Virus record (IMG/VR): IMGVR_UViG_3300010885_020237 | Location: 29,678 to 93,677 of that record | Strand: one strand, 5' to 3' | Source: a virus | DNA: 64,000 nt | In this document: positions 1-64,000 of the stretch, piece by piece | How the letters are laid out: every line of letters begins with the position of its first letter | How positions within the stretch are numbered: the first letter of the stretch is position 1 | The notes under the pieces: model-generated | Databases searched by the model: none | Seen by the model: only the letters and a program-made list of their open reading frames with translations | Told to the model about the DNA's origin: nothing | Position numbers and translations under genes: made by a program

Positions 1-1438
1 GATTTGGAGAAGTCATTATTTCTTGAGCAATCTCGTACCAATTTTCAATACCAGAATTAGAAAGAATTTTCTTAAATGGAGCTTCGGCAGCTTTAATAAT
101 AATGTTGTATGCGATATCTTCAGCGCCAACTCTGTTATTACTCTTTAATTTTTGAGCTGCTCTATATAAAGCTATTCCACCTCCTGGTACAATACCATCA
201 GCTAATGCTGCTTTTGTTGCATATAAAGCATCTTCAACTCGGTCTTTCTTTTCTTTGATTTCAATATCAGAATTTCCTCCTACATTAATGATAGCAACTC
301 CGCCGATTAATTTACCAAGTCTTTCTTGTAACTTTTCTTTTTCGTAGAAAGAAGTGGCTTTTTCAATCTGTTCTTTGATTTCTTCAGCTCTTTTTTCAAT
401 TGCTTCTTGATCCCCTTTACCATCTACAATTGTAGTCTCTTCTTTAGATACTGTAGCCATTCTAGCGGTACCTAAAAACTGAGCCAATTGCGTAGGAACT
501 AATTTATCTAATTTGTGTCCTTTGTCTTTTGAAATTACTTGACCTCCAGTAAGAATTGCAATATCTTCTAAGATTAAGGTTTTTCTTTCTCCGAAGTCTG
601 GTGCTTTAACAGCTACAACTTGAACGATACCTCTCATCTTATTAACAATAAGAGTAGCTAATGCTTCATCTCCAAAATCTTCAGCGATGATTAGTAAAGG
701 CTTGCTTTCTGAATTGGCTTTAGTTAAAACTTGCAGTAATTCTTGAGCAGTAGAGATTCTACCGTCGTATAACATTACATAAGGATTCTCTAATCCAGCT
801 TGCATCGTTGTGTTGTTGGTTACAAAATAAGGAGATTTATATCCTCTATCGAATTGCATACCTTCAACAATTTCTAAACTGGTTTCTCCTGTTTTAGATT
901 CTTCAATGGTTACTACACCTTCACGACCAACTTTTTCAATAGCAGTTGCAATTAAGTTACCAATCTCTTCATCGTTATTTCCAGAGATGGTTGCTACTTG
1001 CTTGATTTGAGCTTGAGAAGATACATCTTCTGATTTGCTTTTAACCTCTTTAATAATCTCTTCTACTGCTTCATCGATAGCAATTTTAATTTCTACAGCG
1101 TTAGTACCTTGACGAATGTTTTTTAAACCTTCTTCAACGATAGCAGTTGCTAATAGAGTAGAAGTGGTAGTTCCATCACCTGCTTCATTAGCAGATTTGA
1201 TACTTACTTCTTTTACAAGTTGTGCACCTAAATCTTCGATATCGTCTTCCAATTTATGAAATGCTTTTGCAACTGTAACTCCATCTTTAGTAACTTTTAC
1301 TTCTCCGCTTTGTTCTTTGATTAGAACTGTTCTACCACCTGGTCCTAATGTAGAGGATACAGATTGATTTAATTTTTGAATTCCTAATAATAACTTTTCT
1401 TTTAAGTCAGTACCGAATGCGTTTTGCGTTGTACTCAT
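1..1438 (-). CDS. groEL: GroEL chaperonin (Hsp60), C-terminus off the left edge
   Basis: ATP-driven group I chaperonin that folds proteins inside a double ring closed by GroES. My own translation from the ATG at 1436-1438 starts [15 protein letters not shown] and stays open to the window edge, giving 479 residues of the usual ~540. The ATP site motif AGDGTTT is at about residues 86-92, LGPGGRT at 31-37, and [15 protein letters not shown] followed by VPGGGIAL near the visible end, which keeps the catalytic aspartate of VEDAL. The GroES gene lies just upstream (14 nt apart), so transcript order is groES-groEL as in bacteria. LGPGGRT instead of LGPKGRN and the unusual N-terminus suggest a viral rather than recently captured copy. 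The family call is near certain; only the flexible C-terminal tail is unseen. Confidence 0.97.
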
Positions 1439-1452
1439 AGTCTTTATTTAGT

Positions 1453-1746
1453 TTAGTTTACCACAGCTAATACGTCTGTGTCTTTTGTTAAGAAATAGTC
1501 TTCTCCTTCTATTGTGATTTTCATTGAACCCATTTTAGGGATCAAAACTTTTTGTCCAACTTGTAAGCTAGATTCTACTTGTGTGTCTGTGTGCCAGTTA
1601 TAGGTTTTACTTACTGCTACTACTTCACCCATTTCAGGACGTTCTTTGCCCAAGTCAGGTAATACGATATTTCCATAGGTTTGTTCTTGTTCTTCGATTG
1701 GTTTCAAAACTAGAAAACCATTCATCGGTTGTAATTTTTGACTCAT
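1453..1746 (-). CDS. groES: GroES co-chaperonin
   Basis: Heptameric lid of the GroEL folding chamber. The 97-residue length is typical of bacterial GroES (T4 gp31 is longer). The N-terminal strand LQPMNGFLVLKP is followed by the mobile loop YGNIVLPD, whose IVL tripeptide is the hydrophobic anchor that binds the GroEL apical domain. GEVVAVS and the end strand TDVLAVVN match the family core. It directly precedes groEL on the same transcript, so the phage carries a complete matched chaperonin pair. The start follows an A-rich leader with no Shine-Dalgarno. Confidence 0.96.
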   Translation of the reverse strand: MSQKLQPMNGFLVLKPIEEQEQTYGNIVLPDLGKERPEMGEVVAVSKTYNWHTDTQVESSLQVGQKVLIPKMGSMKITIEGEDYFLTKDTDVLAVVN

Positions 1747-1755
1747 TTTTATTTT

Positions 1756-1962
1756 TTATGATTGTGGTAATAATTCTGTCTCTATTTCTAGTTCATGTAT
1801 CTTTTCACAGAAATACATTAAGTTTTCTCGTTTGAATACATAATCGCTATAAAGTAATTCTTTAGCTAAATCAACATTCTTAATTGATTCCTCTTTAAAC
1901 ACTCGTTTAATTAGAAACAGATCTTCGTTTACTTTAATAAAGTTTTTACAGATTGAAAACAT
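1756..1962 (-). CDS. hypothetical protein, 68 aa
   Basis: A small ORF 9 nt upstream of groES, packed between hsp20 and groES in the same orientation. It is rich in Lys, Glu and Leu, looks helical, and has no signal peptide or membrane segment. I recognise no domain. Its position inside a chaperone cluster suggests co-expression with the folding genes, but nothing in the sequence shows a chaperone function. Confidence 0.6.
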   Translation of the reverse strand: MFSICKNFIKVNEDLFLIKRVFKEESIKNVDLAKELLYSDYVFKRENLMYFCEKIHELEIETELLPQS

Positions 1963-1987
1963 AACTTAGATACTTGGTAGGACTTAC

Positions 1988-2416
1988 TTAGTCTTTTAAT
2001 AATTGTTTCGGTGTCTTGATTTGGATTTGTTTTACTGCCTGTCCTTCAGCTGTAGGAATAGTTAATATTAATAATCCTTTGTCTAACGAAGCTTCTAACT
2101 TATTTAGATCAAATTTAGGGGCAATTTTCCATGTAAGGTTAAAAGAAGATCTTTTAATTCCTCTATAAATTGAGGTGTCTTGATTTTCGTACTCAGGTTT
2201 TTCATACGTAATACGTAGTTCGTCTCCTTCAACTAGGATACTGATATCAGACTTATTAATACCTACTGCGGCTACTTCAAATCGAATGCCGTCTTTTGTT
2301 TCGTAAATGTCTACTGGGTGTGTTACTTTCTGCGTTATTGCAGAGAAATGTGATTGTGCGTCAAATAGATCCTTCCATAATAGGTCAAACGTTGGATCAA
2401 ATGTTCTAAATGTCAT
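1988..2416 (-). CDS. small heat-shock protein (Hsp20/alpha-crystallin)
   Basis: ATP-independent holdase that binds unfolding proteins in large oligomers. The 142-residue length is normal. An N-terminal arm with FDLLWKDLF is followed by the alpha-crystallin domain from about residue 35 (HPVDIYETKDGIRFEVAAVG) to about 125. The hallmark GLLILTIP (G-x-L strand) lies near residues 114-121, and a C-terminal extension ends in KTPKQLLKD. Its neighbours groES and groEL make this a three-gene proteostasis block. Small HSPs are common in T4-like environmental phages; their exact role in infection is unproven. Confidence 0.94.
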   Translation of the reverse strand: MTFRTFDPTFDLLWKDLFDAQSHFSAITQKVTHPVDIYETKDGIRFEVAAVGINKSDISILVEGDELRITYEKPEYENQDTSIYRGIKRSSFNLTWKIAPKFDLNKLEASLDKGLLILTIPTAEGQAVKQIQIKTPKQLLKD

Positions 2417-2540
2417 AATTTTAGTTTTTGTGTTCCCTCTTGGGTGAACGATTTAATAATTGGTTCATAACTAAAGGCCTACCAAGTACCTTATTTTCTA
2501 TAAATATACAAACTTTATGTTTGATAAAGAAATTTAAATT
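2417..2540 (-). promoter_or_regulatory. hsp20 leader with ATATTTATA motif
   Basis: 124 bases between the HNH gene stop and the hsp20 start, the longest leader in the left end apart from those of the GIY-YIG genes. It holds an ATATTTATA copy (2499-2507, minus sense). Downstream of it are a short hairpin AAGG/CCUU with CUUGG in its loop and a GUUC/GAAC hairpin with CCAAG in its loop. These could pair, but the helices are only 4-5 bp, so the fold is weakly supported. No ORF is seen here. Confidence 0.35.
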
Positions 2541-3206
2541 TTAGGTGTAGTTCCATTTATATCCTCCTGATATTCTATTGTTTTTGATAGCCACGTGAAT
2601 ATTAGAATTGTTTACACCGATAAAATCTGCAGCTTTTTTTAGCGATTGAAATGTACTAATTATCTCCATCGTATCTTTATTAAGCATATTCACACTTTTT
2701 ATATTATGAGCAAGTTTTCCGACTTTAGATTCTCTTAATCTTCTTATACCGTCTTCTGTCATATTATGAGGTTTTCTTAGTTTCTGTTTTTGTTCCTCTG
2801 TTCTTTTTTGACCTTTAACAGCTAAGCCTACTTTTGCAGCATGTTCTTTACTTTTTTTCTTTCCTTTTAACGCTTTAGATATTGCTTTAGAGTGAGCTAG
2901 TCTGGCTTCTTCATAACATCTTGAAGATATTATAATCCAATGTTCTTTAGGCGTTGATCCTCTACCATTACACATTCTCCAAAAAGAAAAAGCTCTAGAT
3001 TGAATATTTTCATCTAATCTATATAAAAGCCAATGCGCAATAAAATGCTCTCTTGCTGTTAATCTAACTATATTTTCTTCAATATCTAACCCATTTTCTG
3101 ATTTAGGCTTTATATGATGCCTTTCGAAGTAAGGTAAAGTTTTATATTCTCTATTTTTAGCTTTATCAATTAGGTTATCGTAATGTTTTCTGTAATCCAC
3201 TTTCAT
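2541..3206 (-). CDS. HNH homing endonuclease with NUMOD modules
   Basis: Free-standing mobile endonuclease that would cut an allele lacking it and copy itself by repair. The HNH core lies at residues ~25-60: FERHHIKPKS, then the Asn-containing ENIVRLTAREHFIAHWLL. Two NUMOD3-like DNA-contact repeats follow (SKAISKALKGKKKS and HAAKVGLAVKGQKRTEEQ, ~108-145). The C-terminal NUMOD1-like helix-turn-helix (TFQSLKKAADFIGVNNSNI, ~186-215) ends in GGYKW. It sits directly downstream of the DNA polymerase gene. The ATG begins immediately after an ATATTTATT copy. The reading frame is intact. Confidence 0.9.
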   Translation of the reverse strand: MKVDYRKHYDNLIDKAKNREYKTLPYFERHHIKPKSENGLDIEENIVRLTAREHFIAHWLLYRLDENIQSRAFSFWRMCNGRGSTPKEHWIIISSRCYEEARLAHSKAISKALKGKKKSKEHAAKVGLAVKGQKRTEEQKQKLRKPHNMTEDGIRRLRESKVGKLAHNIKSVNMLNKDTMEIISTFQSLKKAADFIGVNNSNIHVAIKNNRISGGYKWNYT

Positions 3207-3215
3207 AATAAATAT
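3206..3215 (-). promoter_or_regulatory. ATATTTATT intergenic motif abutting HNH start
   Basis: The minus strand reads CATATTTATTATG, so the motif touches the HNH start codon. If it were a -10 box it could not make a leader for this ORF. It may instead mark the old junction into which the endonuclease gene inserted, or a 3' signal of polA. Confidence 0.35.
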
Positions 3216-3241
3216 GTAGATTGGATGTTTTTAGCATTACT

Positions 3242-5554
3242 CTAATGTCCTTCAAGCCAGTTTTTGGCTAAAGATGGTACAGCAATTAATGGGACGTCCA
3301 ATTTGGTTGTATTCTCCATTTTATCCTGTATAATAGCTGCGGCTTCTGCTGCTCTTTCATATTCTACTTCTATGATTAACTGATCGTGGATTTGCGCGCA
3401 GACCCAACCTTTAATGCCTTTTGCGATAAACTCTCTATTTATATGTATAGCTGCTCTATTTACTATAGATGCAGCTAAACCTTGTATTTGTACATTACAG
3501 CTATTATTTAGTCCATTTTTATAGTCTCTATATAATTTAGTTATTTGATCTTCTCCAAATTCATAAGATAGTTGTTTTTTTATATTCCAATCTAATAAAG
3601 AATCCCCTAATTCAGCATATATTTCTTTTACTTTAGGCAAGTGTCTTATTCTACCTACTTGAGTTTTTATATAACCAAATTCTTTTACATATTTAACTGA
3701 ATTCTCCATCCATTTTTTTAATTTTGGAAATCCATTTAAATAACCGTCTACTAATTTTTTAGCATCTTTAGTAGGAATATCTAAATTTTTACCTAAAGCA
3801 TACGGTGACATTCCATAAGGAATACCTAGAGCATAGGCTTTTGCTTTATTTCTAATTTTTGGTTTGTGTTTTCTTAAAAAATTATCAGCTTTTTTATCTG
3901 GAGAATAGTCGTATAATTTTTCTGTTTGAATAGCTATTGTACAATAGAAATCCCATCCATTTTTAAAGATATCGATTAATCCTATATCACCTGAGACATG
4001 TGCAAATACACTCGGCTCTAGAGAAGAGTAATCATCATCGACAAATATATTGTGTTCATCAGGAATAAAAAATGCTCTAACTCTATTATTATACTCTAAT
4101 ACAATTGGATCATCATCGCCTTCTTCTTTTGGTCTAGGTAACTGTTGAGCATCAGATCCGTAGCGGCCAGAAACTGTACCATGTTGTTTGTAACTAAAAT
4201 AGTAACGGCCATCTTCTTGAGCGTCTAAGAATCTTTCCACATAAGTAGATTTAATCTTTAATAATTTATTATAGATTCTTAAGTTTCTTGCCCATTCTTC
4301 TGTATCTCCAATTAATTGGATCATGTCATCATCAAATTGTGGCTTTCCACCTTTTGTAGTAGATAATGCTTTTATGCCCAAAGCTTTGAATGCAATTTCA
4401 CCTAATTGATCTTTAGACTGTATGTTAAACCAATTACCGTCATTAGATTCTTTCCATAGTTTTAATTGTATTTTTACAATTTGATCCTTATCAAGCATTT
4501 GAGCATCACCGTGAAGTAAGAACTGTTTTACTGCGCTATCTGGGATTCTTAAAATATTTGCATTAGCTATATTGTACTTACCACTTTTCTCTGACTTTGG
4601 AAAGTCTATACCGCTTTGATTGATTAATTCTATGGCAAATGTTCCTCTATTGTTTGCGGGGAATTCCTGCGCCGCTTTTAACATGATCCAGTTCTTTACT
4701 TCAGCGTAACTAAGTAACTGATCCATAACCTTAGTTCTGTGATCCTCTAGAGCTTGTGTAACTTCTTCTTTTGTTCTACGAATAAGATCCATATCCAATT
4801 TAACACCTATACTTTCCATTGGAATGGTTACCTCTTTGTAAAGTGGCATTACTTCATCTTCAAAAAAGAAGGCTTCTAATCCCTGATCGTAAAGGTCTTT
4901 TATAAAGTGATTGTATACTCTAAGTGTTAAATCTGTATCTGCTGCAGCATATTCGGCTAATATGTTAATATCAGCTTTCCATATCTCGTAATTTTCTCTT
5001 GTAACAGAACCACCATTTTCTTTGATCGATGATTTTAGCGCAAGCTGCTCTTCATTGGCAGCTTTTTCTATATCAAGTCCAAGTTCTGTTTGAATCATTT
5101 TAGCAATACTTTTTAATCCAAATGGAGAATTGGATCCAAATCCAGCTCCTTCTTCATTTACAGTATGAACTAATAACATTGTATCAGCGTGTAAGGAATC
5201 TAACAAATCAATGCCGTAAAAACACTTAATAAATCTGCCATCGAAAGAAAAATTATGAGCGATTAATTTTTTACCATGAAGTAAATTAAGTATTTTTTTA
5301 GCTATATCATGACATGATACGCCGTCTACAGTATTTTCTATAAGAGAATTTGATTCTTTATCATATAATAGTGTAGGCAAATAATATCCATAGCCCTCTA
5401 TTGCTGATATAGACAGACCTATTATTTTTCCTTTTCTAGGATTTAAACTGTTAGTTTCAGTGTCTATTGATATTATGTCATAACTTTTTATATGGTCAAC
5501 TAGATTTTTGATATCTTCTTTTGTTGAAACATGTACATACTTTTTATTTATCAT
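3242..5554 (-). CDS. polA: DNA polymerase I, family A, with 3'-5' exonuclease
   Basis: Presumed replicative polymerase with proofreading. The exonuclease domain shows Exo I DTET (31-34), Exo II HNFSFD (100-105) and Exo III YAAAD (202-206). The polymerase shows SGRYGSDAQQLP (462-473), motif A DYSSLEP (catalytic D508, E513), motif B with R568, K572, Y580, and motif C HDQ (H723, D724). There is no N-terminal 5'-nuclease domain; that activity is in the separate gene at 11135-12163. Two motif residues are unusual: Leu576 at the position of E. coli Phe762, and Gln725 where HDE is usual. The gene is flanked on both sides by homing endonucleases, and the GIY-YIG stop overlaps its start by 11 nt. It replaces the family B polymerase expected in a T4-like phage. 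Confidence 0.96.
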   Translation of the reverse strand: MINKKYVHVSTKEDIKNLVDHIKSYDIISIDTETNSLNPRKGKIIGLSISAIEGYGYYLPTLLYDKESNSLIENTVDGVSCHDIAKKILNLLHGKKLIAHNFSFDGRFIKCFYGIDLLDSLHADTMLLVHTVNEEGAGFGSNSPFGLKSIAKMIQTELGLDIEKAANEEQLALKSSIKENGGSVTRENYEIWKADINILAEYAAADTDLTLRVYNHFIKDLYDQGLEAFFFEDEVMPLYKEVTIPMESIGVKLDMDLIRRTKEEVTQALEDHRTKVMDQLLSYAEVKNWIMLKAAQEFPANNRGTFAIELINQSGIDFPKSEKSGKYNIANANILRIPDSAVKQFLLHGDAQMLDKDQIVKIQLKLWKESNDGNWFNIQSKDQLGEIAFKALGIKALSTTKGGKPQFDDDMIQLIGDTEEWARNLRIYNKLLKIKSTYVERFLDAQEDGRYYFSYKQHGTVSGRYGSDAQQLPRPKEEGDDDPIVLEYNNRVRAFFIPDEHNIFVDDDYSSLEPSVFAHVSGDIGLIDIFKNGWDFYCTIAIQTEKLYDYSPDKKADNFLRKHKPKIRNKAKAYALGIPYGMSPYALGKNLDIPTKDAKKLVDGYLNGFPKLKKWMENSVKYVKEFGYIKTQVGRIRHLPKVKEIYAELGDSLLDWNIKKQLSYEFGEDQITKLYRDYKNGLNNSCNVQIQGLAASIVNRAAIHINREFIAKGIKGWVCAQIHDQLIIEVEYERAAEAAAIIQDKMENTTKLDVPLIAVPSLAKNWLEGH

Positions 5555-6188
5555 AAATGAATTTTACCTTTATTTTATTTTTATTCCACGTAGAAATTGT
5601 AGCTGACGATCTATTAAAAAATTCAGCTGCATCTTGTATAGTTAAGAAAACAGTGCCAGATTCTATACACAGTACTTTTTGCGCTCTACCATTAGAGGAT
5701 CCTGATATCTTTTTGGATTGAGTGATCTTTCTTTCATTAGTCCATAAATCCTGAAATTTTTTCTTATAATCAGCTGTTGCATATTTTATTTTTAATTTAT
5801 CGCCTAATTCACGAGCGATTTTTTTATCTTTCATAGGATTATGAAATCTCATAAATTGTGATTGTTCTGGTCTTTTTTTACCAAACATTATACATTTGTC
5901 TCCCGATCCAGATCCACTTGCTGATGCACATTGCATTGAGTAATATGGCTTTTTAAAAAGTTTATCCAATAAAAGCTGCTCTTGTAAATACGCCTCTTCT
6001 CTAGTTGCATATTCATTTAATATTTCGTATTCAAACATATTATATTTTAAATACGCTCTTTGCATTATAGAATTTCCATGTGTACCTTTAGTTAATTCTC
6101 GAAAATGATCTTTCATTCTCCTTTTTAAATTATTAGTAGATCCAATTTGTTTCCATGGACCTATTTTAATTTGATATACTACATTCAT
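5544..6188 (-). CDS. GIY-YIG homing endonuclease (copy 1)
   Basis: Site-specific mobile nuclease. I start at the ATG of MNVVYQIKIG (6188); the in-frame TTG at 6206 lies inside an RNA helix and is unlikely. The N-terminal catalytic module is diverged: VVYQIKIG then KQIGSTNNLKRRMKDH, where Gln replaces the Tyr of YIG but the R and H of the family are present, and the Glu of EEAYLQEQ follows. NUMOD3-like NPMKDKK is central, and a NUMOD1-like HTH (LTIQDAAEFFNRSSATI) is C-terminal. The stop overlaps the polA start by 11 nt, so translation may be coupled. A structured RNA lies 12 nt upstream. Confidence 0.85.
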   Translation of the reverse strand: MNVVYQIKIGPWKQIGSTNNLKRRMKDHFRELTKGTHGNSIMQRAYLKYNMFEYEILNEYATREEAYLQEQLLLDKLFKKPYYSMQCASASGSGSGDKCIMFGKKRPEQSQFMRFHNPMKDKKIARELGDKLKIKYATADYKKKFQDLWTNERKITQSKKISGSSNGRAQKVLCIESGTVFLTIQDAAEFFNRSSATISTWNKNKIKVKFIYDK

Positions 6189-6199
6189 AAAATAAAAAT

Positions 6200-6289
6200 G
6201 GTTCAAAAAAACAAAGGAGCTCTAACCTTCCTAAGTTTAAATGAACCAATAAGTTTATAACAGATAACTAGTTAGAGTAGTTTCTATCC
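6200..6289 (-). ncRNA. kissing-loop RNA element A, leader of GIY-YIG copy 1
   Basis: Read on the minus strand. Hairpin 1 has an outer helix GGAUA/UAUCU (plus 6285-6289 with 6262-6266), a GAAA-type asymmetric bulge, and an inner helix ACUA/UAGU closing the 7-nt loop CUCUAAC (6271-6277). Hairpin 2 is GGUUCA/UGAACC (6242-6247 with 6200-6205), and its large loop contains GUUAGAG (6220-6226), the exact complement of the hairpin 1 loop. Element B at 13820-13911 has the same order of helices with different bases in the inner helix, hairpin 2 and kissing helix, so the fold is supported by compensatory change. It ends 12 nt before the GIY-YIG start. I match it to no named family. It may control translation of the nuclease or be a mobile RNA partner. 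Confidence 0.72.
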
Positions 6290-6291
6290 AT

Positions 6292-6300
6292 TATAAATAT
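6292..6300 (-). promoter_or_regulatory. ATATTTATA motif before RNA element A
   Basis: Lies between the 62-aa gene stop (6308) and the first base of RNA element A, only about 2 nt from the RNA's outer helix. The same arrangement occurs before element B. Confidence 0.4.
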
Positions 6301-6307
6301 GCAATCT

Positions 6308-6496
6308 CTATTCTTTTTTACTGTATGGAAATAATTCGTTTAATTTATCCTGTCTTCTTTTACAACCGCAATCTTCTTCTCCTAGCGCTTTAGCTATTTT
6401 ATCTGCTAATACATCTATTTTTAGCGCATGAGTTATTTTTGCGATAGTATCACCTAGACCTTTAGGTTCTAAATTATCTTCATCATTTTTTTTCAT
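6308..6496 (-). CDS. small phage protein with CGCKRR motif, 62 aa
   Basis: I start at the ATG giving MKKNDEDNLEPKGLGD; upstream extension would only overlap the previous gene further. Residues ~13-62 carry GLGDTIAKITHALKID, then ADKIAKALGEEDCGCKRRQD and LNELFPY. This compact helical pattern with a CxC pair recurs in small hypothetical proteins of many phages as far as I know, but I know no function. Its start codon lies inside the 3' end of the preceding membrane-protein gene (14-nt overlap containing an A8 run), which indicates translational coupling. Confidence 0.75.
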   Translation of the reverse strand: MKKNDEDNLEPKGLGDTIAKITHALKIDVLADKIAKALGEEDCGCKRRQDKLNELFPYSKKE

Positions 6497-6689
6497 CTTC
6501 AATTTGCTTTTTGGCAATAACTTCACCAAATTTAGTACTAATTGCAATGGTTATAATACCCATTTGTTGCCACATTGATTCTAAATCTTTTTTAAGTTTA
6601 TTAATTAACCTAAATTGATATACTTGCATCACCATTAATAAGGTAATAATAAGCAAGTAAAAATTCTCGAGTGTAATATTAATTGTCAT
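6483..6689 (-). CDS. small single-pass membrane protein
   Basis: About 68 residues, starting MTINITLENF; an upstream in-frame TTG would add two residues. A hydrophobic segment FYLLIITLLMVMQVYQF (~residues 10-26) is followed by a charged, coiled-coil-like tail (LINKLKKDLESMWQQ) ending EDEKK. The topology is N-out or N-in, undetermined. It overlaps the 62-aa gene by 14 nt at an A8 run. The size and topology would fit a holin- or spanin-like accessory, but no motif proves lysis function and no lysozyme gene is adjacent. Confidence 0.65.
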   Translation of the reverse strand: MTINITLENFYLLIITLLMVMQVYQFRLINKLKKDLESMWQQMGIITIAISTKFGEVIAKKQIEDEKK

Positions 6690-6739
6690 AACCAAATATA
6701 AACTTTAATTTTGTAATTTTATTATTTTAATTTTATGTA

Positions 6740-8380
6740 TTATTCACATGATACACAATAGTTGAATTTTTTTGCAAATTCTGAGGCTCCCGAAATGTTA
6801 TGTTGATAATAAAGCGATTTTATTCCCATTTCATGTGCTTGCAACATTAGTGTATTTACTTCTTTTGCGGTGGTATCAGAGGTAATAAATAAATTAAGGG
6901 ATTGACCTTGATCGATATATTTTTGTCTTTGCGCTGCTTGAGTAATAATTTCAGATTGAGATATTTCTCTTGCTGTTTTAAATACTAATTTTTCATCTGC
7001 GGTCAAACAATCTAAATGTAGTACACTGCCTTGTTGTTTTTGAATACTTTCCCAGATTTCGTCTGTATTAAAGCCTTTCTCTTCAAGTAATTTCTCTAAG
7101 AATGTGTTCTTAATAACAAACTTACCTTTAGATAAATCTTTGATCATATAATTACTCATCCAAGGTTCTATACTTTGGGAAACTTGCATGATAAATGCCG
7201 AAGATGTGGTAGGTGCAATGGCTTGAGTGGTGGTATTTCTTCTACCAGTTCCTAGAGTCATTTCACATTCTCCAAACATGTCCGCTAATTCTTGCGATGC
7301 TTTTATAGAATTTTCTTGTATATTTTTTTGAATAGCGATGTTTAAATTTCTTGCTTCTAAGCTTTCGAAAGGAATCATTTTACTCTGTAATAAAGAGTGA
7401 TATCCTAATCTACCTATTCCCAATGCTCTGTGCTTTTTAGAAAAACTAACCGCTCTAGCTAAAAACTTTACTTTCGATGCTTTTTCAATAAATTCAGTCA
7501 TCGCAGCATCCAATAAAAAAGTTAATACTTCTACGCAATCAGTATCTTTCCATTCTTGGTAGTAAAAATCATTCATAGATCCTAAATCACAAACAAATGA
7601 ATTCTCATTATCAGAAGGCAACATAATTTCTGTGCACATCTGTGAAGCTTTAATTAGATTCTTTCCTTTATAAACTTCTGGAACTGATTCGTGATTGTTT
7701 GCGTTATCTGTAAAAAATATATACGGCAATCCAGTTTCAAACTTCTTTTGAATTACTTTTGCCCATGTTTTTCTTTTTTTAGCATCTCCGCTTTTCATTG
7801 CTTCTAACCAAGCATCTGATACGCAAACTCCCCAAGTAATGTGTTGAATTGGATCTCCTTCTGATCTGATATTTAGCCACTCTTCAAAGTCAGGATGATC
7901 GATATCTTGATAAGCTGAGAAATATCCTCTTCTTACTGATCCTTGATTCATTGATTGAGCACATGACTGAAACAATTCTAAGAAAGCCTTTGATCCATTG
8001 CTGTGTCCATTATCCGTGATTTTTGATCCTCTTGATCTTAGCGCTCCAAAATAACCAGAAGTTCCACCACCATATTTACTCATTGTGCCTATTTCTGCTA
8101 CTGAGCTTAAGATGCTTTCAACGCTATCATCTACATATACTCCGAAACAGCTAATTGGTAAACCTCTATTAGTACCAAAGTTAGTCCACATTGGAGTACT
8201 TAAACTAATCCAACCATTGGCTATGTACTGCTGTAATTTTTCACTATATCCTTTGAGCCTTAATATTTGTTCTGCTGCATCTCCAATTACTTTTATTCTA
8301 TCTTGCACAGTTTGTCCTGGAAGTAGGTAATCTTTCTCTAAAAATTGTTTTGAGTACTTATTGAGCCAAGTGATATTCAT
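6740..8380 (-). CDS. nrdA: ribonucleotide reductase class I, large subunit
   Basis: Reduces ribonucleotides to deoxyribonucleotides with the NrdB radical, feeding phage DNA synthesis. Visible catalytic elements are the redox Cys pair C78 (LPISCFG) and C264 (SFVCDLGS), the thiyl-radical Cys C249 with E251 (SQMCTEI), the radical-transfer pair Y524-Y525 (SLYYQHN) and the C-terminal shuttle C542/C545 (YCVSCE). At 546 residues it starts close to the ten-stranded barrel and has no N-terminal ATP cone, so the overall-activity switch is absent. The Asn usually found two residues before the radical Cys is Gln247 here. nrdB is 21 nt upstream in the same transcript. Confidence 0.95.
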   Translation of the reverse strand: MNITWLNKYSKQFLEKDYLLPGQTVQDRIKVIGDAAEQILRLKGYSEKLQQYIANGWISLSTPMWTNFGTNRGLPISCFGVYVDDSVESILSSVAEIGTMSKYGGGTSGYFGALRSRGSKITDNGHSNGSKAFLELFQSCAQSMNQGSVRRGYFSAYQDIDHPDFEEWLNIRSEGDPIQHITWGVCVSDAWLEAMKSGDAKKRKTWAKVIQKKFETGLPYIFFTDNANNHESVPEVYKGKNLIKASQMCTEIMLPSDNENSFVCDLGSMNDFYYQEWKDTDCVEVLTFLLDAAMTEFIEKASKVKFLARAVSFSKKHRALGIGRLGYHSLLQSKMIPFESLEARNLNIAIQKNIQENSIKASQELADMFGECEMTLGTGRRNTTTQAIAPTTSSAFIMQVSQSIEPWMSNYMIKDLSKGKFVIKNTFLEKLLEEKGFNTDEIWESIQKQQGSVLHLDCLTADEKLVFKTAREISQSEIITQAAQRQKYIDQGQSLNLFITSDTTAKEVNTLMLQAHEMGIKSLYYQHNISGASEFAKKFNYCVSCE

Positions 8381-8401
8381 TTACTTTATTATTTTATTTT
8401 T

Positions 8402-9376
8402 TTAAAAAAGGTCTTCTGCGTTTATTGATTGCGCTTTCTTTAAATACGCAGTCGGTGTTTTGTGAAAGAAATCAGTGTGAGTTTCGCTATCTACTTCTAG
8501 ATTAAACCATGCCGATTGCTTTAATAATTCTTTATTTATTTCAAATATTGGTTGAGCTTCAATCATTTTGAGAGATTCATTAAATCTATTCTTTGTAAAT
8601 TCTAATACAATTTCTTTAGATAAAAAAGATAATTCTCCGAGTTCAAATATCCAATTAATGATTTTTTCTTCAGCAGCGTAAGCTTTTTTACATGCTTTTT
8701 CTACAGTTTTATAAAAGTCTTCATTAAACCAATCAGGATTTTCTTTTCTGATTAAGTTAATGATATATGCTCCTGCCATTCCATGAAGTTTTTCCTCTTT
8801 CATAGTGGCTTGAATAACATTATCTATGCCTTTAAAAGTATTTTTTTGTTTATTAAACGATTTAATAATAAAAAATTGGCTGAATAGAGAACAGTTTTCA
8901 ACAAATAAAGAAAATAGCGCTAATGTTGACGTGTATGACTGTTTATTATTAGATTCAGCATTTTTAAGATACTTACTTAAATAGTCTATACGACCCTGCA
9001 TAACTGGATTATCCATCAACTTATCAAAAGCTTCATTAAATCCTAGTAATTCTAATACATGACTGTAAGCTCTACTGTGTCTAACTTCAGATTCTCCAAA
9101 TGTGCTTCCTAAAGCATCAAATTCTGGTTTTGGAAATTGGGAATACAGATTGCTCCAAAATCTTTTTACATTAACTTCTATTTGAGATATAGCTAACATC
9201 GCATTTTTAACTGCATTCTTCTCAAGATCATTTAAATTAACTTTAAAATCCTGTACGTCAGAATCAAAAGAGTATTCAGTATGAATCCAATAGCTATGAT
9301 TTATAGCATCAACAAATTCATATAATTCGGGGTATTCAAAAGGTTTAAAAGAAACTCTCTTATCAAATATGGACAT
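8402..9376 (-). CDS. nrdB: ribonucleotide reductase class I, small subunit
   Basis: Houses the metal cofactor and radical for NrdA. Candidate metal ligands in order are E67 (SQIEVNV), E97 and H100 (GESEVRH), E160 (LFVEN), and E195 and H198 (KEEKLHG). Tyr104 (SRAY) is at the radical-tyrosine position, so this is not the Phe-type class Ic. The first ligand is Glu rather than the Asp typical of E. coli NrdB. The 324-residue length is normal. A strong hairpin lies in the leader (9409-9451), suggesting that nrdBA expression is separated from the upstream helicase genes. Confidence 0.95.
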   Translation of the reverse strand: MSIFDKRVSFKPFEYPELYEFVDAINHSYWIHTEYSFDSDVQDFKVNLNDLEKNAVKNAMLAISQIEVNVKRFWSNLYSQFPKPEFDALGSTFGESEVRHSRAYSHVLELLGFNEAFDKLMDNPVMQGRIDYLSKYLKNAESNNKQSYTSTLALFSLFVENCSLFSQFFIIKSFNKQKNTFKGIDNVIQATMKEEKLHGMAGAYIINLIRKENPDWFNEDFYKTVEKACKKAYAAEEKIINWIFELGELSFLSKEIVLEFTKNRFNESLKMIEAQPIFEINKELLKQSAWFNLEVDSETHTDFFHKTPTAYLKKAQSINAEDLF

Positions 9377-9408
9377 ACACTTATTTTTTTAATACGTTAT
9401 ATACAAAA

Positions 9409-9451
9409 GACTAACCATTAGAGCGCTTTTGGCACTCTATGCGGTGTAGTC
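9409..9451 (-). terminator. two-tier hairpin upstream of nrdB
   Basis: The minus strand forms an outer helix GACUA(c)ACC with GGUUAGUC, then an inner 7-bp helix AGAGUGC/GCGCUCU around the loop CAAAA, followed by UUUUGUAUAU. It sits after the 70-aa gene stop (9470) and 33 nt before nrdB. The short U tract makes it a moderate intrinsic terminator. It could equally be a leader element controlling nrdB. Confidence 0.6.
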
Positions 9452-9469
9452 AATAAAATTTTAATTTAA

Positions 9470-9682
9470 TTAGGCCGAGGGTAACTTACTCTGTTTGTTA
9501 TTATTAGCAGTATAACTGGCTGCTATTTTTACATTATTAACATTAATGCTGTTATTATTTTGAGTAACAGGACCACCAGAGTTTAAAGCCGCAATTTGAT
9601 CGTTATACTTAACTGGTGTCTCAACGATTCTATAAGCATCGCCTTTTTTACTTTTCTTGAATATGTCTAATAAAAAACTCAT
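9470..9682 (-). CDS. hypothetical protein, 70 aa
   Basis: I start at the ATG of MSFLLDIFKKSKKGD; a longer reading of this frame would run into the helicase gene and has no supporting start signal. The N-terminus is a short amphipathic helix, the middle (AYRIVETPVKYNDQIAALN) is structured, and the tail is rich in Asn, Ser and Gln. I see no recognisable domain. It follows the helicase gene by 43 nt that contain an ATATTTATT copy, and precedes the nrdB hairpin. Confidence 0.65.
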   Translation of the reverse strand: MSFLLDIFKKSKKGDAYRIVETPVKYNDQIAALNSGGPVTQNNNSINVNNVKIAASYTANNNKQSKLPSA

Positions 9683-9698
9683 AGTATCTGTTTTGTTG

Positions 9699-9708
9699 TA
9701 ATAAATAT
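9699..9708 (-). promoter_or_regulatory. ATATTTATT motif before 70-aa gene
   Basis: Minus strand CATATTTATT, 16 nt before the ATG at 9682 and 17 nt after the helicase stop. The spacing is compatible with a -10-like box and a short leader. Confidence 0.4.
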
Positions 9709-9725
9709 GATCCTTTCTGATAAAA

Positions 9726-11120
9726 TTACTTTGATAGTTCGAAGAATTTTTTATGAAGATAATCTTTCTCATCAGAACTAAATGCAGCTTTATTTTGCAT
9801 CTGTGTTCTAGGTGGTCCATTCTGATTATTTCCATTATCAAAGGTAAGATCATCTTCCTCCATTTCATCTTTATTGATGTCTATCGCACCATTACTAGTA
9901 TTCACCTTTGCTGCATAAGTCATCCCATCTGATCCATATCTATTCTTCATGATATGTATACGTCCTGTTCCATTGACTTTGTCCTGACGCTTCCTAGACA
10001 GCGACATTGCAAAATCTGCTATCATCATCTTATTATAAGATCCTGCTGCTTTATCACCTTCAATTACATCGTCTTTTGCGCCCATTCTATTTACTTGCGA
10101 TACTGTCCATACAGGTACTTTTAATTCTCTAGCCATACCTTTAACAGCGCTATATATATCGTCAATCGCATCTTTTGGATCAATAGAGCGAGTTTTACTT
10201 TTTAATAGATCTACGTAATCAATAATTACAATGTCTGGAGCAGATCCTAAATCTCTACACTTTTGGATATGGGCTTCAATAGTATTGACTCCTGCTTTAC
10301 CCATAGGAAATTCTTTAATAATTAATTTTCCTTTTAGCTTTTCTATCGCAGAATTAACTTTGTCTTTATGCAAGTGTAATTGTTGAGCATCGATTCCAGT
10401 AAATAAAGCATCATATCTTTTACCAACATAGTCTTCTGAAAGTTCTAGAGTGTAATGCGCGACATTAAATCCTGCAACTACTGCTTGTGCGCCTAAGTTT
10501 ACAAGCATCCATGATTTACCTCCACCTGGGTTTCCAAATATTAAACCAAGATCACCGATTCCTAATCCTCCCATTAATAGATCATTAATATTTCCCCATG
10601 GAGTTGGTACAGCTGATCTTTGTTCTTGTCTATATCTAGTCTCGATATCTTTTTCGTATTCGTGACCTATACTTTTATTTTGTCCAGCTTTGGATGCTAC
10701 GTTAATAATGTGTCTAATGTCTTCCCATTCTCCTTTCTCTAACAATTTAACAGATTCTAAAATAGCATTTTTTAATTGTTGATTCTGACAAAAGTTTGCG
10801 AATTCTTGTTCTACGTATTCCTTATCTTCATTAGTTGCTTTTAGTGCTTCTTTTAATTGCTCTATTACGCTAACTTTTAAAATATCATTATCAATCTTTT
10901 TTACTTCTACTTGAAGAGATTCTGGAGAAGGTGTCGTATGATACTTGTAATAATAACGTAGTACTTCTGCAACAATCCATTTATGTGATGGTGAATCAAA
11001 CATCTCTGTGTTTAACACATCATTCATATTTTGTAAGAATTCTTTGTGCTTAAGTAAACTAGATAAAACTTTTATTTGAAATCCAGTTCCGTAACTCTGT
11101 AACGATCCTAATACTGCCAT
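9726..11120 (-). CDS. replicative DNA helicase, DnaB/T4 gp41 family
   Basis: Hexameric 5'-3' helicase that unwinds the fork. An N-terminal helical domain (~1-165) is followed by the RecA-like motor: Walker A GNPGGGKSW at 196-204, Walker B DIVIIDYVDLL at about 295-305, the sensor region WTVSQVNR, and the arginine-finger region KNRYGSDG. The C-terminus is acidic then Gln/Asn-rich. The 464-residue length matches gp41/DnaB helicases. It is 14 nt downstream of the RNase H gene in a helicase-RNase H-uvsX-SSB block. I see no primase gene in the window. Confidence 0.94.
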   Translation of the reverse strand: MAVLGSLQSYGTGFQIKVLSSLLKHKEFLQNMNDVLNTEMFDSPSHKWIVAEVLRYYYKYHTTPSPESLQVEVKKIDNDILKVSVIEQLKEALKATNEDKEYVEQEFANFCQNQQLKNAILESVKLLEKGEWEDIRHIINVASKAGQNKSIGHEYEKDIETRYRQEQRSAVPTPWGNINDLLMGGLGIGDLGLIFGNPGGGKSWMLVNLGAQAVVAGFNVAHYTLELSEDYVGKRYDALFTGIDAQQLHLHKDKVNSAIEKLKGKLIIKEFPMGKAGVNTIEAHIQKCRDLGSAPDIVIIDYVDLLKSKTRSIDPKDAIDDIYSAVKGMARELKVPVWTVSQVNRMGAKDDVIEGDKAAGSYNKMMIADFAMSLSRKRQDKVNGTGRIHIMKNRYGSDGMTYAAKVNTSNGAIDINKDEMEEDDLTFDNGNNQNGPPRTQMQNKAAFSSDEKDYLHKKFFELSK

Positions 11121-11134
11121 AACTTATTTTATTT

Positions 11135-12163
11135 TTAACGATACTTGCTTAATTGATTGAACTTTTCAAACAGCCATATTTGTAAATTGTTTATACTTTT
11201 TCCAAGATCATCTTCTTCATAGAACTCAGCGAATTCTTTTGGTCTAAATGTCTTAGTGGGATTCTCTAGCACGTATTCTATTTCTAATAATGAATCCTCT
11301 GGTATATTTGGATTTTTTAAATCCATTAATTGTTCATTGATCCTTAACTGATGTTCGAAGTTAGCAATACTTTCGTATGCTTTTCCAGTTCCAGTTTGTG
11401 CTTTCTCTAGTACTTCATCTAATGTAGCTACTTCATTATTAGCAAATTCAGGGTATAATTTAGTAACTGTTTTAATTCCTAATCCTTTAATGCCAGGTAC
11501 GTTATCTCCACTGTCTCCTAACAATACTTCTTGATTTAAGAAGTTTTGAGGCGTTACTCCGTACTCTTCTAATACCTGCTTGTATTGATAGAATTTTTTC
11601 TTGATAGGAGAATATACTGTAACTTTTTCATTCACGAGCTGTAAATAGTCTCGGTCGCTAGATACAATTGTAACTTCTCCATTTAATTTACCAGTTATAT
11701 AACCAATAACATCATCAGCTTCAATTTTGTCTATTGATAAAAGATCTACTGGTAAGCATTTTAGGTAATCTATTAACCTCAATATTTGATTTGTAATAGA
11801 TTCTGCTTCCTGCTCTTGATCATCGAATAAATCCCAATTGGTCACTCTACGATAACCTCTATTGGCTTTATATTCTGGATATAAGTACCTTTTATTTGTA
11901 GATCCTCCTTGGCCATCGAACACTAATATTACTCTAGTGGGTCGAATAAGATTGATGGCGTATCCCAATGATTTGAGATAGCCCGTCAATCCACCGATAT
12001 GTACACCGTGTTTATTAACATGATTGATGATAGTAAAAGATCTTATAAAAGCATTTAATGAATCTATGATTAAGACTCTGTCATTTAACTTTAAAGGCTC
12101 TTCTTTTGCCGATTCTTCAACTGTGTTGAGAGACTCTAACATTTGTTTATATCTATCTTCCAA
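11135..12163 (-). CDS. 5'-3' exonuclease / RNase H (flap nuclease family)
   Basis: Removes RNA primers and flaps during lagging-strand maturation, like T4 RNase H, and supplies the 5'-nuclease that this phage's PolA lacks. The acidic metal-site motifs occur in order: LIIDSLNAF, LVFDGQGG, KIEADDVIGY, VSSDRDYLQL and LGDSGDNVPGIKGLG. The last is the helix-hairpin-helix DNA-binding element with its two aspartates. The 342-residue length fits the family. It is 2 nt downstream of uvsX, so the two are probably translated from one message. Confidence 0.94.
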   Translation of the reverse strand: MEDRYKQMLESLNTVEESAKEEPLKLNDRVLIIDSLNAFIRSFTIINHVNKHGVHIGGLTGYLKSLGYAINLIRPTRVILVFDGQGGSTNKRYLYPEYKANRGYRRVTNWDLFDDQEQEAESITNQILRLIDYLKCLPVDLLSIDKIEADDVIGYITGKLNGEVTIVSSDRDYLQLVNEKVTVYSPIKKKFYQYKQVLEEYGVTPQNFLNQEVLLGDSGDNVPGIKGLGIKTVTKLYPEFANNEVATLDEVLEKAQTGTGKAYESIANFEHQLRINEQLMDLKNPNIPEDSLLEIEYVLENPTKTFRPKEFAEFYEEDDLGKSINNLQIWLFEKFNQLSKYR

Positions 12164-12165
12164 TG

Positions 12166-13233
12166 TTATTCGTTTTCTGATGTATCGAAAATGTCTTTTG
12201 CGTCTGTGTCTTGTTCTTCAACAATATCAAAGTCTGCTGATCCAAGTACTTGTAACCACTGATGAGAGTACTGCTTCTTATATTTTTCTAACGCAGAAGG
12301 TTTATCATCAATAAATCCATGAACTGTCATGATTAATTTATTCGCAGCAGTAACTCCTGTGATGTGATTCTTATCGCAAGAAAGTTTAGTTCTTTTAGCA
12401 AATTCAACATCTTTGCCATTTTTGCTGGCTTTGATTTTATTAGTCCCGGAATTTGTAACATTTCCAAAAGTAATAATAAGCGATGAATCAAAAAACATTG
12501 TGTCACCTCCTTTATTCTTCATCTTTGGTTGACCCATAATATGTTCAGCTTTTGCAACCCAAACTTTATTGATCGCTACAAGAGTGTTTGTATAAGGTTG
12601 ACTCTCCTTTCTTGACATTACAATCTTTTGATTAACAAAATTACCGAACTGTTGAGACATTGCACCGGCATTCCATTCGTTGTTATTCGTAGATTTTTCT
12701 ATTGACATCTTACATGGAATAGATCCAACAGAATCCCAAAAGAAACATAGGTCATAAGGTAAATTTCCTTTCTTTTGTTCGTCTAAAATGTCTAATACAA
12801 AAGCAGATACATCTTCAATACAATTTAATTTCTCTCTATCGATGTATACAAAGAATCCTGTGTAGTCATTAACTACTCCATCAGCATCTGCAACTTCATC
12901 AAATTTAAGTCCCATTTCTCTAGCGTGGTCCCAACTCCATTTCATCTCTGTGATAATGAATACTGGTAATATGCCCATCTTTTGAGCATTAACAGCAGCT
13001 TCTAATAGTGCAGTTGTTTTACCTGTATCAGAATGACCTCTTAAAAGAGTAATGTGACCAACTGGAATTCCAGGAATTTGAAGAGCGTCTTGAAATGCTG
13101 GAGATAGTGGTATCCATGAAGCGTCTTTAAATTTTACAGATGTCGAAGATAAGTTCTTTGATTTTTTAAATTTGTCTAAACTAAATTCAGACTTGATGGC
13201 ACTTGATATTTTGCCAGTGAGTGCTTTCGCCAT
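12166..13233 (-). CDS. uvsX: UvsX-like RecA recombinase
   Basis: Strand-exchange protein for recombination-dependent replication and repair. Walker A GHSDTGKTT is at 66-74, Walker B-like LCFFWDSVGS near 163-172, and the L2-like region and NKGGDTMFFDSSLI follow. The acidic C-terminus (EEQDTDAKDIFDTSENE) resembles the regulatory tails of RecA/UvsX proteins. The 355-residue length fits. It lies between a GIY-YIG gene (14 nt upstream) and RNase H. Confidence 0.93.
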   Translation of the reverse strand: MAKALTGKISSAIKSEFSLDKFKKSKNLSSTSVKFKDASWIPLSPAFQDALQIPGIPVGHITLLRGHSDTGKTTALLEAAVNAQKMGILPVFIITEMKWSWDHAREMGLKFDEVADADGVVNDYTGFFVYIDREKLNCIEDVSAFVLDILDEQKKGNLPYDLCFFWDSVGSIPCKMSIEKSTNNNEWNAGAMSQQFGNFVNQKIVMSRKESQPYTNTLVAINKVWVAKAEHIMGQPKMKNKGGDTMFFDSSLIITFGNVTNSGTNKIKASKNGKDVEFAKRTKLSCDKNHITGVTAANKLIMTVHGFIDDKPSALEKYKKQYSHQWLQVLGSADFDIVEEQDTDAKDIFDTSENE

Positions 13234-13247
13234 AACTAAATTTTTAT

Positions 13248-13808
13248 TTAATGTAATGCTTTATTTTTTCTTGAAGAAGGGTTTTTTTGCGGTCCTCTTG
13301 GGCCTCTCATTTTTTGCTTCGTTTCTTCTGTGTGAGCATTTCCTATATGCGCTTTAGACATATTTAATTTAGATTGTTCGGTATGAATTCTGCCTTTATG
13401 TTTTTCAGAAATTTTTAAACGAGTTTCTTTTGAACAAGGCGGATATTTTTTGCCTTTATTTCCGGAGCCGCTATTATTTCCTTTTGCTGATAGACGCATT
13501 TTATTTTTTGATTCGTTAGAAAAAATAAAATTAATCATGCCTTCTCCTCCGTCTGTAAGATTTACTAGAGAACCGGTTCCGATATTTTGTCTGCCTAGAC
13601 TTTTAATAAGTTCGATTTCTATTATTCCAGAATCTTCCCAAGACAAATCTTCATAAAGAATATCAATAAAATAGCCTACTTTATTAACTATATTATGCCA
13701 ATGTACATTTCTATCAGCTCTTGAAAATGCTCTTTTTAAAGTTTTTCCTCTACCTATGTAGAAAATTTCATTTGTGTCTTTTCTTCTATGCTGATATATT
13801 ATAGCCAT
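13248..13808 (-). CDS. GIY-YIG homing endonuclease (copy 2)
   Basis: Mobile nuclease. The catalytic module is near canonical: IIYQHRR, FYIGRG, KRAFSRADR, then EDLSWEDSGIIEIELI carrying a Glu. Three NUMOD3-like basic repeats follow (NESKNKMRLSAKGNNSG, KETRLKISEKHKG, EQSKLNMSKAHIG). The first two-thirds closely resembles copy 3 at 27667-28245, so they belong to one subfamily distinct from copy 1. It lies 14 nt before uvsX. It has structured RNA B as its leader, 11 nt before the ATG. Confidence 0.9.
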   Translation of the reverse strand: MAIIYQHRRKDTNEIFYIGRGKTLKRAFSRADRNVHWHNIVNKVGYFIDILYEDLSWEDSGIIEIELIKSLGRQNIGTGSLVNLTDGGEGMINFIFSNESKNKMRLSAKGNNSGSGNKGKKYPPCSKETRLKISEKHKGRIHTEQSKLNMSKAHIGNAHTEETKQKMRGPRGPQKNPSSRKNKALH

Positions 13809-13819
13809 AAAATAAAAAA

Positions 13820-13911
13820 GAACTCAGAGGATTCAAAGATCGCGGAATGACCAATGTTTCGTGAGTTCAATAAATTTATTATAGATAGTTAATTCCGCTA
13901 ACTTTCTATCC
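13820..13911 (-). ncRNA. kissing-loop RNA element B, leader of GIY-YIG copy 2
   Basis: Same fold as element A at 6200-6289. The outer helix GGAUA/UAUCU (plus 13907-13911 with 13883-13887) is identical. A GAAA bulge follows, then the inner helix GUUA/UAAC closing the 7-nt loop GCGGAAU (13892-13898). Hairpin 2 is GAACUCA/UGAGUUC (13862-13868 with 13820-13826), and its loop contains AUUCCGC (13842-13848), fully complementary to hairpin 1's loop. Linkers match element A in length and composition (UAAUAAAUUUAUU here, UUAUAAACUUAUU there). Most kissing-helix positions differ from A while pairing is kept, which is strong evidence for a selected tertiary fold. Confidence 0.72.
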
Positions 13912-13913
13912 AC

Positions 13914-13922
13914 AATAAATAT
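13914..13922 (-). promoter_or_regulatory. ATATTTATT motif before RNA element B
   Basis: Lies between the SSB gene stop (13934) and RNA B and abuts the RNA's outer helix, exactly as before element A. Confidence 0.4.
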
Positions 13923-13933
13923 GTTCTCCATTC

Positions 13934-14755
13934 TTAAAATGAAAACAATTCATCGATTTTGGAATCGAGATCTGTTTTCGTCGTACTTAATGTGAATGGT
14001 TTCGCAGCTGGTGCTTCTTTCTCCCATGGTAAATCTCCAATAGGATCAGTTTTTACTACAACTGAATCAGCATTTTGCTTGATCTCTTCTTCAGGATTTA
14101 AGTGCGACATTAATGCGCTTTTCATCTCTTCATAAGTGTAACGTTTAAACTGAGTCATTGGATCTGGTTGAGTAGTCAACCACTGTTTAACTTTTGCAGC
14201 ATCATCAGATAGAGGAGTAATTTTAGTTCTTACTCTTACGCTAGACGTGTTGTACGATAAACCAGTCGTTTCTTTTCCTTGTACATCAATAGTGATATCA
14301 CGACCTTCAATGGGATCTGTGAAATCTCCTACGTCCTCATCTTCAGCTAATGCTAACAAATCCATGTAGACTTGTTTACCAAACCCCCATAAAAGAACGC
14401 CTTTGTCTTCTTCGCCTCTAACGATAACTGGTACATAGATTCTCATCTTTGGTTCCAATTTTTTAGCTAGCTGCCAATCTTCTTTAACTGAAGACTTTCT
14501 TAGTCCTTGAGAAAACTCAACGATAGGATCTTTTTCGCCATAATTTGACAAAGAGATCATGGTGTTTTTATTTCCAATTCCATAATGGAAATAAAGCTCC
14601 TTAAAAGGATTGCTTTTTGTGTACATCGAAGGTACAATACGAACTAAATGTTTACCCACTGTTGGGCCCCAAAGCGTTTTTGCCAGTTCGCCTTTCTGGC
14701 CGCCTCTTGGATTTTGTAACGTAGCGAGTCTTTGCTTTAATGCAGATATATCCAT
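13934..14755 (-). CDS. gp32: single-stranded DNA-binding protein, T4 gp32-like
   Basis: Coats ssDNA and coordinates replication and recombination proteins. A basic N-terminal segment (LKQRLATLQNPRGGQK) resembles the gp32 cooperativity region, a core OB-fold-like domain with WGPTVGKHLVRIVPS and YFHYGIG follows, and the tail is acidic, ending in TKTDLDSKIDELFSF, as expected for the partner-binding C-terminus. The 273-residue length is near T4 gp32 (301). I do not see the full Cys/His zinc cluster of T4 gp32. Its neighbours are uvsX and the helicase. The leader carries a perfect inverted repeat (14781-14798), which recalls gp32 autogenous control. Confidence 0.88.
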   Translation of the reverse strand: MDISALKQRLATLQNPRGGQKGELAKTLWGPTVGKHLVRIVPSMYTKSNPFKELYFHYGIGNKNTMISLSNYGEKDPIVEFSQGLRKSSVKEDWQLAKKLEPKMRIYVPVIVRGEEDKGVLLWGFGKQVYMDLLALAEDEDVGDFTDPIEGRDITIDVQGKETTGLSYNTSSVRVRTKITPLSDDAAKVKQWLTTQPDPMTQFKRYTYEEMKSALMSHLNPEEEIKQNADSVVVKTDPIGDLPWEKEAPAAKPFTLSTTKTDLDSKIDELFSF

Positions 14756-14780
14756 AACTATAATTGTTTATGAAGTAAAT

Positions 14781-14798
14781 ATAACCTAATCAGGTTAT
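14781..14798 (-). promoter_or_regulatory. perfect hairpin in the SSB gene leader
   Basis: The minus strand reads ATAACCT-GATT-AGGTTAT: a 7-bp stem with a 4-nt loop, 25 nt before the SSB start, followed by an unstructured A/U-rich stretch. The T run lies before, not after, the hairpin, so it is not a terminator for these genes. T4 gene 32 mRNA also has a structured element followed by unstructured A/U-rich RNA through which gp32 represses its own translation. Similar function here is an inference. Confidence 0.5.
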
Positions 14799-14819
14799 TA
14801 AAAAAATCTAAAACTCGAG

Positions 14820-15248
14820 TTAGACGTTAACTATTCTATGAATAGACGTGTTGAGTTTTCTTAGATCTTCTCCTTGAGTCAGTAAAATTGAATTCTTGTA
14901 ATCAGGCCAATTGATAGCAAACTTTGTATCTAATACACCTCCATTTAGAGATTTGATCAAAGTGTTTAAGGCATTAATTGTATATAAGGTATTTGAGTCC
15001 TTTTTTCTGTGTAAAAGAATAGTATTGTGTAATATCTTAGTACTACCACCTTCAAGTTCAATATTATAAGTGCACATGTATTCTTGAGAATCGGGTGATT
15101 CTAATACAAATATTTTTCTGTACATTATTTTGTACTCCTTATTTATCTCTTGTAGCCTATCTTCTAGATTATCCTTAGTAGCAAAGCTACAAAATAACTT
15201 GTTCATTAGCGATTCTTGTGTTAATTCGAGTGTCTTGAAATCCTGCAT
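14820..15248 (-). CDS. hypothetical protein, 142 aa
   Basis: Soluble protein of unknown function with no signal or membrane segment. It is mixed alpha/beta in appearance: an N-terminal helix (TLELTQESLMNKLF), a middle beta-rich part (MYRKIFVLESPDSQEY, TKILHNTILLHRK) and a helical end. It lies between the degenerate polymerase-like gene and the SSB gene, in the replication block. The leader holds an ATATTTATA copy 10 nt before the ATG. Confidence 0.65.
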   Translation of the reverse strand: MQDFKTLELTQESLMNKLFCSFATKDNLEDRLQEINKEYKIMYRKIFVLESPDSQEYMCTYNIELEGGSTKILHNTILLHRKKDSNTLYTINALNTLIKSLNGGVLDTKFAINWPDYKNSILLTQGEDLRKLNTSIHRIVNV

Positions 15249-15258
15249 AACTATTGAG

Positions 15259-15267
15259 TATAAATAT
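15259..15267 (-). promoter_or_regulatory. ATATTTATA motif before the 142-aa gene
   Basis: Minus strand CATATTTATACTCAATAG then TTATG; 10 nt before the start at 15248 and 11 nt after the previous stop. Confidence 0.4.
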
Positions 15268-15278
15268 GATAAATAGGG

Positions 15279-16580
15279 TTAAAATGAATAATTAATGCCA
15301 TACTTGTGTTTTACCACTAAGTTTTCTCCTTCCATTATTTCTTTTATTTTTATTAGAAGTTCTTTTCCATCTTGTATATCGAAGTCGAATAAGAAAGCAT
15401 CATAGGTGATTAATACAAGCTTCGTCCTTAGCTTATTGTCATCAAGGTATTGGTTTATACGCTCTATTTTATCTACGTTGACCAGAGTCTCCATATTCTG
15501 CACCATGTAATTAAATAGCTTAAGCTTGTTCATCTCATTTGAGAATTTAAGAATGCTATTAGTAGGTAATGCGATTGCACCTTGTCTTTTGTAGGTTTCC
15601 CATAAATCAGTGATATAAGAGTCTAGTAACGCAAAAAACTTGATGTGAGTGTATTTTTTATTTACTCCTCCGTATAACTGTCTAAAAGTAATTGTTTTTG
15701 CCTCAACATATTCATTTTCAGTAAGGGTGTCTTTACCGAAGTATTGTTTACCAAGAAAGGTATGTATTGATTCTTTTCCCCAATCGTAACCAATTAATGT
15801 TCCAATTAATCTTAAGTGATAAGCTTCAAAATCGAATTCTACAAAATAGGTATTTTTCGGTATAAAGCAGTCTCTAAAATCATTATCTTTTGGTATCGCA
15901 AGGAAATTAATGCTATTAAATGAATTTGTTGGTCGACCAGTTAGATTATAAAGATTATAATAAGAATAGATAAGATCATTAATTTTAGAACTTGATTCTA
16001 TGGTTAATTGGTATTTAGTTTTAAATTTTACCTCATCAATTCTTATTGGATTCTGCTCTACACTTTTATAAGCTGATACCAATCTATTTTGAAATTTAGT
16101 GTCTGACTCTAAACCAAAAAATGCTTTAACAATATCATATAAACATTGGCATCTTTCGTAATGTTTAGATATTGGTATTATCTCATTTACATTTGCTAGA
16201 TTAGAAAATCTAGAGTAGTAATTGTGTTGTAATAAGCTTTCACATTCGAATGGACTATAGTTATTGGTTTGATCTAAATAGATAAAATTTATATCTATAC
16301 TATTAGGCAGGTCTAAAAAATAGGAGTGATACTTTTTATCTATTAAGAATATGGTCTTATGTTTAGATAAGAACTGTTCTACCGACTTTATATCGAGAGA
16401 AAAAGATTCAGAGTGTTTGAAAGGGAATATATAGCCTTTTACACCGTTATTATAATATAATAGGCTGGGATATGATAGTTTTGGGTGGAATTTATCATTA
16501 CCTGAAATCAATTGTACAAAGCATTCTTCGCCTGCTTGCATTTGATTTAACTGATCTAACGTTTCTACTATAAAATACAT
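15279..16580 (-). CDS. divergent family A DNA polymerase-like protein
   Basis: 433 residues without a recognisable exonuclease domain. The C-terminal half follows the PolA palm/fingers order: TGRPTNSFNSINFLAIP (214-230, compare TGR...LQNIP), motif A-like FVEFDFEAYHLRL (D250; the usual Glu five positions later is His255), motif B-like EAKTITFRQLYGG (K295, F299, Y303) and motif C-like ITYDAFLFDFD (D394; His-Asp-Glu is Tyr-Asp-Ala). Both metal-binding aspartates are therefore in place, but three supporting residues have changed. The N-terminal 200 residues match nothing I know. It coexists with a full PolA at 3242-5554. It may be an active specialised polymerase, a terminal transferase or a non-catalytic accessory. 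Confidence 0.72.
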   Translation of the reverse strand: MYFIVETLDQLNQMQAGEECFVQLISGNDKFHPKLSYPSLLYYNNGVKGYIFPFKHSESFSLDIKSVEQFLSKHKTIFLIDKKYHSYFLDLPNSIDINFIYLDQTNNYSPFECESLLQHNYYSRFSNLANVNEIIPISKHYERCQCLYDIVKAFFGLESDTKFQNRLVSAYKSVEQNPIRIDEVKFKTKYQLTIESSSKINDLIYSYYNLYNLTGRPTNSFNSINFLAIPKDNDFRDCFIPKNTYFVEFDFEAYHLRLIGTLIGYDWGKESIHTFLGKQYFGKDTLTENEYVEAKTITFRQLYGGVNKKYTHIKFFALLDSYITDLWETYKRQGAIALPTNSILKFSNEMNKLKLFNYMVQNMETLVNVDKIERINQYLDDNKLRTKLVLITYDAFLFDFDIQDGKELLIKIKEIMEGENLVVKHKYGINYSF

Positions 16581-16638
16581 TATTTATAACCTTTATTAGA
16601 TCAAATATACAATAAGATATTGACAATATAAGGTTGAT

Positions 16639-17271
16639 CTATTCAGTAGGGCGAGAGAATTTAGAATAGTCTCCACCGATATAGTCAATAAGACCGAAGA
16701 AATTTGCATTTGCCGCCATAATTAATCTTTGGTTCGTATCTATTATGCCGGCTCTTGTGTCGTATTGATTTATTCTTTTTGAATTCAATGAGCCAGTTAA
16801 TTTCCATCTTATTTTTACAGTTTGTAATAATGATGTATCATATCCAGCAGTACCATTAGTAATTTGTAAATAATCTAATGGCGATATTTCAGTGATATAT
16901 CCATTTTCATTTATTTTTTTCATGAAATATCTATCTATATAACCAAGATCGTAATCGCTCTGTATTGGTTTTGGAAAATATCCGCTAGGAAATTTTGATT
17001 GATTAGATACTATCTTTGTTACATTCGCTAATTGCTGTTTAAGAGCTTGAGGAGCTTTCATATTAGAAAGTCCAGCTATAGATACATTAGCTACAGATAC
17101 CGGCTCTAAAAATTCATTAGATCCTACTATAGGATTTGCTCCAGCAAAAGAACTACCTTCTGATGTGGTATAATAAAGTCCAACATACGGAATTCCATTT
17201 AATCGAAAAGAACCACCTTTTGTAATTTGATTTGTTTTTACTTTAAAAGATGGATAGTATCTTACTGGCAT
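16639..17271 (-). CDS. hypothetical protein, probable baseplate component, 210 aa
   Basis: Beta-rich protein with no signal peptide (MPVRYYPSFKVKTNQ, GIPYVGLYYTTSEG) and a C-terminus NANFFGLIDYIGGDYSKFSRPTE. I recognise no domain. It is 2 nt from the 1482-aa baseplate/peptidase gene in a tightly packed run with the gp53-like gene, so a virion baseplate role is inferred from position only. Confidence 0.65.
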   Translation of the reverse strand: MPVRYYPSFKVKTNQITKGGSFRLNGIPYVGLYYTTSEGSSFAGANPIVGSNEFLEPVSVANVSIAGLSNMKAPQALKQQLANVTKIVSNQSKFPSGYFPKPIQSDYDLGYIDRYFMKKINENGYITEISPLDYLQITNGTAGYDTSLLQTVKIRWKLTGSLNSKRINQYDTRAGIIDTNQRLIMAANANFFGLIDYIGGDYSKFSRPTE

Positions 17272-17273
17272 AG

Positions 17274-20200
17274 TTATGGTAGATTTGATACATGAATGTG
17301 ATTATCGTGAGTTCCTGCTCTGTCATATCCAAAAGTTAATACAGATTTAGGATTTCCGTTTTCTTGATTTTTTTTATAGCTTAATTTTTCTAATTCGCTC
17401 ACAAATTTATCTACGCTTATTTTAACTTTTTCATCTCTACTTACAGATTTTCCATCTATTATAGATATATCAACTGCGTTTCCGGATTCATGTCTACTTG
17501 TACCAGGATGAGATTTATGCCCTGTTATTGCTGTTGTAATGGTGACTTGTACACCTGCGGATTTAGCCGCATCATTTATGTCTTTTAATAAGCTATCTTT
17601 TATTTTGTCTGTTTCAGGAGTTGAATCTTTTGAGCTAGCAAATGATATATTACTATAGTTTTTACTTTTAGCTATTGAATAATTTGAATAATTTATTGTA
17701 GAATTAAAAATATCAAGAGCGTTATTTTCGATATTAACTATATCTATCGTTTGTTTATTATAAGTTGTGTTTAGTGTCTCACCATTAAAAGCGCCTTGAT
17801 CTTTAATTAATATCATACTACCCTTTATAGAAGTGTCCCATACATTCCCCTGTATAACGTGATTTATTCCCACTGTCGCAAACGCTACTTTGGCATTTTC
17901 AGTTGGATTCTGCACACTTTTAATAGTCGGTGTTTGTCTAGCAGAATAAGTGTAAGGTAAAATCTCTTGCGGTATGGTGAATGCTTGCCCTATATTAAAT
18001 CCAGATATACCGTCAGTTGTAAAATTAACTGATACTGGTATCATTGCGGATGCTCTTGTAGGGCCTTCTTGATTCATTTTTTTACTCATCCTATTAATAT
18101 AATAATTGGTTGCTTGACCTACACTATCTTTATTAGGTTTTGCATTCTTACCATAATAAGATATAATTGTGTCATTAAACTTTTGCGCTGTTATTAACTC
18201 AGAATCATACTTAGCCTCTTGTTTTTGCTGATCTTTTGCTTTATTCGTTTTTATTTCTTCGGGGGTTAATTCTTTTTTTACTGGAATATATCTGTCTAAA
18301 AAAGAATTATTTATAAAACCAAAGCTTGATGCATTGATCGAATTCGCGGATTGATCGCTTGGGTTTGAATTAGCGGATATTGCCACCATATTCGCAAGAT
18401 TGCTTCCTATCTCTGTTTGTATATTAATAGACTTTGCAATGGATTTAACGCCAAACAGCGGAATTTGATCAGTAGCTGTTTGACCGACCTCCTTTTCTCC
18501 AGGTGCTAATGGCTGTATTTGATCATCTACAATTGCAAAACAGTTGGATGGATCATCATAAGAGATTCTAAATACGTTTATGCCACCTAAAGACTTATTT
18601 AAATCTTTTATTAATTGCTCTAAAAATGGTTTTAGGTAAACATCATTCATTCCATCATTGGCAGAAAAATCTTTTATTATATTTAATATGTATTCACAGC
18701 TAACCAATATTTTCATTGTTTTTCCTCTATATGCATCACTTCCTCCTATTTTGGCTCTAAATTCAGGTAATTTTTTAGATATAGCATCATCATTTTCCGG
18801 GTTAAATAAAGCAACATGGTCACCATCAATTGGAGCTTTAATTGATATGCCTGATTTATCATCAGTATATATTGATCCAGATGGAAATAAAGTTGCATAC
18901 TGTGCTTGTGAAGCTTGCATCGGTATTAAAAAATTAAATGCGTCAGTCGTTAATTGTACAGGATTAGTTAAGCAAAAGTTAGTTTCAGGATTATAATCTA
19001 TATATACTACAGGTCTAGGTTTTATTGGACCAGAATTATTATCCGAGGATTTTGATTCGTATATTGTGCACATTGAATTTAATATCATTAATAAAAATCC
19101 TAGTTGCACATATACTGGATGAACTATATCACTTCCTCCTTCTATTGATTGATTAATATCATATGGAACTACATAAACTGTAGTAAGCGCATCATAGTCT
19201 ACTGGGGGAATGCTATCTTCAAGTCTTTTATTGTAGTCTTCCCCATCTGCTTTTGCAGACATATAAGCTGTATTAAATCCGTATTTGGCAAATAAACGCA
19301 TTTTAATATCTGAATTACTACCTATTAAATTGTTTATATAGGCATTGTCTCCAGAATTCCAAGAAAAATCATCATTAATTTTTTTATCAAATAGATTAGA
19401 TAAAAAATCATTATATATTCCGTATTTAAATATGCCATCTATAAACTTTCTATTTTCTTTAGAAGATAATTGATAGGCATTTATTTTAGAACCAATATTT
19501 AAACCATTATCAGTTACCGCTTTAGTTAATGCGTAAAGCTCTATCGATTTTATTGCTAATTCTAAATTAGATTGATATGTTAAAGCTGATGATATCTGTT
19601 TTTGTAGAGTTGTTTGATCTATAGGCACTTCTTTACTTTGATCTTTTGTGTTTTGATCAGCTAAATTTTTAAGTTGATTTTGTATAGATAATAGTTGAGA
19701 TTCTTTTGTTTTTTTTGCATTTTTTTGTTCAAAATCAGTAATCATTGAGACATCGTTAATAAATAGACCTATATTAAGATGATACTTTACATTTTCAGGC
19801 TCGCTTATTATTTCTCCAGAAGGCAATGGTGTAGTTTTTTTCCTTGCGTTTGGTATCTCGATATCTATTTGCTTATAGAGATTTAATCCGATAGTTTTAT
19901 AGTCATTATTATTTATGCTTGTGTCTACATATATTCCCGTGGCGTCGTTGAAGTGGAAACTTCTGTGGAAACTTCTCGCAAAATAATTGTATTTACCTAT
20001 AGAATCTACTTTCCATGGAGTATTGTAGTCTTTTAATTGATCTGATATTAGATCATGTATTTTTAAAGATTGATATGGTATAGATCCATTAAGTGTATCT
20101 AATAGATTTATGCCTTGATCTGATAGATTTATGGTCACATCTGCTCTATAATTTACTTCATTTACAGAATATTGAATAAATGTAACTACATTTTTATTAT

Positions 20201-21722
20201 TTTCTGTTTGTATTTGTCCATAGTTAATATCTTTTCCTATCGTATCATTATATGTAAGAAATTGTGGATAATATAATGTATCTGTAAAAGATAGTATGTA
20301 AGTAAAATCTTTATCACTAGTCAAGGATGGCAGTAATGTACTTTTATTTTGTGATAAATTATTAATTGAATTTTGAATTCCAAAATTTGGAAAATTTGGA
20401 TTAAAAAATTTATCATTTACATTAAATTTATTGTTTAATATGTCTAAATTTAAGTTAATCTTTGTATCTTCTGCTGCAAAGTCTGTCGCGACTAGAAAGT
20501 TTCTAACTTGTGGAATAGCAAATTGATCTTTATTAAATTTATTATTAAAATAAAATGTATATCTGTTAAGACTTGAATCACTTTGCAATAGAATAAGATC
20601 TTTTACTGTTTGTTGTAAATTAGCATTTAATCTAAACGTGTTAGAAGAATCTGAACTATTTATTATGGAAAAACCAGGATCATTTGACCACCCATTATAA
20701 ATGTCTTCATAGTAAGAATCCCCGCTAACATTTACCTCTAATTTTTTCTTTTCTTCAGCGAATTGCTCTTCTAATAATTTATTTCTTTTTTCTTGCTCTT
20801 CTTGCTCCTTTTTACTTGTTATTAAATTTATATATTGTCTAATTTGAAGATTTACTATAGTGGGTAAATTAGAAGGGTTATTTATTTTTAATGATCCTCC
20901 TAATGCGCCTAATCCAATTACTTTAATCATACAATCATATCCTGAATCTTGATTATAGGAAAATGTAAAATTGGTTACAATTCCAAGCATGCCATCATAA
21001 TTACCACCAGTAGCTCTTACATTTTGAGCTATTTTAAGATTGATGGTTTCTTTTGTCATACCCTTCTCAAAAGGATTTAATGCATTAAATTCTGTATAAT
21101 CAAATTGATTTTTATTGGCAAATTCACTAAGGCTTTTAACATATACTGTGTGGCCCCATTCAATTAACATTGTGTATCCCAATTTAAAATATAGAGCATC
21201 AATAATATCTAATTCAGCCTTAGACCATACTTTAAAATTAATAGTTGCCATTCTAATAGAACCTAATCTGCCTTGAGTATCTATCGTTGCGTCTGTGATA
21301 CCTGGCATTGGTCTATATCCAGAGGTTTGAATCTCTTTATCACCTAACATTCCATAAGCTCCATCTTTTCCAAGACCTGATCGTAAAACTGATTTACTTG
21401 GATCTAAATATTGAGAAGTTCCGCCGAATAAAACATATTTTTTTGCCAAATCTTCTGCGTTAGATAGATCTGATATGCCTAACGTGTATTTAAAATAGTC
21501 AATATCATTCAATAAAGCAGTGTCTTTATCTGCATTTATATTGATTGAAGATACTACTCTAATCCAAGCAGTTTTATTCGCTCTATATATTGCGTTAAGA
21601 TCTTCTTGACCTTTTGTTGCGCCGAAATAGGTATAATTAGATCTTATAGCGATTTGATCTTTTATCCACTGTGGTAATGCGGTTCCAAATACATTGGATA
21701 TTTTATTGTCAAGAGATGGCAT
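17274..21722 (-). CDS. giant baseplate protein with C-terminal M15 peptidase domain
   Basis: 1482 residues. The N-terminal ~300 residues are a structural domain (SIRMATINFKVWSKAELD, LGYTMLIEWGHTVYVK). The middle is long, with Asn/Ser-rich stretches and two charged coiled-coil-like segments (QEEQEKRNKLLEEQFAEEKK; the KKTKESQLLSIQNQLK region). The last ~95 residues fit a D-Ala-D-Ala carboxypeptidase/endopeptidase of family M15: SRHESGNAVDI (zinc His and Asp, ~1409-1419) and HDNHIHVSN (distal His, ~1472-1480). It probably digests peptidoglycan cross-links as the tube penetrates, the job of gp5 lysozyme in T4. It abuts the gp53-like gene (1 nt). Confidence 0.82.
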   Translation of the reverse strand: MPSLDNKISNVFGTALPQWIKDQIAIRSNYTYFGATKGQEDLNAIYRANKTAWIRVVSSININADKDTALLNDIDYFKYTLGISDLSNAEDLAKKYVLFGGTSQYLDPSKSVLRSGLGKDGAYGMLGDKEIQTSGYRPMPGITDATIDTQGRLGSIRMATINFKVWSKAELDIIDALYFKLGYTMLIEWGHTVYVKSLSEFANKNQFDYTEFNALNPFEKGMTKETINLKIAQNVRATGGNYDGMLGIVTNFTFSYNQDSGYDCMIKVIGLGALGGSLKINNPSNLPTIVNLQIRQYINLITSKKEQEEQEKRNKLLEEQFAEEKKKLEVNVSGDSYYEDIYNGWSNDPGFSIINSSDSSNTFRLNANLQQTVKDLILLQSDSSLNRYTFYFNNKFNKDQFAIPQVRNFLVATDFAAEDTKINLNLDILNNKFNVNDKFFNPNFPNFGIQNSINNLSQNKSTLLPSLTSDKDFTYILSFTDTLYYPQFLTYNDTIGKDINYGQIQTENNKNVVTFIQYSVNEVNYRADVTINLSDQGINLLDTLNGSIPYQSLKIHDLISDQLKDYNTPWKVDSIGKYNYFARSFHRSFHFNDATGIYVDTSINNNDYKTIGLNLYKQIDIEIPNARKKTTPLPSGEIISEPENVKYHLNIGLFINDVSMITDFEQKNAKKTKESQLLSIQNQLKNLADQNTKDQSKEVPIDQTTLQKQISSALTYQSNLELAIKSIELYALTKAVTDNGLNIGSKINAYQLSSKENRKFIDGIFKYGIYNDFLSNLFDKKINDDFSWNSGDNAYINNLIGSNSDIKMRLFAKYGFNTAYMSAKADGEDYNKRLEDSIPPVDYDALTTVYVVPYDINQSIEGGSDIVHPVYVQLGFLLMILNSMCTIYESKSSDNNSGPIKPRPVVYIDYNPETNFCLTNPVQLTTDAFNFLIPMQASQAQYATLFPSGSIYTDDKSGISIKAPIDGDHVALFNPENDDAISKKLPEFRAKIGGSDAYRGKTMKILVSCEYILNIIKDFSANDGMNDVYLKPFLEQLIKDLNKSLGGINVFRISYDDPSNCFAIVDDQIQPLAPGEKEVGQTATDQIPLFGVKSIAKSINIQTEIGSNLANMVAISANSNPSDQSANSINASSFGFINNSFLDRYIPVKKELTPEEIKTNKAKDQQKQEAKYDSELITAQKFNDTIISYYGKNAKPNKDSVGQATNYYINRMSKKMNQEGPTRASAMIPVSVNFTTDGISGFNIGQAFTIPQEILPYTYSARQTPTIKSVQNPTENAKVAFATVGINHVIQGNVWDTSIKGSMILIKDQGAFNGETLNTTYNKQTIDIVNIENNALDIFNSTINYSNYSIAKSKNYSNISFASSKDSTPETDKIKDSLLKDINDAAKSAGVQVTITTAITGHKSHPGTSRHESGNAVDISIIDGKSVSRDEKVKISVDKFVSELEKLSYKKNQENGNPKSVLTFGYDRAGTHDNHIHVSNLP

Positions 21723-22031
21723 TTATCTAATAGAGTTTACTTGTTTGTAACTATTTACGATTCCCACTATATTAGTAGGTACTCGCAATTGTATTCCTAT
21801 TGGAGGATATAGGGAATCTCCTGATAGTGAATTAGCAGATGCTAATATCCACCAAAAGTCTACATCTCCATAAAAATTTTGCGCTAATATATCTAATCTA
21901 TCGCCTAAAGTTGTAATTATATAATTATCATTATCGATTACAGGAATATCGGGATAAATATTATTTAAGAAGTATCTAGCTCCTACAGAATTAACTTTTG
22001 TTGATGGTATAGTTTGATATCTATTGTACAT
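21723..22031 (-). CDS. baseplate wedge protein, gp53/LysM-like
   Basis: 102 residues. The C-terminal two-thirds reads as a LysM-type module: YIITTLGDRLDILAQNFYGD, then FWWILASANSL, then PPIGIQLRVP, as in T4 gp53 and tail LysM proteins. The N-terminus RYQTIPSTKVNSVGARYFLN is typical of these wedge subunits. It sits between the 575-aa tail protein and the 1482-aa baseplate protein with gaps of 4 nt or less, consistent with stoichiometric assembly. T4 gp53 is longer (196 aa), so this is a minimal version. Confidence 0.82.
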   Translation of the reverse strand: MYNRYQTIPSTKVNSVGARYFLNNIYPDIPVIDNDNYIITTLGDRLDILAQNFYGDVDFWWILASANSLSGDSLYPPIGIQLRVPTNIVGIVNSYKQVNSIR

Positions 22032-22035
22032 AATC

Positions 22036-23763
22036 TTATACTTTAATCTTTGGTAAATTGTTTAAATCGATTGTATTTTTAAACATATTTTTACCTTTTG
22101 TATAGTTTTTTTGTAATTCTGTTGCCGCTTTTTCTTGTTGGGGAGTAAGTGGTGGTGGACGTAGGGCATTATTAGATTTTGCGGTCACATAGTCTTTATT
22201 TCCTATTATTGCAGTTCCTACTGTTTTATCCTTATTGCCTCCAGGTACCCAACGTCTAGGTAATTCATCGAATATAGGATCGAATCCAACAGATACATCT
22301 ATCATTTTAGGCAATTGTCCGCCATTTGCTCTTGTTCCTTCAATTTCCCATGCGGTATTATTATCAACCGTTAAATTTACTGATGTCAATATTCCTGGCA
22401 TTCTGTATAAATAGTCTCCTAAAGTTAATTTCACTAAAGGAGCTCTCATAAATCCTGACGCAGAATAATCTGGATACACTTGCGACACTAAATAATTTAA
22501 TTTATTATAAAGTGGCTGCATTTCTTCTTGAGAAAATGCAACTACTCTAAATCCAAAACTTATTGATCTTTGAAAGCCTTGATAGGTTTTAAAAGTTTCA
22601 CCTCTACCCATGTATTTAAATGAATTCCATTCTCCAGTATTACTATCAGAAATTCCGCTAGTTAAAAATGCTCTAAATATAAGAGGTATAGATTCTCCAG
22701 GATAATCATTACTCATACATTCAAAACCAAACTTGATAACATCTTTATTATCAGTTAAATTTGTATAAGGATCTTTATCAGTTAATTTAAATTCATTAAA
22801 TTTATTAAGTTTATCTTTGCCATCAACAAAAAAGTTATAATCTACTCCATTAGCAAAATAATAATCCATTTGCGATTCAGAATCAATAACATTTCTAAAA
22901 TCAGGAAAAGATTTAGTATTCATATTCTTGGAATACCCAGACTTTATTATATTTCGATTCATAATATTATTATAACTCATAGCAAACATATTGCCCTTTA
23001 AATCATATGCTTCCTCTGTGTTTGTTGATCTTTTTATAGTAGTAGATCCAACTCCATATACGGATCCCGGTCCGCCTAAATATTGAAATAGCAAATTATT
23101 ATTTAGACTAATTCCAAGTCTATTAACAGTGTTTATATTTTGAACATCTCTTGGCTTTTCTAGCTTAAGTTTTGCAAGTATTAATAATCTATTTGTGTCT
23201 TGTAAATTAGTTCCGGTAAGTAATTTTTCTGCTCCAACTATATTCATATAATACTTAGAAAAAGTATCAATTGGAAATAAGCCGTGTCTAGGAATATGTG
23301 TTCCTGTTCCAGAAGCTAAAACTTGCGCTAATGTGTTTTGACCGTTATTGTATACTCTAGTATTTTCTATTACATCTAAATTAAGAGTTCCTCCCAATAA
23401 AGAGTTTAATCCACTAAGACCACCAATAGATTGGCCAGTTTGCATTTTTGGATTAGATAATTGAAGACCAATTTGTTTTTGTAAAAACGCAGATCCTCTT
23501 GGTTTATCGTTAAAGAATTTTTTGATTCTATCTTTATCGATTTGTCCATTTAATAAAGCCGTTTGACCATTAATAAGACCTCCTCTAATTGGATAATCTA
23601 ATCCGTTTATATTATTATTGTAGAAAGCTAATGCAGTAGGAGACGCAGTACCTAAATCAGGTATCGGAAACTGTTCATATGGTTGCCCAGACCAACCGTT
23701 TCCAAGTCTATCGCTACCAAATTTAAGAGACTTTAAAGAGGTTTTTAAATTTATTAAAGGCAT
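22036..23763 (-). CDS. tail/baseplate structural protein, 575 aa
   Basis: No catalytic motif. N-terminal MPLINLKTSLKSLKFG and Asn/Gly/Tyr-rich loops are typical of virion proteins. The C-terminal part (FKTYQGFQRSISFGFRVVAF, LVKLTLGDYLYRMPGILTSV, then LTVDNNTAWEIEG) resembles the baseplate-tube junction or hub domains seen in contractile tails. Position between tape measure and gp53-like gene fits a tail-tube initiator or hub (the place of T4 gp48/gp54/gp27), but I cannot assign which. Confidence 0.75.
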   Translation of the reverse strand: MPLINLKTSLKSLKFGSDRLGNGWSGQPYEQFPIPDLGTASPTALAFYNNNINGLDYPIRGGLINGQTALLNGQIDKDRIKKFFNDKPRGSAFLQKQIGLQLSNPKMQTGQSIGGLSGLNSLLGGTLNLDVIENTRVYNNGQNTLAQVLASGTGTHIPRHGLFPIDTFSKYYMNIVGAEKLLTGTNLQDTNRLLILAKLKLEKPRDVQNINTVNRLGISLNNNLLFQYLGGPGSVYGVGSTTIKRSTNTEEAYDLKGNMFAMSYNNIMNRNIIKSGYSKNMNTKSFPDFRNVIDSESQMDYYFANGVDYNFFVDGKDKLNKFNEFKLTDKDPYTNLTDNKDVIKFGFECMSNDYPGESIPLIFRAFLTSGISDSNTGEWNSFKYMGRGETFKTYQGFQRSISFGFRVVAFSQEEMQPLYNKLNYLVSQVYPDYSASGFMRAPLVKLTLGDYLYRMPGILTSVNLTVDNNTAWEIEGTRANGGQLPKMIDVSVGFDPIFDELPRRWVPGGNKDKTVGTAIIGNKDYVTAKSNNALRPPPLTPQQEKAATELQKNYTKGKNMFKNTIDLNNLPKIKV

Positions 23764-23788
23764 AATTAACGTGTTTATTATTTATTTA

Positions 23789-25996
23789 TTAGTAACCTGT
23801 TTGCCAATCTGTCTCTTTGTGAGTAGACTCATTATAAACTTTCCATTGAGTTTTTGAAGGATCACGTGGATCTCGCCTTTGTTCAACTCTTAAATTAACA
23901 TTGGTTTCTCCAGGTTTAATTAATCCCGCTGATACCGCCATTTGATTCATATTCGCTGATTTTTTTGCAGCATTGGCAGATACTGATTCGCCTCCTAGAT
24001 CTCCGCCAATCGCTCTAATTTGAGCTCCCATATTCGCGGATCCTTCTTTAATGCTTTCTATAAAATCATTTGGTATTTGACCAAACGCTACGTAATCTAA
24101 TCCTTCTAAAATATAATAAGCAGCTTTACCAATGAATTCAACTGCGGTGGCGAAAAAGTCTCTAACACCTTCTATTACTTTTCTGATATTTTCTGGTTTT
24201 GATAGATAATCAAAAAAGCTTTCTATCTTTTCAATAATTCCGCTTTTTTCAACAAAATCAGCTATAGATTGTTGTATTTTTTCCGTAAAAGCTCCAATTT
24301 TTTCTTGTATAGAAGAATTTGTTAAGTTTTGATAGGCTTCTTCGCCTGTTAATTTTACTATCTCTTCTTTAGTTTTTCCTTGCGCTTTTAAAGCTTGTAC
24401 TTTTGCTTGAGCGTCTTTAAGATCTCTTGCTCCTAATCGACTTAATAGCTCTTGCTGTTTAAGCATATCACCCAATTGATCTCTGGACATCCCGAAAGCT
24501 TTGGCCATTGATTCAGCTTGAATTCTATTCATGCTTAAAAATTGAGAAGAATTTCCTACTTGCGTTGATATCTCTTCAGCAGCGCCTGCTAAATCGTTAT
24601 TTAAGAAAAGCTCTCTGGCTTTAGACAAATTAATGTTTTTCCCAGTTAATAATTGAGCTTCAAATTCACTTGATATACTTGATTCAAAATCTAAAAACGA
24701 ACTTGCTAATGAATCTAATTGCTTTAATTCTAATCCCATTGATTTAACAGTAACTAAAGACTTGGTTAATTTTTCTGGATATTTCGCAAAAGAAAGTCCC
24801 AAATAGCCTCCAAAACTAGAGGCTTCTTTAAGTACTTTTTCATATTGAAAACTTATGCCTGTTGCATTTTTTAAAGCGCCAACTTGAGAAAGAATTGATT
24901 CAGTAGTTCCCTGTGCAGATTTTCCAGTAAGAATAGAAGATTCAAGAATAGCTTTTCTAGACTCTAATTCAAGACCTGGTATATCTTTTAGGTTGATACT
25001 AGTCATTAATTGTTCGTTCGTAAGTCGATTAGTAACTCCCAAAGCGTCAACCATTTCCAATTGCGCGTCTACCATTCTTTGAGAATTCACAAATAAATCT
25101 CCGCTAGTAATACTAAGATCCGCGAATTCCATTTTTATCTTTCTAGCCTCTTGGATAGAAATGTTCATGCCTCTTGCGAACTTAACTGTTTTGTCTTGTA
25201 TTCCTACTATATAATCGAACGCCGATTTTAATCCGCTGACGATTCCGCCAATTGCGCCACCTATAAGAGGTAACATAGTTAATGGATCTTTTAAAGCTTC
25301 ACCTATTCCTCCTGCTGCAGCTTTTCCTAAACTTTTTAATTTATCACCAAAAGTAAATTTTTCGCCTCGCTTATTTAATTCTTTGGCGTGTTCAACCATA
25401 TCTTCAAAGTAATCATTACCTAATCCTAAATTTTTAGCTAGACCTCCCATTACTTTACCAGTAAATCCTATACTTTTTGATACTTCTTTTTCTATAGCTA
25501 ATTGCTCTTTCGCAATAGCTAAACTTTCTTCTCCTATTTTTACTGTTTGAAGTGCATTTGCATAACTTTGTTCATCTATAGAAAGAATTTCAAATAAATT
25601 ATCTTTCGTTTCAATTAACATTGCTTGTTCTTGCTCTAGTAGTTTTTTTTCTGCGCCGGTAGAAGTGTTTATTTGGTCTTGTAAATTATTAATAAATTTT
25701 AAATTATCTAAATAATCTTTTACAGCATCGGTATTTGCGTATTCTAAATCTGTTAATTGTTTTTTAGCTGTATACTGTTTTTCTGTAGCTCTTTGAATCT
25801 CTTTATTTATGTCTTTAATATTTATAGAACTTGTACTCATGGAATTTATACGAGCTTCTAATTTTTCGTATGATCTATCCATTTGTTTTAACAGATTAAG
25901 ACTATCCTTTATAATGTCTTGAAAGTCTGTTTCACTCTTTAGCCTTCTTTTACTATCTTCTTGTAGATCTTTACTTATTTTTTTATCTGCAGCCAT
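23789..25996 (-). CDS. tail tape measure protein
   Basis: 735 residues. The N-terminal ~190 residues are coiled coil (RRLKSETDFQDIIKDSLNLL; LLEQEQAMLIETKDNLFEIL). A hydrophobic Gly-rich region follows (LTMLPLIGGAIGGIVSGLKS, ~240-260), the usual membrane-active segment of tape measures. Then comes a helical body with many short repeats of Lys/Ala/Gln, another hydrophobic stretch near 590-640, and a polar C-terminus with VEQRRDPRDPSKTQWK. Such proteins fix tail length and are ejected ahead of DNA. It lies between the baseplate genes and the gp26-like/tube/sheath genes. Confidence 0.85.
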   Translation of the reverse strand: MAADKKISKDLQEDSKRRLKSETDFQDIIKDSLNLLKQMDRSYEKLEARINSMSTSSINIKDINKEIQRATEKQYTAKKQLTDLEYANTDAVKDYLDNLKFINNLQDQINTSTGAEKKLLEQEQAMLIETKDNLFEILSIDEQSYANALQTVKIGEESLAIAKEQLAIEKEVSKSIGFTGKVMGGLAKNLGLGNDYFEDMVEHAKELNKRGEKFTFGDKLKSLGKAAAGGIGEALKDPLTMLPLIGGAIGGIVSGLKSAFDYIVGIQDKTVKFARGMNISIQEARKIKMEFADLSITSGDLFVNSQRMVDAQLEMVDALGVTNRLTNEQLMTSINLKDIPGLELESRKAILESSILTGKSAQGTTESILSQVGALKNATGISFQYEKVLKEASSFGGYLGLSFAKYPEKLTKSLVTVKSMGLELKQLDSLASSFLDFESSISSEFEAQLLTGKNINLSKARELFLNNDLAGAAEEISTQVGNSSQFLSMNRIQAESMAKAFGMSRDQLGDMLKQQELLSRLGARDLKDAQAKVQALKAQGKTKEEIVKLTGEEAYQNLTNSSIQEKIGAFTEKIQQSIADFVEKSGIIEKIESFFDYLSKPENIRKVIEGVRDFFATAVEFIGKAAYYILEGLDYVAFGQIPNDFIESIKEGSANMGAQIRAIGGDLGGESVSANAAKKSANMNQMAVSAGLIKPGETNVNLRVEQRRDPRDPSKTQWKVYNESTHKETDWQTGY

Positions 25997-26015
25997 CTAT
26001 AGTTTGTTTCTTAGA

Positions 26016-26024
26016 TATAAATAT
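26016..26024 (-). promoter_or_regulatory. ATATTTATA motif before tape measure gene
   Basis: Minus strand ATATTTATATCTAAG, 19 nt before the tape measure ATG and 9 nt after the preceding stop (26034). Confidence 0.4.
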
Positions 26025-26033
26025 CGTTCTAAC

Positions 26034-26297
26034 CTATTTCTTTGATTTTACTTTTGATACATACGTAGGCTCCTTCTGCGAAGCTTTGTTCACATGATCA
26101 GGTATTTGCACCATTGTTTTAGGATCAGTCTTGTCCGTTAGTTTTTCATTACCTTTATTCTTTAACTCTTCTACCTTCTCGAGGTGCTCGTTAATCTTTT
26201 TAAGATTGAAACGTCTATGTGGAACCGGCATGTGCCACACCTCAGAATAACTAAAGCCTCCTCCCCCGTGATATACGAGTTCAAAGACTTCAGTCAT
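26034..26297 (-). CDS. small tail protein or assembly chaperone, 87 aa
   Basis: I start at MTEVFELVYHGGGGFSYSEV, which leaves 10 nt to the previous gene; the longer frame would overlap that gene's end. The N-terminal half is compact (YHGGGGFSYSEVWHMPVPHR) and the C-terminus is a basic helix with a Lys-rich tail (VSKVKSKK). It sits directly upstream of the tape measure, where many phages encode tail assembly chaperones, and just downstream of the gp26-like gene. Function is inferred from position only. I see no slippery-heptamer fusion to the previous frame. Confidence 0.7.
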   Translation of the reverse strand: MTEVFELVYHGGGGFSYSEVWHMPVPHRRFNLKKINEHLEKVEELKNKGNEKLTDKTDPKTMVQIPDHVNKASQKEPTYVSKVKSKK

Positions 26298-26307
26298 AAA
26301 GATATTT

Positions 26308-27072
26308 TTATACGATGCCGAGGCCGGGAAAAAAGAATTCCGCTCCCATCGGTACATCGATAACTAATTCAGTTCCATCTTTAAAAGTAATGGTCGTAGA
26401 CATATCGATGTCTGGAGTTACTTGTGCAATATATCTTCTAAGAGGATTAGAATCTCTAGCCAATAAAGCGCCTGAATCTATAAAGTCCCTAACAGTTTTT
26501 TGTGTTCTGTCTCCATTAACTGAAGTGATTTGATATTTTAATCTTTCACTTGCTCCTGGTTCGTAGCCTAAACTTTTTTTAATTGCTTTAGCCTCTTCAT
26601 CAATTTTCTTATCGTCATCTACAGTTAAGATTTTAAATGTAACCACATTTTTACTGTAAGGCAATTCAAAAGTAACTTCTCCATTTTCAAAAAGGGACAA
26701 ATCTACTTCTTTATAATTTAATTTTTGTAGATCCACTACAATAGCTTCTTCTTCTCCTGTATTAGGATTCTTAACCATTAAATTATAGTCTTTGCCATAA
26801 CCTAAGATTCTCGCTGCAATTAGAAGCGCATTCCTGTCGCCCAGTAACAGATCCTCGTACGTGATCGGGGTTTTAATAAGTGACTTAAGCATCTTCTCTA
26901 TCGCTAAGCCCTGACGTAACAGGTTCACATTGGTGAGTATATCCTCAGTTTTAGCAGTCATATAAGCCATCTCTACCTCTCCTGAGGCTAAAGCGCTATC
27001 TGCTGGGTACAATTTACCTTTACTAGGTAAGTCAATCATTTCTGTCGGTGCGGTAAACTTTGATTCTGCCAT
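26308..27072 (-). CDS. T4 baseplate protein family (gp26/gp51-type)
   Basis: 254 residues matching the T4 baseplate family pattern as I recall it: N-terminal IDLPSKGKLYP, then VEMAYMTAKTEDILTNVNLL, then LLLGDRNALLIAARILGYG, a beta-rich middle, and a C-terminal half with YIAQVTPDIDMST. In T4 these proteins build or chaperone the baseplate hub. It is preceded by an intrinsic terminator (27121-27150) and an ATATTTATA copy (27091-27099), so it probably starts its own transcript rather than following the tube gene. Confidence 0.85.
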   Translation of the reverse strand: MAESKFTAPTEMIDLPSKGKLYPADSALASGEVEMAYMTAKTEDILTNVNLLRQGLAIEKMLKSLIKTPITYEDLLLGDRNALLIAARILGYGKDYNLMVKNPNTGEEEAIVVDLQKLNYKEVDLSLFENGEVTFELPYSKNVVTFKILTVDDDKKIDEEAKAIKKSLGYEPGASERLKYQITSVNGDRTQKTVRDFIDSGALLARDSNPLRRYIAQVTPDIDMSTTITFKDGTELVIDVPMGAEFFFPGLGIV

Positions 27073-27090
27073 AAATTATTTGTTGTTTTA

Positions 27091-27099
27091 TATAAATAT
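27091..27099 (-). promoter_or_regulatory. candidate phage promoter (TATATTTATA) after terminator
   Basis: Minus strand TATATTTATATAAAACAAC, 18 nt before the gp26-like ATG and 21 nt downstream of an intrinsic terminator. A new transcript is needed here, which is the best positional support in the window for this motif being a -10-type promoter box. Confidence 0.55.
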
Positions 27100-27120
27100 A
27101 CAAATACGAAGTTTTCCTGC

Positions 27121-27150
27121 ATAAAAAAAGACTGCGGTGAAGCAATCTTT
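27121..27150 (-). terminator. intrinsic terminator after the tail tube gene
   Basis: The minus strand reads AAAGATTGC-TTCACC-GCAGTCTTT followed by TTTT: a 9-bp stem with one mismatch and a 6-nt loop running into a T tract. It begins 24 nt after the tube gene stop. It would isolate the abundant sheath-tube message from the baseplate genes. Confidence 0.8.
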
Positions 27151-27174
27151 CTTTTTATTGATGTGTGGTTTTGC

Positions 27175-27660
27175 CTAGTAATTTAGTTCTGCGTAGTCGA
27201 GTCCTAAAGTCAATGTTAATTCTGTAGGATCTGCTGTTGCCCAATCGTAAGAACCGAAAGAGGTTTCTTTAATGAAAGCTCCTTTGATAATCCACTCAGA
27301 GACTATGTCTCCAACTGGTCCTAAGATAGCTAAGCTACAATCTTTCTTATAAAAGTCAGAATAACCGTCTCTACCTGTAACTGATTCGTGGTGTAATCTT
27401 ACCCATTCCATAATGGCTTGTTGGCCTGATGGAGAGATTGGACTGTATAAAGACAAGTTAATGTCTTTCCACTCTGCTTTACCTTTTAATTTGCGATAAA
27501 CGTTAATGTGTTCAATCTTTATTTCACCCAAGGTAACACCAGGAGCGTCAGCCTTTTTAATTAGATAAGAAGGAATACCGTCTAGATAGAATACGAAGCG
27601 ATTCTGAACCATTGGTTCGAAGGCGGTAAACATTATTTCATTGCTATCCAAAATTGGCAT
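27175..27660 (-). CDS. gp19: tail tube protein, gp19-like
   Basis: 161 residues, the size of T4 gp19 (163). The N-terminal NRFVFYLDGIPSYLIKKADAPG and GEIKIEHINVYRKLKGKAEW are followed by SPSGQQAIMEWVRLHHESVT and the C-terminal ETSFGSYDWATADPTELTLT, the typical Hcp/gp19 beta-barrel layout. It polymerises as the inner tube under the sheath. A GIY-YIG gene lies 6 nt upstream, between it and the sheath gene. A strong terminator follows it. Confidence 0.92.
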   Translation of the reverse strand: MPILDSNEIMFTAFEPMVQNRFVFYLDGIPSYLIKKADAPGVTLGEIKIEHINVYRKLKGKAEWKDINLSLYSPISPSGQQAIMEWVRLHHESVTGRDGYSDFYKKDCSLAILGPVGDIVSEWIIKGAFIKETSFGSYDWATADPTELTLTLGLDYAELNY

Positions 27661-27666
27661 AATATT

Positions 27667-28245
27667 CTAGTTTATTTGTGTTTTTAATAATTTCGTTACG
27701 TAAGCTTTAGATTTATTTAAATATTTTGCTAAAGCCGTCTGTGATTCAAATTCAATTTTGTCGTATACAACCTTTAATCTTTTTGGACTAGCTTTATCTT
27801 TCCAATATCCTGGTTTTCCATAAAGAGGATTTAATTCTCCAACTCTACCAAAACAAGGATTTTTTTCTCCTTTAGAAGCCAAACTCTTTTTTCTTTTTGA
27901 CTCTTCAGTGTGAATTTGATTTTTAGCGGCTAATCTACATTTGTCTTTAGTTTCTTTTGTGTGTCTAAATCCAACTGTTCCTTCTCCACCATCAGTCAAA
28001 TTAACCAATGTTCCAAGTCGTAAATCTCGTCTACCGTAAAGAGCTATAAATTCTTTTTCTTTTTCTTTTGCTTGTTCCCAAGTTAAGTCTTCAAATAGAA
28101 TTTCAATTTCGTAACCTTTTGCGGCGATATTCTTCCAGATTCTAGTTCGATTTGTTTTATGATATGCTCTAGATTCGCTTTCTCCTATTCCTATATAAAA
28201 AACCTCTTGTTTGTCCGTTCTTATGTGTCTGTATAATATTGCCAA
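27667..28245 (-). CDS. GIY-YIG homing endonuclease (copy 3)
   Basis: Same subfamily as copy 2: AILYRHIR, FYIGIGESESRAYHKTNRTR, EDLTWEQAKEKEKEFIALYG, LVNLTDGGEGT, then NUMOD3-like repeats (HTEESKRKKSLASKGEKN, LNPLYGKPGYWKD) and a C-terminal HTH (FESQTALAKYLNKSKAYV). It is inserted in the late sheath-tube region, 6 nt before the tube gene. Unlike copies 1 and 2 it has no structured RNA upstream; only a few bases separate it from the ATATTTATA motif. Confidence 0.9.
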   Translation of the reverse strand: MAILYRHIRTDKQEVFYIGIGESESRAYHKTNRTRIWKNIAAKGYEIEILFEDLTWEQAKEKEKEFIALYGRRDLRLGTLVNLTDGGEGTVGFRHTKETKDKCRLAAKNQIHTEESKRKKSLASKGEKNPCFGRVGELNPLYGKPGYWKDKASPKRLKVVYDKIEFESQTALAKYLNKSKAYVTKLLKTQIN

Positions 28246-28255
28246 AATGTTCTCT

Positions 28256-28264
28256 TATAAATAT
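28256..28264 (-). promoter_or_regulatory. ATATTTATA motif before GIY-YIG copy 3
   Basis: Minus strand CATATTTATAAGAGAAC, 10 nt before the nuclease start and 9 nt after the upstream stop. It could also serve the tube gene behind the nuclease. Confidence 0.4.
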
Positions 28265-28273
28265 GGCTTTCAC

Positions 28274-28828
28274 CTATTTTTTCTTTGCTGCGTCTGCTTT
28301 TTTCTTATCATCAGCTTTTTTAGCTTCCACTTCTTTTTTCTTCTTATCTTCTGCGGCTTTTTTCTTTTTTTCTTCTGCAGCTTTTTTAGGATCTACTTTT
28401 ACTTTGCTTTCATTTTGAAAGCCTTTTGCTTGATCAGCTGCTCCAGATACACCTTTACCTACAGTATTGTAAGCTTCGATGAATCCTTTCATACCTTTAA
28501 GATTATTGTCTTTCATGTATTTAAACATGTTTTTTACAATACCAACGCTTAGTCCTAAGAAACCTGCTAATGGTATAGCAAACGGTATAAGATCCATCAA
28601 ACTGGTTTCTTCCATTTTCTCTTTCTTTTCGCCTGTTTTAGCTTTTGCAGCTCTAGCTTTTGCGATCATTGCGTTAGTCTTGTCATTATGTTCTTTCTCT
28701 TGTTTCTGTATAGAAGCTTTCACTTTTTCAGGGGTTGCTTTATCAGTAGCTTCTAGTAATGCTTTCTTAAGAGCAGATTCGTATAATGCCTTGGGAACTT
28801 TTATTCTAATTAATGTGTTATCTTTCAT
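28274..28828 (-). CDS. Lys/Ala-rich tailed hypothetical protein, 184 aa
   Basis: N-terminal basic-amphipathic part (LIRIKVPKALYESALKKALL), a hydrophobic segment (MDLIPFAIPLAGFLGLSVGI, ~residues 79-98) that could span or associate with a membrane, and a long C-terminal low-complexity tail of Lys, Ala, Glu and Asp (~145-184). It lies between sheath and tube genes. I know no homologue. Possible roles are a virion-associated DNA- or membrane-binding protein or an assembly factor; none is shown. Confidence 0.65.
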   Translation of the reverse strand: MKDNTLIRIKVPKALYESALKKALLEATDKATPEKVKASIQKQEKEHNDKTNAMIAKARAAKAKTGEKKEKMEETSLMDLIPFAIPLAGFLGLSVGIVKNMFKYMKDNNLKGMKGFIEAYNTVGKGVSGAADQAKGFQNESKVKVDPKKAAEEKKKKAAEDKKKKEVEAKKADDKKKADAAKKK

Positions 28829-28851
28829 TTATAGTTTATTTATGGTGGTTA

Positions 28852-30888
28852 TTATTGAGCAAAAGTTGCTCCAGTTGGCATTATGTTGAAATCTAATTGG
28901 ATAAATTCTGCTACTCTTGTAGGCTGTAAGTAAATACTTCCAACTAAGATATTTCTATCTATTGTATCAGGAGTGTTGTTAGATTCATCCATGATAACTT
29001 GGAAAGCATAAAGACCTTGTCTTTGTTGAACTGATTCTAAGTAAGGATTAACTTGAGTTAAGAATTTATTTCTTGTTACTTGAGTATTAGGTTCGAATAC
29101 TAGAGTCTGTCCAATTTGACCAATGTATCTCTTAAGGGAGATTAATAGTCTTCTAACGTTTACTCTGTCTAGAGCTGATGGTTTAGCTTGTAAGGTTTTT
29201 TGACCGTAGATTACTGTACCAACTCCAGCGAATGTAGCAATTGGGTTAACTTTTGCTGCGTATAAAGTATTTCTATCATTGATAGATAATCTTCTTTCTG
29301 GTTGTAATACTGTAGAAAGACCTCCTCTATTTAAACCTGCTGGTGCAAACCATTCTGCAGATACTTTATCATTGTATTCGTATACTGATGGAACGATAGT
29401 TGAAGCTGGAATAAAATTCATTCTGCCAGTTTCGCTAGATCTTATTTGAATCCAAGGCCAATAAGTGGCTCCATAAGAGTTATCAAATGAAATCGCTGCG
29501 TCAGTAACTGTTCCGATATTATTTTGATATCCAACTAAATCTATTACTGCGATATTATCACCTCTAGTTGAAGCTAATTGCAATAAGTTGTTTACTTGCG
29601 AATTTGCGTTTTTACTAGTCAATCCTGGAGCATATACTACATTAAAGTCGTATTGATCTTTATTACCTAAAATGCTAATTGCAGTATTGTAATCAGGTCC
29701 GTAAATTCCTTGAATGTTAGTTGTTGGAGTTGCGTACGCAGATGTTGTATTTGGAATATTCTCAAACATGTTTAAAGAAGCTGAATTGAACGATCCATAG
29801 AATTGTCCAGTTGCTCCGCTAAATCCACCATTTAATGAACCAGATCCAACTAAAGGCATAGAGCCAGTAAATTGGGTTTGAGGTGTACCAGTTTGTGAGA
29901 AATAGTTAGGAGTTGGTAAAAATACATTGCTAACGTATACGTAATTTGATTTATTCGTATAGCTACCAGTATTTTGTATATAGTATGTTCCTGAAGTTGA
30001 ATCATATCCTACATTTTGGAATTGATCTCCAATAACATAAGATATATAATTATTTTGATTTGGATCCAAAGACAAGTTAGTCCATGATTCTAATATAGTT
30101 TTGCTATTTTCATAGTCATCTCCTCTTCTAATATTCAATGAGAATAAACCAGATCCAGAAGCAGAAGATACAATTTCGTATCTAACATTTGCTGAAGATC
30201 CTGAAGGTAACGCGCCTGATACAGTTGATCCAGTTGCATTATTCATTACTGTACCTACAGATAAAGTAGATAGTGAAAATGCTTGTGAATTTGTACCATT
30301 ACCATAGAATACAGTAGTAGATCCTGATGTGTAATAATAAGAGTTTCCAGTAACACCAATTGTTTTAGCAGTAACTACTAATGAAGGTGTAGCAAATGAT
30401 GCAGTACTATTTATAATAGTGTTAGCATTTATAGATGCTGTTGCATTATTATAAACGTCTTGTGCTGAAGATCCAGAGATAAGTACATTCACTCCATTAA
30501 AGCTAGCAGAATAAGCAGTTGTAACTGCACTGGTTAGATTTAAGGACGCAGATGCGTAAGTTAATCCAATATTACTTAATACACTAGCATTTGCTACTGT
30601 ATAAGATCCAGAAGCTACTCTTGTAATCAATAAAGATTGACCTCCTTGATTAAAATAGTTGAATGCTGCGATACTAGTTAAATACTCTTGAGTAATACCT
30701 CCAGAAACGAAGGTAGCACCAAATGTGGCTTTGTATTCAGAGTAAGAAGTAACTACGGTTGGTATATTAACTGGTCCTATTACGGTTGGTCCTAATAAAG
30801 CTGCTCCTGCAGCAATTGGTCCTTGTGTTATTTGACTCTTGTCGTTCTCTGTTAGGAAAACGCCGGGACTAATGATTGTTTCGGCCAT
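28852..30888 (-). CDS. gp18: contractile tail sheath protein, gp18-like
   Basis: 678 residues (T4 gp18 is 659). The N-terminus ISPGVFLTENDKSQITQGPI and GAALLGPTVIGPVNIPTVVT is the conserved sheath start. The middle is Ser/Thr/Gly-rich, the variable surface insertion. The C-terminal third is conserved: WPWIQIRSSETGRMNFIPAS, then KVNPIATFAGVGTVIYGQKT, then RRLLISLKRYIGQIGQTLVF. It forms the contracting outer tube. It heads the sheath - 184 aa - GIY-YIG - tube gene run that ends at the terminator near 27.13 kb. Confidence 0.95.
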   Translation of the reverse strand: MAETIISPGVFLTENDKSQITQGPIAAGAALLGPTVIGPVNIPTVVTSYSEYKATFGATFVSGGITQEYLTSIAAFNYFNQGGQSLLITRVASGSYTVANASVLSNIGLTYASASLNLTSAVTTAYSASFNGVNVLISGSSAQDVYNNATASINANTIINSTASFATPSLVVTAKTIGVTGNSYYYTSGSTTVFYGNGTNSQAFSLSTLSVGTVMNNATGSTVSGALPSGSSANVRYEIVSSASGSGLFSLNIRRGDDYENSKTILESWTNLSLDPNQNNYISYVIGDQFQNVGYDSTSGTYYIQNTGSYTNKSNYVYVSNVFLPTPNYFSQTGTPQTQFTGSMPLVGSGSLNGGFSGATGQFYGSFNSASLNMFENIPNTTSAYATPTTNIQGIYGPDYNTAISILGNKDQYDFNVVYAPGLTSKNANSQVNNLLQLASTRGDNIAVIDLVGYQNNIGTVTDAAISFDNSYGATYWPWIQIRSSETGRMNFIPASTIVPSVYEYNDKVSAEWFAPAGLNRGGLSTVLQPERRLSINDRNTLYAAKVNPIATFAGVGTVIYGQKTLQAKPSALDRVNVRRLLISLKRYIGQIGQTLVFEPNTQVTRNKFLTQVNPYLESVQQRQGLYAFQVIMDESNNTPDTIDRNILVGSIYLQPTRVAEFIQLDFNIMPTGATFAQ

Positions 30889-30908
30889 TTATGATGTTTT
30901 TTATCTGC

Positions 30909-30918
30909 TAATAAATAT
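30909..30918 (-). promoter_or_regulatory. ATATTTATT motif before sheath gene
   Basis: Minus strand TATATTTATTAGCAG, 20 nt before the sheath ATG and 21 nt after the upstream stop, in a 51-nt gap with no other feature. Confidence 0.45.
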
Positions 30919-30939
30919 AGTGCAGTTGGTCAAAACGAT

Positions 30940-31179
30940 TTATTGAAATTCTCCGGTAGTAATATTTATTGAAACGTTACCGTATTTTTCTCTAAGATCA
31001 TTAAATAGAGATTGCTCTCTTAATTTAATCTCTCGTATTTTTGTGGTTTGATCCTCTATTTGAATCTGTAAAACTGTTTTTTGATAGTTTAATTCTCCTA
31101 GTGAGGAAGCGATTTCTAAAGCGTCCTGCTTTATTAGTTCAAGACGCTTTAGTTCATCATCAGTTATTTTTGTAGACAT
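30940..31179 (-). CDS. small coiled-coil protein, 79 aa
   Basis: Residues ~5-65 are an almost uninterrupted charged helix (DELKRLELIKQDALEIASSL; QIEDQTTKIREIKLREQSLF) predicted to form a coiled coil, followed by KYGNVSINITTGEF. It shares general design, including a KYG-x-VSI end, with the next upstream protein. Its place directly before the sheath gene suggests a tail assembly or virion accessory function. Confidence 0.7.
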   Translation of the reverse strand: MSTKITDDELKRLELIKQDALEIASSLGELNYQKTVLQIQIEDQTTKIREIKLREQSLFNDLREKYGNVSINITTGEFQ

Positions 31180-31206
31180 CTATTTATATTATTTTTATTG
31201 CTAGAA

Positions 31207-31644
31207 TTATTCGCCTACAGTAATTAACTTGAAAAAGATATTGTAATTATTATCTGTTTCTACATTATCAAAATCTTGTAATTTAAAACTTTTATATTCT
31301 AAATCACGATCTTCGCTTAATAATAGATTAAAATCGTTTTGAAATTTGGTAAACTCTGGGTTTGCCTCATTAACATTGTCTTTTACGTACATTGGAATGC
31401 TAACGTTACCTTCTTCATCGGTTGTGCCGTACTTTTTGATTAACTCCTCTTTAAGTTTTTCGATTGACTCTTTTTCAGCAGATACTTTCTTAAGCAAGTC
31501 GTTTAACCAATATTTTGTGGTTAATTTAATTTTCTCATTTAATAACCCTTTAGCTAGTACTTCACCTGTTTTAAGGTTAGTAACGCCATTTAATTCAGCT
31601 TCTAACTGATAGAACTCATGTAACTTTAATGAAATTTTCTTCAT
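31207..31644 (-). CDS. helical hypothetical protein, 145 aa
   Basis: I start at MKKISLKLHEFYQLEAELNG (31644); the longer frame overlaps the previous gene. Helical, with a segment WLNDLLKKVSAEKESIEKLK followed by LIKKYGTTDEEGNVSIPMYV, similar in layout to the 79-aa neighbour, and an acidic C-terminus. It lies 4 nt from the membrane protein gene before it. No domain is recognised; a tail-related role is inferred from the surrounding genes. Confidence 0.7.
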   Translation of the reverse strand: MKKISLKLHEFYQLEAELNGVTNLKTGEVLAKGLLNEKIKLTTKYWLNDLLKKVSAEKESIEKLKEELIKKYGTTDEEGNVSIPMYVKDNVNEANPEFTKFQNDFNLLLSEDRDLEYKSFKLQDFDNVETDNNYNIFFKLITVGE

Positions 31645-31648
31645 ATTT

Positions 31649-31930
31649 TTATTTTGTTTTTTTAGCTGCAGTTTTTGCAACTGGTTTTTTAGCTTCTAGA
31701 GCTTTTACAGCGGTAACTTTAGTTTTTACTTGATCAGTTGTTTGCTTGATTTCAGAAACTATTTCATTTTTAGGGGCTAATTCAGCAGCTTTTTCAACTA
31801 CTTGTTTAACCTCTTCAATTGCAGGTGAGATCGCATTTTCAACTTGTTCAGCAAATTTGCTAATTTTTGACTTGTTTAATAGTACAGCAACTATTACTGT
31901 TGCTACTAAAATTGTGATTACGAATACCAT
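31649..31930 (-). CDS. single-pass membrane protein with basic tail, 93 aa
   Basis: The N-terminal hydrophobic stretch MVFVITILVATVIVAVLLN is a signal-anchor with no cleavage motif. A helical Glu/Val/Lys-rich middle follows, and then a Lys/Ala/Pro-rich tail (KALEAKKPVAKTAAKKTK) like histone H1 tails. It would be an inner membrane protein with a positively charged soluble tail. Function unknown. An ATATTTATA copy lies 18 nt before the start. Confidence 0.7.
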   Translation of the reverse strand: MVFVITILVATVIVAVLLNKSKISKFAEQVENAISPAIEEVKQVVEKAAELAPKNEIVSEIKQTTDQVKTKVTAVKALEAKKPVAKTAAKKTK

Positions 31931-31948
31931 TTTTGTTTTTTTGTTTTA

Positions 31949-31957
31949 TATAAATAT
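31949..31957 (-). promoter_or_regulatory. ATATTTATA motif before membrane protein gene
   Basis: Minus strand ATATTTATATAAAAC, 18 nt before the 93-aa gene start, in the gap after the 98-aa gene stop. Confidence 0.42.
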
Positions 31958-31973
31958 TAAAAGCCAATTAATT

Positions 31974-32270
31974 TTATTTTGATAGCTGTAAATTCCAAGC
32001 ATTACAAACGTAAACTACTACTTTATCAGCTAAAGAACCGCTACCAGGTAATGTTGATCCAGTTACATTAAAGTTATCATAAAATACATCTCCTGCCATT
32101 GGAGCTGGTGGCATTGAACCTGTTGGGATATAGCTTAATCTAGCGTTAATGCTAACTATATCTGAGAATACTTGCTGGGTAGCGTCGATATATACGCTAT
32201 TTGCTGTTTTAGTTAAAACAGATTTGTCTGCAATTTGAAATTGATTGTTTGTTGATCCTAAAAGTGCCAT
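31974..32270 (-). CDS. hypothetical virion protein, 98 aa
   Basis: Ser/Asn/Val-rich, beta-type sequence without signal peptide (QIADKSVLTKTANSVYIDAT; PAPMAGDVFYDNFNVTGSTL). The phrase NVTGSTLPGSGS resembles short fibre or head-fibre modules of environmental phages. No homologue is recognised. It is preceded by its own terminator-motif pair, so it probably starts a transcript. Confidence 0.6.
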   Translation of the reverse strand: MALLGSTNNQFQIADKSVLTKTANSVYIDATQQVFSDIVSINARLSYIPTGSMPPAPMAGDVFYDNFNVTGSTLPGSGSLADKVVVYVCNAWNLQLSK

Positions 32271-32297
32271 AATTTTTGTTTTTATTTGTTTGATATA

Positions 32298-32306
32298 TAT
32301 AAATAT
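32298..32306 (-). promoter_or_regulatory. candidate phage promoter (ATATATTTATATA) after terminator
   Basis: Directly follows a terminator hairpin on the minus strand and precedes the 98-aa gene by 27 nt. It is the second terminator-then-motif arrangement in the window, after 27.1 kb. Confidence 0.52.
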
Positions 32307-32310
32307 ATGA

Positions 32311-32354
32311 AAAAAGATTTGAGAATAAAAATTTATTTTATTTGTGACTCAAAT
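32311..32354 (-). terminator. intrinsic terminator after the 231-aa gene
   Basis: The minus strand pairs ATTTGAG with CTCAAAT (32348-32354 with 32317-32323) and, inside, AATAAAA with TTTTATT (32336-32342 with 32324-32330) around TAAAT, followed by CTTTTTT. It is a long A/T-rich hairpin with a T tract, 8 nt after the gene's stop. It ends the fibre transcript. Confidence 0.72.
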
Positions 32355-32362
32355 TATTTATT

Positions 32363-33058
32363 TTAATATCCGCAATATGAATTTTGTGTATCATCTGTTA
32401 TATATCCATAACTTGGTCCAGATGTTCCATACGATATTTCAAAATAACCTCCAGTCAGGGAATCACGACTCCAAGCACTTGTTATAGGTACGCCTGATCT
32501 AATTACTACATTATAAGCGGTTACTCCTGCACAATCTATCCAGAAATTAGCCACATAATAATAATATGTTATTGCGCAAGATTGAATTTGAGCAATTATA
32601 TTACTAGAAGAGCTTGTCATTAGAATAGCTTCATCTGTAGAAGAATTCCATATCCATAATCCAGAGAAATCACTAAATGTAGCAGGATAATATACTCCAC
32701 CGCTTAAATAATAAAGAGAACTTCCTACAGATAATGTTGAAGAAGATGAATAAAATGTTGATGAAGTTCCAGTAATATGGGCGCAAGCTTCATTTTGTGT
32801 AGCATAACCTTGTCTATTAAACTTCGGAGATATATAATAAATAGTAAAAGAATACAATGAAGTACACGCATGGCAATATGAATACCAACTAGCTAATGAT
32901 ACTGTTCCTGTAGATGGAGGTAGTGTTGGTGAATACGGATTTAAAGCCACATATCCTCCAGATCTAGCGATGTCCATATCAAAAGGAGCTTGAGTTGATA
33001 TACCCAATTCGATCCTTATATCATTCATACTTATTGTTCCACTAGCAGGTAAAGCCAT
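32363..33058 (-). CDS. virion/adhesin-type protein, 231 aa
   Basis: The N-terminal 65 residues (SGTISMNDIRIELGISTQAP; GTVSLASWYSYCHA) match a module that recurs at the start of phage tail or neck appendage proteins as I know them. The rest is Ser/Tyr-rich with several Cys (CAHITGTSS; IQSCAITYYYY; ending NSYCGY), suggesting a folded extracellular domain. It overlaps the stop of the 2997-aa fibre by 1 nt (TAATG), so the two are translationally coupled; it may be a fibre tip or cap. Confidence 0.7.
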   Translation of the reverse strand: MALPASGTISMNDIRIELGISTQAPFDMDIARSGGYVALNPYSPTLPPSTGTVSLASWYSYCHACTSLYSFTIYYISPKFNRQGYATQNEACAHITGTSSTFYSSSSTLSVGSSLYYLSGGVYYPATFSDFSGLWIWNSSTDEAILMTSSSSNIIAQIQSCAITYYYYVANFWIDCAGVTAYNVVIRSGVPITSAWSRDSLTGGYFEISYGTSGPSYGYITDDTQNSYCGY

Positions 33059-36000
33059 TACTTACTATTTATTAGATTTTTTAATTCTTCTATTTGGGAT
33101 TGTTGTTCTTTAATAGCTTCAATTAATAATCCGACTATATTTCCATACGCTACTGAGTATATGCCTTTATGATCTAAGCTAACTGCTTCAGGCAATACCT
33201 CTAGTAATTCTTGAGCAATAATTCCTGTATGTCTTTTATTTTTAAATTCTTCTTTTGCATCATTTCTTGTAAAAGTAACACCTCTTATAGCTTGTACTTT
33301 TTCTATAGCGTTAGGAATTAATTCTACATTATCCTTTAATCTTGCATCAGAATACGCTGTTACGTTTCCTCCTGCATAAAAATTACCGCCAATATTTAAA
33401 CTATCATAATAGGGATTAACATAAATTTCAGCTGTTCCAAAAACACCATTTCCACTACCCCATAATACTTGGTAATTACTATTACTATTATTATTATAGT
33501 TTATAGTTACATTACCTGCTGTTAAAGATGATGCTGTTCCAGTTAAACCTGCCCCTGATCCATTGAATTGACCTGATATCCAAATATTAGTAGATATAGC
33601 TGCCATTGTTACACCATTCTGCATGACTAACAATCCATGGCTACTTAAATTTGCTGCTTGACCACCTGCGGCAGGATAAGACCATGATAGTCCATATAAA
33701 TTGCCAGGAGTTGTACCATCCGCAGATAACCTATAAGCATCACCCATTGTAAATATTCCTTGAAATCTATATGCACTATATAAACCTACTAGTCCATAAC
33801 CATAGTTGGCATTTGTAAAAACATCAGAGCCTGATGCTAGATAAGTAGCTGAATAAACAGCTCCTCCAAAATAATTATATCCTGCTAAACTTTTAATACC
33901 TTTACCACCACCAACATGTAGAGAATAGCTAGAGTCTGTAACTGAACTATTGATACCCATACAAGCATTCCCTCTATTATAAAAAGTCCACCAAGTCCCT
34001 GATGGTTCATAGTAAATACCGCCATTCCCACTACTATCATACATCACAGGATTTACTTGGCTATATGCATCATAAAATCCACTATAACTATTTTTACTAT
34101 TAACAATTTTCCATTGAGTATAAGTTGAACTACCATTCCCTGTCCATCCTGCTGAATAAACAGAGTCATAAAATGTTGTAGCAACTACATAACTTCCAAA
34201 TGAACCTATTCCTGCAATTGTTTGATTACCTGACATATCTAATTGCCATCTATTAGCTGCAGCACTCCATCCTCCAATTCTTAATACATTATCAGCATCA
34301 AGACCAAAGTTTACTGCGTAATTACCTGCTCTATGAAAAGACATAAATGCAGAATTACCACCTGTTGCATAAACCTGAAGTCTTGCACTATCTAGAACTC
34401 CTGAATATGCGCCTTGATTAGTTTGATAATAAAATACATTAGTAAGTGTTGCCCCTCCTATAGGTACAGCATATGAGCTATAGTTAATTTCATCTAGCAT
34501 TATCTTCCAAGCAGTAAATGTATCTGTTTCATATATTCCTGTTCTAAATCTTAATGAAGTACCTCCATAATTTGGACTATATGGAGTATACAATTGAAGC
34601 GTTCCACCACCACCGCCTGAATAAGATTTCATGTTCATTACTGAACCATAACTAGGAAATCCTTCTGCTGCTGATACAAAACTATTTTGAATGCCATTCT
34701 GATAACTAGATGGTGCACTGGAATTACTCCAAACATAAGCTCCTAAAGCAGCTAACAGTGTAGTTGAAGTAGATGTAGTGGCATTACCACTTAATGCTCC
34801 TACAAATGTTACTGCATATACATTTCCTGCTCCTGTTCCGGGAACTGAACCTATTGTTAAATTGCCTGCATTTACAATTAATTTATTCGCATATACAGAA
34901 CCTCCATAAGTAGTTGCTTGTTGTAATCCCCAATCACCATAATTATAGCTATCACTAACCATTTTCCATGCTCTTGAATTACCATTCCCGTCAACCCACA
35001 TTATAAAACCACCACCATTTACGGCATTTGCAGTTTGAACAGATGAAGAAAATGTAGCTGCTCCTGTGGATTGATTTAAAGTTAATGCATCTATACCAAC
35101 TTCACTGTATATTATATAGTTATTAGAACTAAGATTTTCTCTCATTCCTACAAACCACTTAGCTGAGCCAGCCGTTTGATGAGATATACCATTATAATTT
35201 GTAACTGCAGCTCTATTTAAAATTAATCCATAACCGTTTGTAATATTAGATGTAATTGTACCTCCAATAGTTACATTACCACTAAAATATCCTGTTCCAC
35301 TTACACCCAAATTATACCCTAAACTTGTTGTTGCATTATTAATAGTAACCTGTCCACTACTGTTAGCAGTTATTGTCCAGGCAGCACTTGCAGCAACATA
35401 AATACCCATCATACTAGTACTAACAGCACCTATAAAGCCACCTTGTGTACTTGAACCAGCATAAGAACACCAAATACCAGGGGAGCCTGTGTTTATATAT
35501 GGATATGTTGTTCCGTCACCTATTGCTATTCTATTTAAAAATGAAACTGAAGCTGCTGTACTAGCGCCTCTGCCTGTTACAGTAGCTAATGTTTCACTTC
35601 CTGCTGTACCTGTAATATTAATTCCCCAAGTACCAGATGCCCCAGTGCCTGTTAGTGTTGGGGAGTAAGAGTTATAATTTGCGCTATGGAGAATTGTTCT
35701 CCAAGCATACCAACTACCATTATAACCTGCTCTCCATTGTAATGTTGTACTACTATAATAGTCTCCTTGTATTTGCCACATTGTATCACCACCGCCTAAA
35801 TGTAATACAGGAGCATAATTTAAATTACCACCAGCACCATTTTCATTTCTATATACAGCCGAACTTCCATTACTTACATTTACTGATCCATTACCTAAAC
35901 TTGTAAGTGTAATATTGCTTGCATTAGTTGCATTAGTTGCAGTAGCTGCATTACCTAATGTATTAAATGTTTGACCACTTATAAAACCTGCTATTGCTGC

Positions 36001-39000
36001 AGCTCCGAAAGTATAGGCATATCCATTACTATAAACACCAAGTAATGATGTTACTGTTGCTTGAGCACCTGTTGCAACATACATTGTGCCTAAACTAAAA
36101 GCTGTACCAAAAGTATAACCTGAAAGAGGTACAGCATATGAGGTATAGTTACCGGAGTGCAACATTTGATACCAAGTTGCATTCCAAGAACTATTAATAC
36201 CATTTCTTATTGCTAACCCCGGCAAACCTGATGCATTTACACCGCTATAATTACAAAAAGCTAATTGATAAGATGAATCGCCTGTACTTACAGATGTTCC
36301 ATCCCAGGGGGTATAGGTCATTACACCAACATAATTACCAGTTGCTCCTGTTATATATCCAGCTCCTGCAAAATCGAATCTTACTGTTCTTGGATTAGTA
36401 TTAGGTAATGATGTTGTAGATGGATTTCTTCCTCCATCCGGAGAATATATATAAGTTGCTGTTGTAGCGGTTGCAGCATTACCACTTATACTTATTCCCC
36501 ATGTACCACTATTGTAAACATATTGTGTGCCCGCTCCTATAGTGCTTCCTTTCCAAAAATTACCAGCAGAATCTACTGAAGCCGCTACGCCACTTGCTCC
36601 TGTTCCAAATACAATTCCAGCAGTACCACCATAGAAGTTTAAATATAATCCTCTAGCATCACCTGAGTCTAAATGCAGATTTCCATTTGTTGTAACTACA
36701 GAAGCGTAAAGATTTCCTGACACAGTTCTTCCATTACCACCAACTCTTAAATAAGATGACCATGTTGAATTTGGACCATATGTAACAAATGTGTCACCGG
36801 TTGATATTACATTACCCGTAAGAGTACCACCTGCTAAGGGTAAATAAGCGGTAGAAGTGTATGCATTAGAACCTAATCCTAAAAATGTTTGTACTTTAGC
36901 GGCCGTTGCAGAACGGTGATAATTATCACCAAACTTAGCCATAATATAAGTTATAGTTCCTTCACTTACATCATCAGATGTATTAACGTAACTATATAAT
37001 CCATAATTTCCAGTTATATGGCCACTAGCGTCTCTATAGACAATAGTATTAGCTGTAGCTGCTGTAGTAGGATTATTAAATCCTGATATAGAAGCAGCTG
37101 TACCTGTTACATTTATTCCCCAATTTCCACTAGCTCCACCACCTGTAAGAGTAGGAGAGTAAGATGTATAATTATTACTTGTTAATGGAGTATATCCTTG
37201 TGTATTGGTATTATCTCTATCATCAACATCATAAACAGTAGCAGATGAAAGATACCATGTGAGTGGTGAGCCAGAGCTAGGTGCAGGAGAACCAGATATA
37301 TAAAAGAACATCGTTGATGAAAATGTACCACTATCTCCGCACCTTACAACATAAACATAATCTTCATATTTACCGGTTCCAACATTATCAGTTACCCAAT
37401 AATTATTACCACCTGTGCCTGTTGAATTACTAGCCCAGTTAATTGTATATCCTGATGGTAATTTAGCTCTAAATACACATGCAAATGTTGCATTAGATCT
37501 AGTTTGTGTAGCAAAGTAAAATCCACCATAGCCTGGGTTTTGACCAGATCCTGTGTGTTGTATTTGCGCTTGATATCCGCTTGTTGATACTGCATAAGGA
37601 GCTGAAACTCTAGTTATTGTAACTGTGCCTGTACCATTATTATCGTAAACATTTAAACTATTTGTACCATAATTAAATGTTTCATCCAAATATATTTTTC
37701 TGCCTAATGAATATATTCTAGCAGCCATTCTATTTTGACCACTAGTACTTGTTCCATTTCCGGTAGTCCAGTTTAATAATCCAGCATTATAGCCACTCCA
37801 ATTAGTTGATGTAGTTGCTAATGTAGCAGTAGCCGCATTACCACTTATATTTGTTTGATCTCCTGTATTTGTTCCTGATGATGTTCCACTAAAATTGGAT
37901 GCTGATATTGTTGAACTAAATGTTGCTGCTCCTGTTACTGCCAATGTATATCCCATTGAAACAGCTCCTGTTGCTATATCATATATAAATGGCGGCGTAG
38001 TTCCACCATTATTTGTAAATCTTAATGCTGCGCCTGTATTATATAAAATCCCTGTTGCTCCACCAGTTGCAGCAAAATATAAAATTGGTACTGATTTTGA
38101 TATTGTAAGATCTCCTGTAAGAGTACCACCTGCTAATGGTAAGTAAGAACCACCTGTTGCAGGTGCATAATTAGATGTAGGAGTTGTTCCTCCACCTGCT
38201 AATAAGAAATAACTATCACTATATCCTGTTTTGATAAATCCACTGCCTGCCGTTATACTACTAGAAAATGTAGCTGCTCCTGTGGATGCTATTCTAAATT
38301 TAGGGGATGTACCATTATTATTTTGACTAATTGAAAAATCTTGTATAGTATCACCTGATATACCTGATGTTAAAAACCATTTTGTAGCACCAGTATATCC
38401 TTGTAATCCAACAGAAGCATATCCATTTGTAGCATGATAAATATCAAGCATAGCTCCAGGAGATGTAGTACCTATACCTACATTGCCCGATGTAGTAGCC
38501 ATAGTAACTGCGCCGCTTATTTTACTTGTTCCCGTTACATTCAACGCCGTGCTTCCGTCATCAGTTGCACCGTTAACGTTAAGGCGGGATGTAGTGGTTA
38601 TAACTCCCGAAAAATCAGCAGCACCCGCAAATATTTTTCCTGTCCCAACTCCTGGTATTGCACCAAAAGTCACAAATTCACCTCTTGGATTAATTAATAA
38701 ATAATACGGGGTTAGACTGCCTAGAACATAACCTTCAATTGCGGGATAACCATTTGGGCTAGAGCCTATTCTTGTCCCTATTCCATCGGGTGTATTTTCA
38801 GCAGTAACGCCATATTGTTTTGTTATTGCCCATCTAAAATTTCCACCTTTTGCTTCAATAATAGTGCTAAAATAACCCGCCCCCGCAACATTCAAAGCAT
38901 AACTAGCATCATCGGTTGCACCGTTTACGTTAACTCTGCTAGAGAATGTAGCTACTCCTGATGGAGCAAAATATAAAGCATCTGTAGCTGCAGAAGTAGT

Positions 39001-42000
39001 GTATAATGAAAACCCATCTTCTGAATTTTTACTTCTTTGACCTAAATACCATTTATTAGTACCCGCAGTAAGCCAAGTAAACATATTTTCTGTAGTAATA
39101 GCATTTCTAGCTAATACATGATAAGAATTAGTTCCACTATTACCTAGATTTAAAGTAAGTAATCCACTAAACGTAGCACTTGTTCCTGAAATTTGTTGAT
39201 TAAATACGTGAATACCAACATCAGCATTATACACTAAATTTGTTGCGTGTTGAATATATGCTTGCCTATCTCCTACTGCATTTAACCATTGAATATAAGG
39301 ATTTAATGCTTTTATTGAAAGTGGAGAACCCGTTGTTACATTAGAACTAAATGTAGCACTCCCTCCATTTGTTAATGTTATTATGTTTGCTTGTGTTCCA
39401 CTACCAATACTCCATTGTGTTGATGAAGTTAGTGTTCCTGCATACCAATTCTCATATCCTGCATTATACCAATTGACTTTAATTCCATTACCTGCTAATT
39501 GAATCGTTGAGCTAAACGTAGCGCTTGTACCACTCAATGCTCCTGTAAGAGTACCTCCTGTTAATGGTAAATAAGCAGTAGAGGTATAAGCGTTAGAACC
39601 AAGTCCTAAGAATGTTTGATATTGTGCCCATGTTCCAAATTCAACTCTACTATTTGTTGAATTATATATTAATGCAGAAGGAACAGTTCCACTTGTGTAT
39701 GTCGCTAAAGCAATAGCAAGACCATTCCATAAAGTACTATTAGCCACTGTACTTCCTGCTGCATAAAAATCTCCTGTATTATTATTTGCTGCTGTACCAA
39801 ATGTACGATACGCTACAAAGTCTCCTGTAGCTGAATTAGCAGCAGTGCCAAAAGTTCTATATGCTAATACGTCTGTACCTATTGCGAGTCCCAAATTAGT
39901 TCTTGCAGTAGCAGCAGTAGTTGCGGCTGTTCCACCATTTGCAATAGGTAAAGTTCCAGTTACATTAGTAGCTAAATTAACGCTTGACAAATATGAATTT
40001 GGATTAGACGCTAAATAATATGTGCTATTATCGTAGCTAATAGTGGTACCACTAATTTTTATAAATCCAGTTCCACTTAATGCTGCTTGTTTACCATTAA
40101 ACGTATTCCAATCTGTACTAGTTAAATAACCGTTTACTGAAGTAGTGGCAGCAGGAATTGATATAGCTGGTGTTGTTCCTCCGCTAGAAACTATTGGTGA
40201 AGTTCCTGTAACTGAGGTAACGTATCCTGCTAAAGATGGTGTACCAGTTAATTGACTATAAGGTAATGATAATGATGATAAAGTGGTTATTGTACTATTT
40301 GATGTAGCTGTAATATTTGCAGCCGTTCCACTTGTATTTTGATTTAAAGTAGGATATAGAGAGGTATTGGTAGGTAATGAAGTTAATCCTGATCCTTGAC
40401 CAATAAAAGATAATCCATTTATGTTACCATTAACAGTTAATGATCCTGTTATACCTACTGAACCAGTAAATGTTTGAGTATTTGATAATGAGTTTCCGAA
40501 TATATTTGAACCGCTGCTATAAACTACAGAACTAGATACAGTTTGAACTATTAATGTTTGCGCTGTAAGTGTCCCTGCAACTGTAAAATTATTAGCGTAT
40601 GAAGCTGTTGCTGCATAAGATGCACTTGTTGCATTAGTTGCAGATATTGCGAATGTTGCATATGAAGCTGTTGATGCATAAGAAGCGCTTGTTGCATTTA
40701 AAGCGTATGATGATGATGTAGTAGATGCTGCGTATGAAGCACTAACTGCGTTTAAAATATATGATGCTGTTTGAGCGTTAGCTACGTATGAAGCTGTAGC
40801 AGCGTAAGATGCACTAATGGCCTTTAATGAGTAAGACGCAGTTGCTGCTGTTTGTGCAAAATCTGCATATGACGCTGATGCAATAGATCCAGATTGAGAC
40901 ACAGATACACTAAATGTGGTACCATTAGCTTTAGTAAAAGTAATCGTATCAATCGCAGCAGATGCGGTTATTATGGCATTTGGTGTATATGAAGAGGTTA
41001 ATGCGTATGATGCAGAAGTAGCATTAATAGCGTATGAAGAGGTTGTTGCATAAGATGCACTTACTGATGCTGTTGGTACATTAAGCGCATACGAAGCTGT
41101 TACTGCGTATGATGCAGATGATATTGATCCTGTAATTCCATTGGTTACTATAAGAGATCCTGTAACAGTAGTATTTCCCTGTACTCTCATTGAACCTGAT
41201 ACGTCTAATCTGTATCCAGAATCAGTAGTTGAGTTACCAATAGATACATTTAAGGTAGGTCCAAACATAGTCATCCCTAATCCAGTAATTAGATTACCAA
41301 AAGATAAACCATAATATTGATCAGCGTATCTACCACCTTGTAGAGTTAAATAACCGTTTGTTTGATCTAAGAATACGTTTGCTCCAAAATTATTGTATTG
41401 GAAATCCATGTAAGCGGGTACATTACCTGGATTCAATCTTATTCTACCTCCGTAAGCACCGGTGGCAATAACTCTCATCGTGTCAACCTGTCCTGCATAT
41501 AATCCCGCTGTATAACCTGGGTCAACATATAATCCATATCCAACAGTACCTGCTAGATTACTTGGTGCATTAACTCCAATTAATACTGATCCATTATCCC
41601 AAACTGATAAACCATTTTGGCCTGTTTTGCTTACTAAGCTAACAAAAGGAGATACAGGCGTTGTATTAACCGTATTAAAGGCTGCTGAGCTGCTTACCAC
41701 TAAGCTACCAGTTATTATAGCGCTTCCTGTATAAGGAAACGTATTGGAGTTTGGTGCATTTAAAACATATGACGCAGTTAAAGCATACGATGAACTTACA
41801 GAATTCTTAACATATGAAGCTGTTGAAGCGTAAGAGGCAGAAGCTATGAATCCATTTAAATATGATGCTGTTTGCGCATAAGATGCACTAGTAATAGCGC
41901 CACTAAATGATCCAGTAAAAGATCCCGTAAAACTTCCTGATAAAAAAGTATTAATGGGTTCTGGCGATATTTGTTGATTATTACCAACACTTACTGATGT

Positions 42001-42051
42001 AAAATTAACACTCGCAGACTGTTGCGCTATCAGGTTCCAAATTTGAGGCAT
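33058..42051 (-). CDS. giant tail fibre with C-terminal S74 chaperone, 2997 aa
   Basis: Receptor-binding or side-tail fibre. The N-terminal ~30 residues (MPQIWNLIAQQSASVNFTSV) are the likely attachment end. Residues ~35-470 hold ASY(A/V)xxA repeats and TGSLxVxGS stretches. The middle is a long Ser/Gly/Thr/Asn beta-repeat shaft with recurrent units such as YLPLAGGTLTG, GTAASISG-like segments and NVNGATDD. The last ~100 residues (YSDARLKDNVELIPNAIEKV through IAQELLEVLPEAV to a helical KEQQSQIEELKNL end) are an intramolecular chaperone of endosialidase type (peptidase S74) with the self-cleavage Ser of SDARLK. Such chaperones trimerise the fibre and are cut off. It is the largest gene in the window. 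Confidence 0.93.
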   Translation of the reverse strand: MPQIWNLIAQQSASVNFTSVSVGNNQQISPEPINTFLSGSFTGSFTGSFSGAITSASYAQTASYLNGFIASASYASTASYVKNSVSSSYALTASYVLNAPNSNTFPYTGSAIITGSLVVSSSAAFNTVNTTPVSPFVSLVSKTGQNGLSVWDNGSVLIGVNAPSNLAGTVGYGLYVDPGYTAGLYAGQVDTMRVIATGAYGGRIRLNPGNVPAYMDFQYNNFGANVFLDQTNGYLTLQGGRYADQYYGLSFGNLITGLGMTMFGPTLNVSIGNSTTDSGYRLDVSGSMRVQGNTTVTGSLIVTNGITGSISSASYAVTASYALNVPTASVSASYATTSSYAINATSASYALTSSYTPNAIITASAAIDTITFTKANGTTFSVSVSQSGSIASASYADFAQTAATASYSLKAISASYAATASYVANAQTASYILNAVSASYAASTTSSSYALNATSASYASTASYATFAISATNATSASYAATASYANNFTVAGTLTAQTLIVQTVSSSVVYSSGSNIFGNSLSNTQTFTGSVGITGSLTVNGNINGLSFIGQGSGLTSLPTNTSLYPTLNQNTSGTAANITATSNSTITTLSSLSLPYSQLTGTPSLAGYVTSVTGTSPIVSSGGTTPAISIPAATTSVNGYLTSTDWNTFNGKQAALSGTGFIKISGTTISYDNSTYYLASNPNSYLSSVNLATNVTGTLPIANGGTAATTAATARTNLGLAIGTDVLAYRTFGTAANSATGDFVAYRTFGTAANNNTGDFYAAGSTVANSTLWNGLAIALATYTSGTVPSALIYNSTNSRVEFGTWAQYQTFLGLGSNAYTSTAYLPLTGGTLTGALSGTSATFSSTIQLAGNGIKVNWYNAGYENWYAGTLTSSTQWSIGSGTQANIITLTNGGSATFSSNVTTGSPLSIKALNPYIQWLNAVGDRQAYIQHATNLVYNADVGIHVFNQQISGTSATFSGLLTLNLGNSGTNSYHVLARNAITTENMFTWLTAGTNKWYLGQRSKNSEDGFSLYTTSAATDALYFAPSGVATFSSRVNVNGATDDASYALNVAGAGYFSTIIEAKGGNFRWAITKQYGVTAENTPDGIGTRIGSSPNGYPAIEGYVLGSLTPYYLLINPRGEFVTFGAIPGVGTGKIFAGAADFSGVITTTSRLNVNGATDDGSTALNVTGTSKISGAVTMATTSGNVGIGTTSPGAMLDIYHATNGYASVGLQGYTGATKWFLTSGISGDTIQDFSISQNNNGTSPKFRIASTGAATFSSSITAGSGFIKTGYSDSYFLLAGGGTTPTSNYAPATGGSYLPLAGGTLTGDLTISKSVPILYFAATGGATGILYNTGAALRFTNNGGTTPPFIYDIATGAVSMGYTLAVTGAATFSSTISASNFSGTSSGTNTGDQTNISGNAATATLATTSTNWSGYNAGLLNWTTGNGTSTSGQNRMAARIYSLGRKIYLDETFNYGTNSLNVYDNNGTGTVTITRVSAPYAVSTSGYQAQIQHTGSGQNPGYGGFYFATQTRSNATFACVFRAKLPSGYTINWASNSTGTGGNNYWVTDNVGTGKYEDYVYVVRCGDSGTFSSTMFFYISGSPAPSSGSPLTWYLSSATVYDVDDRDNTNTQGYTPLTSNNYTSYSPTLTGGGASGNWGINVTGTAASISGFNNPTTAATANTIVYRDASGHITGNYGLYSYVNTSDDVSEGTITYIMAKFGDNYHRSATAAKVQTFLGLGSNAYTSTAYLPLAGGTLTGNVISTGDTFVTYGPNSTWSSYLRVGGNGRTVSGNLYASVVTTNGNLHLDSGDARGLYLNFYGGTAGIVFGTGASGVAASVDSAGNFWKGSTIGAGTQYVYNSGTWGISISGNAATATTATYIYSPDGGRNPSTTSLPNTNPRTVRFDFAGAGYITGATGNYVGVMTYTPWDGTSVSTGDSSYQLAFCNYSGVNASGLPGLAIRNGINSSWNATWYQMLHSGNYTSYAVPLSGYTFGTAFSLGTMYVATGAQATVTSLLGVYSNGYAYTFGAAAIAGFISGQTFNTLGNAATATNATNASNITLTSLGNGSVNVSNGSSAVYRNENGAGGNLNYAPVLHLGGGDTMWQIQGDYYSSTTLQWRAGYNGSWYAWRTILHSANYNSYSPTLTGTGASGTWGINITGTAGSETLATVTGRGASTAASVSFLNRIAIGDGTTYPYINTGSPGIWCSYAGSSTQGGFIGAVSTSMMGIYVAASAAWTITANSSGQVTINNATTSLGYNLGVSGTGYFSGNVTIGGTITSNITNGYGLILNRAAVTNYNGISHQTAGSAKWFVGMRENLSSNNYIIYSEVGIDALTLNQSTGAATFSSSVQTANAVNGGGFIMWVDGNGNSRAWKMVSDSYNYGDWGLQQATTYGGSVYANKLIVNAGNLTIGSVPGTGAGNVYAVTFVGALSGNATTSTSTTLLAALGAYVWSNSSAPSSYQNGIQNSFVSAAEGFPSYGSVMNMKSYSGGGGGTLQLYTPYSPNYGGTSLRFRTGIYETDTFTAWKIMLDEINYSSYAVPIGGATLTNVFYYQTNQGAYSGVLDSARLQVYATGGNSAFMSFHRAGNYAVNFGLDADNVLRIGGWSAAANRWQLDMSGNQTIAGIGSFGSYVVATTFYDSVYSAGWTGNGSSTYTQWKIVNSKNSYSGFYDAYSQVNPVMYDSSGNGGIYYEPSGTWWTFYNRGNACMGINSSVTDSSYSLHVGGGKGIKSLAGYNYFGGAVYSATYLASGSDVFTNANYGYGLVGLYSAYRFQGIFTMGDAYRLSADGTTPGNLYGLSWSYPAAGGQAANLSSHGLLVMQNGVTMAAISTNIWISGQFNGSGAGLTGTASSLTAGNVTINYNNNSNSNYQVLWGSGNGVFGTAEIYVNPYYDSLNIGGNFYAGGNVTAYSDARLKDNVELIPNAIEKVQAIRGVTFTRNDAKEEFKNKRHTGIIAQELLEVLPEAVSLDHKGIYSVAYGNIVGLLIEAIKEQQSQIEELKNLINSK
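40560..41920 (-). repeat. ASYA-type short tandem coding repeats in the fibre gene
   Basis: Within the fibre N-terminus many units of about 10 codons encode ASYAxxASYVxNA-like peptides, seen in DNA as recurrent gcatatgaagctgtt-like blocks (plus strand). They cluster in about 40600-41120 and 41750-41910. Similar units recur in the gene at 60317-64000. The repeats probably form a regular triple-stranded shaft and are likely recombination hot spots between fibre genes. Confidence 0.7.
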
Positions 42052-42067
42052 TAATTAGCAGTTTAAG

Positions 42068-42076
42068 TATAAATAT
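42068..42076 (-). promoter_or_regulatory. ATATTTATA motif before giant fibre gene
   Basis: Minus strand GATATTTATACTTAAAC, 16 nt before the fibre ATG and 14 nt after the DUF2061 stop. It would let the 9-kb fibre gene be transcribed independently of the sulfation-type cassette. Confidence 0.45.
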
Positions 42077-42090
42077 CCACAGAATTATAA

Positions 42091-42297
42091 CTAGCGCCTT
42101 AATCCAAATTTAATATATTTATACCACGTTCTTTCATGTAGATAATATACAAATGGTTTAATTAATAATTCTGCTAAACTAAACGTAGCGCTCATCTTAA
42201 TGCTTCCCGTGCTCACCCATATGATTAAAAATCCAATCAATGTACTAATCAGTCTATAACTTATAGTCTTAGCCAGGTGTCTCTTATGCTGTACCAT
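42091..42297 (-). CDS. DUF2061 membrane protein, 68 aa
   Basis: I start at MVQHKRHLAKTISYRLISTL. The family pattern is clear: an N-terminal basic helix (KRHLAKTISYRL), a membrane segment (ISTLIGFLIIWVSTGS), a second hydrophobic helix (ATFSLAELLIKPFVYYL), and the signature LHERTWYKYIKFG. The function of DUF2061 is unknown. Its start lies inside the end of the nucleotidyltransferase gene (14-nt overlap), so it is translated as part of the kinase-sulfotransferase cassette and may be its membrane partner. Confidence 0.82.
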   Translation of the reverse strand: MVQHKRHLAKTISYRLISTLIGFLIIWVSTGSIKMSATFSLAELLIKPFVYYLHERTWYKYIKFGLRR

Positions 42298-42622
42298 TGC
42301 GTATTGATGTTCCGCTGATGCTAATAATATCAGCAGGAGGTTCATGATAGATTACTTCGTATCCAACTCCTCTACCATAGTTTACTGATTCTATGTCAGG
42401 GATGATAGAAATAAATAGTTTTCCAGTATGTAATAGATCCAATAACTCTATTTTTAATTCATCAAGTACTTGGTGCGCAGTCTTTGGATTATTCTCGTCT
42501 TGTTCAACGTCTCTAATGGCTAGCCAGACATTTTTACCCCTATTTAATTGTTGATCAATCAACCATCTGTGGCCTTTGTGCCATGTTTGCCATCTTCCGA
42601 TGAATAATGCGTATTTTTTCAT
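42284..42622 (-). CDS. HxGH nucleotidyltransferase, 112 aa
   Basis: Cytidylyltransferase-like superfamily enzyme transferring a nucleotide. The HxGH motif is at TWHKGHRWLI (~residues 14-23), the middle has AIRDVEQDENNPKTAHQ and DIESVNYGRGVGYEV, and the C-terminal ISGTSIRNG corresponds to the ISSTxxR motif. The length (112) is minimal for the fold. It overlaps the kinase start by 4 nt (ATGA) and the DUF2061 start by 14 nt. Small enzymes of this pattern accompany APS-kinase-like genes in marine phages and bacteria as I recall. It might make the substrate of the kinase, but it lacks the size of an ATP sulfurylase, and the substrate is unknown. Confidence 0.8.
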   Translation of the reverse strand: MKKYALFIGRWQTWHKGHRWLIDQQLNRGKNVWLAIRDVEQDENNPKTAHQVLDELKIELLDLLHTGKLFISIIPDIESVNYGRGVGYEVIYHEPPADIISISGTSIRNGTA

Positions 42623-43059
42623 AAACTAAGTTGTTTAATAAGTTTTTTATAAGATTCAAATTCAGTATCATTAGTGGTATCTATGTCAATAAAATCCTCT
42701 GTTGGTTTCTCATAATCAGAAACATGATACTGCGTTCTTCCTCTATCAATAAAAGCGTGAACGTATACTTCTTTAATATTGTCGCCAAACTTTTCTTTAA
42801 ATTTGTCCCTTTGATCTTTATAGGGAGATACTAAAGCCACACATACATTGTGCCCTTTGTCATGTAAAAAATGGGCTAAGTTTTGGGCTAACTCTACATT
42901 CTTTCTTCTTCCAGTTTCGCTATAATCTTTATTGCTAAATATTTTTCTAATGTCATCTCCATCAATTAGTACTGGTTTTTTAAGATGTAGATGAGTTACT
43001 AAATGATTTGCTAAGGTTGTTTTTCCTGCACCTGGTTGGCCTGTAAACCAATATATCAT
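42619..43059 (-). CDS. cysC: adenylylsulfate kinase-like protein (CysC family)
   Basis: P-loop kinase that in the known family phosphorylates APS to PAPS, the universal sulfate donor. I start at MIYWFTGQPGAGKTTLANHL (146 aa); a longer frame would run into the sulfotransferase gene. P-loop GQPGAGKTT is at 6-14, then LIDGDDIRKIF, DYSETGRRKNVELAQ and VALVSPYKDQRDKFKEKF follow the CysC order. It is shorter than E. coli CysC (201 aa). It is 7 nt downstream of the sulfotransferase and overlaps the nucleotidyltransferase by 4 nt. A different sugar- or nucleoside-phosphate substrate cannot be excluded. Confidence 0.85.
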   Translation of the reverse strand: MIYWFTGQPGAGKTTLANHLVTHLHLKKPVLIDGDDIRKIFSNKDYSETGRRKNVELAQNLAHFLHDKGHNVCVALVSPYKDQRDKFKEKFGDNIKEVYVHAFIDRGRTQYHVSDYEKPTEDFIDIDTTNDTEFESYKKLIKQLSL

Positions 43060-43066
43060 AAGCTGT

Positions 43067-43888
43067 TTATTTACTGTATCCGAAGCTATCGAAATACCAT
43101 TTAAAATTAATATATATCCACTCGTATGTATAATCTCCCAAGATGTCCCTAGAGTCATTGGCCAGCGCTTGTACTCTGTTTCTAATGGTATGATCGCCAT
43201 ATATTCCATGAACGCTGTCGTCTTCTATTGTGATCTGTTCTACACGATTAAAGTCATGCTTGTATTCAGGTAATTCAAAATATTCATAGATGCTTTTAAC
43301 TACTGCTTCTGGGTTAGTGCAGAGATCTTCGTATCTTAAGAATAAGAACTTTGACGCTGTTCCATCTAACATTGATTGATTCAGCTTTGGTATAGCATGT
43401 CCTATTGGATGGGTTGTTGCCCATTTCTCTACTCGCTGCTGAGTAGTTAATCCTGTTAGATTCATGTTATCTAGAGTTCCATCTTCAATATCAGGGTTTG
43501 CTCTAAATTTCTTTTCCATTGATGCAAAGATATCCCTTAAATCCCTTACTAAAAATAGGATTTTAGGTTTCTCAAACATGTTTATCAGTAATGGATAAGT
43601 AGCTCCCCAATTTCTGTTCTTGTCTAAGATGTAGGGTTTGTCTGTTAGATGGGCGGTGTAGCCTTCTAATCCTGATTTACAGAAAGCATAGAATCCTTCT
43701 TTCCATTGATTCTTATCTCCTGCTTTTGATTCGTGGTTTCCATTATATCCGATCCTTGCTCCTAGCATAAGATCGATCATTCCCGACGTTGGTGTAACGT
43801 GAAATGATGGGTTTTGGCCCATTATGTTTTGTAGTAGTGTCGATCCTGCTCTTGGTAGAGAGGATTGATAGAATATTGTTTGTTTCAT
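43067..43888 (-). CDS. PAPS-dependent sulfotransferase
   Basis: Transfers sulfate from PAPS to a hydroxyl or amine on a glycan, lipid or protein. 5'-phosphosulfate loop: SSLPRAGSTLLQNIM at ~9-23. 3'-phosphate motif: LVRDLRDIFASMEKKF near 112-127. LRYEDLCTNPEAVVKSIYEY near 186-205 is typical of the family C-terminal half. There is no signal peptide, so it acts in the cytoplasm. It heads the cassette with the PAPS-forming kinase, which supports the activity. The acceptor is unknown; phage fibres or host surface glycans are plausible. Confidence 0.88.
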   Translation of the reverse strand: MKQTIFYQSSLPRAGSTLLQNIMGQNPSFHVTPTSGMIDLMLGARIGYNGNHESKAGDKNQWKEGFYAFCKSGLEGYTAHLTDKPYILDKNRNWGATYPLLINMFEKPKILFLVRDLRDIFASMEKKFRANPDIEDGTLDNMNLTGLTTQQRVEKWATTHPIGHAIPKLNQSMLDGTASKFLFLRYEDLCTNPEAVVKSIYEYFELPEYKHDFNRVEQITIEDDSVHGIYGDHTIRNRVQALANDSRDILGDYTYEWIYINFKWYFDSFGYSK

Positions 43889-43930
43889 AACCTCAAATGT
43901 AATAACTTATTTTTTGATAACCAAATTTAT

Positions 43931-44929
43931 TTATTTGGTGCATGTGCATATTAAGGGAGGATATGTAAATAATTCTGTGCATGTCAATTGCCCTAGCGCT
44001 GGGGTGAATCCTCCAAATGCTATAGCAGAGATTCTAGTTCCTGCTCCTGCAGGGGTATGTCTAGCAACGATTAAACCGGTTTGTGTAGACCAAACAGTTC
44101 CATTATATGCTTCAGTACAAGTACTTACTCCTCCTCCAAATGCTAATGCTGCTGTTTGAATACCAGCTCCACCCATTGAATCTCTCGTATTGATCATCGC
44201 TCCCCCAGCGGACCATGTTGAACCATTATATGCTTCTGTACATGAACGAGATATGCTAGGTGGAATGCTATATCCACCAAATGCTAATGCTGCTGTTTGG
44301 GTGCCTACGCCTGATAAATATCCTCTAGCTGTAATTAATGCTGCTCCCGAAGCCCATGTTGATCCATTAAATAGTTCAGTACATGATATAGATATACCGC
44401 CAGAACTCTGACCTCCAATAGCAATTCCTGCTGTTTGAGTGCCAGCGGCAGATGGCATAAATCTAGCACAAATTAATCCTCCGCTAGATGTCCAAGTTGA
44501 ACCATTATAAATTTCTGTAGCATTAAAAGTATTACCTGGAACGAACCCTCCAAATACAACTGCTGCTGTTTGAGTACCTGCTCCGGCTAATGAATGTCTG
44601 CAGCTAATTAAATTCCCCTTTGATGACCAAGCAGTTCCATTATATGCTTCTGTAGCATTAGTTGGTATTGCTCCGGGTAAACAACCCCCAACAGCAAGTG
44701 CCGCAGTTTGAGTACCTGCACCTGCTAAATATGATCTAGCATTAATCATTGCACCTCCTGCTGTCCAAATACCGATAGATCCACTCTGATAAGTATACTG
44801 TATTTGATTCAAATCAGTATTAAACCATAGGTTACCAACTGAACCTGTAAATGATCCTGTTGATGCATTTGGTATTAGTGGTAATGCTACTGCTGAACCT
44901 GTTATGAATAGTGAACCTGATATTATCAT
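43931..44929 (-). CDS. kelch propeller virion protein, one six-blade propeller
   Basis: 332 residues. The N-terminal module MIISGSLFITGSAVALPLIP, SFTGSVGNLWFNTDLNQIQY is shared with the two following kelch genes and probably docks to the virion. Then come six ~45-residue blades of pattern W(S/T)xGGxMIxARxxLAGAGTQTAA-AFGG-CTExYNGS, and a C-terminal CTELFTYPPLICTCTK that would close the last blade. Kelch propellers usually bind proteins or glycans; variable residues sit in the loops between GG and CTE. No signal peptide. A 10-nt gap separates it from the two-propeller gene. Confidence 0.85.
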   Translation of the reverse strand: MIISGSLFITGSAVALPLIPNASTGSFTGSVGNLWFNTDLNQIQYTYQSGSIGIWTAGGAMINARSYLAGAGTQTAALAVGGCLPGAIPTNATEAYNGTAWSSKGNLISCRHSLAGAGTQTAAVVFGGFVPGNTFNATEIYNGSTWTSSGGLICARFMPSAAGTQTAGIAIGGQSSGGISISCTELFNGSTWASGAALITARGYLSGVGTQTAALAFGGYSIPPSISRSCTEAYNGSTWSAGGAMINTRDSMGGAGIQTAALAFGGGVSTCTEAYNGTVWSTQTGLIVARHTPAGAGTRISAIAFGGFTPALGQLTCTELFTYPPLICTCTK

Positions 44930-44932
44930 TTG

Positions 44933-44954
44933 TTGTGGTTTATAGTGAGCATGT
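44933..44954 (-). repeat. 22-nt junction repeat, copy 1
   Basis: A 22-nt block identical to 46806-46827, covering the last codons (CSL stop) of one kelch gene and the leader of the next. It shows that the kelch genes arose by tandem duplication including the intergenic joint. Confidence 0.75.
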
Positions 44955-46802
44955 GCATATTAGTGGAAGTATTGGCATTGTGAATAGTTCTGTGCAGGCG
45001 TTACCACCAAATGCTAAAGTAGAATTTTGTGTTCCTACTCCTGATAATCCATTTCTAGTATTAATCATTGCTGTTTTAGATACCCATGTAGTTCCATTAT
45101 ATATTTCTGTACATGATACGCTTATAGGGGTGATATAACCACCAAATCCTAGAGCAGCAGTTGATGTTCCTGTTCCTCCTAAATATAATCTTCCATTAAT
45201 CATTGCCGTAGCCGATGACCAAGTTGAACCATTATATGTTTCTGTGCAAGAAACTATGGTTGGTGTTCTTCCACCAAACCCCAATGCTGCTGTTGTTGTT
45301 CCTGATCCACCTAATCCTAATCTAGCTGCAATCATTGCTCCACCTGCTGACCAAGTAGCTCCATTATATACAGAGGTACAAGAATATGTTACTACAGGCG
45401 GATTAGTTCCTCCAAATAACAATGCTGAATTTTGAGATATTCCTACTCCTCCAGCCCAATATCTTAGAGGAGATGGATTCGCGCATCCAGTTGCCCAAGC
45501 AATTCCATTATAGCATTGAGTGTTTGGAATCGCATCACCAAATGCTAAAGTTGCTGTTTGTGTTCCTACTCCATTACCTGCAGAAGCAGCATTGATCATT
45601 ATTCCTCCGGCTGACCACGATGATCCATTATAAGCTTCTGTACATCTAAGAGATGCAGGAGTAATATATCCTCCAAATGCTAATGCAGCTGTTGTTGTTC
45701 CGGCTCCTGCTAAGGCGCCTCTTGCAATAATCAGTGGATTTCCAGATGACCATACTGCTGAACCAAGACAAGTAGAAATAACGAATGTTGAGCTTATTGT
45801 GAATAATTCTGTACAAGTACAAGTAGGCACTCCACCAAATACAGTTGCGGCTATTGTTGTTCCTCCGCCTGAAAAAAGACATCTAGCAGAAATTATCGAT
45901 GTAGTTGTTGACCAAGAAGTTCCATTATATGTTTCTGTGCATGTAGCCGCAGAGTTAGGAGGATAAATTGATCCTCCTGCTGCTAATGCTGCAGATTGTG
46001 TTCCTGCTCTCGCTGCTCCATATCTAGCTTGAATCATTGCAGTTGCTGAAGACCAAGATGTTCCATTGTAAGTTTCTGTGCAGCTTACTCCTACAGAAGT
46101 AGCACCTCCAAAGGCTAATGCTGCAGTGGATGTTCCTGTACCTCCTCCATACGATCTAGCAGTAATTAATGCTCCACCTGCTGTCCATGTTGACCCATTA
46201 TATAATTCTGTACATGATACATTAGGATTTGGAGCTGCTTGAGCATATCCTCCAAATGCTAGAAAACTAGTAGTTGTACCTGCGCCTGCTGATTGTGCTC
46301 TGGCTGTAATTAAATTAGTAACATTAGTCCAAGTTGTGCCATTGAAAGTTTCTGTATTATTCCAATTGGCAGAGGTTCCAGGACCTCCTGAGGCTATAGT
46401 AGCAGTAGAAGTACCGGCAGTAGCCATTCCGTGTCTACCAATATTCATAGTTCCTACTAAAGCCCAAGATGAACCATTATATAATTCTGTGCATGTATTT
46501 AATCCTGATCCATTGAATCCTCCGAATGCTAATGCTGCTGTTTGAAGTCCTGTTCCTCCTAAATATCCTCTTCCACATATTAATCCAGGACCTGTTGACC
46601 ACACTCCCGCATTAGCAACATAAGATCCTGTTTGCCAAGTATACTGCAACTGATTAGTGTCAGTATTAAACCACATATTTCCAGCAGATCCAGTAAATGA
46701 ACCAGTACTAGCATTAGGTATAGATGCAAATTGCATAACAGCACCTAAAGATGTTGCTTTGATTGTTAGTGCTGGTTGTAATATTGATCCGGTTATTTGC
46801 AT
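44940..46802 (-). CDS. kelch virion protein with two six-blade propellers, 620 aa
   Basis: Same N-terminal docking module (SIPNASTGSFTGSAGNMWFN) then six blades, a linker CTCTELFTISSTFVISTCLG that ends the first propeller, and six more blades ending CTELFTMPILPLICTCSL. One blade of the second propeller is atypical (NPSPLRYWAGGVGISQNSAL). The two propellers are similar enough to reflect an internal fusion of adjacent genes. The translated frame is uninterrupted. Likely a receptor-binding or decoration protein on the tail. Confidence 0.85.
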   Translation of the reverse strand: MQITGSILQPALTIKATSLGAVMQFASIPNASTGSFTGSAGNMWFNTDTNQLQYTWQTGSYVANAGVWSTGPGLICGRGYLGGTGLQTAALAFGGFNGSGLNTCTELYNGSSWALVGTMNIGRHGMATAGTSTATIASGGPGTSANWNNTETFNGTTWTNVTNLITARAQSAGAGTTTSFLAFGGYAQAAPNPNVSCTELYNGSTWTAGGALITARSYGGGTGTSTAALAFGGATSVGVSCTETYNGTSWSSATAMIQARYGAARAGTQSAALAAGGSIYPPNSAATCTETYNGTSWSTTTSIISARCLFSGGGTTIAATVFGGVPTCTCTELFTISSTFVISTCLGSAVWSSGNPLIIARGALAGAGTTTAALAFGGYITPASLRCTEAYNGSSWSAGGIMINAASAGNGVGTQTATLAFGDAIPNTQCYNGIAWATGCANPSPLRYWAGGVGISQNSALLFGGTNPPVVTYSCTSVYNGATWSAGGAMIAARLGLGGSGTTTAALGFGGRTPTIVSCTETYNGSTWSSATAMINGRLYLGGTGTSTAALGFGGYITPISVSCTEIYNGTTWVSKTAMINTRNGLSGVGTQNSTLAFGGNACTELFTMPILPLICTCSL

Positions 46803-46805
46803 TTA

Positions 46806-46827
46806 TTGTGGTTTATAGTGAGCATGT
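46806..46827 (-). repeat. 22-nt junction repeat, copy 2
   Basis: Identical to 44933-44954; covers the RTCSL-type end of the third kelch gene and the leader of the two-propeller gene. Confidence 0.75.
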
Positions 46828-47820
46828 TCGTATTATTGTACCACCATTAAATAATTCTGTGGCCCCTGCAACGGTTGGGTTACTTCCTCCAAATGCTAAA
46901 GCACATGTTTGAGTTCCTGAGCCACCGTGTGATGCTCTTACAGCAATCATTGAGGTGGTTGATGACCATGAGATACCATCATAAAATTCTGTACATGAAA
47001 AACTTGTAGGTGGATTATAACCACCAAATGCTAAGCCCGAACTGTTAGAAGCGCCAGCCGCTCCTACAAGTCCTCTAGCTGTAATTAATGATCCTGCTGA
47101 TGACCACGTTGAACCATTATATTTTTCGGCACAAGAGAGACCGGAATTAGCCGGAGCTAATAATCCTCCAAAAGCCAATGCAGAAGTTTGAATTCCTGTA
47201 CCTGCTATATAAGCTCTAGCAGTAATTAATGCTGTACTAGATGACCAGGAGGTGCCATTAAATAGCTCAGTGCATGAAGAATTACCTCCAACAAATCCAC
47301 CAAAAGCCACAGCAGCAGTAGATGTTCCTGCTCCCGCAAGTGAAAATCTGGCTACAATTAAAGATGTAGTAGAAGCCCAAGAAGTTCCATTATAAACTTC
47401 AGATACTGCTGTCTCACCAGGCGCAAATCCTCCGAATCCCAATGCGGCATTTTGTGTACCCGCTGATCCAGGAAGTTGTCGCGCAGTAATCATTGATGCT
47501 ACAGAAGTCCAAGAAGTACCATTATATTTTTCAGTATCTGCACATGTCGCTGAATTAAATCCTCCAAACGCTAAAGTTGCTGATTGAATACCTGCGCCTC
47601 TTAATGCATATCTAGCTGTAATCATAGCAGAACCTATTGACCAAACCGCTGGGGGTGTGCTATAGTAAGTATATTGCAATTGATTAGTATCAGTATTAAA
47701 CCAAACATTACCAACTGAACCTGTAAATGAACCAGTCAATGAATTGGCCATTTGTGGCATCGCTATTACGGATCCTGTTATACTTAAAGCTATGTTAGTT
47801 GCTGATCCAGTTATTTGCAT
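46813..47820 (-). CDS. kelch propeller virion protein, one six-blade propeller, 335 aa
   Basis: First kelch gene of the trio in transcription order. The docking module MQITGSATNIALSITGSVIA and SFTGSVGNVWFNTDTNQLQY is nearly the same as in the next genes. Six blades follow (for example SWSSSTALITARAYIAGTGI) and a short end ATELFNGGTIIRTCSL. An ATATTTATA copy lies 19 nt before its start, so the trio probably shares one promoter. Confidence 0.85.
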   Translation of the reverse strand: MQITGSATNIALSITGSVIAMPQMANSLTGSFTGSVGNVWFNTDTNQLQYTYYSTPPAVWSIGSAMITARYALRGAGIQSATLAFGGFNSATCADTEKYNGTSWTSVASMITARQLPGSAGTQNAALGFGGFAPGETAVSEVYNGTSWASTTSLIVARFSLAGAGTSTAAVAFGGFVGGNSSCTELFNGTSWSSSTALITARAYIAGTGIQTSALAFGGLLAPANSGLSCAEKYNGSTWSSAGSLITARGLVGAAGASNSSGLAFGGYNPPTSFSCTEFYDGISWSSTTSMIAVRASHGGSGTQTCALAFGGSNPTVAGATELFNGGTIIRTCSL

Positions 47821-47839
47821 TGAGTTTGTATTATACTCA

Positions 47840-47848
47840 TATAAATAT
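47840..47848 (-). promoter_or_regulatory. ATATTTATA motif before the kelch gene trio
   Basis: Minus strand ATATTTATATGAGTATAA, 19 nt before the kelch ATG and 6 nt after the glycosyltransferase stop. Confidence 0.45.
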
Positions 47849-47854
47849 TAGCAT

Positions 47855-48802
47855 CTATACAGTTCTCACTAATTGATTTATGTCGAACATTTCATTTACG
47901 TCAATATAAGGACATTCGTGTAGTACACCATCTAAATTATAGTCAAATATGTACGCATCAATTAGTTTAGTTACACCTTTTGGTTCTTTTGCTACAATAT
48001 TATTGTGTAGTTTGTATCCAAATACAGTTGGTGAAGTTCCTACCCATAATACAGTTGATGGTAGATTAAATGATGCTGCTGCGTGTTGTAAAGAGGAATC
48101 AATCAAGATTCTTTTTTGAGCACCTACTAACATAGCAAATAATTCCATGTTTGTCATAGTATAATCTACTACTTCTACTCCTTGTAGTTTTTGAGATTCT
48201 GGTCTAGTTACTTGAAAAATATGGTATTGGTCTTTATATTTGTTAGCGATTGCTTGCGCTATATCAAATGGAATATCTCTACACCAGCTATAACCGTATT
48301 TTTGACCTGTTAAAGGTCCACCATTGGTCTGTAATACCATTGTTGGTTTATCTCTCATCCACAAGCTATGAGTCATTTTTTGAGCCATATTAACGTGAAT
48401 TTGAGGTGTCTGTCCTGTGTAAGGAATACTTAATAAATCACACCAATTTTCAATCAGATGTTTCTTTCTTAAAATATGTCCTGTTTGATGATAAGGTTCG
48501 TGTTTAAAGATTAGTGTATCTTTATCTTTAATAAAATCTTCATAGAAATAAGGTCTATTACCTGAGAAATATACTCTGTCAACAAATGGATTGTTTAAGA
48601 ACACTTCAGGGTAAGATACTACCATGATCAATCGTCTGTCAGGATATGATTCTTTTACTGTTTGACATAGAGCAGTTGCTGCTATATTTTTACCTAATCC
48701 ACCTTCAACAATCCAAACTACATTTTTATCTGTAGTAGATGATGATTTAAATTCAACGATGCTTTTTTCATCTGCTTTTGGTACGTACATTCCTTTTGTC
48801 AT
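47855..48802 (-). CDS. glycosyltransferase, GT9/heptosyltransferase-like
   Basis: 315 residues. The N-terminal Rossmann part has VVWIVEGGLGKNIAATALCQ, corresponding to the GDxxxATxAL acceptor loop of heptosyltransferases, then PEVFLNNPFVDRVYF. The C-terminal sugar-nucleotide domain has LIDSSLQHAAASFNLPSTVL and LWVGTSPTVFGYKLH, like the DSGLMHLAAAL...GPT pattern. It would transfer a sugar from a nucleotide donor. It lies between the oxygenase genes and the kelch genes, with short gaps. The acceptor is unknown: LPS core of the host or virion protein. Confidence 0.78.
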   Translation of the reverse strand: MTKGMYVPKADEKSIVEFKSSSTTDKNVVWIVEGGLGKNIAATALCQTVKESYPDRRLIMVVSYPEVFLNNPFVDRVYFSGNRPYFYEDFIKDKDTLIFKHEPYHQTGHILRKKHLIENWCDLLSIPYTGQTPQIHVNMAQKMTHSLWMRDKPTMVLQTNGGPLTGQKYGYSWCRDIPFDIAQAIANKYKDQYHIFQVTRPESQKLQGVEVVDYTMTNMELFAMLVGAQKRILIDSSLQHAAASFNLPSTVLWVGTSPTVFGYKLHNNIVAKEPKGVTKLIDAYIFDYNLDGVLHECPYIDVNEMFDINQLVRTV

Positions 48803-48815
48803 TGTTTATAACTGT

Positions 48816-49463
48816 TTAAAATAATAATTCTGTTAGGTTTTCTTCTTGTCCAAATCCTTTTACTGGTACTACATTAAATGCTAAACTGCATCTAACGCTT
48901 TCAGTATTATTTAAAGGAACTGAGTTGTGTAAATAAGATGGAAATAATACCAATAACCCTGCTTCAAAGTTAACGGAAAATTCTGACCATGCAAATTTAG
49001 ATTTTCGTTTATCATCTTGCATTTTTGGCATTATAGTATTTTGATTCATTGCGCCTGACAATTTATGAAATTTGATTGCGGGTGTTTTTTCCTCAGCATA
49101 ACCATAATAAAATACCCCTGATATTAAACTATTAGGATGTGAATGCATCATGTGGTGTTGACCTGGTTCTTTGTGCGATACCCAAGACTGTGACATTTTA
49201 TATCCATCGTAATCGTATAGTAAAGTATCGTCTGAGAACTCCTGTACACATTCAAGTATAAAGATTCTTAAATCATCACATTCAGGTTTAGATAACACAT
49301 AGCTATCTTTTGATCGTCTTCCATAATTAGCTTCATCGCTTTTAGTTTCCATATTCTGTTCATTTAAGAACGGAATTACGGACGATAATTCAGGCGGTAT
49401 TACAGTCATGTATACTGGCGTAGGAAATAAGTCTACTACTTCATATTTAGGCATATCTTCCAA
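48816..49463 (-). CDS. 2OG-Fe(II) oxygenase, TIGR02466/PF13759 type (A)
   Basis: 215 residues. The core is GQHHMMHSHPNSLISGVFYY (an HxH where classic enzymes have HxD), FKHSS-like middle strands with TPAIKFHK, and LVLFPSYLHNSVPLNNTESV with the distal His, then RCSLAFNVVP with the Arg that binds 2-oxoglutarate. The family hydroxylates unknown substrates. It overlaps the next upstream gene by 17 nt. About the same length and layout as oxygenase B, so the two are tandem paralogues. Confidence 0.8.
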   Translation of the reverse strand: MEDMPKYEVVDLFPTPVYMTVIPPELSSVIPFLNEQNMETKSDEANYGRRSKDSYVLSKPECDDLRIFILECVQEFSDDTLLYDYDGYKMSQSWVSHKEPGQHHMMHSHPNSLISGVFYYGYAEEKTPAIKFHKLSGAMNQNTIMPKMQDDKRKSKFAWSEFSVNFEAGLLVLFPSYLHNSVPLNNTESVRCSLAFNVVPVKGFGQEENLTELLF

Positions 49464-50094
49464 ATATTATTTCTGAAATTGTCTCTCTATCTCCCAAAGT
49501 TCCTTTTGTTAGTGCGTTTACACCTAAAGCTTTTCTAACTCTATTAGTTTTATTAGGCGGAACACCGTGTGTTAAATACGATGGGAAAATAATAAGATTA
49601 TTCTGTTTTGGTTTAAAATATATTTCTTCTTGTGAATAAGTGTGTTTTTGATAGTCATCAAGTAACGAAGGTTCTAGATACGATCTATGATATGATTTCG
49701 CTTCTTTACTAAAACATATTGCAGCATCATCTTCTTGATGATCATAATAGAATACAGCTGCTATTAATGTATTAGGATGTGTATGTGCTTTATGGAATTG
49801 TCCAGGATTTTTATATGTTAACCACGATTGCGCAAATTGTATTTCCTCATAATTGTATCTCATTACGTTTGTAGCAAATTCTCTCATGTGAAACATGATA
49901 AAATTAGATAACGGATTACATATTGGATTGTCTATTACATAACTATTCTTAGATATTACCCCATATCCGCCTTCACTAGCATCATTCATTTCACAGCTAT
50001 CAAAATATCTAATTATATCAGTTGTATTTTGATTGTATGTTGTTACATATAGTGGTACTGGGAATAGATTAAATACTTGAACGTCGTTATTCAT
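49447..50094 (-). CDS. 2OG-Fe(II) oxygenase, TIGR02466/PF13759 type (B)
   Basis: 215 residues, paralogue of A: QSWLTYKNPGQFHKAHTHPN (HxH), TLIAAVFYYDHQED, LIIFPSYLTHGVPPNKTNRV (distal His) and RKALGVNALTKG. The N-terminus VQVFNLFPVPLYVTTY is the typical family start (F-P-x-P-V/L-Y). It overlaps A by 17 nt and C by 1 nt (TAATG), so the three are co-translated. Confidence 0.8.
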   Translation of the reverse strand: MNNDVQVFNLFPVPLYVTTYNQNTTDIIRYFDSCEMNDASEGGYGVISKNSYVIDNPICNPLSNFIMFHMREFATNVMRYNYEEIQFAQSWLTYKNPGQFHKAHTHPNTLIAAVFYYDHQEDDAAICFSKEAKSYHRSYLEPSLLDDYQKHTYSQEEIYFKPKQNNLIIFPSYLTHGVPPNKTNRVRKALGVNALTKGTLGDRETISEIIFGRYA

Positions 50095-50687
50095 TATTTC
50101 AATTTTGCTGGTACCAGATTAAATGCGATTGATATGCGTTCTTTGTCTGATTCGTTTCTGTCTACATAATGTTTAATCCAACTAGGGAATAAATAAAGAG
50201 TAGAGGTTACTGCTTTTTTAGTTACAGATGGAGCATTTACCATTGTTGGCTCTTCAACATTTCCAGTCAAGAAATAATCAGCATTATCTGGTCTTACTAA
50301 TACTAAATCACCCATATTATCATCGGGTACTTCTACATAGTAGACACCTGATAAGATACTTTTTTGGTGGTCATGAAGTAGATTGTAATCGTGTTTGCCA
50401 TTAATGTTAATCCAAAAATTACCCATTTGTAATTCTATTCCCATGTGTCTACGACAAACATCGTTTGAGAATAAGGTAATATCAGTAAATAGTTTTTCTA
50501 AATCAGTTGGTACTGGAGTTAACCACTCTTTACTATGCCAACCACCTCTATTTGAAATAGTTACACCAGGTAATTTTTCTCTTGTTTGTAGACAATAATC
50601 TTTAATAGATTCATTATCGATTCCAGTTACTGGTATTTCCCACACTGGGGTTGGAAACCACAGTTGTTCATAAACTTTAAATTCCAT
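50094..50687 (-). CDS. 2OG-Fe(II) oxygenase, TIGR02466/PF13759 type (C)
   Basis: 197 residues, the most canonical of the three: FPTPVWEIPVTG start, then WININGKHDYNLLHDHQKS, ILSGVYYVEVPDDNMGDLVL, LYLFPSWIKHYVDRNES and RISIAFNLVPAKL. The HDH iron motif, distal His and 2OG-binding Arg are in place. It probably hydroxylates a protein or small molecule. It is 15 nt from the fourth oxygenase gene, which belongs to a different subfamily. Confidence 0.83.
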   Translation of the reverse strand: MEFKVYEQLWFPTPVWEIPVTGIDNESIKDYCLQTREKLPGVTISNRGGWHSKEWLTPVPTDLEKLFTDITLFSNDVCRRHMGIELQMGNFWININGKHDYNLLHDHQKSILSGVYYVEVPDDNMGDLVLVRPDNADYFLTGNVEEPTMVNAPSVTKKAVTSTLYLFPSWIKHYVDRNESDKERISIAFNLVPAKLK

Positions 50688-50702
50688 AACTAATTTTTTA
50701 TA

Positions 50703-51317
50703 CTATCTAAATGGTCTACCTCCTGTCCAAAAAACTAAACATTTTCTTTGTCCTTTGGTTATTGGTTTTACTCTGTGCATACAGAATGCAGGGAATATAA
50801 TAACGTCACCTTTTTCTCTTGGTACAGTTACAAATCCATCTTTTCCTCCCATCCATAATTCAAAATCACCTCCTTCATATTCTGAGGAATCTGATAGTTG
50901 TACGGTCATAGCTAATTTACGTTTGTTAACGCCGTAAGCACCTACGTCCATATGCCAATCTAGATGTCCTCCGTCTTCAGGATAAATTACATAATGTATT
51001 GGATCAGTTACGATATCAATATCAAAATGAAATAGTGATTCGTTAGCTTGTACAGCTAAAGGAAATAATAATTCGTACAACCATTGAGAGTGAGCTTCTG
51101 GTGTGATATAAGCAATATTTCTGTTATTTGTTTTGTACGAATCAGTAGCAGTACCTAATTCTGCAACTCCTGTTCTACCCTTTTGAAACTTATAATTTGC
51201 ATGGACCATTTTTTCTAGTCCATTTATCATTTCATCATTAAATACATTTTTGAAATAATAAAAATCATTCCAATTCGACGTTGGTTTAAAGTCGTTGTAA
51301 GGTTTCAAAGGATACAT
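50703..51317 (-). CDS. 2OG-Fe(II) oxygenase, prolyl-4-hydroxylase-like
   Basis: 204 residues with the classic facial triad: HxD in GGHLDWHMDVGAYG (~118-131), distal His in IFPAFCMHRVKPITKGQRKC and the 2OG-binding Arg in the same stretch, ending FWTGGRPFR. It resembles PKHD/PiuC-type hydroxylases. Hydroxylation of virion proteins is a plausible role. Only 2 nt separate it from the preceding 232-aa gene. Confidence 0.88.
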   Translation of the reverse strand: MYPLKPYNDFKPTSNWNDFYYFKNVFNDEMINGLEKMVHANYKFQKGRTGVAELGTATDSYKTNNRNIAYITPEAHSQWLYELLFPLAVQANESLFHFDIDIVTDPIHYVIYPEDGGHLDWHMDVGAYGVNKRKLAMTVQLSDSSEYEGGDFELWMGGKDGFVTVPREKGDVIIFPAFCMHRVKPITKGQRKCLVFWTGGRPFR

Positions 51318-51319
51318 AA

Positions 51320-52018
51320 CTATTCAGGTTTAGGATTACCGTTTGTTAATTGTGCTCTAGCTTGATCAAATGTTACTAACTTATGATCCTGTGTCATTAA
51401 TCTTTGTACAGTTTGTAATGGTCCTACCGCATTAATGATTTCAGCTGGATTTGATTGGTCATTCAATGCTGATACTCTATTTTGTAGAGTTAACATATAA
51501 GAATGAGCTTGGTGCTGATCTACATCTTGGCTATTAAATGAACCATCATTCAATTCTGCTTTGATTTTAGACCACAAACTGATTTCTCTTACTCTGTCTT
51601 TAGCTACTTGGCACATATTTGCTTTAGCGTATAGATTTTCATCTAGATCAATTTGTAATTCTTGTACTTTTAAATCATCTCCTTCTGCTTCTGCAGCTCT
51701 TAATTCTTTTTCTAAACGTAAACGTTTTACAGTATTACGTCTTAAATCAAATGTTACTGACATTAGTCCGTCAAAGTGAGCTGATTGCTCTCTAACAGAC
51801 TGCCAATATTTTGATGCAGGTGTTGGATGAACTGCGTCATTTAGGACTGAGATTCTCATTTCTGTCTCTGTTCTAAAGATCTGCTTCTTATTCCAGTTAT
51901 CAGTTAGTTCAGCTTTTAGGGCTAATACTACATCCGCTTCTTCTGGTTTCAATACGTTTAAAACCGCTTGTAAATCATCGGTAACTGCTAGATCTTTTAT
52001 TTGATCGTTATTTGACAT
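51320..52018 (-). CDS. hypothetical protein, 232 aa
   Basis: Highly helical, acidic protein without Cys-rich or membrane parts: LKPEEADVVLALKAELTDNW, a coiled-coil segment with KRLRLEKELRAAEAEGDDLK and LQIDLDENLYAKANMCQVAK, then a helical C-terminus. I recall similar proteins as hypotheticals in T4-like phages of marine bacteria but know no function. It stands between adhesin and oxygenase genes. Confidence 0.68.
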   Translation of the reverse strand: MSNNDQIKDLAVTDDLQAVLNVLKPEEADVVLALKAELTDNWNKKQIFRTETEMRISVLNDAVHPTPASKYWQSVREQSAHFDGLMSVTFDLRRNTVKRLRLEKELRAAEAEGDDLKVQELQIDLDENLYAKANMCQVAKDRVREISLWSKIKAELNDGSFNSQDVDQHQAHSYMLTLQNRVSALNDQSNPAEIINAVGPLQTVQRLMTQDHKLVTFDQARAQLTNGNPKPE

Positions 52019-52081
52019 AAACTTATTTTGTTGTTATTTGATTAAATCTACTTAATTAATTTGATACTTTTTAATATATCT

Positions 52082-52333
52082 TTATGGTAACACAATAGGT
52101 TGTGGTTCTTGTGTTAAAGGTCCTGGTACATAGTTTGCAACGGCTTCTTGATAGATAACATCTTGAATAGCTTGTGCCTCTTCTTTTGTTTTTTCTACTG
52201 CTCCAACTCTTGCTGCCCAAGTTGTATTTTCAGTTACCCAAATATCTCCAGGATATCCTGATACGTGTGCTAACTCATTGTCTTGATGGGTGATAAATCC
52301 TAAACCCGTGTTTACTGCTTGATAGTAATTCAT
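52082..52333 (-). CDS. small virion or fibre-assembly protein, 83 aa
   Basis: MNYYQAVNTGLGFITHQDNE, then DIWVTENTTWAARVGAVEKT and a helix KEEAQAIQDVIYQEAVANYV with a Pro-rich end. It begins 1 nt after the stop of the 1754-aa kelch protein, the usual place of a fibre-assembly chaperone. The 60-aa protein at 59029 has similar W-x-A-R and helix-EAQA features, so both may be small fibre partners. Role inferred. Confidence 0.65.
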   Translation of the reverse strand: MNYYQAVNTGLGFITHQDNELAHVSGYPGDIWVTENTTWAARVGAVEKTKEEAQAIQDVIYQEAVANYVPGPLTQEPQPIVLP

Positions 52334-52334
52334 G

Positions 52335-55300
52335 TTATTTGTTTTTTAAGTTGTTAATTTCGTCTGTTAATGATTTAATTTGTTGTTGTTGTTCTTGCAT
52401 TCCTTTTACAAGTAAAGATACCATTTTTGAGTAGCTTAATCCTTCTACTTCACCTTGATCATTTGTATTTACTACTTCAGGATATATTTTTTGTACATCT
52501 TCTGCTATAAATCCAATATCATGTCTTTGATTTGATTTCCAATCGAACTCTACTGGTCTTAATTGATTGATTTTATCTAATTGAGAAGTTAATTGAGTTA
52601 CATTACTCTTATATCTTTGAGCTGATGTTTCTACTAGAGATGTTACTGATATATTTCCAGCTGTCAAAGTACCATTTGTATTTGAATAAGATACTGTGTT
52701 TAAAACTGCTGGAGAATTAAATAATTCTGTTGTTGTAAGGTTACCTGCCGATAATGCTGCTGTTGAAGATCCTGCAGATGCATTAGTATTCTTAGCTAAA
52801 TTCATTGATGATACCGATGACCATGATACTCCATTAAAACACTCTGTATTGTTTACAGCCAATGTAGTACATCCTCCAAATGCTAAGGCTGCATTAGTTG
52901 ATCTGCCGGCTCCACCATGAGCATATCTACCCGTAATCATTGCAGTGCACGATGACCAAGATGTACCATTATACGCTTCTGTACATGATACTACTGCTGG
53001 AGATGCCCCTCCAAACACTATTACTGATGTATTAGAAGCACCTGCTCCCGCTAAACTATTTCTAGCTGTAATTAAAGCTCCGCCGGCTGCCCATGTTGAT
53101 CCATTATATGCTTCTGTACATCCACAAACAGAACTATTAGATCCTCCTATTGCCAAAGCTGCACTAACTGTCCCAGCTCCTGCTAATGCAAGTCTAGCCG
53201 TAATCATTGCTCCTCCACCTGACCAAGTACCAGATGTATATAGACATGTACAGGTTATTGCTCCGTATGAACTACCACCAAATGATAATGCCGATGCATT
53301 TGAAGCTCCTACCATAGCATGATCTCGAAATCTAGTAGGATTTGCTGTTGCAACTGCCCATGAAACTCCATTATATGTTTCTGTACAACACGTTAATGCT
53401 ATGGTTGGACTTTGTCCTCCATTAGTTATAGCTGATGTTTGAGATCCAGCTCCTGTGTTAGAGTATCTACCTGTATTCATTTGAGCTGCTGATGACCACG
53501 CTCCTAATGTAGAACTGTATCCAAAGTTTACATCTCCTACAGAAGCTAATGTTCCTACTGTACAGTTTGTACCTGATATTGTAGAACTACCTGTAACTAT
53601 ATCGTTAACTATTAAATTGGTTGATGAGAATACGCACGTATTAAATGTTTCTGTTACTGTACCACCGTAACATGCCATTGCCAATGCTGCCGATGATATA
53701 CCTGATCCTCTAGTATTAACTCTAGCGGTAATCATCGAATTATTTGATGACCATGATGTGCCATTAAATGTTTCTGTTGATCCTAGATTTGCTGGGGTAT
53801 TAAATCCACCAAATGCTACGACTGCAGTTTGTGTTCCTGCTCCGCCTAATCCGTGTCTTGCTGTAATTAACCCTGTGCATGTAGACCAAGATACTCCATT
53901 ATAAGCTTCTGTACAGGATAAAGAAAGTGGTGATCTTCCACCAAATGCTATAGCTGATAATGCAGATGCTCCATTTCCTCCATGACAATATCTAGCAACA
54001 CTTAAAGCACCTCCAGCTGTCCAAGTAGATCCGTTGTATGCTTCAGTACATGTAACTGTATTACCACCAAATGCTAATGCTGATGTTTGTGTTCCTGCAC
54101 CAGCTAAAGCAGGTCTAGCAGTAATTAAAGCAGTTACTGTAGTCCAAACATTACCGTTAAATATCTCTGCGCAAGATACGTTTCCTGGTGTACCACCACC
54201 AAATGCAATTCCGGCTGTTGTAGATCCAGCTGATCCTATGGAATGTCTACCTGCATTAAGGGCTCCTGTAATACTCCAAGCTCCTCCATTCCATAATTGT
54301 GTATCGGTGCATGTATTTGCTCCTCCCATTATTATACCTGCATTAATAGAAGTACCAGTTCCACCTATACAGTTTCTTGCTATGTTTGCAGAAGCTACTG
54401 TTGCCCAAACTCCGCCTGTATTTACAGAACCCATATTTAAGGAACCTGTAATACCTAATGATCCTGTTATTAAAGCTGATCCTGTAAATGGAAAAGCATT
54501 TGCTGATTGCGCAAAAGTTGCATACGATGCAGTACCAAATAAACTACCAGTTGCTGATATGTTTCCTGTTGTTGATGAGTAGTTAAATGATGATAATAAT
54601 GGCTGAGAATATAACTGTGTATTAGGGGTTATTGCAGTATCATATCCGCCAAAAGTCATAGCGGCTGTTTGAGTACCTGCTCCTGCACCATAGCTTTTAG
54701 TTGTAATCATAGCATTAGCTGTAGACCATGATGTACCATTCCATAATTCTGTGCATGTTCCTCCTCCCATCGCAATTGCAATATTTTGAGTACCAGCACC
54801 ATATAATGCGGCTCTCGCAGAGTTCATTGCTCCTACAGCAGACCATGAAGTTCCATTATATTTTTCTGTACACGCTAATACAGTAGAGCCGTTACCACCA
54901 AATGCTAACGCTGTTGTGGAAGACACTCCTGAGCCGGCTAATAAACTTCTAGCCGTAATTAATGCTCCTCCGGCACTCCATGCTGAGCCATTATATGCTT
55001 CTGTAAGTGCCACAAACGTTGGGGTTGCAGGTGTTCTTCCTCCAAATGCTAATGCTGATGTTGTTGAGCCTACTGCGGCTAAATATGTTCTCGCATTAAT
55101 TAAAGCACCTCCTGCAGACCAAGCAGAGCCATTGAATGTTTCTGTACAAGTCATACCGTTTTGAAAAGAAGGTGTGTTATTTTGACCTCCTACTGCAATA
55201 GCTGCAGTTTGAGTTCCAGCGCCGCCTAAAAATCCTCTACACATAATCATAGCACCTCCAGAGGACCATAAATTTCCGTTAAATAGTTCCGTACAAGTAC

Positions 55301-57599
55301 ATTTATCAGCACAATATCCACCAAATGCTAATGCTGCAGTTTGAATACCGGCGCCTCCTAATGTCATCCTAAGTGTAATTAAAGGAGATCCAGTTGACCA
55401 AACAGCCGAAGGACTAGTATAGTTAAACGCTACTGATCCGATTGAATTTAATGAACCTACTATGTTTACAGTGCCTGTAGTATTTTGAGTTCCTGATAAG
55501 TTTTGGCTACCAGTTACTGATTCGTTTGCGATTAAATTTGTCGTAGAAAATATACATGTATTATATACTTCTGTACAACTTGTATCGGAGGATATACCGC
55601 CCCCAGCTAATAAAGCTGCATTTTGAGACCCCGCAGTACCACTATTACCTCTACCTATTATAAGACTAGTTCTAGCAGCCCATGATGTACCATTATAAGC
55701 TTCTACACATGAAACATTTGTGGGTGGATTTATTGTACCCATTACTAACGCAGCATTTTGTGTTCCTACGCCTTGTACTGGATTTCTACCATTTATTAAC
55801 GCCGTTGCGGTCGACCATGAAACACCATCATATGACTCTACGCATGTTACAACTACTGGTGTTATTCCACCAATTGCTAATGCAGCAGTTGTTGTTCCTG
55901 CGCCAGATAATGTAGCTCTAGCTGTAATCATTGCGCCTCCTGTTGACCAAGACGTGCCATTAAATGCCTCAGTGCAAGATGTATAGTTACCTCCCATAGC
56001 TAGAGCAGCATTTGCTACTCCTGCTCCTGCTAAATATCTTCTTGCTGTAATTAATGAAGTATTTGTAGTCCATACTGCTCCGTTCCATGTTTCTGTAGCA
56101 GCGGATTGTGCGCCTGTAAAACCTCCAAATACTAATAATGATGTTTGAGTTCCAGCGCTAGCTAAGTATCCTCTTGCAGTATTTAGACTTATTTTTGCAG
56201 TCCATGATACACCATTATATGTTTCTGTACAACTAAAGCTTATAGGACTATATCCTCCTGCTACGGTAGCAGCAGTAGTAGTACCTCCACCAGCAAGACC
56301 TCCTCTAGCTGAAATTAATGCGCCTGCAGTTGTCCAAACTCCTAATGCGCTGGTTGTTCCCATATTTAAAGACCCAGTAATACCTAATGATCCTGTAATT
56401 TGAGCAGATCCAGTGTATGGGAACACAATTGCGTTTGCTGATTGAGCAAATAATGCGTATGAAGAGGTTGTTGCATATGACGCAGTACCGAATAAACTAC
56501 CTGTGGCTGATATATTTCCTGTTCCATCTGAATACGTGAATGTTGATGGTTGTGTTACACCGTAGTATAGTTCTGTTGCTGCTCCACCATATATACCTGC
56601 AACAGCTAATGCTGAGTAAGCGGCACCTGTCCCACCAGCTCTTTGTCTTGTAGTAATCATACCTGATAGCGCAGTCCATGAAGTTCCGTTATAACATTCT
56701 GTGCATCTAGCGTTTGTTAATACAGATTGAGGTCCTCCACCAAATGCTATTGCTGCATTTTGAGATGTACCTGCTCCTGCGATGTTAACGGCTAAAGTAA
56801 TTAAGTTTCCTCCCGATGACCAAGAAGTTCCGTTAAATGCTTCTGTTGAAGGTGTTGAATAACCACCAAACGCTAATGCTGCTGTAGCGGTACCTGCTGC
56901 CCCATTATAATATCTACCAGTAATTAAATTGGCTTTTGCTGTCCACGCTGTACCGTTCCATAATTCAGTAAGGGTTGTACTTGGTAGACCGCCTATATAT
57001 AAAGTATTATTTTGCGTTCCAGTAGCAGCTCCCCTATATCTATTTGTAATTAAGTTAGTTGCTGTAGCCCAAGTTGATCCGTTGTATAATTCTGTAGCTC
57101 CATTTCCCACTGCTATAGCCGCGCTTTGAACACCGGCTCCTACTACATCATTTCTAGGACTGATCATAGCTGTTGCTGATGACCATACGGAGCTGTTGTA
57201 TTTTTCTACTGTTGATATTGGAGTTCCTCCAAAGATTAAAGCACAAGTACTAGTACCAACTGTACCAAATGCAGATCTAGAGCTAGCGATTGTATTTGCT
57301 TTTGAAGTCCATGATCCACCTATTGGCGTTACGTAGGCCATTGTAACCGGGCCAGTTATATTAACTCCTGCAGCTCCAATTACTGATAAATCTCCTGATA
57401 CTGCAGCTGATCCTGTGAATGGGAAAGCACTAGTGGCAATTGATGGAGCGTAAGAGGCTGATAGGACATATGATGCTGATAGAGCATACGATGCAGAGGC
57501 TATTGAGCCTGTTATACCTCCTGTAACTGTTAAAGATCCTGAAATTACTGAGTTATTCTGTGCTATGAGACCATTTCTGGTTACGAATTCATTTGCCAT
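52335..57599 (-). CDS. five-propeller kelch tail protein with S74 chaperone, 1754 aa
   Basis: N-terminus MANEFVTRNGLIAQNNSVIS, then TGS and ASYALSASYV shaft repeats. I then count five groups of six kelch blades (30 blades), each group ending in TELF/TETFN-like residues and separated by short shaft linkers (GNISATGSLFGTASYATFAQ; ITGSLGITGSLNMG). The last ~100 residues are an S74 endosialidase-type chaperone: TSAQRYKSNV with the self-cleavage Ser, HDIGFIAEDVQKIYPEVVNT, and a helical end QQQQIKSLTDEINNLKNK. Expected mature form: a trimer displaying 15 propellers. Likely receptor-binding. The leader has an inverted repeat. Confidence 0.92.
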   Translation of the reverse strand: MANEFVTRNGLIAQNNSVISGSLTVTGGITGSIASASYALSASYVLSASYAPSIATSAFPFTGSAAVSGDLSVIGAAGVNITGPVTMAYVTPIGGSWTSKANTIASSRSAFGTVGTSTCALIFGGTPISTVEKYNSSVWSSATAMISPRNDVVGAGVQSAAIAVGNGATELYNGSTWATATNLITNRYRGAATGTQNNTLYIGGLPSTTLTELWNGTAWTAKANLITGRYYNGAAGTATAALAFGGYSTPSTEAFNGTSWSSGGNLITLAVNIAGAGTSQNAAIAFGGGPQSVLTNARCTECYNGTSWTALSGMITTRQRAGGTGAAYSALAVAGIYGGAATELYYGVTQPSTFTYSDGTGNISATGSLFGTASYATTSSYALFAQSANAIVFPYTGSAQITGSLGITGSLNMGTTSALGVWTTAGALISARGGLAGGGTTTAATVAGGYSPISFSCTETYNGVSWTAKISLNTARGYLASAGTQTSLLVFGGFTGAQSAATETWNGAVWTTNTSLITARRYLAGAGVANAALAMGGNYTSCTEAFNGTSWSTGGAMITARATLSGAGTTTAALAIGGITPVVVTCVESYDGVSWSTATALINGRNPVQGVGTQNAALVMGTINPPTNVSCVEAYNGTSWAARTSLIIGRGNSGTAGSQNAALLAGGGISSDTSCTEVYNTCIFSTTNLIANESVTGSQNLSGTQNTTGTVNIVGSLNSIGSVAFNYTSPSAVWSTGSPLITLRMTLGGAGIQTAALAFGGYCADKCTCTELFNGNLWSSGGAMIMCRGFLGGAGTQTAAIAVGGQNNTPSFQNGMTCTETFNGSAWSAGGALINARTYLAAVGSTTSALAFGGRTPATPTFVALTEAYNGSAWSAGGALITARSLLAGSGVSSTTALAFGGNGSTVLACTEKYNGTSWSAVGAMNSARAALYGAGTQNIAIAMGGGTCTELWNGTSWSTANAMITTKSYGAGAGTQTAAMTFGGYDTAITPNTQLYSQPLLSSFNYSSTTGNISATGSLFGTASYATFAQSANAFPFTGSALITGSLGITGSLNMGSVNTGGVWATVASANIARNCIGGTGTSINAGIIMGGANTCTDTQLWNGGAWSITGALNAGRHSIGSAGSTTAGIAFGGGTPGNVSCAEIFNGNVWTTVTALITARPALAGAGTQTSALAFGGNTVTCTEAYNGSTWTAGGALSVARYCHGGNGASALSAIAFGGRSPLSLSCTEAYNGVSWSTCTGLITARHGLGGAGTQTAVVAFGGFNTPANLGSTETFNGTSWSSNNSMITARVNTRGSGISSAALAMACYGGTVTETFNTCVFSSTNLIVNDIVTGSSTISGTNCTVGTLASVGDVNFGYSSTLGAWSSAAQMNTGRYSNTGAGSQTSAITNGGQSPTIALTCCTETYNGVSWAVATANPTRFRDHAMVGASNASALSFGGSSYGAITCTCLYTSGTWSGGGAMITARLALAGAGTVSAALAIGGSNSSVCGCTEAYNGSTWAAGGALITARNSLAGAGASNTSVIVFGGASPAVVSCTEAYNGTSWSSCTAMITGRYAHGGAGRSTNAALAFGGCTTLAVNNTECFNGVSWSSVSSMNLAKNTNASAGSSTAALSAGNLTTTELFNSPAVLNTVSYSNTNGTLTAGNISVTSLVETSAQRYKSNVTQLTSQLDKINQLRPVEFDWKSNQRHDIGFIAEDVQKIYPEVVNTNDQGEVEGLSYSKMVSLLVKGMQEQQQQIKSLTDEINNLKNK

Positions 57600-57606
57600 A
57601 TGGTAT

Positions 57607-57630
57607 ACCTTAGATCACTGTCCCTAAGGT
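57607..57630 (-). promoter_or_regulatory. inverted repeat in leader of the 1754-aa gene
   Basis: The minus strand reads ACCTTAG - 10 nt - CTAAGGT, a perfect 7-bp stem, followed by the palindrome GGTATACC just before ATATG. There is no T tract, so it is not a terminator. It may be an operator or a translational hairpin 8 nt from the start codon. Confidence 0.45.
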
Positions 57631-57648
57631 GCGGGTTTAATTATATAG

Positions 57649-57657
57649 TATAAATAT
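57649..57657 (-). promoter_or_regulatory. ATATTTATA motif before the five-propeller gene
   Basis: Minus strand ATATTTATACTATATAA, at the stop codon of the LamG gene and 49 nt before the kelch ATG. Confidence 0.42.
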
Positions 57658-58346
57658 TAGGATAAACCGAAACGCGATTTTTGAGCGTTATAGTTTTGTA
57701 GTATTTCTGTTGATGATAGGGTGCGGTTGTATATCTGCACATTTGCTATATTTCCATTTAATTGTTGAGTATCTCCTCCATTTCCAGTTCCCCCATTTGC
57801 AATTTCAAATTCAATATTAAAAGAATCATTTCTTTTTATAGTAGTTGTTAGAATAGAACTACCATTTGAATATATGATAGCATTATTACTTGGTGTTCCA
57901 GTATTTGTGGTAAATGTCATACAAATATGTTTCCAAGAATTATCTGCTATATTAAGACCTGTTGTTCTAACTAAACCATTTCCCCAATCATAAGTTATTA
58001 ATACTCCATCATAACAAAATAATCCATAATTAAACTGTTTTGTTATTATTGATCTAAAGCCACTTCCTGGATTTAGTGTTTTTACCCAAGCAGATATAGT
58101 TCCTTGAGATAGTTGTAATATTGAATTATTTCCACAACTAACATAATCATCAATTCCATCAAATACAATACTTCCACCATTTGTAGAGCTATAAGTAGGT
58201 CCATTAGTTAATGTTCCATTATTTCCACCTCCACTCATATCATTCCAAGTAGTACTTCCACTAACATAGCTATTTGGATCCGCTGCATTAAGTGATAATA
58301 CAAGTCCATTTGTTACTATTTTACCATTTGAGTATTGTGTTGCCAT
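57657..58346 (-). CDS. LamG-like (concanavalin fold) virion protein 1
   Basis: 229 residues. It starts YSNGKIVTNGLVLSLNAADP, then TWNDMSGGGNNGTLTNGPTY, VFDGIDDYVSCGNN, TISAWVKTLNPGSGFR, WKHICMTFT and the end NVQIYNRTLSSTEILQNYNA, the common LamG/Laminin_G_3 order for glycan-binding jelly rolls. It is a paralogue of the next gene; the C-terminal 30 residues are almost identical. Likely a glycan-binding tail decoration. Confidence 0.88.
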   Translation of the reverse strand: MATQYSNGKIVTNGLVLSLNAADPNSYVSGSTTWNDMSGGGNNGTLTNGPTYSSTNGGSIVFDGIDDYVSCGNNSILQLSQGTISAWVKTLNPGSGFRSIITKQFNYGLFCYDGVLITYDWGNGLVRTTGLNIADNSWKHICMTFTTNTGTPSNNAIIYSNGSSILTTTIKRNDSFNIEFEIANGGTGNGGDTQQLNGNIANVQIYNRTLSSTEILQNYNAQKSRFGLS

Positions 58347-58355
58347 ATAACTTTT

Positions 58356-59027
58356 TTATAGGCCGAAGCGTGATTTTTGAGCGTTATAGTTTTGTAGGAT
58401 TTCTGTTGATGATAGGGCACGGTTATAGACTTGTACATTTGATATATTACCATGCAGATAATTACTAGGTCCTCCTGTTGTATTTGCACCTATCATTGAA
58501 TAAGCAGTTCCTGTATTTGCAGTATAATTATTCTGACCTATTAAAACACCATTTACATATATATAAACTGTAGGACTAATATATGTTATAGCCACATTAT
58601 ACCAAACATTTGTGGAGATGATATAGCTAGTTACGTAATCAGCAGTATTATATCCCCAAAAAACTATACGATTTGATGCATCGTAATATAAACCGAAAAA
58701 TTGTGCTGTTACGCTATTTCCGTAACCATATATTACATCAACCGTACCACTTACATTTTGTTTGAACCATACTTGTAAACTTTTACTATTTGAACCAATA
58801 GCAAAATTATTTGTTAAGGTATTTCCATATTGATTTGAACCATTAAATATCAATGTACCACCATTGGTACTACTATAAGTAGGACTGTTAACCAATGTAC
58901 CAGTATTCCCATTACCACTCATATCATTCCAAGCAGTTCCAGTACCAGGATAACTGTTTTGATCGGCTGCATCTAAAGCTAATACCAATCCGCTTGTTAC
59001 TATTCTTGGACTATGACTAAAACTCAT
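58356..59027 (-). CDS. LamG-like (concanavalin fold) virion protein 2
   Basis: 223 residues, same layout as protein 1: RIVTSGLVLALDAADQNSYP, WNDMSGNGNTGTLVNSPTYS, SLQVWFKQNVSG, WYNVAITY and the end NVQVYNRALSSTEILQNYNA. The first ~45 and last ~30 residues are conserved with protein 1 while the middle differs, as expected for a duplicated adhesin diversifying its ligand site. The genes are 9 nt apart. Confidence 0.88.
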   Translation of the reverse strand: MSFSHSPRIVTSGLVLALDAADQNSYPGTGTAWNDMSGNGNTGTLVNSPTYSSTNGGTLIFNGSNQYGNTLTNNFAIGSNSKSLQVWFKQNVSGTVDVIYGYGNSVTAQFFGLYYDASNRIVFWGYNTADYVTSYIISTNVWYNVAITYISPTVYIYVNGVLIGQNNYTANTGTAYSMIGANTTGGPSNYLHGNISNVQVYNRALSSTEILQNYNAQKSRFGL

Positions 59028-59028
59028 A

Positions 59029-59211
59029 TTATACTATTGCTATTTGTGAAACACGATACGCTCTTCCTGTTGGATCTCCACTTTGTAATTCGTCTGCTTT
59101 AGCTTGCGCTTCTGCTTCATTATCGTAATCATAGATTGGATCATTTGGATCTAATCTTGCTACCCATATGCTATCGTTGCCTGGTATAAATTGCATTTGT
59201 ACTTGAAACAT
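59029..59211 (-). CDS. small virion/assembly protein, 60 aa
   Basis: MFQVQMQFIPGNDSIWVARL, then DPIYDYDNEAEAQAKADELQ and a beta end AYRVSQIAIV. It begins 1 nt after the LamG 2 stop, and similar W-x-A-R features occur in the 83-aa protein at 52082. Probably a fibre partner; no domain is known to me. Confidence 0.62.
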   Translation of the reverse strand: MFQVQMQFIPGNDSIWVARLDPNDPIYDYDNEAEAQAKADELQSGDPTGRAYRVSQIAIV

Positions 59212-59212
59212 A

Positions 59213-59431
59213 TTATATAAGTGTTACTGGTGGCTGAGGAATATATTCGTCTTGTTGGCAAGATAATATCCACTCAAATTGTGTGTTTGTGATTAATGTT
59301 TTGTCTTCATCAGTTAAGAATGTGTACCACACATCATTGATGTCTTGAACACAATTAAATAATTGGTATGGTGCAAATTCTACACCTTGAATGCTATCTT
59401 TTTGTTCGATTGTTAGTGTGTATCCCATCAT
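59213..59431 (-). CDS. small hypothetical protein, 72 aa
   Basis: MMGYTLTIEQKDSIQGVEFA, YQLFNCVQDINDVWYTFLTD, then EFEWILSC-like end QFEWILSCQQDEYIPQPPVT. Soluble, with two Cys. It is tightly packed (1 nt) with the 60-aa gene and 11 nt from the 290-aa gene. Function unknown; the operon context is virion adhesins. Confidence 0.62.
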   Translation of the reverse strand: MMGYTLTIEQKDSIQGVEFAPYQLFNCVQDINDVWYTFLTDEDKTLITNTQFEWILSCQQDEYIPQPPVTLI

Positions 59432-59442
59432 GTTTTTTTATT

Positions 59443-60315
59443 TTAAACTTGTCTTGAAAGTGAAGTTTGGAATGCTTGTACTGCTGTATAGAAATTAGCT
59501 GCGTCTGTGTCTGATAAACCATTTCCTATACTTGCAAATGCACATTCTAAAGAAGAAAAATTTTGTGCAACTCCTGTTATATAATTACCTGCTCCAATGA
59601 AAGCAGTAACACTTCCAAATCCTGTTGTATCACTTACAGTATCAGTTGCCCTTAAAACTCCAGTTGTGTAATATTTTAAACTTGTTGCACTTGTTCGTGA
59701 TAATATTGCAAATTTTCTTGCATCAGTTTCTGTGAAATTTATTACGGATGTACTAAAACTTCCTAATTGACCACCACCTTTATTTCCTGGCAATGGTCTT
59801 TTAATATACAAATCAACTGAAGTTGTATAGCTTGAATTCCCATATCCTCCTATACATGTTGGATTACCTGAAACATCATTTAAATCTCTTGAATAATATG
59901 AAGCATGAGAATTTGTTTGAGTTAATGCGCTAATATCTAATGTAGTATTCATATAAGCATTTGTTCCATTTGGTTTTGCTCCTGTGCTTGCAAAAGTCCA
60001 CCCACCACTAAATGTTCCTGTATATGAACTGCTTTTTAAGTTTTGCGCACAAGCAGCTGCACTAGCACCTACCATTGGGTAAATAGTTTGCATTGAATCC
60101 CAAAGATTATTTGCTTTTAAACTTGCAACTAAGTTAGTAATGGCTGTTTGTTCTGTTCCAGATAATGTTCCACCAGCTGCAGTAACCCTAGCAAAGAATG
60201 CTTGAGCATCAGTGTCATTAGTATTTGCTATAGACATTGAAAATCTACCAGCACCGCTATTATTTTTTAATGTAAATCCACCTCTTCCATTTGTATTTAA
60301 AAACTGTATTGGCAT
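59443..60315 (-). CDS. virion adhesin-type protein, 290 aa
   Basis: The N-terminal GRGGFTLKNNSGAGRFSMSI is a motif of phage tail-associated proteins. A helical segment (DAQAFFARVTAAGGTLSGTE; TNLVASLKANNLWDSMQTIY) is followed by a beta-rich Ser/Thr domain (GTFSGGWTFASTGAKPNGTN, SSYTTSVDLYIKRPLPGNKG) of jelly-roll character, ending TDADAANFYTAVQAFQ-like (LSDTDAANFYTAVQAFQTSL). It may bind carbohydrates like the LamG proteins beside it. It is 1 nt from the large fibre gene. Confidence 0.72.
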   Translation of the reverse strand: MPIQFLNTNGRGGFTLKNNSGAGRFSMSIANTNDTDAQAFFARVTAAGGTLSGTEQTAITNLVASLKANNLWDSMQTIYPMVGASAAACAQNLKSSSYTGTFSGGWTFASTGAKPNGTNAYMNTTLDISALTQTNSHASYYSRDLNDVSGNPTCIGGYGNSSYTTSVDLYIKRPLPGNKGGGQLGSFSTSVINFTETDARKFAILSRTSATSLKYYTTGVLRATDTVSDTTGFGSVTAFIGAGNYITGVAQNFSSLECAFASIGNGLSDTDAANFYTAVQAFQTSLSRQV

Positions 60316-60316
60316 A

Positions 60317-63300
60317 TTAAAGATAAGTTACTTGTGATTTAATTGACCATCCACTTGTACCAGTAGTTACATTAAACTGTACTTGACTTGTTACTATAGA
60401 AACGGATGCTGTTACGTTAGATGTATTTCCAATATCTATCGTTGAATAATCTGTAAATTGCGTTGTTCCCGCATTCCAAATCGCCATTACTTCGCCTGCT
60501 CTAGCATTAGCGCCATTGGTTGCTGTGTACTTATAGAACGCAGAAGTAAACGATCCTGTTGCTGTTGTGAATAAGTTATTTGCTCCTACTATAGATGAAG
60601 CTACTGTTGCAGTAGAGATCTGAGATAGTCCAATTTGAAATGTGCTAGCGTATGATGCAGTTACCGCTGATGATATAGATCCATTTATTGAACCTGATAC
60701 GTTAAAAGATCCTGTTACATACATTGATCCACTAACATCCAATACGCCATTTAAACTGGTTTCTTTTCCTATTCCGACTGCTGATTGTGAAACGTATAAT
60801 GCTTTTGATCCAAATTTACCTATTCTTACTGTGTTATCAGAAAATGCTTCCATAACAGGTAAACCTGATATTGTATTAACTGAGAATAATGAACCTGATA
60901 ATGAATCATCAATTTGGAATAATCTTCCTGTTGTACCATCTACTGTGAATACTCCTGATCCTGTACCTTTTAATGCTAAAGGAGAAGTAGCAGTTGATGA
61001 TGATATGATTAATGAACCTGTAATAACTGCTGATCCGCTGAAAGGAAATGCGCTTGAAGCAGCGCCTGGCATAACATAGGATGCAGTAGTAGCAAAGGAT
61101 GAACTTATTGCATTTAATACGTAAGATGCCGTTGTAGAATATGATGCGCTTAATGCGTTAGTAGCATATGATGCTGTACCAAATAAAGAACCAGTGATTC
61201 CGGCGCTTATATTTAATGATCCCGTTACAACTAATGATCCAGTTACAATTGCTGATCCTGTTAACACTAATGTATCAGCATTATTTGAGAATAGAGTCGT
61301 GCCCGAGCTACCACTTATGTTTAAAGATCCAGTAATAACTGCAGATCCGCTAAATGGAAATCCATTTCCTGATACACCTCCACCTATAACATAAGATGCA
61401 GTTGTAGCGAATGATGATGTTAATGCATATGATGCACTTACTGTATTAGACGATGTTAAATTATTAATGATTGTGCCGTTTACAGATAAAGAGCCAGTTA
61501 TTGCTACGCTACCTGTGAATTGATGCGTGTTACTAAGTAGATTACCAAATATATTAGATCCGCTAGAATATACTGTAGATGAAGTAATAGTTTGAACAAC
61601 TAAGGTTTGAGCAGTTAATGGCCCTATTACATTTAATGATCCTGTTATGGTCGCTGAACCCGTTAGTATTAGAGTATCGGCGTTGCTTGAAAATACAGTT
61701 GTACCCGAACTACCGCTTATATTTAGAGATCCTGTAATAACTGCTGAACCGCTAAAAGGAAAAGCAGGTTGAGCTGTAGATACATAAGATGCTGTTAATG
61801 CATACGAGGCAGAAGTGGCATTTGCAACTGATCCAGCTACAAAAGACGCTGTTGTAGCGTATGAAGCTGAAGTTGCAGATGTTGCTGTATCAGCATTACC
61901 TGTTAAAGTAGCCGTTAATGTTGAACTGTTTACCCATCTAGCTGAAACATTATTCCATACTAATGCTTGACCATTTGTTTGTCCTGATATTGAGACGTCT
62001 GAAAGTCCTGCTAATGTTGAAGTAACTACTGTACCTCCACCTCCAGCTTGTCCTCCCACTGATCTAAATAAACCAGCTGGTACTAATTTGTATGATGCTG
62101 CTGTAGCGAATGATGCATCATTTCTTACAACGATTGATCCTAAAAATATTGCATTTGCAGCAGTATTTGGGGCCTCTGTAAATGATTCTATTTGGATATT
62201 TGAAATAGCATCTGTTGAGGTTGGATAAGTAGCATTACCATAATAAACAACAATCGCTTTAGTAGTTGAATTAGGGTACCAAAATACTCTTTGTATAGTG
62301 AATACTCTATTACCGCCAGTTAATCCACTTATATCTTTTAATACTCCACTTCCACTAACATAATGCCCTGGGTCTATTGTTGTATATCCAGTTCCGGCAT
62401 TTGTATCATAAACCCATTCAGATCCAGATTGCCAATATCTAAATATTTTAGATACTGTCGTTCCTGCATCTGTTATGTAAGATGGATTGCTTGGATCAAT
62501 AGGGTAGTTTGCTCCATCTGAAAATGCAGTACCGCTTCCTACTGTTACTCCTAGAGAACTAGATGTACTCATAGCAAATCCCGACAATTTTAATGGACCA
62601 AATGCTTGAATGAATATATTAGATCTTTGTTTCCACCCATATGCTAAAGAAGGCTGTGTTTTAAAACCGTTAATAGTAGAGTGGTTTTGATGTAATACAA
62701 CTCCGATTGGTATTAATGTATCATATTGACCACCACTAAATGGAGTTCCTTGAGCAATTATAGTTGGAATTTTATTCGATCCGGATGCATATATTCCTAC
62801 GAATGATTGATCATAAGACGCACTTAGTGGAGCAATACTAGCTGATAGACTATTCCAAGTTAGATAACTAACAGTTGGATATGGGTTATCAGTTAATGAT
62901 CCGTTTAAATTTACTATAATACCGCTTCCCGATCCTATTGTATATACTGTAGATGAAGCGGTTGTTATTAAAGCACCATTTAATAGACCACTATATAGAT
63001 TACCTTCTAGCCATCTTAAACGAGTTGTGTTTGAAAATCCTTTTCCGTTTTGAGTAAAATATAAATCTTGAGTTGATCCAGAAACATATACGTAAGATGC
63101 TGATACTGTTGCATCTATATTTTCTACTACTGGTAGAAACTTAATAGCTCCATTTATGCTAGTGTCCCCGTAAATATTGATATTTGTAGCTGCGCCTGGT
63201 ATTGATCCAGATATAGTTAAGCTACCTGATAAAACCGTATTACCGCTTAAAGTATTATTACCTATTTGGGTTGTTGATCCACTTACATTTAAGCTTCCGG

Positions 63301-64000
63301 TAATTATTACATTTTGAACTAATGGATTTATGTAAGATGCTGTTAAAGCATTTTTTACATATGATGCTGTTAATGCGTATGATGCAGTAGCTCCGTTAAT
63401 TAGATATGATGCACTTAAAGCATACGATGCTGATGTTGAATTAGCAGCATATGAAGCAGTTACAGAATTATTTGCAAAAGAACTACTAATAGCATTTAAA
63501 ACATACGATGCAGTTTGAGCATTTGTTACATAAGAAGCAGTTAATGCATATGATGCTGAAGTAGTATTAGCTGCATAAGAGCTACTAATTGCATTTAAAA
63601 TGTAAGAAGCGGTTTGCGCTGTTACTACATATGAAGCAGTAGCAGCGTATGATGCACTTATAGCATTTGAAATAATACCTGATCCAGAGTGATATGACGC
63701 ACTTATAGCGTATGAAGCAGAAGTAGAATTATTTGAATATGATGCTGTTACAGCGTAAAAAGCGTATGATGCTGTAGCTACTGATAGAGAAGAAGTTTGA
63801 CTAGATGGTACTAATGAGCTTCCATTTAAACTTATGCTACCTGTTACATTTACAGATCCTGTAAACTGATGTGTATTTGATAATAGGCTTCCAAATTTAG
63901 TAGATCCAGTTATATATTCAGTTGACGAAGTAATGGTTTGAGCTACAATAGTTTGTGCTGTTAACGTTCCTGCTACTGTAAAATTATTTGCATATGATGC
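60317..64000 (-). CDS. large tail fibre protein, N-terminus off the right edge
   Basis: The frame remains open from the stop at 60317 up to at least 63060 in my own reading, through phrases such as FSNTTRLRWLEGNLYSG, YDQSFVGIYASGSNKIPT and GFKTQPSLAYGWKQRSNIF. The DNA from there to the edge keeps the same ASYA/TGSL repeat style, so the gene very probably continues beyond 64000. An internal TTG at 62587 is not the start. Many ASYA shaft repeats and ITGSL(N/V)ISGS blocks are followed by C-terminal TASVSIVTSQVQFNVTTGTS. Unlike the other two large fibres it has no S74 chaperone at its end, so it may need a separate chaperone. Confidence 0.82.
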   Translation of the reverse strand, partial: ASYANNFTVAGTLTAQTIVAQTITSSTEYITGSTKFGSLLSNTHQFTGSVNVTGSISLNGSSLVPSSQTSSLSVATASYAFYAVTASYSNNSTSASYAISASYHSGSGIISNAISASYAATASYVVTAQTASYILNAISSSYAANTTSASYALTASYVTNAQTASYVLNAISSSFANNSVTASYAANSTSASYALSASYLINGATASYALTASYVKNALTASYINPLVQNVIITGSLNVSGSTTQIGNNTLSGNTVLSGSLTISGSIPGAATNINIYGDTSINGAIKFLPVVENIDATVSASYVYVSGSTQDLYFTQNGKGFSNTTRLRWLEGNLYSGLLNGALITTASSTVYTIGSGSGIIVNLNGSLTDNPYPTVSYLTWNSLSASIAPLSASYDQSFVGIYASGSNKIPTIIAQGTPFSGGQYDTLIPIGVVLHQNHSTINGFKTQPSLAYGWKQRSNIFIQAFGPLKLSGFAMSTSSSLGVTVGSGTAFSDGANYPIDPSNPSYITDAGTTVSKIFRYWQSGSEWVYDTNAGTGYTTIDPGHYVSGSGVLKDISGLTGGNRVFTIQRVFWYPNSTTKAIVVYYGNATYPTSTDAISNIQIESFTEAPNTAANAIFLGSIVVRNDASFATAASYKLVPAGLFRSVGGQAGGGGTVVTSTLAGLSDVSISGQTNGQALVWNNVSARWVNSSTLTATLTGNADTATSATSASYATTASFVAGSVANATSASYALTASYVSTAQPAFPFSGSAVITGSLNISGSSGTTVFSSNADTLILTGSATITGSLNVIGPLTAQTLVVQTITSSTVYSSGSNIFGNLLSNTHQFTGSVAITGSLSVNGTIINNLTSSNTVSASYALTSSFATTASYVIGGGVSGNGFPFSGSAVITGSLNISGSSGTTLFSNNADTLVLTGSAIVTGSLVVTGSLNISAGITGSLFGTASYATNALSASYSTTASYVLNAISSSFATTASYVMPGAASSAFPFSGSAVITGSLIISSSTATSPLALKGTGSGVFTVDGTTGRLFQIDDSLSGSLFSVNTISGLPVMEAFSDNTVRIGKFGSKALYVSQSAVGIGKETSLNGVLDVSGSMYVTGSFNVSGSINGSISSAVTASYASTFQIGLSQISTATVASSIVGANNLFTTATGSFTSAFYKYTATNGANARAGEVMAIWNAGTTQFTDYSTIDIGNTSNVTASVSIVTSQVQFNVTTGTSGWSIKSQVTYL

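What the first reader, a model, noticed from the sequence alone, without database searches (positions are those of the whole stretch)
6200..6289. Kissing-loop RNA (element A) upstream of a GIY-YIG homing endonuclease
On the minus strand, hairpin 1 (GGAUA/UAUCU, GAAA bulge, ACUA/UAGU) presents the 7-nt loop CUCUAAC. Its exact complement GUUAGAG lies in the loop of a second hairpin (GGUUCA/UGAACC). The element ends 12 nt before the endonuclease start. A second, sequence-different copy with the same fold precedes GIY-YIG copy 2. I recognise no named RNA family. It could gate translation of the nuclease and of the essential gene behind it, as T4 does with structured I-TevI leaders, or be an RNA that moves with the nuclease.
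Basis: partly seen in the sequence, partly recalled or inferred. Interest (0 to 1): 0.88.

Follow-up and report, generated by a model that had tools for sequence, protein, structure and literature searches.

The report
Kissing-loop leader RNA of phage genes
A folded RNA, held together by two hairpin loops that pair with each other, sits just in front of selfish DNA-cutting genes and of replication-starting genes in many phages that probably infect Bacteroidota; its fold is conserved while almost every paired letter changes, and it matches no RNA family in Rfam.

Summary
Elements A (6302-6186, minus) and B (13924-13806, minus) share a fold: hairpin P1, a linker, hairpin P2, a U-tract and AUG. 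Two 7-nt loops are exact Watson-Crick complements, all seven pairs differing between A and B.

About 27 different kissing pairs occur. A covariance model built without the kissing pairs still shows them (44 of 48 copies complementary over 7 nt, against 21 of 2120 mismatched combinations). Models of either class find the other, so this is one family, absent from Rfam 15 and from about 790 Bacteroidota genomes sampled by pattern.

The RNA travels with the nuclease: relatives with empty sites lack both, at three sites. It is not nuclease-specific.

Best reading: a portable promoter-plus-leader cassette that restrains expression of the next gene. P2 plus U-tract resembles an intrinsic terminator placed on the start codon, clamped by the kissing loops. 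The fold and its mobility are shown; the regulatory step is inferred.

The parts
6293..6300 (-). ATATTTAT, promoter-like motif at the 5' border of element A
   Evidence: TATTTAT is about 12-fold enriched upstream of window genes (11 seen, 0.83 expected), most often 24-29 nt before the start codon; ATATTTAT is strand-biased, 18 of 21 on the coding strand.
6254..6297 (-). Hairpin P1 of element A: outer stem UUUAUAAUGGAUA/UAUCUGUUAUAAA, bulge GAA, inner stem ACUA/UAGU
   Evidence: sequence; 13-pair outer and 4-pair inner helix supported on 48 homologues
6271..6277 (-). Kissing loop 1 of A, CUCUAAC
   Evidence: exact complement of 6226-6220; covariation
6246..6253 (-). Conserved linker CUUAUUGG (of AAACUUAUUGG), shared by both classes; it runs into the first bases of P2
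   Evidence: invariant or nearly so in alignments A1 and A9; one kissing-competent copy (L407:3204) lacks it
6200..6247 (-). Hairpin P2 of A: base GGUUCA/UGAACC, AAAC/GUUU, UU/UU internal loop, GGA(A)G/CUCC closing loop 2
   Evidence: P2a: 6 of 6 pairs with double-sided changes, P2b: 4 of 4
6220..6226 (-). Kissing loop 2 of A, GUUAGAG
6189..6199 (-). U-tract AUUUUUAUUUU between P2 and the start codon
   Evidence: U 83-100% at -10 to -6 and -4 to -1 in 49 copies, -3 always U; ordinary genes of this phage are A-rich there
5544..6188 (-). GIY-YIG homing endonuclease A (214 aa, AUG at 6188)
   Evidence: Pfam GIY-YIG 2.9e-7; PHROG homing endonuclease 1.2e-15
5555..6307 (-). Inserted unit A = element A + GIY-YIG A, between a small ORF (6308-6547) and DNA polymerase (3242-5554)
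   Evidence: In about 26 relatives the small-ORF homologue ends 51 nt or less before pol, with neither RNA nor nuclease
13806..13924 (-). Element B: same fold, kissing loops GCGGAAU (13898-13892) / AUUCCGC (13848-13842), U-tract, AUG 13808-13806
   Evidence: 137.6 bits, but B was one of the 9 sequences the model was built from
13248..13808 (-). GIY-YIG homing endonuclease B (186 aa)
   Evidence: 45 phage records with related proteins, annotated as Seg-like or putative homing endonuclease where named; member of the set scanned, where PHROG homing-endonuclease families dominate
13242..13933 (-). Inserted unit B = element B + GIY-YIG B between ssb-like and uvsX-like genes
   Evidence: Relative G001 (about 80% identical DNA) has 37 bp with an ordinary terminator instead

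Best explanation
The element is a cis-acting, portable 5' leader RNA: a promoter followed by a compact two-hairpin fold clamped by a 7-bp intramolecular kissing helix, ending in a U-tract that abuts the start codon. It moves with homing endonucleases as part of the inserted unit; the same RNA also heads replication-initiation genes in other phages. Most likely it restrains and times expression of the next gene. Hairpin P2 plus U-tract acts as an attenuator (a weak intrinsic terminator placed on the AUG), and the kissing clamp fixes P2 as it is transcribed; the U-rich, A-poor start region keeps initiation weak as well. Shown: fold, kissing pairs, one family in two classes, fixed position before the AUG, mobility with the nuclease, promoter-like motifs. 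Inferred: that it acts in cis on expression, that it lowers rather than raises it, and that attenuation rather than pure translation control is the main step.
For: Covariation of every helix and of the kissing helix. The test that was blind to the kissing pairs gave 44/48 copies against 21/2120. Position is fixed: P2 ends about 9-15 nt before AUG in front of non-homologous genes. Position -3 is always U and -10 to -6 is U-rich, where ordinary genes of the phage are A-rich; in Flavobacterium A at -3 promotes initiation (PMC6847099). Class I copies have the phage promoter-like motif at their 5' edge; class II copies mostly follow a Bacteroidota-type TAnnTTTG box. About 50 of 50 class I downstream genes are homing endonucleases. 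Class II genes are unrelated replication initiators plus a methyltransferase, an ATPase-like ORF and HNH genes. Empty sites lack both parts. At the B site the insertion replaced an ordinary terminator. Two copies (G001, L128) sit just behind an ordinary terminator, which implies expression from their own promoter.
Against: No expression data. The generic terminator scan did not flag A or B, because P2 exceeds its loop limit. A pure attenuator would not need a fixed distance to AUG, which argues for an additional or alternative initiation-level role. P2 has internal loops, so its termination strength is uncertain. Promoters are inferred from motif enrichment only; no transcription start was mapped.
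Confidence: 0.62

Rival explanations
1. Pure translational gate: the kissing-clamped fold sits just upstream of AUG and blocks or positions the 30S subunit, as T4 HEG leaders gate translation. No termination is involved.
For: Fixed 9-15 nt spacing to AUG before non-homologous genes. T4 I-TevI, segB and mobE leaders regulate translation, and seg43 of Aeromonas phage 25 has a hairpin immediately upstream of its RBS (PMC2988022). The promoter-like motif lies on the 5' arm of P1, so own-promoter transcripts probably lack the outer stem.
Against: The U-run directly after a G+C-closed stem is the signature of an intrinsic terminator and is needlessly U-rich for these A-rich hosts. The start codon is not paired in the predicted fold.
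Confidence: 0.32
2. The loops also pair between molecules: loop 1 of one transcript can kiss loop 2 of another, making the leader a concentration sensor similar to plasmid copy-number RNAs, with loop divergence keeping copies from cross-talking.
For: Loops are exact 7-nt complements, as in known RNA kissing pairs. No two copies in one genome share a loop (0 of 28 pairs, 3.5 expected, P=0.018; class I alone P=0.07). Class II sits in front of replication initiators.
Against: An intramolecular partner about 50 nt away should outcompete trans pairing. The within-genome statistic is weak and its draws are not independent of phylogeny.
Confidence: 0.1
3. RNAP-modifying antiterminator like HK022 put RNA: the folded nascent leader binds RNA polymerase and carries it through its own or downstream terminators.
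For: Two stem-loops at the 5' end of phage transcripts, close to the promoter, as with putL (about 70 nt, two stem-loops, PMC9378689).
Against: No kissing interaction is mentioned in the held text on put RNA. Here loops and stems drift freely and only short linker and bulge segments are conserved.
Confidence: 0.1
4. A guide or cofactor RNA that works with the encoded nuclease, as OMEGA RNAs do with IscB/TnpB.
For: RNA and nuclease are adjacent, co-inserted and co-lost.
Against: The same loop precedes different nuclease types (CUCUAAC before GIY-YIG A, another GIY-YIG and an HNH; CUACUAC before several). The same RNA precedes replication initiators with no nuclease. By eye, neither loop 7-mer occurs in the empty-site junctions printed.
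Confidence: 0.04
5. A DNA-level palindrome (promoter/operator) with no RNA function.
For: The outer stem of P1 overlaps the promoter-like motif and varies little.
Against: The kissing pairs lie about 50 nt apart in two loops and covary, which only a single strand explains; the sense is fixed relative to the gene.
Confidence: 0.02

Closest known systems
T4-type structured leaders of homing endonucleases (I-TevI, I-TevII, I-TevIII, segB, Aeh1 mobE; Aeromonas phage 25 seg43)
   Same: Structured RNA directly upstream of a phage homing endonuclease, promoter overlapping the structure, presumed to limit expression (PMC2988022)
   Different: T4 leaders are single hairpins pairing a Shine-Dalgarno sequence. 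Here there are two hairpins with a covarying kissing helix, no Shine-Dalgarno, a U-tract next to AUG, one shared family across GIY-YIG, HNH and non-nuclease genes
HK022 put RNA
   Same: Two-hairpin RNA at the start of a phage transcript, close to the promoter (PMC9378689)
   Different: No kissing loop mentioned there; acts on distant terminators; here the terminator-like U-tract is part of the element
ColE1 RNA I/RNA II-type 7-nt loop-loop kissing complexes
   Same: Two fully complementary 7-nt loops; replication-initiation genes in class II (from general knowledge)
   Different: Here both loops lie in one transcript; no antisense RNA seen or tested
HEARO / OMEGA RNAs of IscB-type HNH nucleases
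   Same: Structured RNA adjacent to and mobile with a nuclease gene (from general knowledge)
   Different: Not matched by Rfam; same RNA with unrelated nucleases and with non-nucleases; no guide segment
Riboswitch or attenuator leaders with a terminator expression platform
   Same: Fold followed by stem plus U-tract
   Different: AUG follows the U-tract at once; sequence conservation is low for a ligand pocket

Membership tests
Any Rfam 15 family | Match at or above the curated gathering score | tested here: not met
   Zero matches in the window and in 10 homologous loci; sub-threshold matches in A and B are chance-level
New kissing-loop leader family (this report) | P1 and P2 hairpins with exactly complementary 7-nt loops | tested here: met
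   44 of 48 copies complementary over at least 7 nt, tested on a model blind to the kissing pairs
New kissing-loop leader family (this report) | Both classes recognised by each other's covariance model | tested here: met
   R2 finds class I (E down to 2.6e-7); R1 finds class II (E down to 1.2e-6)
T4-type HEG leader hairpins | Hairpin sequesters the Shine-Dalgarno sequence of the endonuclease | tested here: not met
   No Shine-Dalgarno before AUG; the region is a U-tract, unpaired in the fold
T4-type HEG leader hairpins | Promoter inside the structure so that own-promoter transcripts cannot form the inhibitory pairing | tested here: inconclusive
   Promoter-like motif overlaps the 5' arm of P1; no transcription start mapped
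Intrinsic terminator / attenuator | G+C-rich stem directly followed by a run of U | tested here: met
   P2a closes with G-C pairs and is followed by U-rich 10-11 nt in nearly all copies; predicted energy of P2 -16.9 kcal/mol in A
Intrinsic terminator / attenuator | Transcripts end at the U-tract | not testable with these tools
   Needs in vitro transcription or 3'-end mapping
HK022 put RNA | put sequence and RNA polymerase contact residues | not tested
   No put alignment was compared; the resemblance is two hairpins at a promoter only
OMEGA / guide RNA | RNA tied to one nuclease family and carrying a target-matching segment | tested here: not met
   Shared by GIY-YIG and HNH nucleases and by replication genes; loops not seen in empty sites
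GIY-YIG homing endonuclease (gene A) | GIY-YIG catalytic domain | tested here: met
   Pfam PF01541 2.9e-7

The most novel reading that the evidence does not exclude
A phage-borne RNA expression module with self-specific 'address' loops: each copy's kissing pair is private within its genome, so the leaders can act (or be sensed in trans) without cross-talk. Mobile nucleases and replication initiators have adopted the same module as a dose- or time-dependent switch.
Probability: 0.15. Interest if true: 0.93.

Novelty: new variant of a known kind. Interest (0 to 1): 0.84.

Why it matters
It is a sizeable unlisted structured-RNA family with near-ideal evolutionary support: about 27 different exactly paired loop combinations, two classes, over a hundred stretches retrieved. 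It links two things not usually connected, selfish homing endonucleases and phage replication initiators, through one leader RNA. It makes testable how free-standing homing endonucleases stay harmless in hosts without Shine-Dalgarno control, and it gives a tractable example of a programmable intramolecular kissing clamp set on a start codon.

Tried and rejected
Short pattern ATTTATNNNGGATAGAAA: in the loci retrieved only the window copies were real, the rest chance. Genome-contig scan: 9 hits, all chance on inspection. About 790 Bacteroidota genomes by pattern: 7 hits, none with the fold, close to the control rate. INPHARED phages by DNA: nothing. The nearest named relative, Flavobacterium phage immuto (54% identical polymerase), two Croceibacter phages and Fpv1 have no copy. 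Rfam: none. Guide-RNA and DNA-palindrome readings rejected for the reasons given under rivals. MAFFT on trimmed loop segments misaligned the two classes and was discarded. The first candidate detector had an index error and was rerun.

Full report
What was checked. Copy B lies at 13911-13820 in front of a second GIY-YIG gene. In both, a 7-nt loop in hairpin 1 is the exact complement of a 7-nt stretch 63 nt from the start of the hairpin, and all seven pairs differ between the copies. No Rfam family matches and there is no tRNA. Folding without the kissing pairs already gives z-scores of -3.9 and -3.4.

Setting. The window is part of a 93.7-kb IMG/VR virus record. It carries a family A DNA polymerase, ribonucleotide reductase, a DnaB-like helicase, a 5'-3' exonuclease and a UvsX-like recombinase. 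The nearest named relative is Flavobacterium phage immuto, with 54% identical polymerase. The start regions of ordinary genes are A-rich and show no Shine-Dalgarno consensus, as expected for Bacteroidota (PMC6847099).

Homologues. A GIY-YIG search and two structure-aware DNA patterns retrieved many copies from viral contigs. In the first targeted pattern 22 of 23 stretches were true copies. A covariance model R1, built from nine B-like copies and containing no kissing pairs, found 48 distinct class I copies at E<1e-6. On these, 96.6% of base-pair cells form, 17 of 27 pairs show changes on both sides, and 0 of 500 shuffles reach this. Comparing loop 1 with the interior of P2 for each copy, 44 of 48 are complementary over at least 7 nt, against 21 of 2120 mismatched combinations. 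Counted as a helix, the kissing pairs are 98.2% formed, with 6 of 7 positions changed on both sides. Some copies carry up to 9 complementary nt because the closing stems extend the match.

Second class. The conserved 3' frame AAACUUAUUGG...U-tract led to a second class with a short hairpin 1. It has the same kissing logic (GUAGGAU/AUCCUAC, GUCGGAU/AUCCGAC, GUCAGAU/AUCUGAC, GUACCAG, GUACCAU, GUGAGAU, GUACGAG) and is likewise supported by covariation. The two L354-type rows that seem unpaired are misaligned there; they pair. R2 finds class I copies and R1 finds class II copies, so both belong to one family. Most class II copies carry a TAnnTTTG-like box just before hairpin 1. Counting all variants seen, about 27 different kissing pairs were recorded.

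Downstream genes. After class I, all of about 50 distinct copies are followed by GIY-YIG or HNH homing-endonuclease ORFs, a few of them truncated or broken. Of the 48 proteins of 40 aa or more that were scanned, PHROG families named homing endonuclease, HNH endonuclease or intron-like endonuclease dominate, with Pfam NUMOD, HNH and GIY-YIG domains. After class II come several unrelated replication-initiation families (DUF1376/primosomal, DnaD-like or replisome organiser, Lin1244_N, O-like), and also a DNA methyltransferase, an ATPase-like ORF and HNH genes. One contig (L430) has both an initiator copy and an HNH copy, with different loops.

Mobility. Three filled/empty comparisons show that RNA and nuclease come and go together. 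(i) Unit B (13242-13933) is absent in relative G001, which has 37 bp with an ordinary terminator between ssb and uvsX. (ii) G001 carries an RNA+HNH unit after its groEL-like gene where the window's phage has none. (iii) Unit A is absent in about 26 polymerase relatives, in which the small upstream ORF ends within 51 nt of the polymerase start. The HNH gene 2541-3206 is also an insertion but carries no such RNA, so the RNA is not obligatory for a free-standing nuclease in this phage.

Position and signals. In class I the phage's promoter-like word TATTTAT (12-fold enriched upstream of genes, mostly 24-29 nt before AUG) sits at the 5' border of P1. In G001 and L128 an ordinary terminator precedes the unit, which suggests transcription from its own promoter. 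Between P2 and AUG lies a U-tract: position -3 is always U, and -10 to -6 and -4 to -1 are 83-100% U, whereas ordinary genes of this phage are A-rich. In Flavobacterium, A at -3 promotes initiation (PMC6847099), so this start region looks weak by that rule. The spacing of P2 to AUG is nearly fixed before non-homologous genes.

Mechanism. The data fit a cis-acting leader cassette that keeps expression of the next gene low or timed. I favour attenuation at the U-tract, stabilised by the kissing clamp, with a possible contribution at initiation. Both rest on sequence signals, not on expression data. T4 provides precedent for structured leaders on homing endonucleases (PMC2988022), but its defining feature, a hairpin pairing the Shine-Dalgarno sequence, is not met here. 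It works like those leaders in purpose, but is not a member of that set. The same loops before different nucleases and before replication genes argue against a guide-RNA role.

Orthogonality. Among 12 contigs with several copies, no two copies share a loop (0 of 28 pairs; 3.5 expected; P=0.018; class I alone P=0.07). This is suggestive only, because copies are related and the pools are approximate.

Limits. Copies found by kissing-aware scripts are selected for kissing; the unbiased figures are those, in which the model ignored the loops. A few family members have lost or replaced hairpin 1 (L315, L370). The host is inferred to be Bacteroidota from promoters, start regions and the nearest named phage. 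The literature search covered only the held open-access library; no paper on this element was found there.

Noticed in passing
window 2541-3206 (-): HNH homing endonuclease directly after the DNA polymerase gene, without the leader RNA; the insertion is absent in relative G001. In other relatives (L311, L317, L450, L455, L460) an RNA-headed nuclease sits near the polymerase gene, in several directly after it.
   Followed up: partly
window 27667-28245 (-): Third GIY-YIG-like ORF, with ATATTTAT nearby (28264-28257) but no kissing-loop leader.
   Followed up: no
L315 (minus copy) and L370 (minus copy): Family members whose hairpin 1 is deleted or replaced while P2 and U-tract remain; natural experiments for what P1 contributes.
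   Followed up: no
L407:3204-3301: Second class II copy that lacks the conserved AAACUUAUUGG linker yet keeps a 7-nt kissing pair (GTACGAG/CTCGTAC), in front of a DUF1376-like gene.
   Followed up: no
L342:1300-1398 and L407:1954-2051: Class II leaders now in front of a DNA methyltransferase and an ATPase-like ORF instead of an initiator, as if genes had been inserted directly at the leader's start codon.
   Followed up: no
window 13934-14755 / 12166-13233 junction: The nuclease insertion at the ssb-uvsX junction replaced an ordinary intrinsic terminator that relative G001 still has.
   Followed up: partly

Follow-up and report, generated by a model that had tools for sequence, protein, structure and literature searches.

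Among described enzymes, the closest in fold to the protein considered here are the large fragments of bacterial DNA polymerase I, of which the Klenow fragment contacts the sugar and phosphates of the incoming nucleotide through E710 and R754. The single-subunit RNA polymerases of the T7 type are distant relatives in fold, with a residue other than Glu at the steric-gate position of motif A. In family A enzymes E710 is the gate that excludes ribonucleotides (PMC9324360). Among isolated phages, Flavobacterium phage vB_FspM_immuto has two genes, gp001 and gp199, that are both annotated as 'DNA polymerase family A', and the literature that we searched reports no function for gp001.

We have analysed a stretch of 64,000 nucleotides (the window), positions 29,678 to 93,677 of IMG/VR virus record IMGVR_UViG_3300010885_020237, which encodes two proteins related to these enzymes, referred to here as PolA1 and PolA2 (Table 1). 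The preliminary description of this DNA had proposed a two-PolA phage, with a complete PolA at 3.2-5.5 kb and a 433-residue second protein that keeps the PolA motifs in order. Both genes are present, PolA1 being complete with its exonuclease domain, and the expected series of motifs in PolA2 is recovered (T214-x-R216, D250, H255, K295, F299, Y303 and Y393-D394-A395); the PolA2 reading frame is to be read on the minus strand, stop codons being abundant on the plus strand across the same interval.

PolA2 matches the Pfam family DNA_pol_A (PF00476) with E=4.6e-6 and 26.3 bits, which lies under the curated gathering cut-off of 34.3 bits; its homologue in immuto, at 43.9 bits, lies over it. A profile built from 50 PolA2 relatives matches the Klenow fragment (E=1.5e-5), and profile-profile comparison (hhalign) with eight canonical PolAs gives P=98.7% and E=1.5e-16, aligning PolA2 residues 197-420 with residues 648-908 of E. 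coli Pol I and pairing D250 with D705, H255 with E710, K295 with K758, F299 with F762, Y303 with Y766, Y393 with H881 and D394 with D882. An AlphaFold2 model computed from 50 natural relatives has a pLDDT of 95.0 and a pTM of 0.92, with every segment well modelled, and its best fold matches are DNA polymerase I large fragments: residues 1-433 align with residues 321-905 of M. smegmatis Pol I (Z 27.7, 399 residues, 3.7 Å; Foldseek, VIA-align), the match to the Bacillus large fragment (Bst Pol I) has a Z of 27.6 over 409 residues, and the TM score to Klenow is 0.73. The model thus contains a palm domain, predicted at high confidence, and its motifs fall on the active site of PolA; the proposed kinship survives this comparison, and profile and model together place PolA2 firmly among the relatives of DNA polymerase I. 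The two catalytic aspartates are retained, and an intact nucleotidyl-transfer site set in a Pol I palm and fingers is strongly predicted.

The thumb subdomain, on the same evidence of alignment and model, is strongly predicted to be absent. At the site of the Pol I thumb, only about 38 residues lie between E175 (Pol I E541) and T214, nothing in PolA2 corresponds to E. coli residues 556-577 and 587-649, and the model places helices of seven and four residues in this link instead of the long helix pair. The fingers are also shortened, E. coli residues 774-789 being without counterpart. At the other end of the chain, the earlier remark that no exonuclease is visible holds for the catalytic residues but not for the domain, since residues 1-135 are predicted to keep an exonuclease-domain fold. 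The proofreading set of Pol I (D355, E357, D424, D501) is not found in PolA2, and the equivalents of E357 and D424 are non-acidic in 16 of 16 PolA2 representatives, with the caveat that the alignment of this domain is uncertain at single residues; PolA2 has no match to Pfam DNA_pol_A_exo1. The exonuclease domain of the Bst large fragment is likewise inactive. Four other residues of the vestigial domain, H56 and E58 (as H-x-E), K83 and D96 (window positions 16290-16415), are essentially invariant in PolA2, which suggests that the domain has been given a new task.

Table 1. Positions of the features discussed, in coordinates of the window.
Feature	Position	Strand	Basis
PolA1, complete replicative-type PolA with 3'-5' exonuclease	3242..5554	-	PF00476 E=3.1e-66; PF01612 E=5.6e-11
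DnaB-type replicative helicase	9726..11120	-	PF03796 E=1.6e-20
5'-3' exonuclease	11135..12163	-	PF02739 E=6.2e-30
UvsX/RecA-like recombinase	12166..13233	-	PF00154 E=1.2e-6
gp32-like single-strand DNA-binding protein	13934..14755	-	PF08804 E=5.8e-13
Orf142, constant small partner gene, 142 aa, no known family	14820..15248	-	linkage to PolA2 in all evaluable loci
PolA2, family A-like polymerase (predicted thumbless, exonuclease-dead), 433 aa	15279..16580	-	ORF, Pfam, conservation, fold, hhalign
PolA2 motif C, Y393 D394 A395 (Pol I H881 D882 E883)	15396..15404	-	Y393 and D394 in 145/145
PolA2 motif B / O helix, Y291 (R754) K295 (K758) F299 (F762) Y303 (Y766) G304	15669..15710	-	conservation, hhalign
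PolA2 motif A, D250 (Pol I D705) to H255 (Pol I E710, steric gate)	15816..15833	-	D250 and H255 in 146/146
PolA2 short link in place of the Pol I thumb, residues 175-214	15939..16058	-	alignment and AlphaFold2 model
PolA2 predicted vestigial 3'-5' exonuclease-fold domain, residues 1-135	16176..16580	-	whole chain aligned to Pol I large fragments from residue 300 on
Start-proximal element AAAGGTTAT	16586..16594	-	AAAGGTT conservation in relatives
Candidate promoter -7-like element TATATTTG	16602..16609	-	consensus match
orf210, upstream neighbour, adjoins large tail/baseplate-region genes	16639..17271	-	directly upstream of PolA2 in most loci

Conservation was assessed across 146 distinct PolA2 relatives, one of them a fragment that lacks the D394 column, so that motif C is counted in 145. 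Ten residues (D250, H255, Y291, K295, F299, Y303, Q361, E364, T365 and N368) are kept in all 146, Y393 and D394 in every sequence with letters there, and G304 in 128 of 146; position 395 is Ala or Ser. The features of family A that are present are therefore the two catalytic aspartates of motifs A and C and, in the O helix, the Lys, the F/Y/L position at 762, the Tyr and the Gly. The signature of the PolA2 family relative to Pol I consists of three changes, E710 to His, R754 to Tyr and H881 to Tyr; every comparison PolA has Glu at the first of these positions. Ten further members, of a deeper marine branch, retain D250, H255, K295 and D394, and a marine outlier (L372) is the sole exception at the R754 position, with Arg in place of Tyr291. 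The equivalents of the catalytic aspartates, K758, F762, Y766, N845 and Q849 hardly vary among more than 150 sequences whose identity falls to about 25%, and dN/dS across 52 pairs has a median of 0.071 and a maximum of 0.103. PolA2 is under strong purifying selection with an invariant catalytic set, and decay is excluded. The preliminary description had argued from the surviving aspartates against simple decay, correctly as it turns out, and its own term 'degenerate' does not fit in that sense. Its reading of HDE to YDA in motif C as a sign of degeneration also fails, since loss of the Glu is common among ordinary phage PolAs, which carry HDS, HDA or HDQ, and the Tt72 polymerase is active with Ser at the E883 position (PMC9324360). 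For the same reason we reject the motif C change (YDS or YDA) as a mark of RNA polymerase-like character.

In a tree built by maximum likelihood from the palm and fingers, with phage PolAs included, PolA2 separates from PolA1, each group being monophyletic with 100/100 support; a long separate stem leads to PolA2, which makes its exact placement unsure. Its occurrence does not follow that of complete PolAs. Microcystis phage Mel-JY01 and the 484-kb genome LR756508 encode PolA2 with a PolB replicase and no complete PolA, and among ten contigs of 140-216 kb PolA2 is present in all ten, a full PolA in six and PolB in four, the last two never together. At least 584 stretches in IMG/VR match PolA2, and clear relatives were found in 6 of 50,697 phage records and in 1 of 84,980 species genomes. 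The single relative among the species genomes (CALMEO010000055.1) lies on a 104.6-kb contig of a metagenome bin and probably represents a phage contig binned with a bacterium. A scan of IMG/VR with the LR756508 protein, using six patterns, returned no relatives.

The gene immediately downstream of PolA2, Orf142, is its constant companion. A search of the 50,697 phage records with Orf142 gave exactly six matches, the same six that encode a full-length PolA2, and both genes are present in all ten of the 140-216 kb contigs. Of the loci collected with PolA2, 176 also contain Orf142 and the rest are contig ends or a duplicate fragment; conversely, of 80 loci collected with Orf142, 78 contain PolA2 and the other two are incomplete. 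In 20 loci of a marine branch PolA2 lies further upstream, with 2-3 kb between the genes, and apparent exceptions to the linkage are explained by contig ends or by inserted genes. In the marine branch with PolB-type relatives the intervening gene encodes about 700 residues (directly upstream of Orf142 in loci L395, L420, L442 and L444), and at another locus (L366:1-1808) repeat-rich genes with SLPDNLKVGGxLYL units precede Orf142 before the contig ends. A functional pairing of the two proteins would rest on this linkage, and the marine insertion calls for caution in proposing it. AlphaFold2 predicts Orf142 to be a small alpha/beta protein (pLDDT 88.9); comparison with Pfam, PHROG, NCBIfam and PDB sequences gave nothing above noise, and the best fold match, to the origin-binding domain of SV40/JCV T-antigen (Z 5.7 over 73 residues), is under the level of kinship.

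These genes belong to a conserved series, orf210 - PolA2 - Orf142 - gp32 - UvsX - 5'-3' exonuclease - DnaB. PADLOC gave no match that would indicate a defence function. ORFs resembling HNH or GIY-YIG proteins, named from their sequences, occur on the minus strand at 2541-3206, 5544-6206, 13248-13808 and 27667-28245, between replication and tail genes and in one case between gp32 and UvsX; they are probably homing endonucleases. Elsewhere, near the tail-fibre genes, ORFs read by eye as sulfotransferase-, adenylylsulfate-kinase- and nucleotidyltransferase-like lie together at 42284-43888 (minus strand).

Of 43 relatives, 31 have the motif AAAGGTT ahead of PolA2, where chance would give 0.5, and TATATT clusters near -25 in relatives. 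The window's version, AAAGGTTAT, occurs there only once; the conserved element lies some 7 or 14 bases ahead of the start codon, and in immuto it also stands 7 bases before three other genes. It may serve these phages in translation or as part of a promoter. Six relatives have a terminator-like hairpin between PolA2 and the tail genes, and the hairpin and the AAAGGTT element together suggest that PolA2 opens a transcription unit of recombination and replication genes. The count of the T4-type late promoter TATAAATA in the window is not above chance.

On balance we think it probable that PolA2 represents an old, functional, PolA-derived subfamily of accessory polymerases in a T4-like aquatic phage lineage, an activity that we infer from sequence and predicted structure. 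Such an enzyme would still transfer nucleotides, without proofreading; having no thumb it would be distributive and confined to short stretches or short-patch synthesis, with Orf142, gp32 or both supplying the grip on DNA. It may act in recombination or repair synthesis, for example in gap filling or in the first extension of joints made by UvsX, rather than in bulk replication, the one pointer to this role being the gene neighbourhood. The fixed replacements of E710 and R754 imply altered substrate handling, the direction of which they do not fix, and because both residues are important to Pol I when it binds nucleotides, PolA2 may catalyse poorly or have lost activity altogether. The strongest rival to an active enzyme, and one that we regard as doubtful but serious, is that PolA2 is a catalytically silent scaffold, its Pol I fold serving as a platform for binding DNA or proteins (as a loader or mediator for gp32, UvsX or the helicase, for example) and its aspartates having structural or metal-binding parts. 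The replacement of H881 as well as of E710 and R754, the loss of the thumb, the hint of a new binding surface in the invariant residues of the vestigial exonuclease domain, and the small partner that linkage makes appear obligate all fit this reading, for which there is a precedent in the inactivated polymerase modules retained by Pol epsilon (PMC2669801). It has difficulty, however, with the near-invariance of the aspartates and of the K758, F762, Y766, N845 and Q849 equivalents in all those sequences. Dead polymerases usually lose their catalytic residues. That PolA2 arose as a copy of the PolA that the phage already had and is now decaying has practically no credence left: the protein is short, scores under the Pfam cut-off and has lost its exonuclease residues, but the reading is refuted by selection, by conservation, by the separate clade and by the presence of PolA2 in PolB phages that have no full PolA, the last two of which also dispose of a recent copy of PolA1.

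If PolA2 is an active polymerase, its substrate may be unusual. With the steric-gate Glu replaced by His in every PolA2, it might make or extend RNA, as primers or as RNA patches, which we consider improbable: His is bulky and may still exclude the 2'-OH, F762 of the gate is retained, the likeness of motif C to that of single-subunit RNA polymerases extends to ordinary phage PolAs, and no primase is missing from the complete PolA2 genomes. The earlier suggestion of a primer-type polymerase, taken as a stand-in for a missing primase, is unlikely, as is PolA2 as sole primase, because the three complete PolA2 genomes of immuto, Mel-JY01 and LR756508 have DnaG/Toprim matches indicating a DnaG-type primase. 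Among the large contigs, Toprim_2 is found in 6 of 6 of the PolA1 type and in 0 of 4 of the PolB type, whose primase may be too divergent for Pfam; no DnaG-type primase was found in the window's own record, a 93.7-kb fragment. Quite improbable, in our view, is a translesion enzyme with an open, exonuclease-less active site that copies past damage in phages of sunlit waters. The absent proofreading residues and thumb and the shortened fingers would suit it, but PolA2 has no lesion-specific insert or Y-family trait, and its presence beside two unrelated replicases bespeaks a constant task while leaving the type of task undefined. A regulatory role, the other option raised in the preliminary description, is likewise conceivable but speculative. 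The reading of PolA2 as an active accessory polymerase also has a bolder form, which we hold to be unlikely, in which PolA2 and Orf142 would make up a two-subunit polymerase of novel design, a thumbless Pol I core with its DNA grip provided in trans and a His gate admitting substrates beyond ordinary dNTPs (such as NTPs or the end of an RNA), for a core step in the replication of T4-like phages that does not depend on the replicase they carry.

In a widespread lineage of aquatic phages, PolA2 belongs to the core genes. That the replicase is swapped between families A and B while PolA2 and Orf142 stay suggests that some step of replication or repair is constant throughout and has so far escaped notice. 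Surveys that use polA as a marker should allow for two polA genes, widely different from each other, in a single phage, and a natural thumbless polymerase with His fixed at the steric gate would offer a test of how far Pol I can be pared down without loss of catalysis.

In the literature searched, with most subscription papers outside its scope, we found no paper on a second polymerase of the PolA2 type. By sequence and model PolA2 is homologous to the family A polymerases and departs from them in the canonical steric-gate Glu, the O-helix Arg and the thumb. With the large fragments of Klenow, Bst and M. smegmatis Pol I it shares the fold of the whole chain and palm motifs A, B and C, but it differs from them in the absent thumb and part of the fingers and in His, Tyr and Tyr for E710, R754 and H881. 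The canonical phage PolAs (T7 gp5, that of Staphylococcus phage PSU5, and PolA1) have a homologous palm and fingers, and several have lost E883 (HDS or HDQ), but they keep E710, R754, H881, the thumb and the exonuclease residues and form a separate clade; the Tt72 polymerase similarly keeps the E710 equivalent, a thumb and strong proofreading (PMC9324360). The single-subunit RNA polymerases are not among the best fold matches of PolA2. The nearest system is that of immuto, whose gp001 (YP_010114413.1) is an orthologue of PolA2 (36% identity over 99%) with all of the signature residues, in the same gene order, followed by the Orf142 homologue gp002 and accompanied by a second, complete PolA, gp199. 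The two-PolA arrangement is already present, unremarked, in this isolated Flavobacterium phage.
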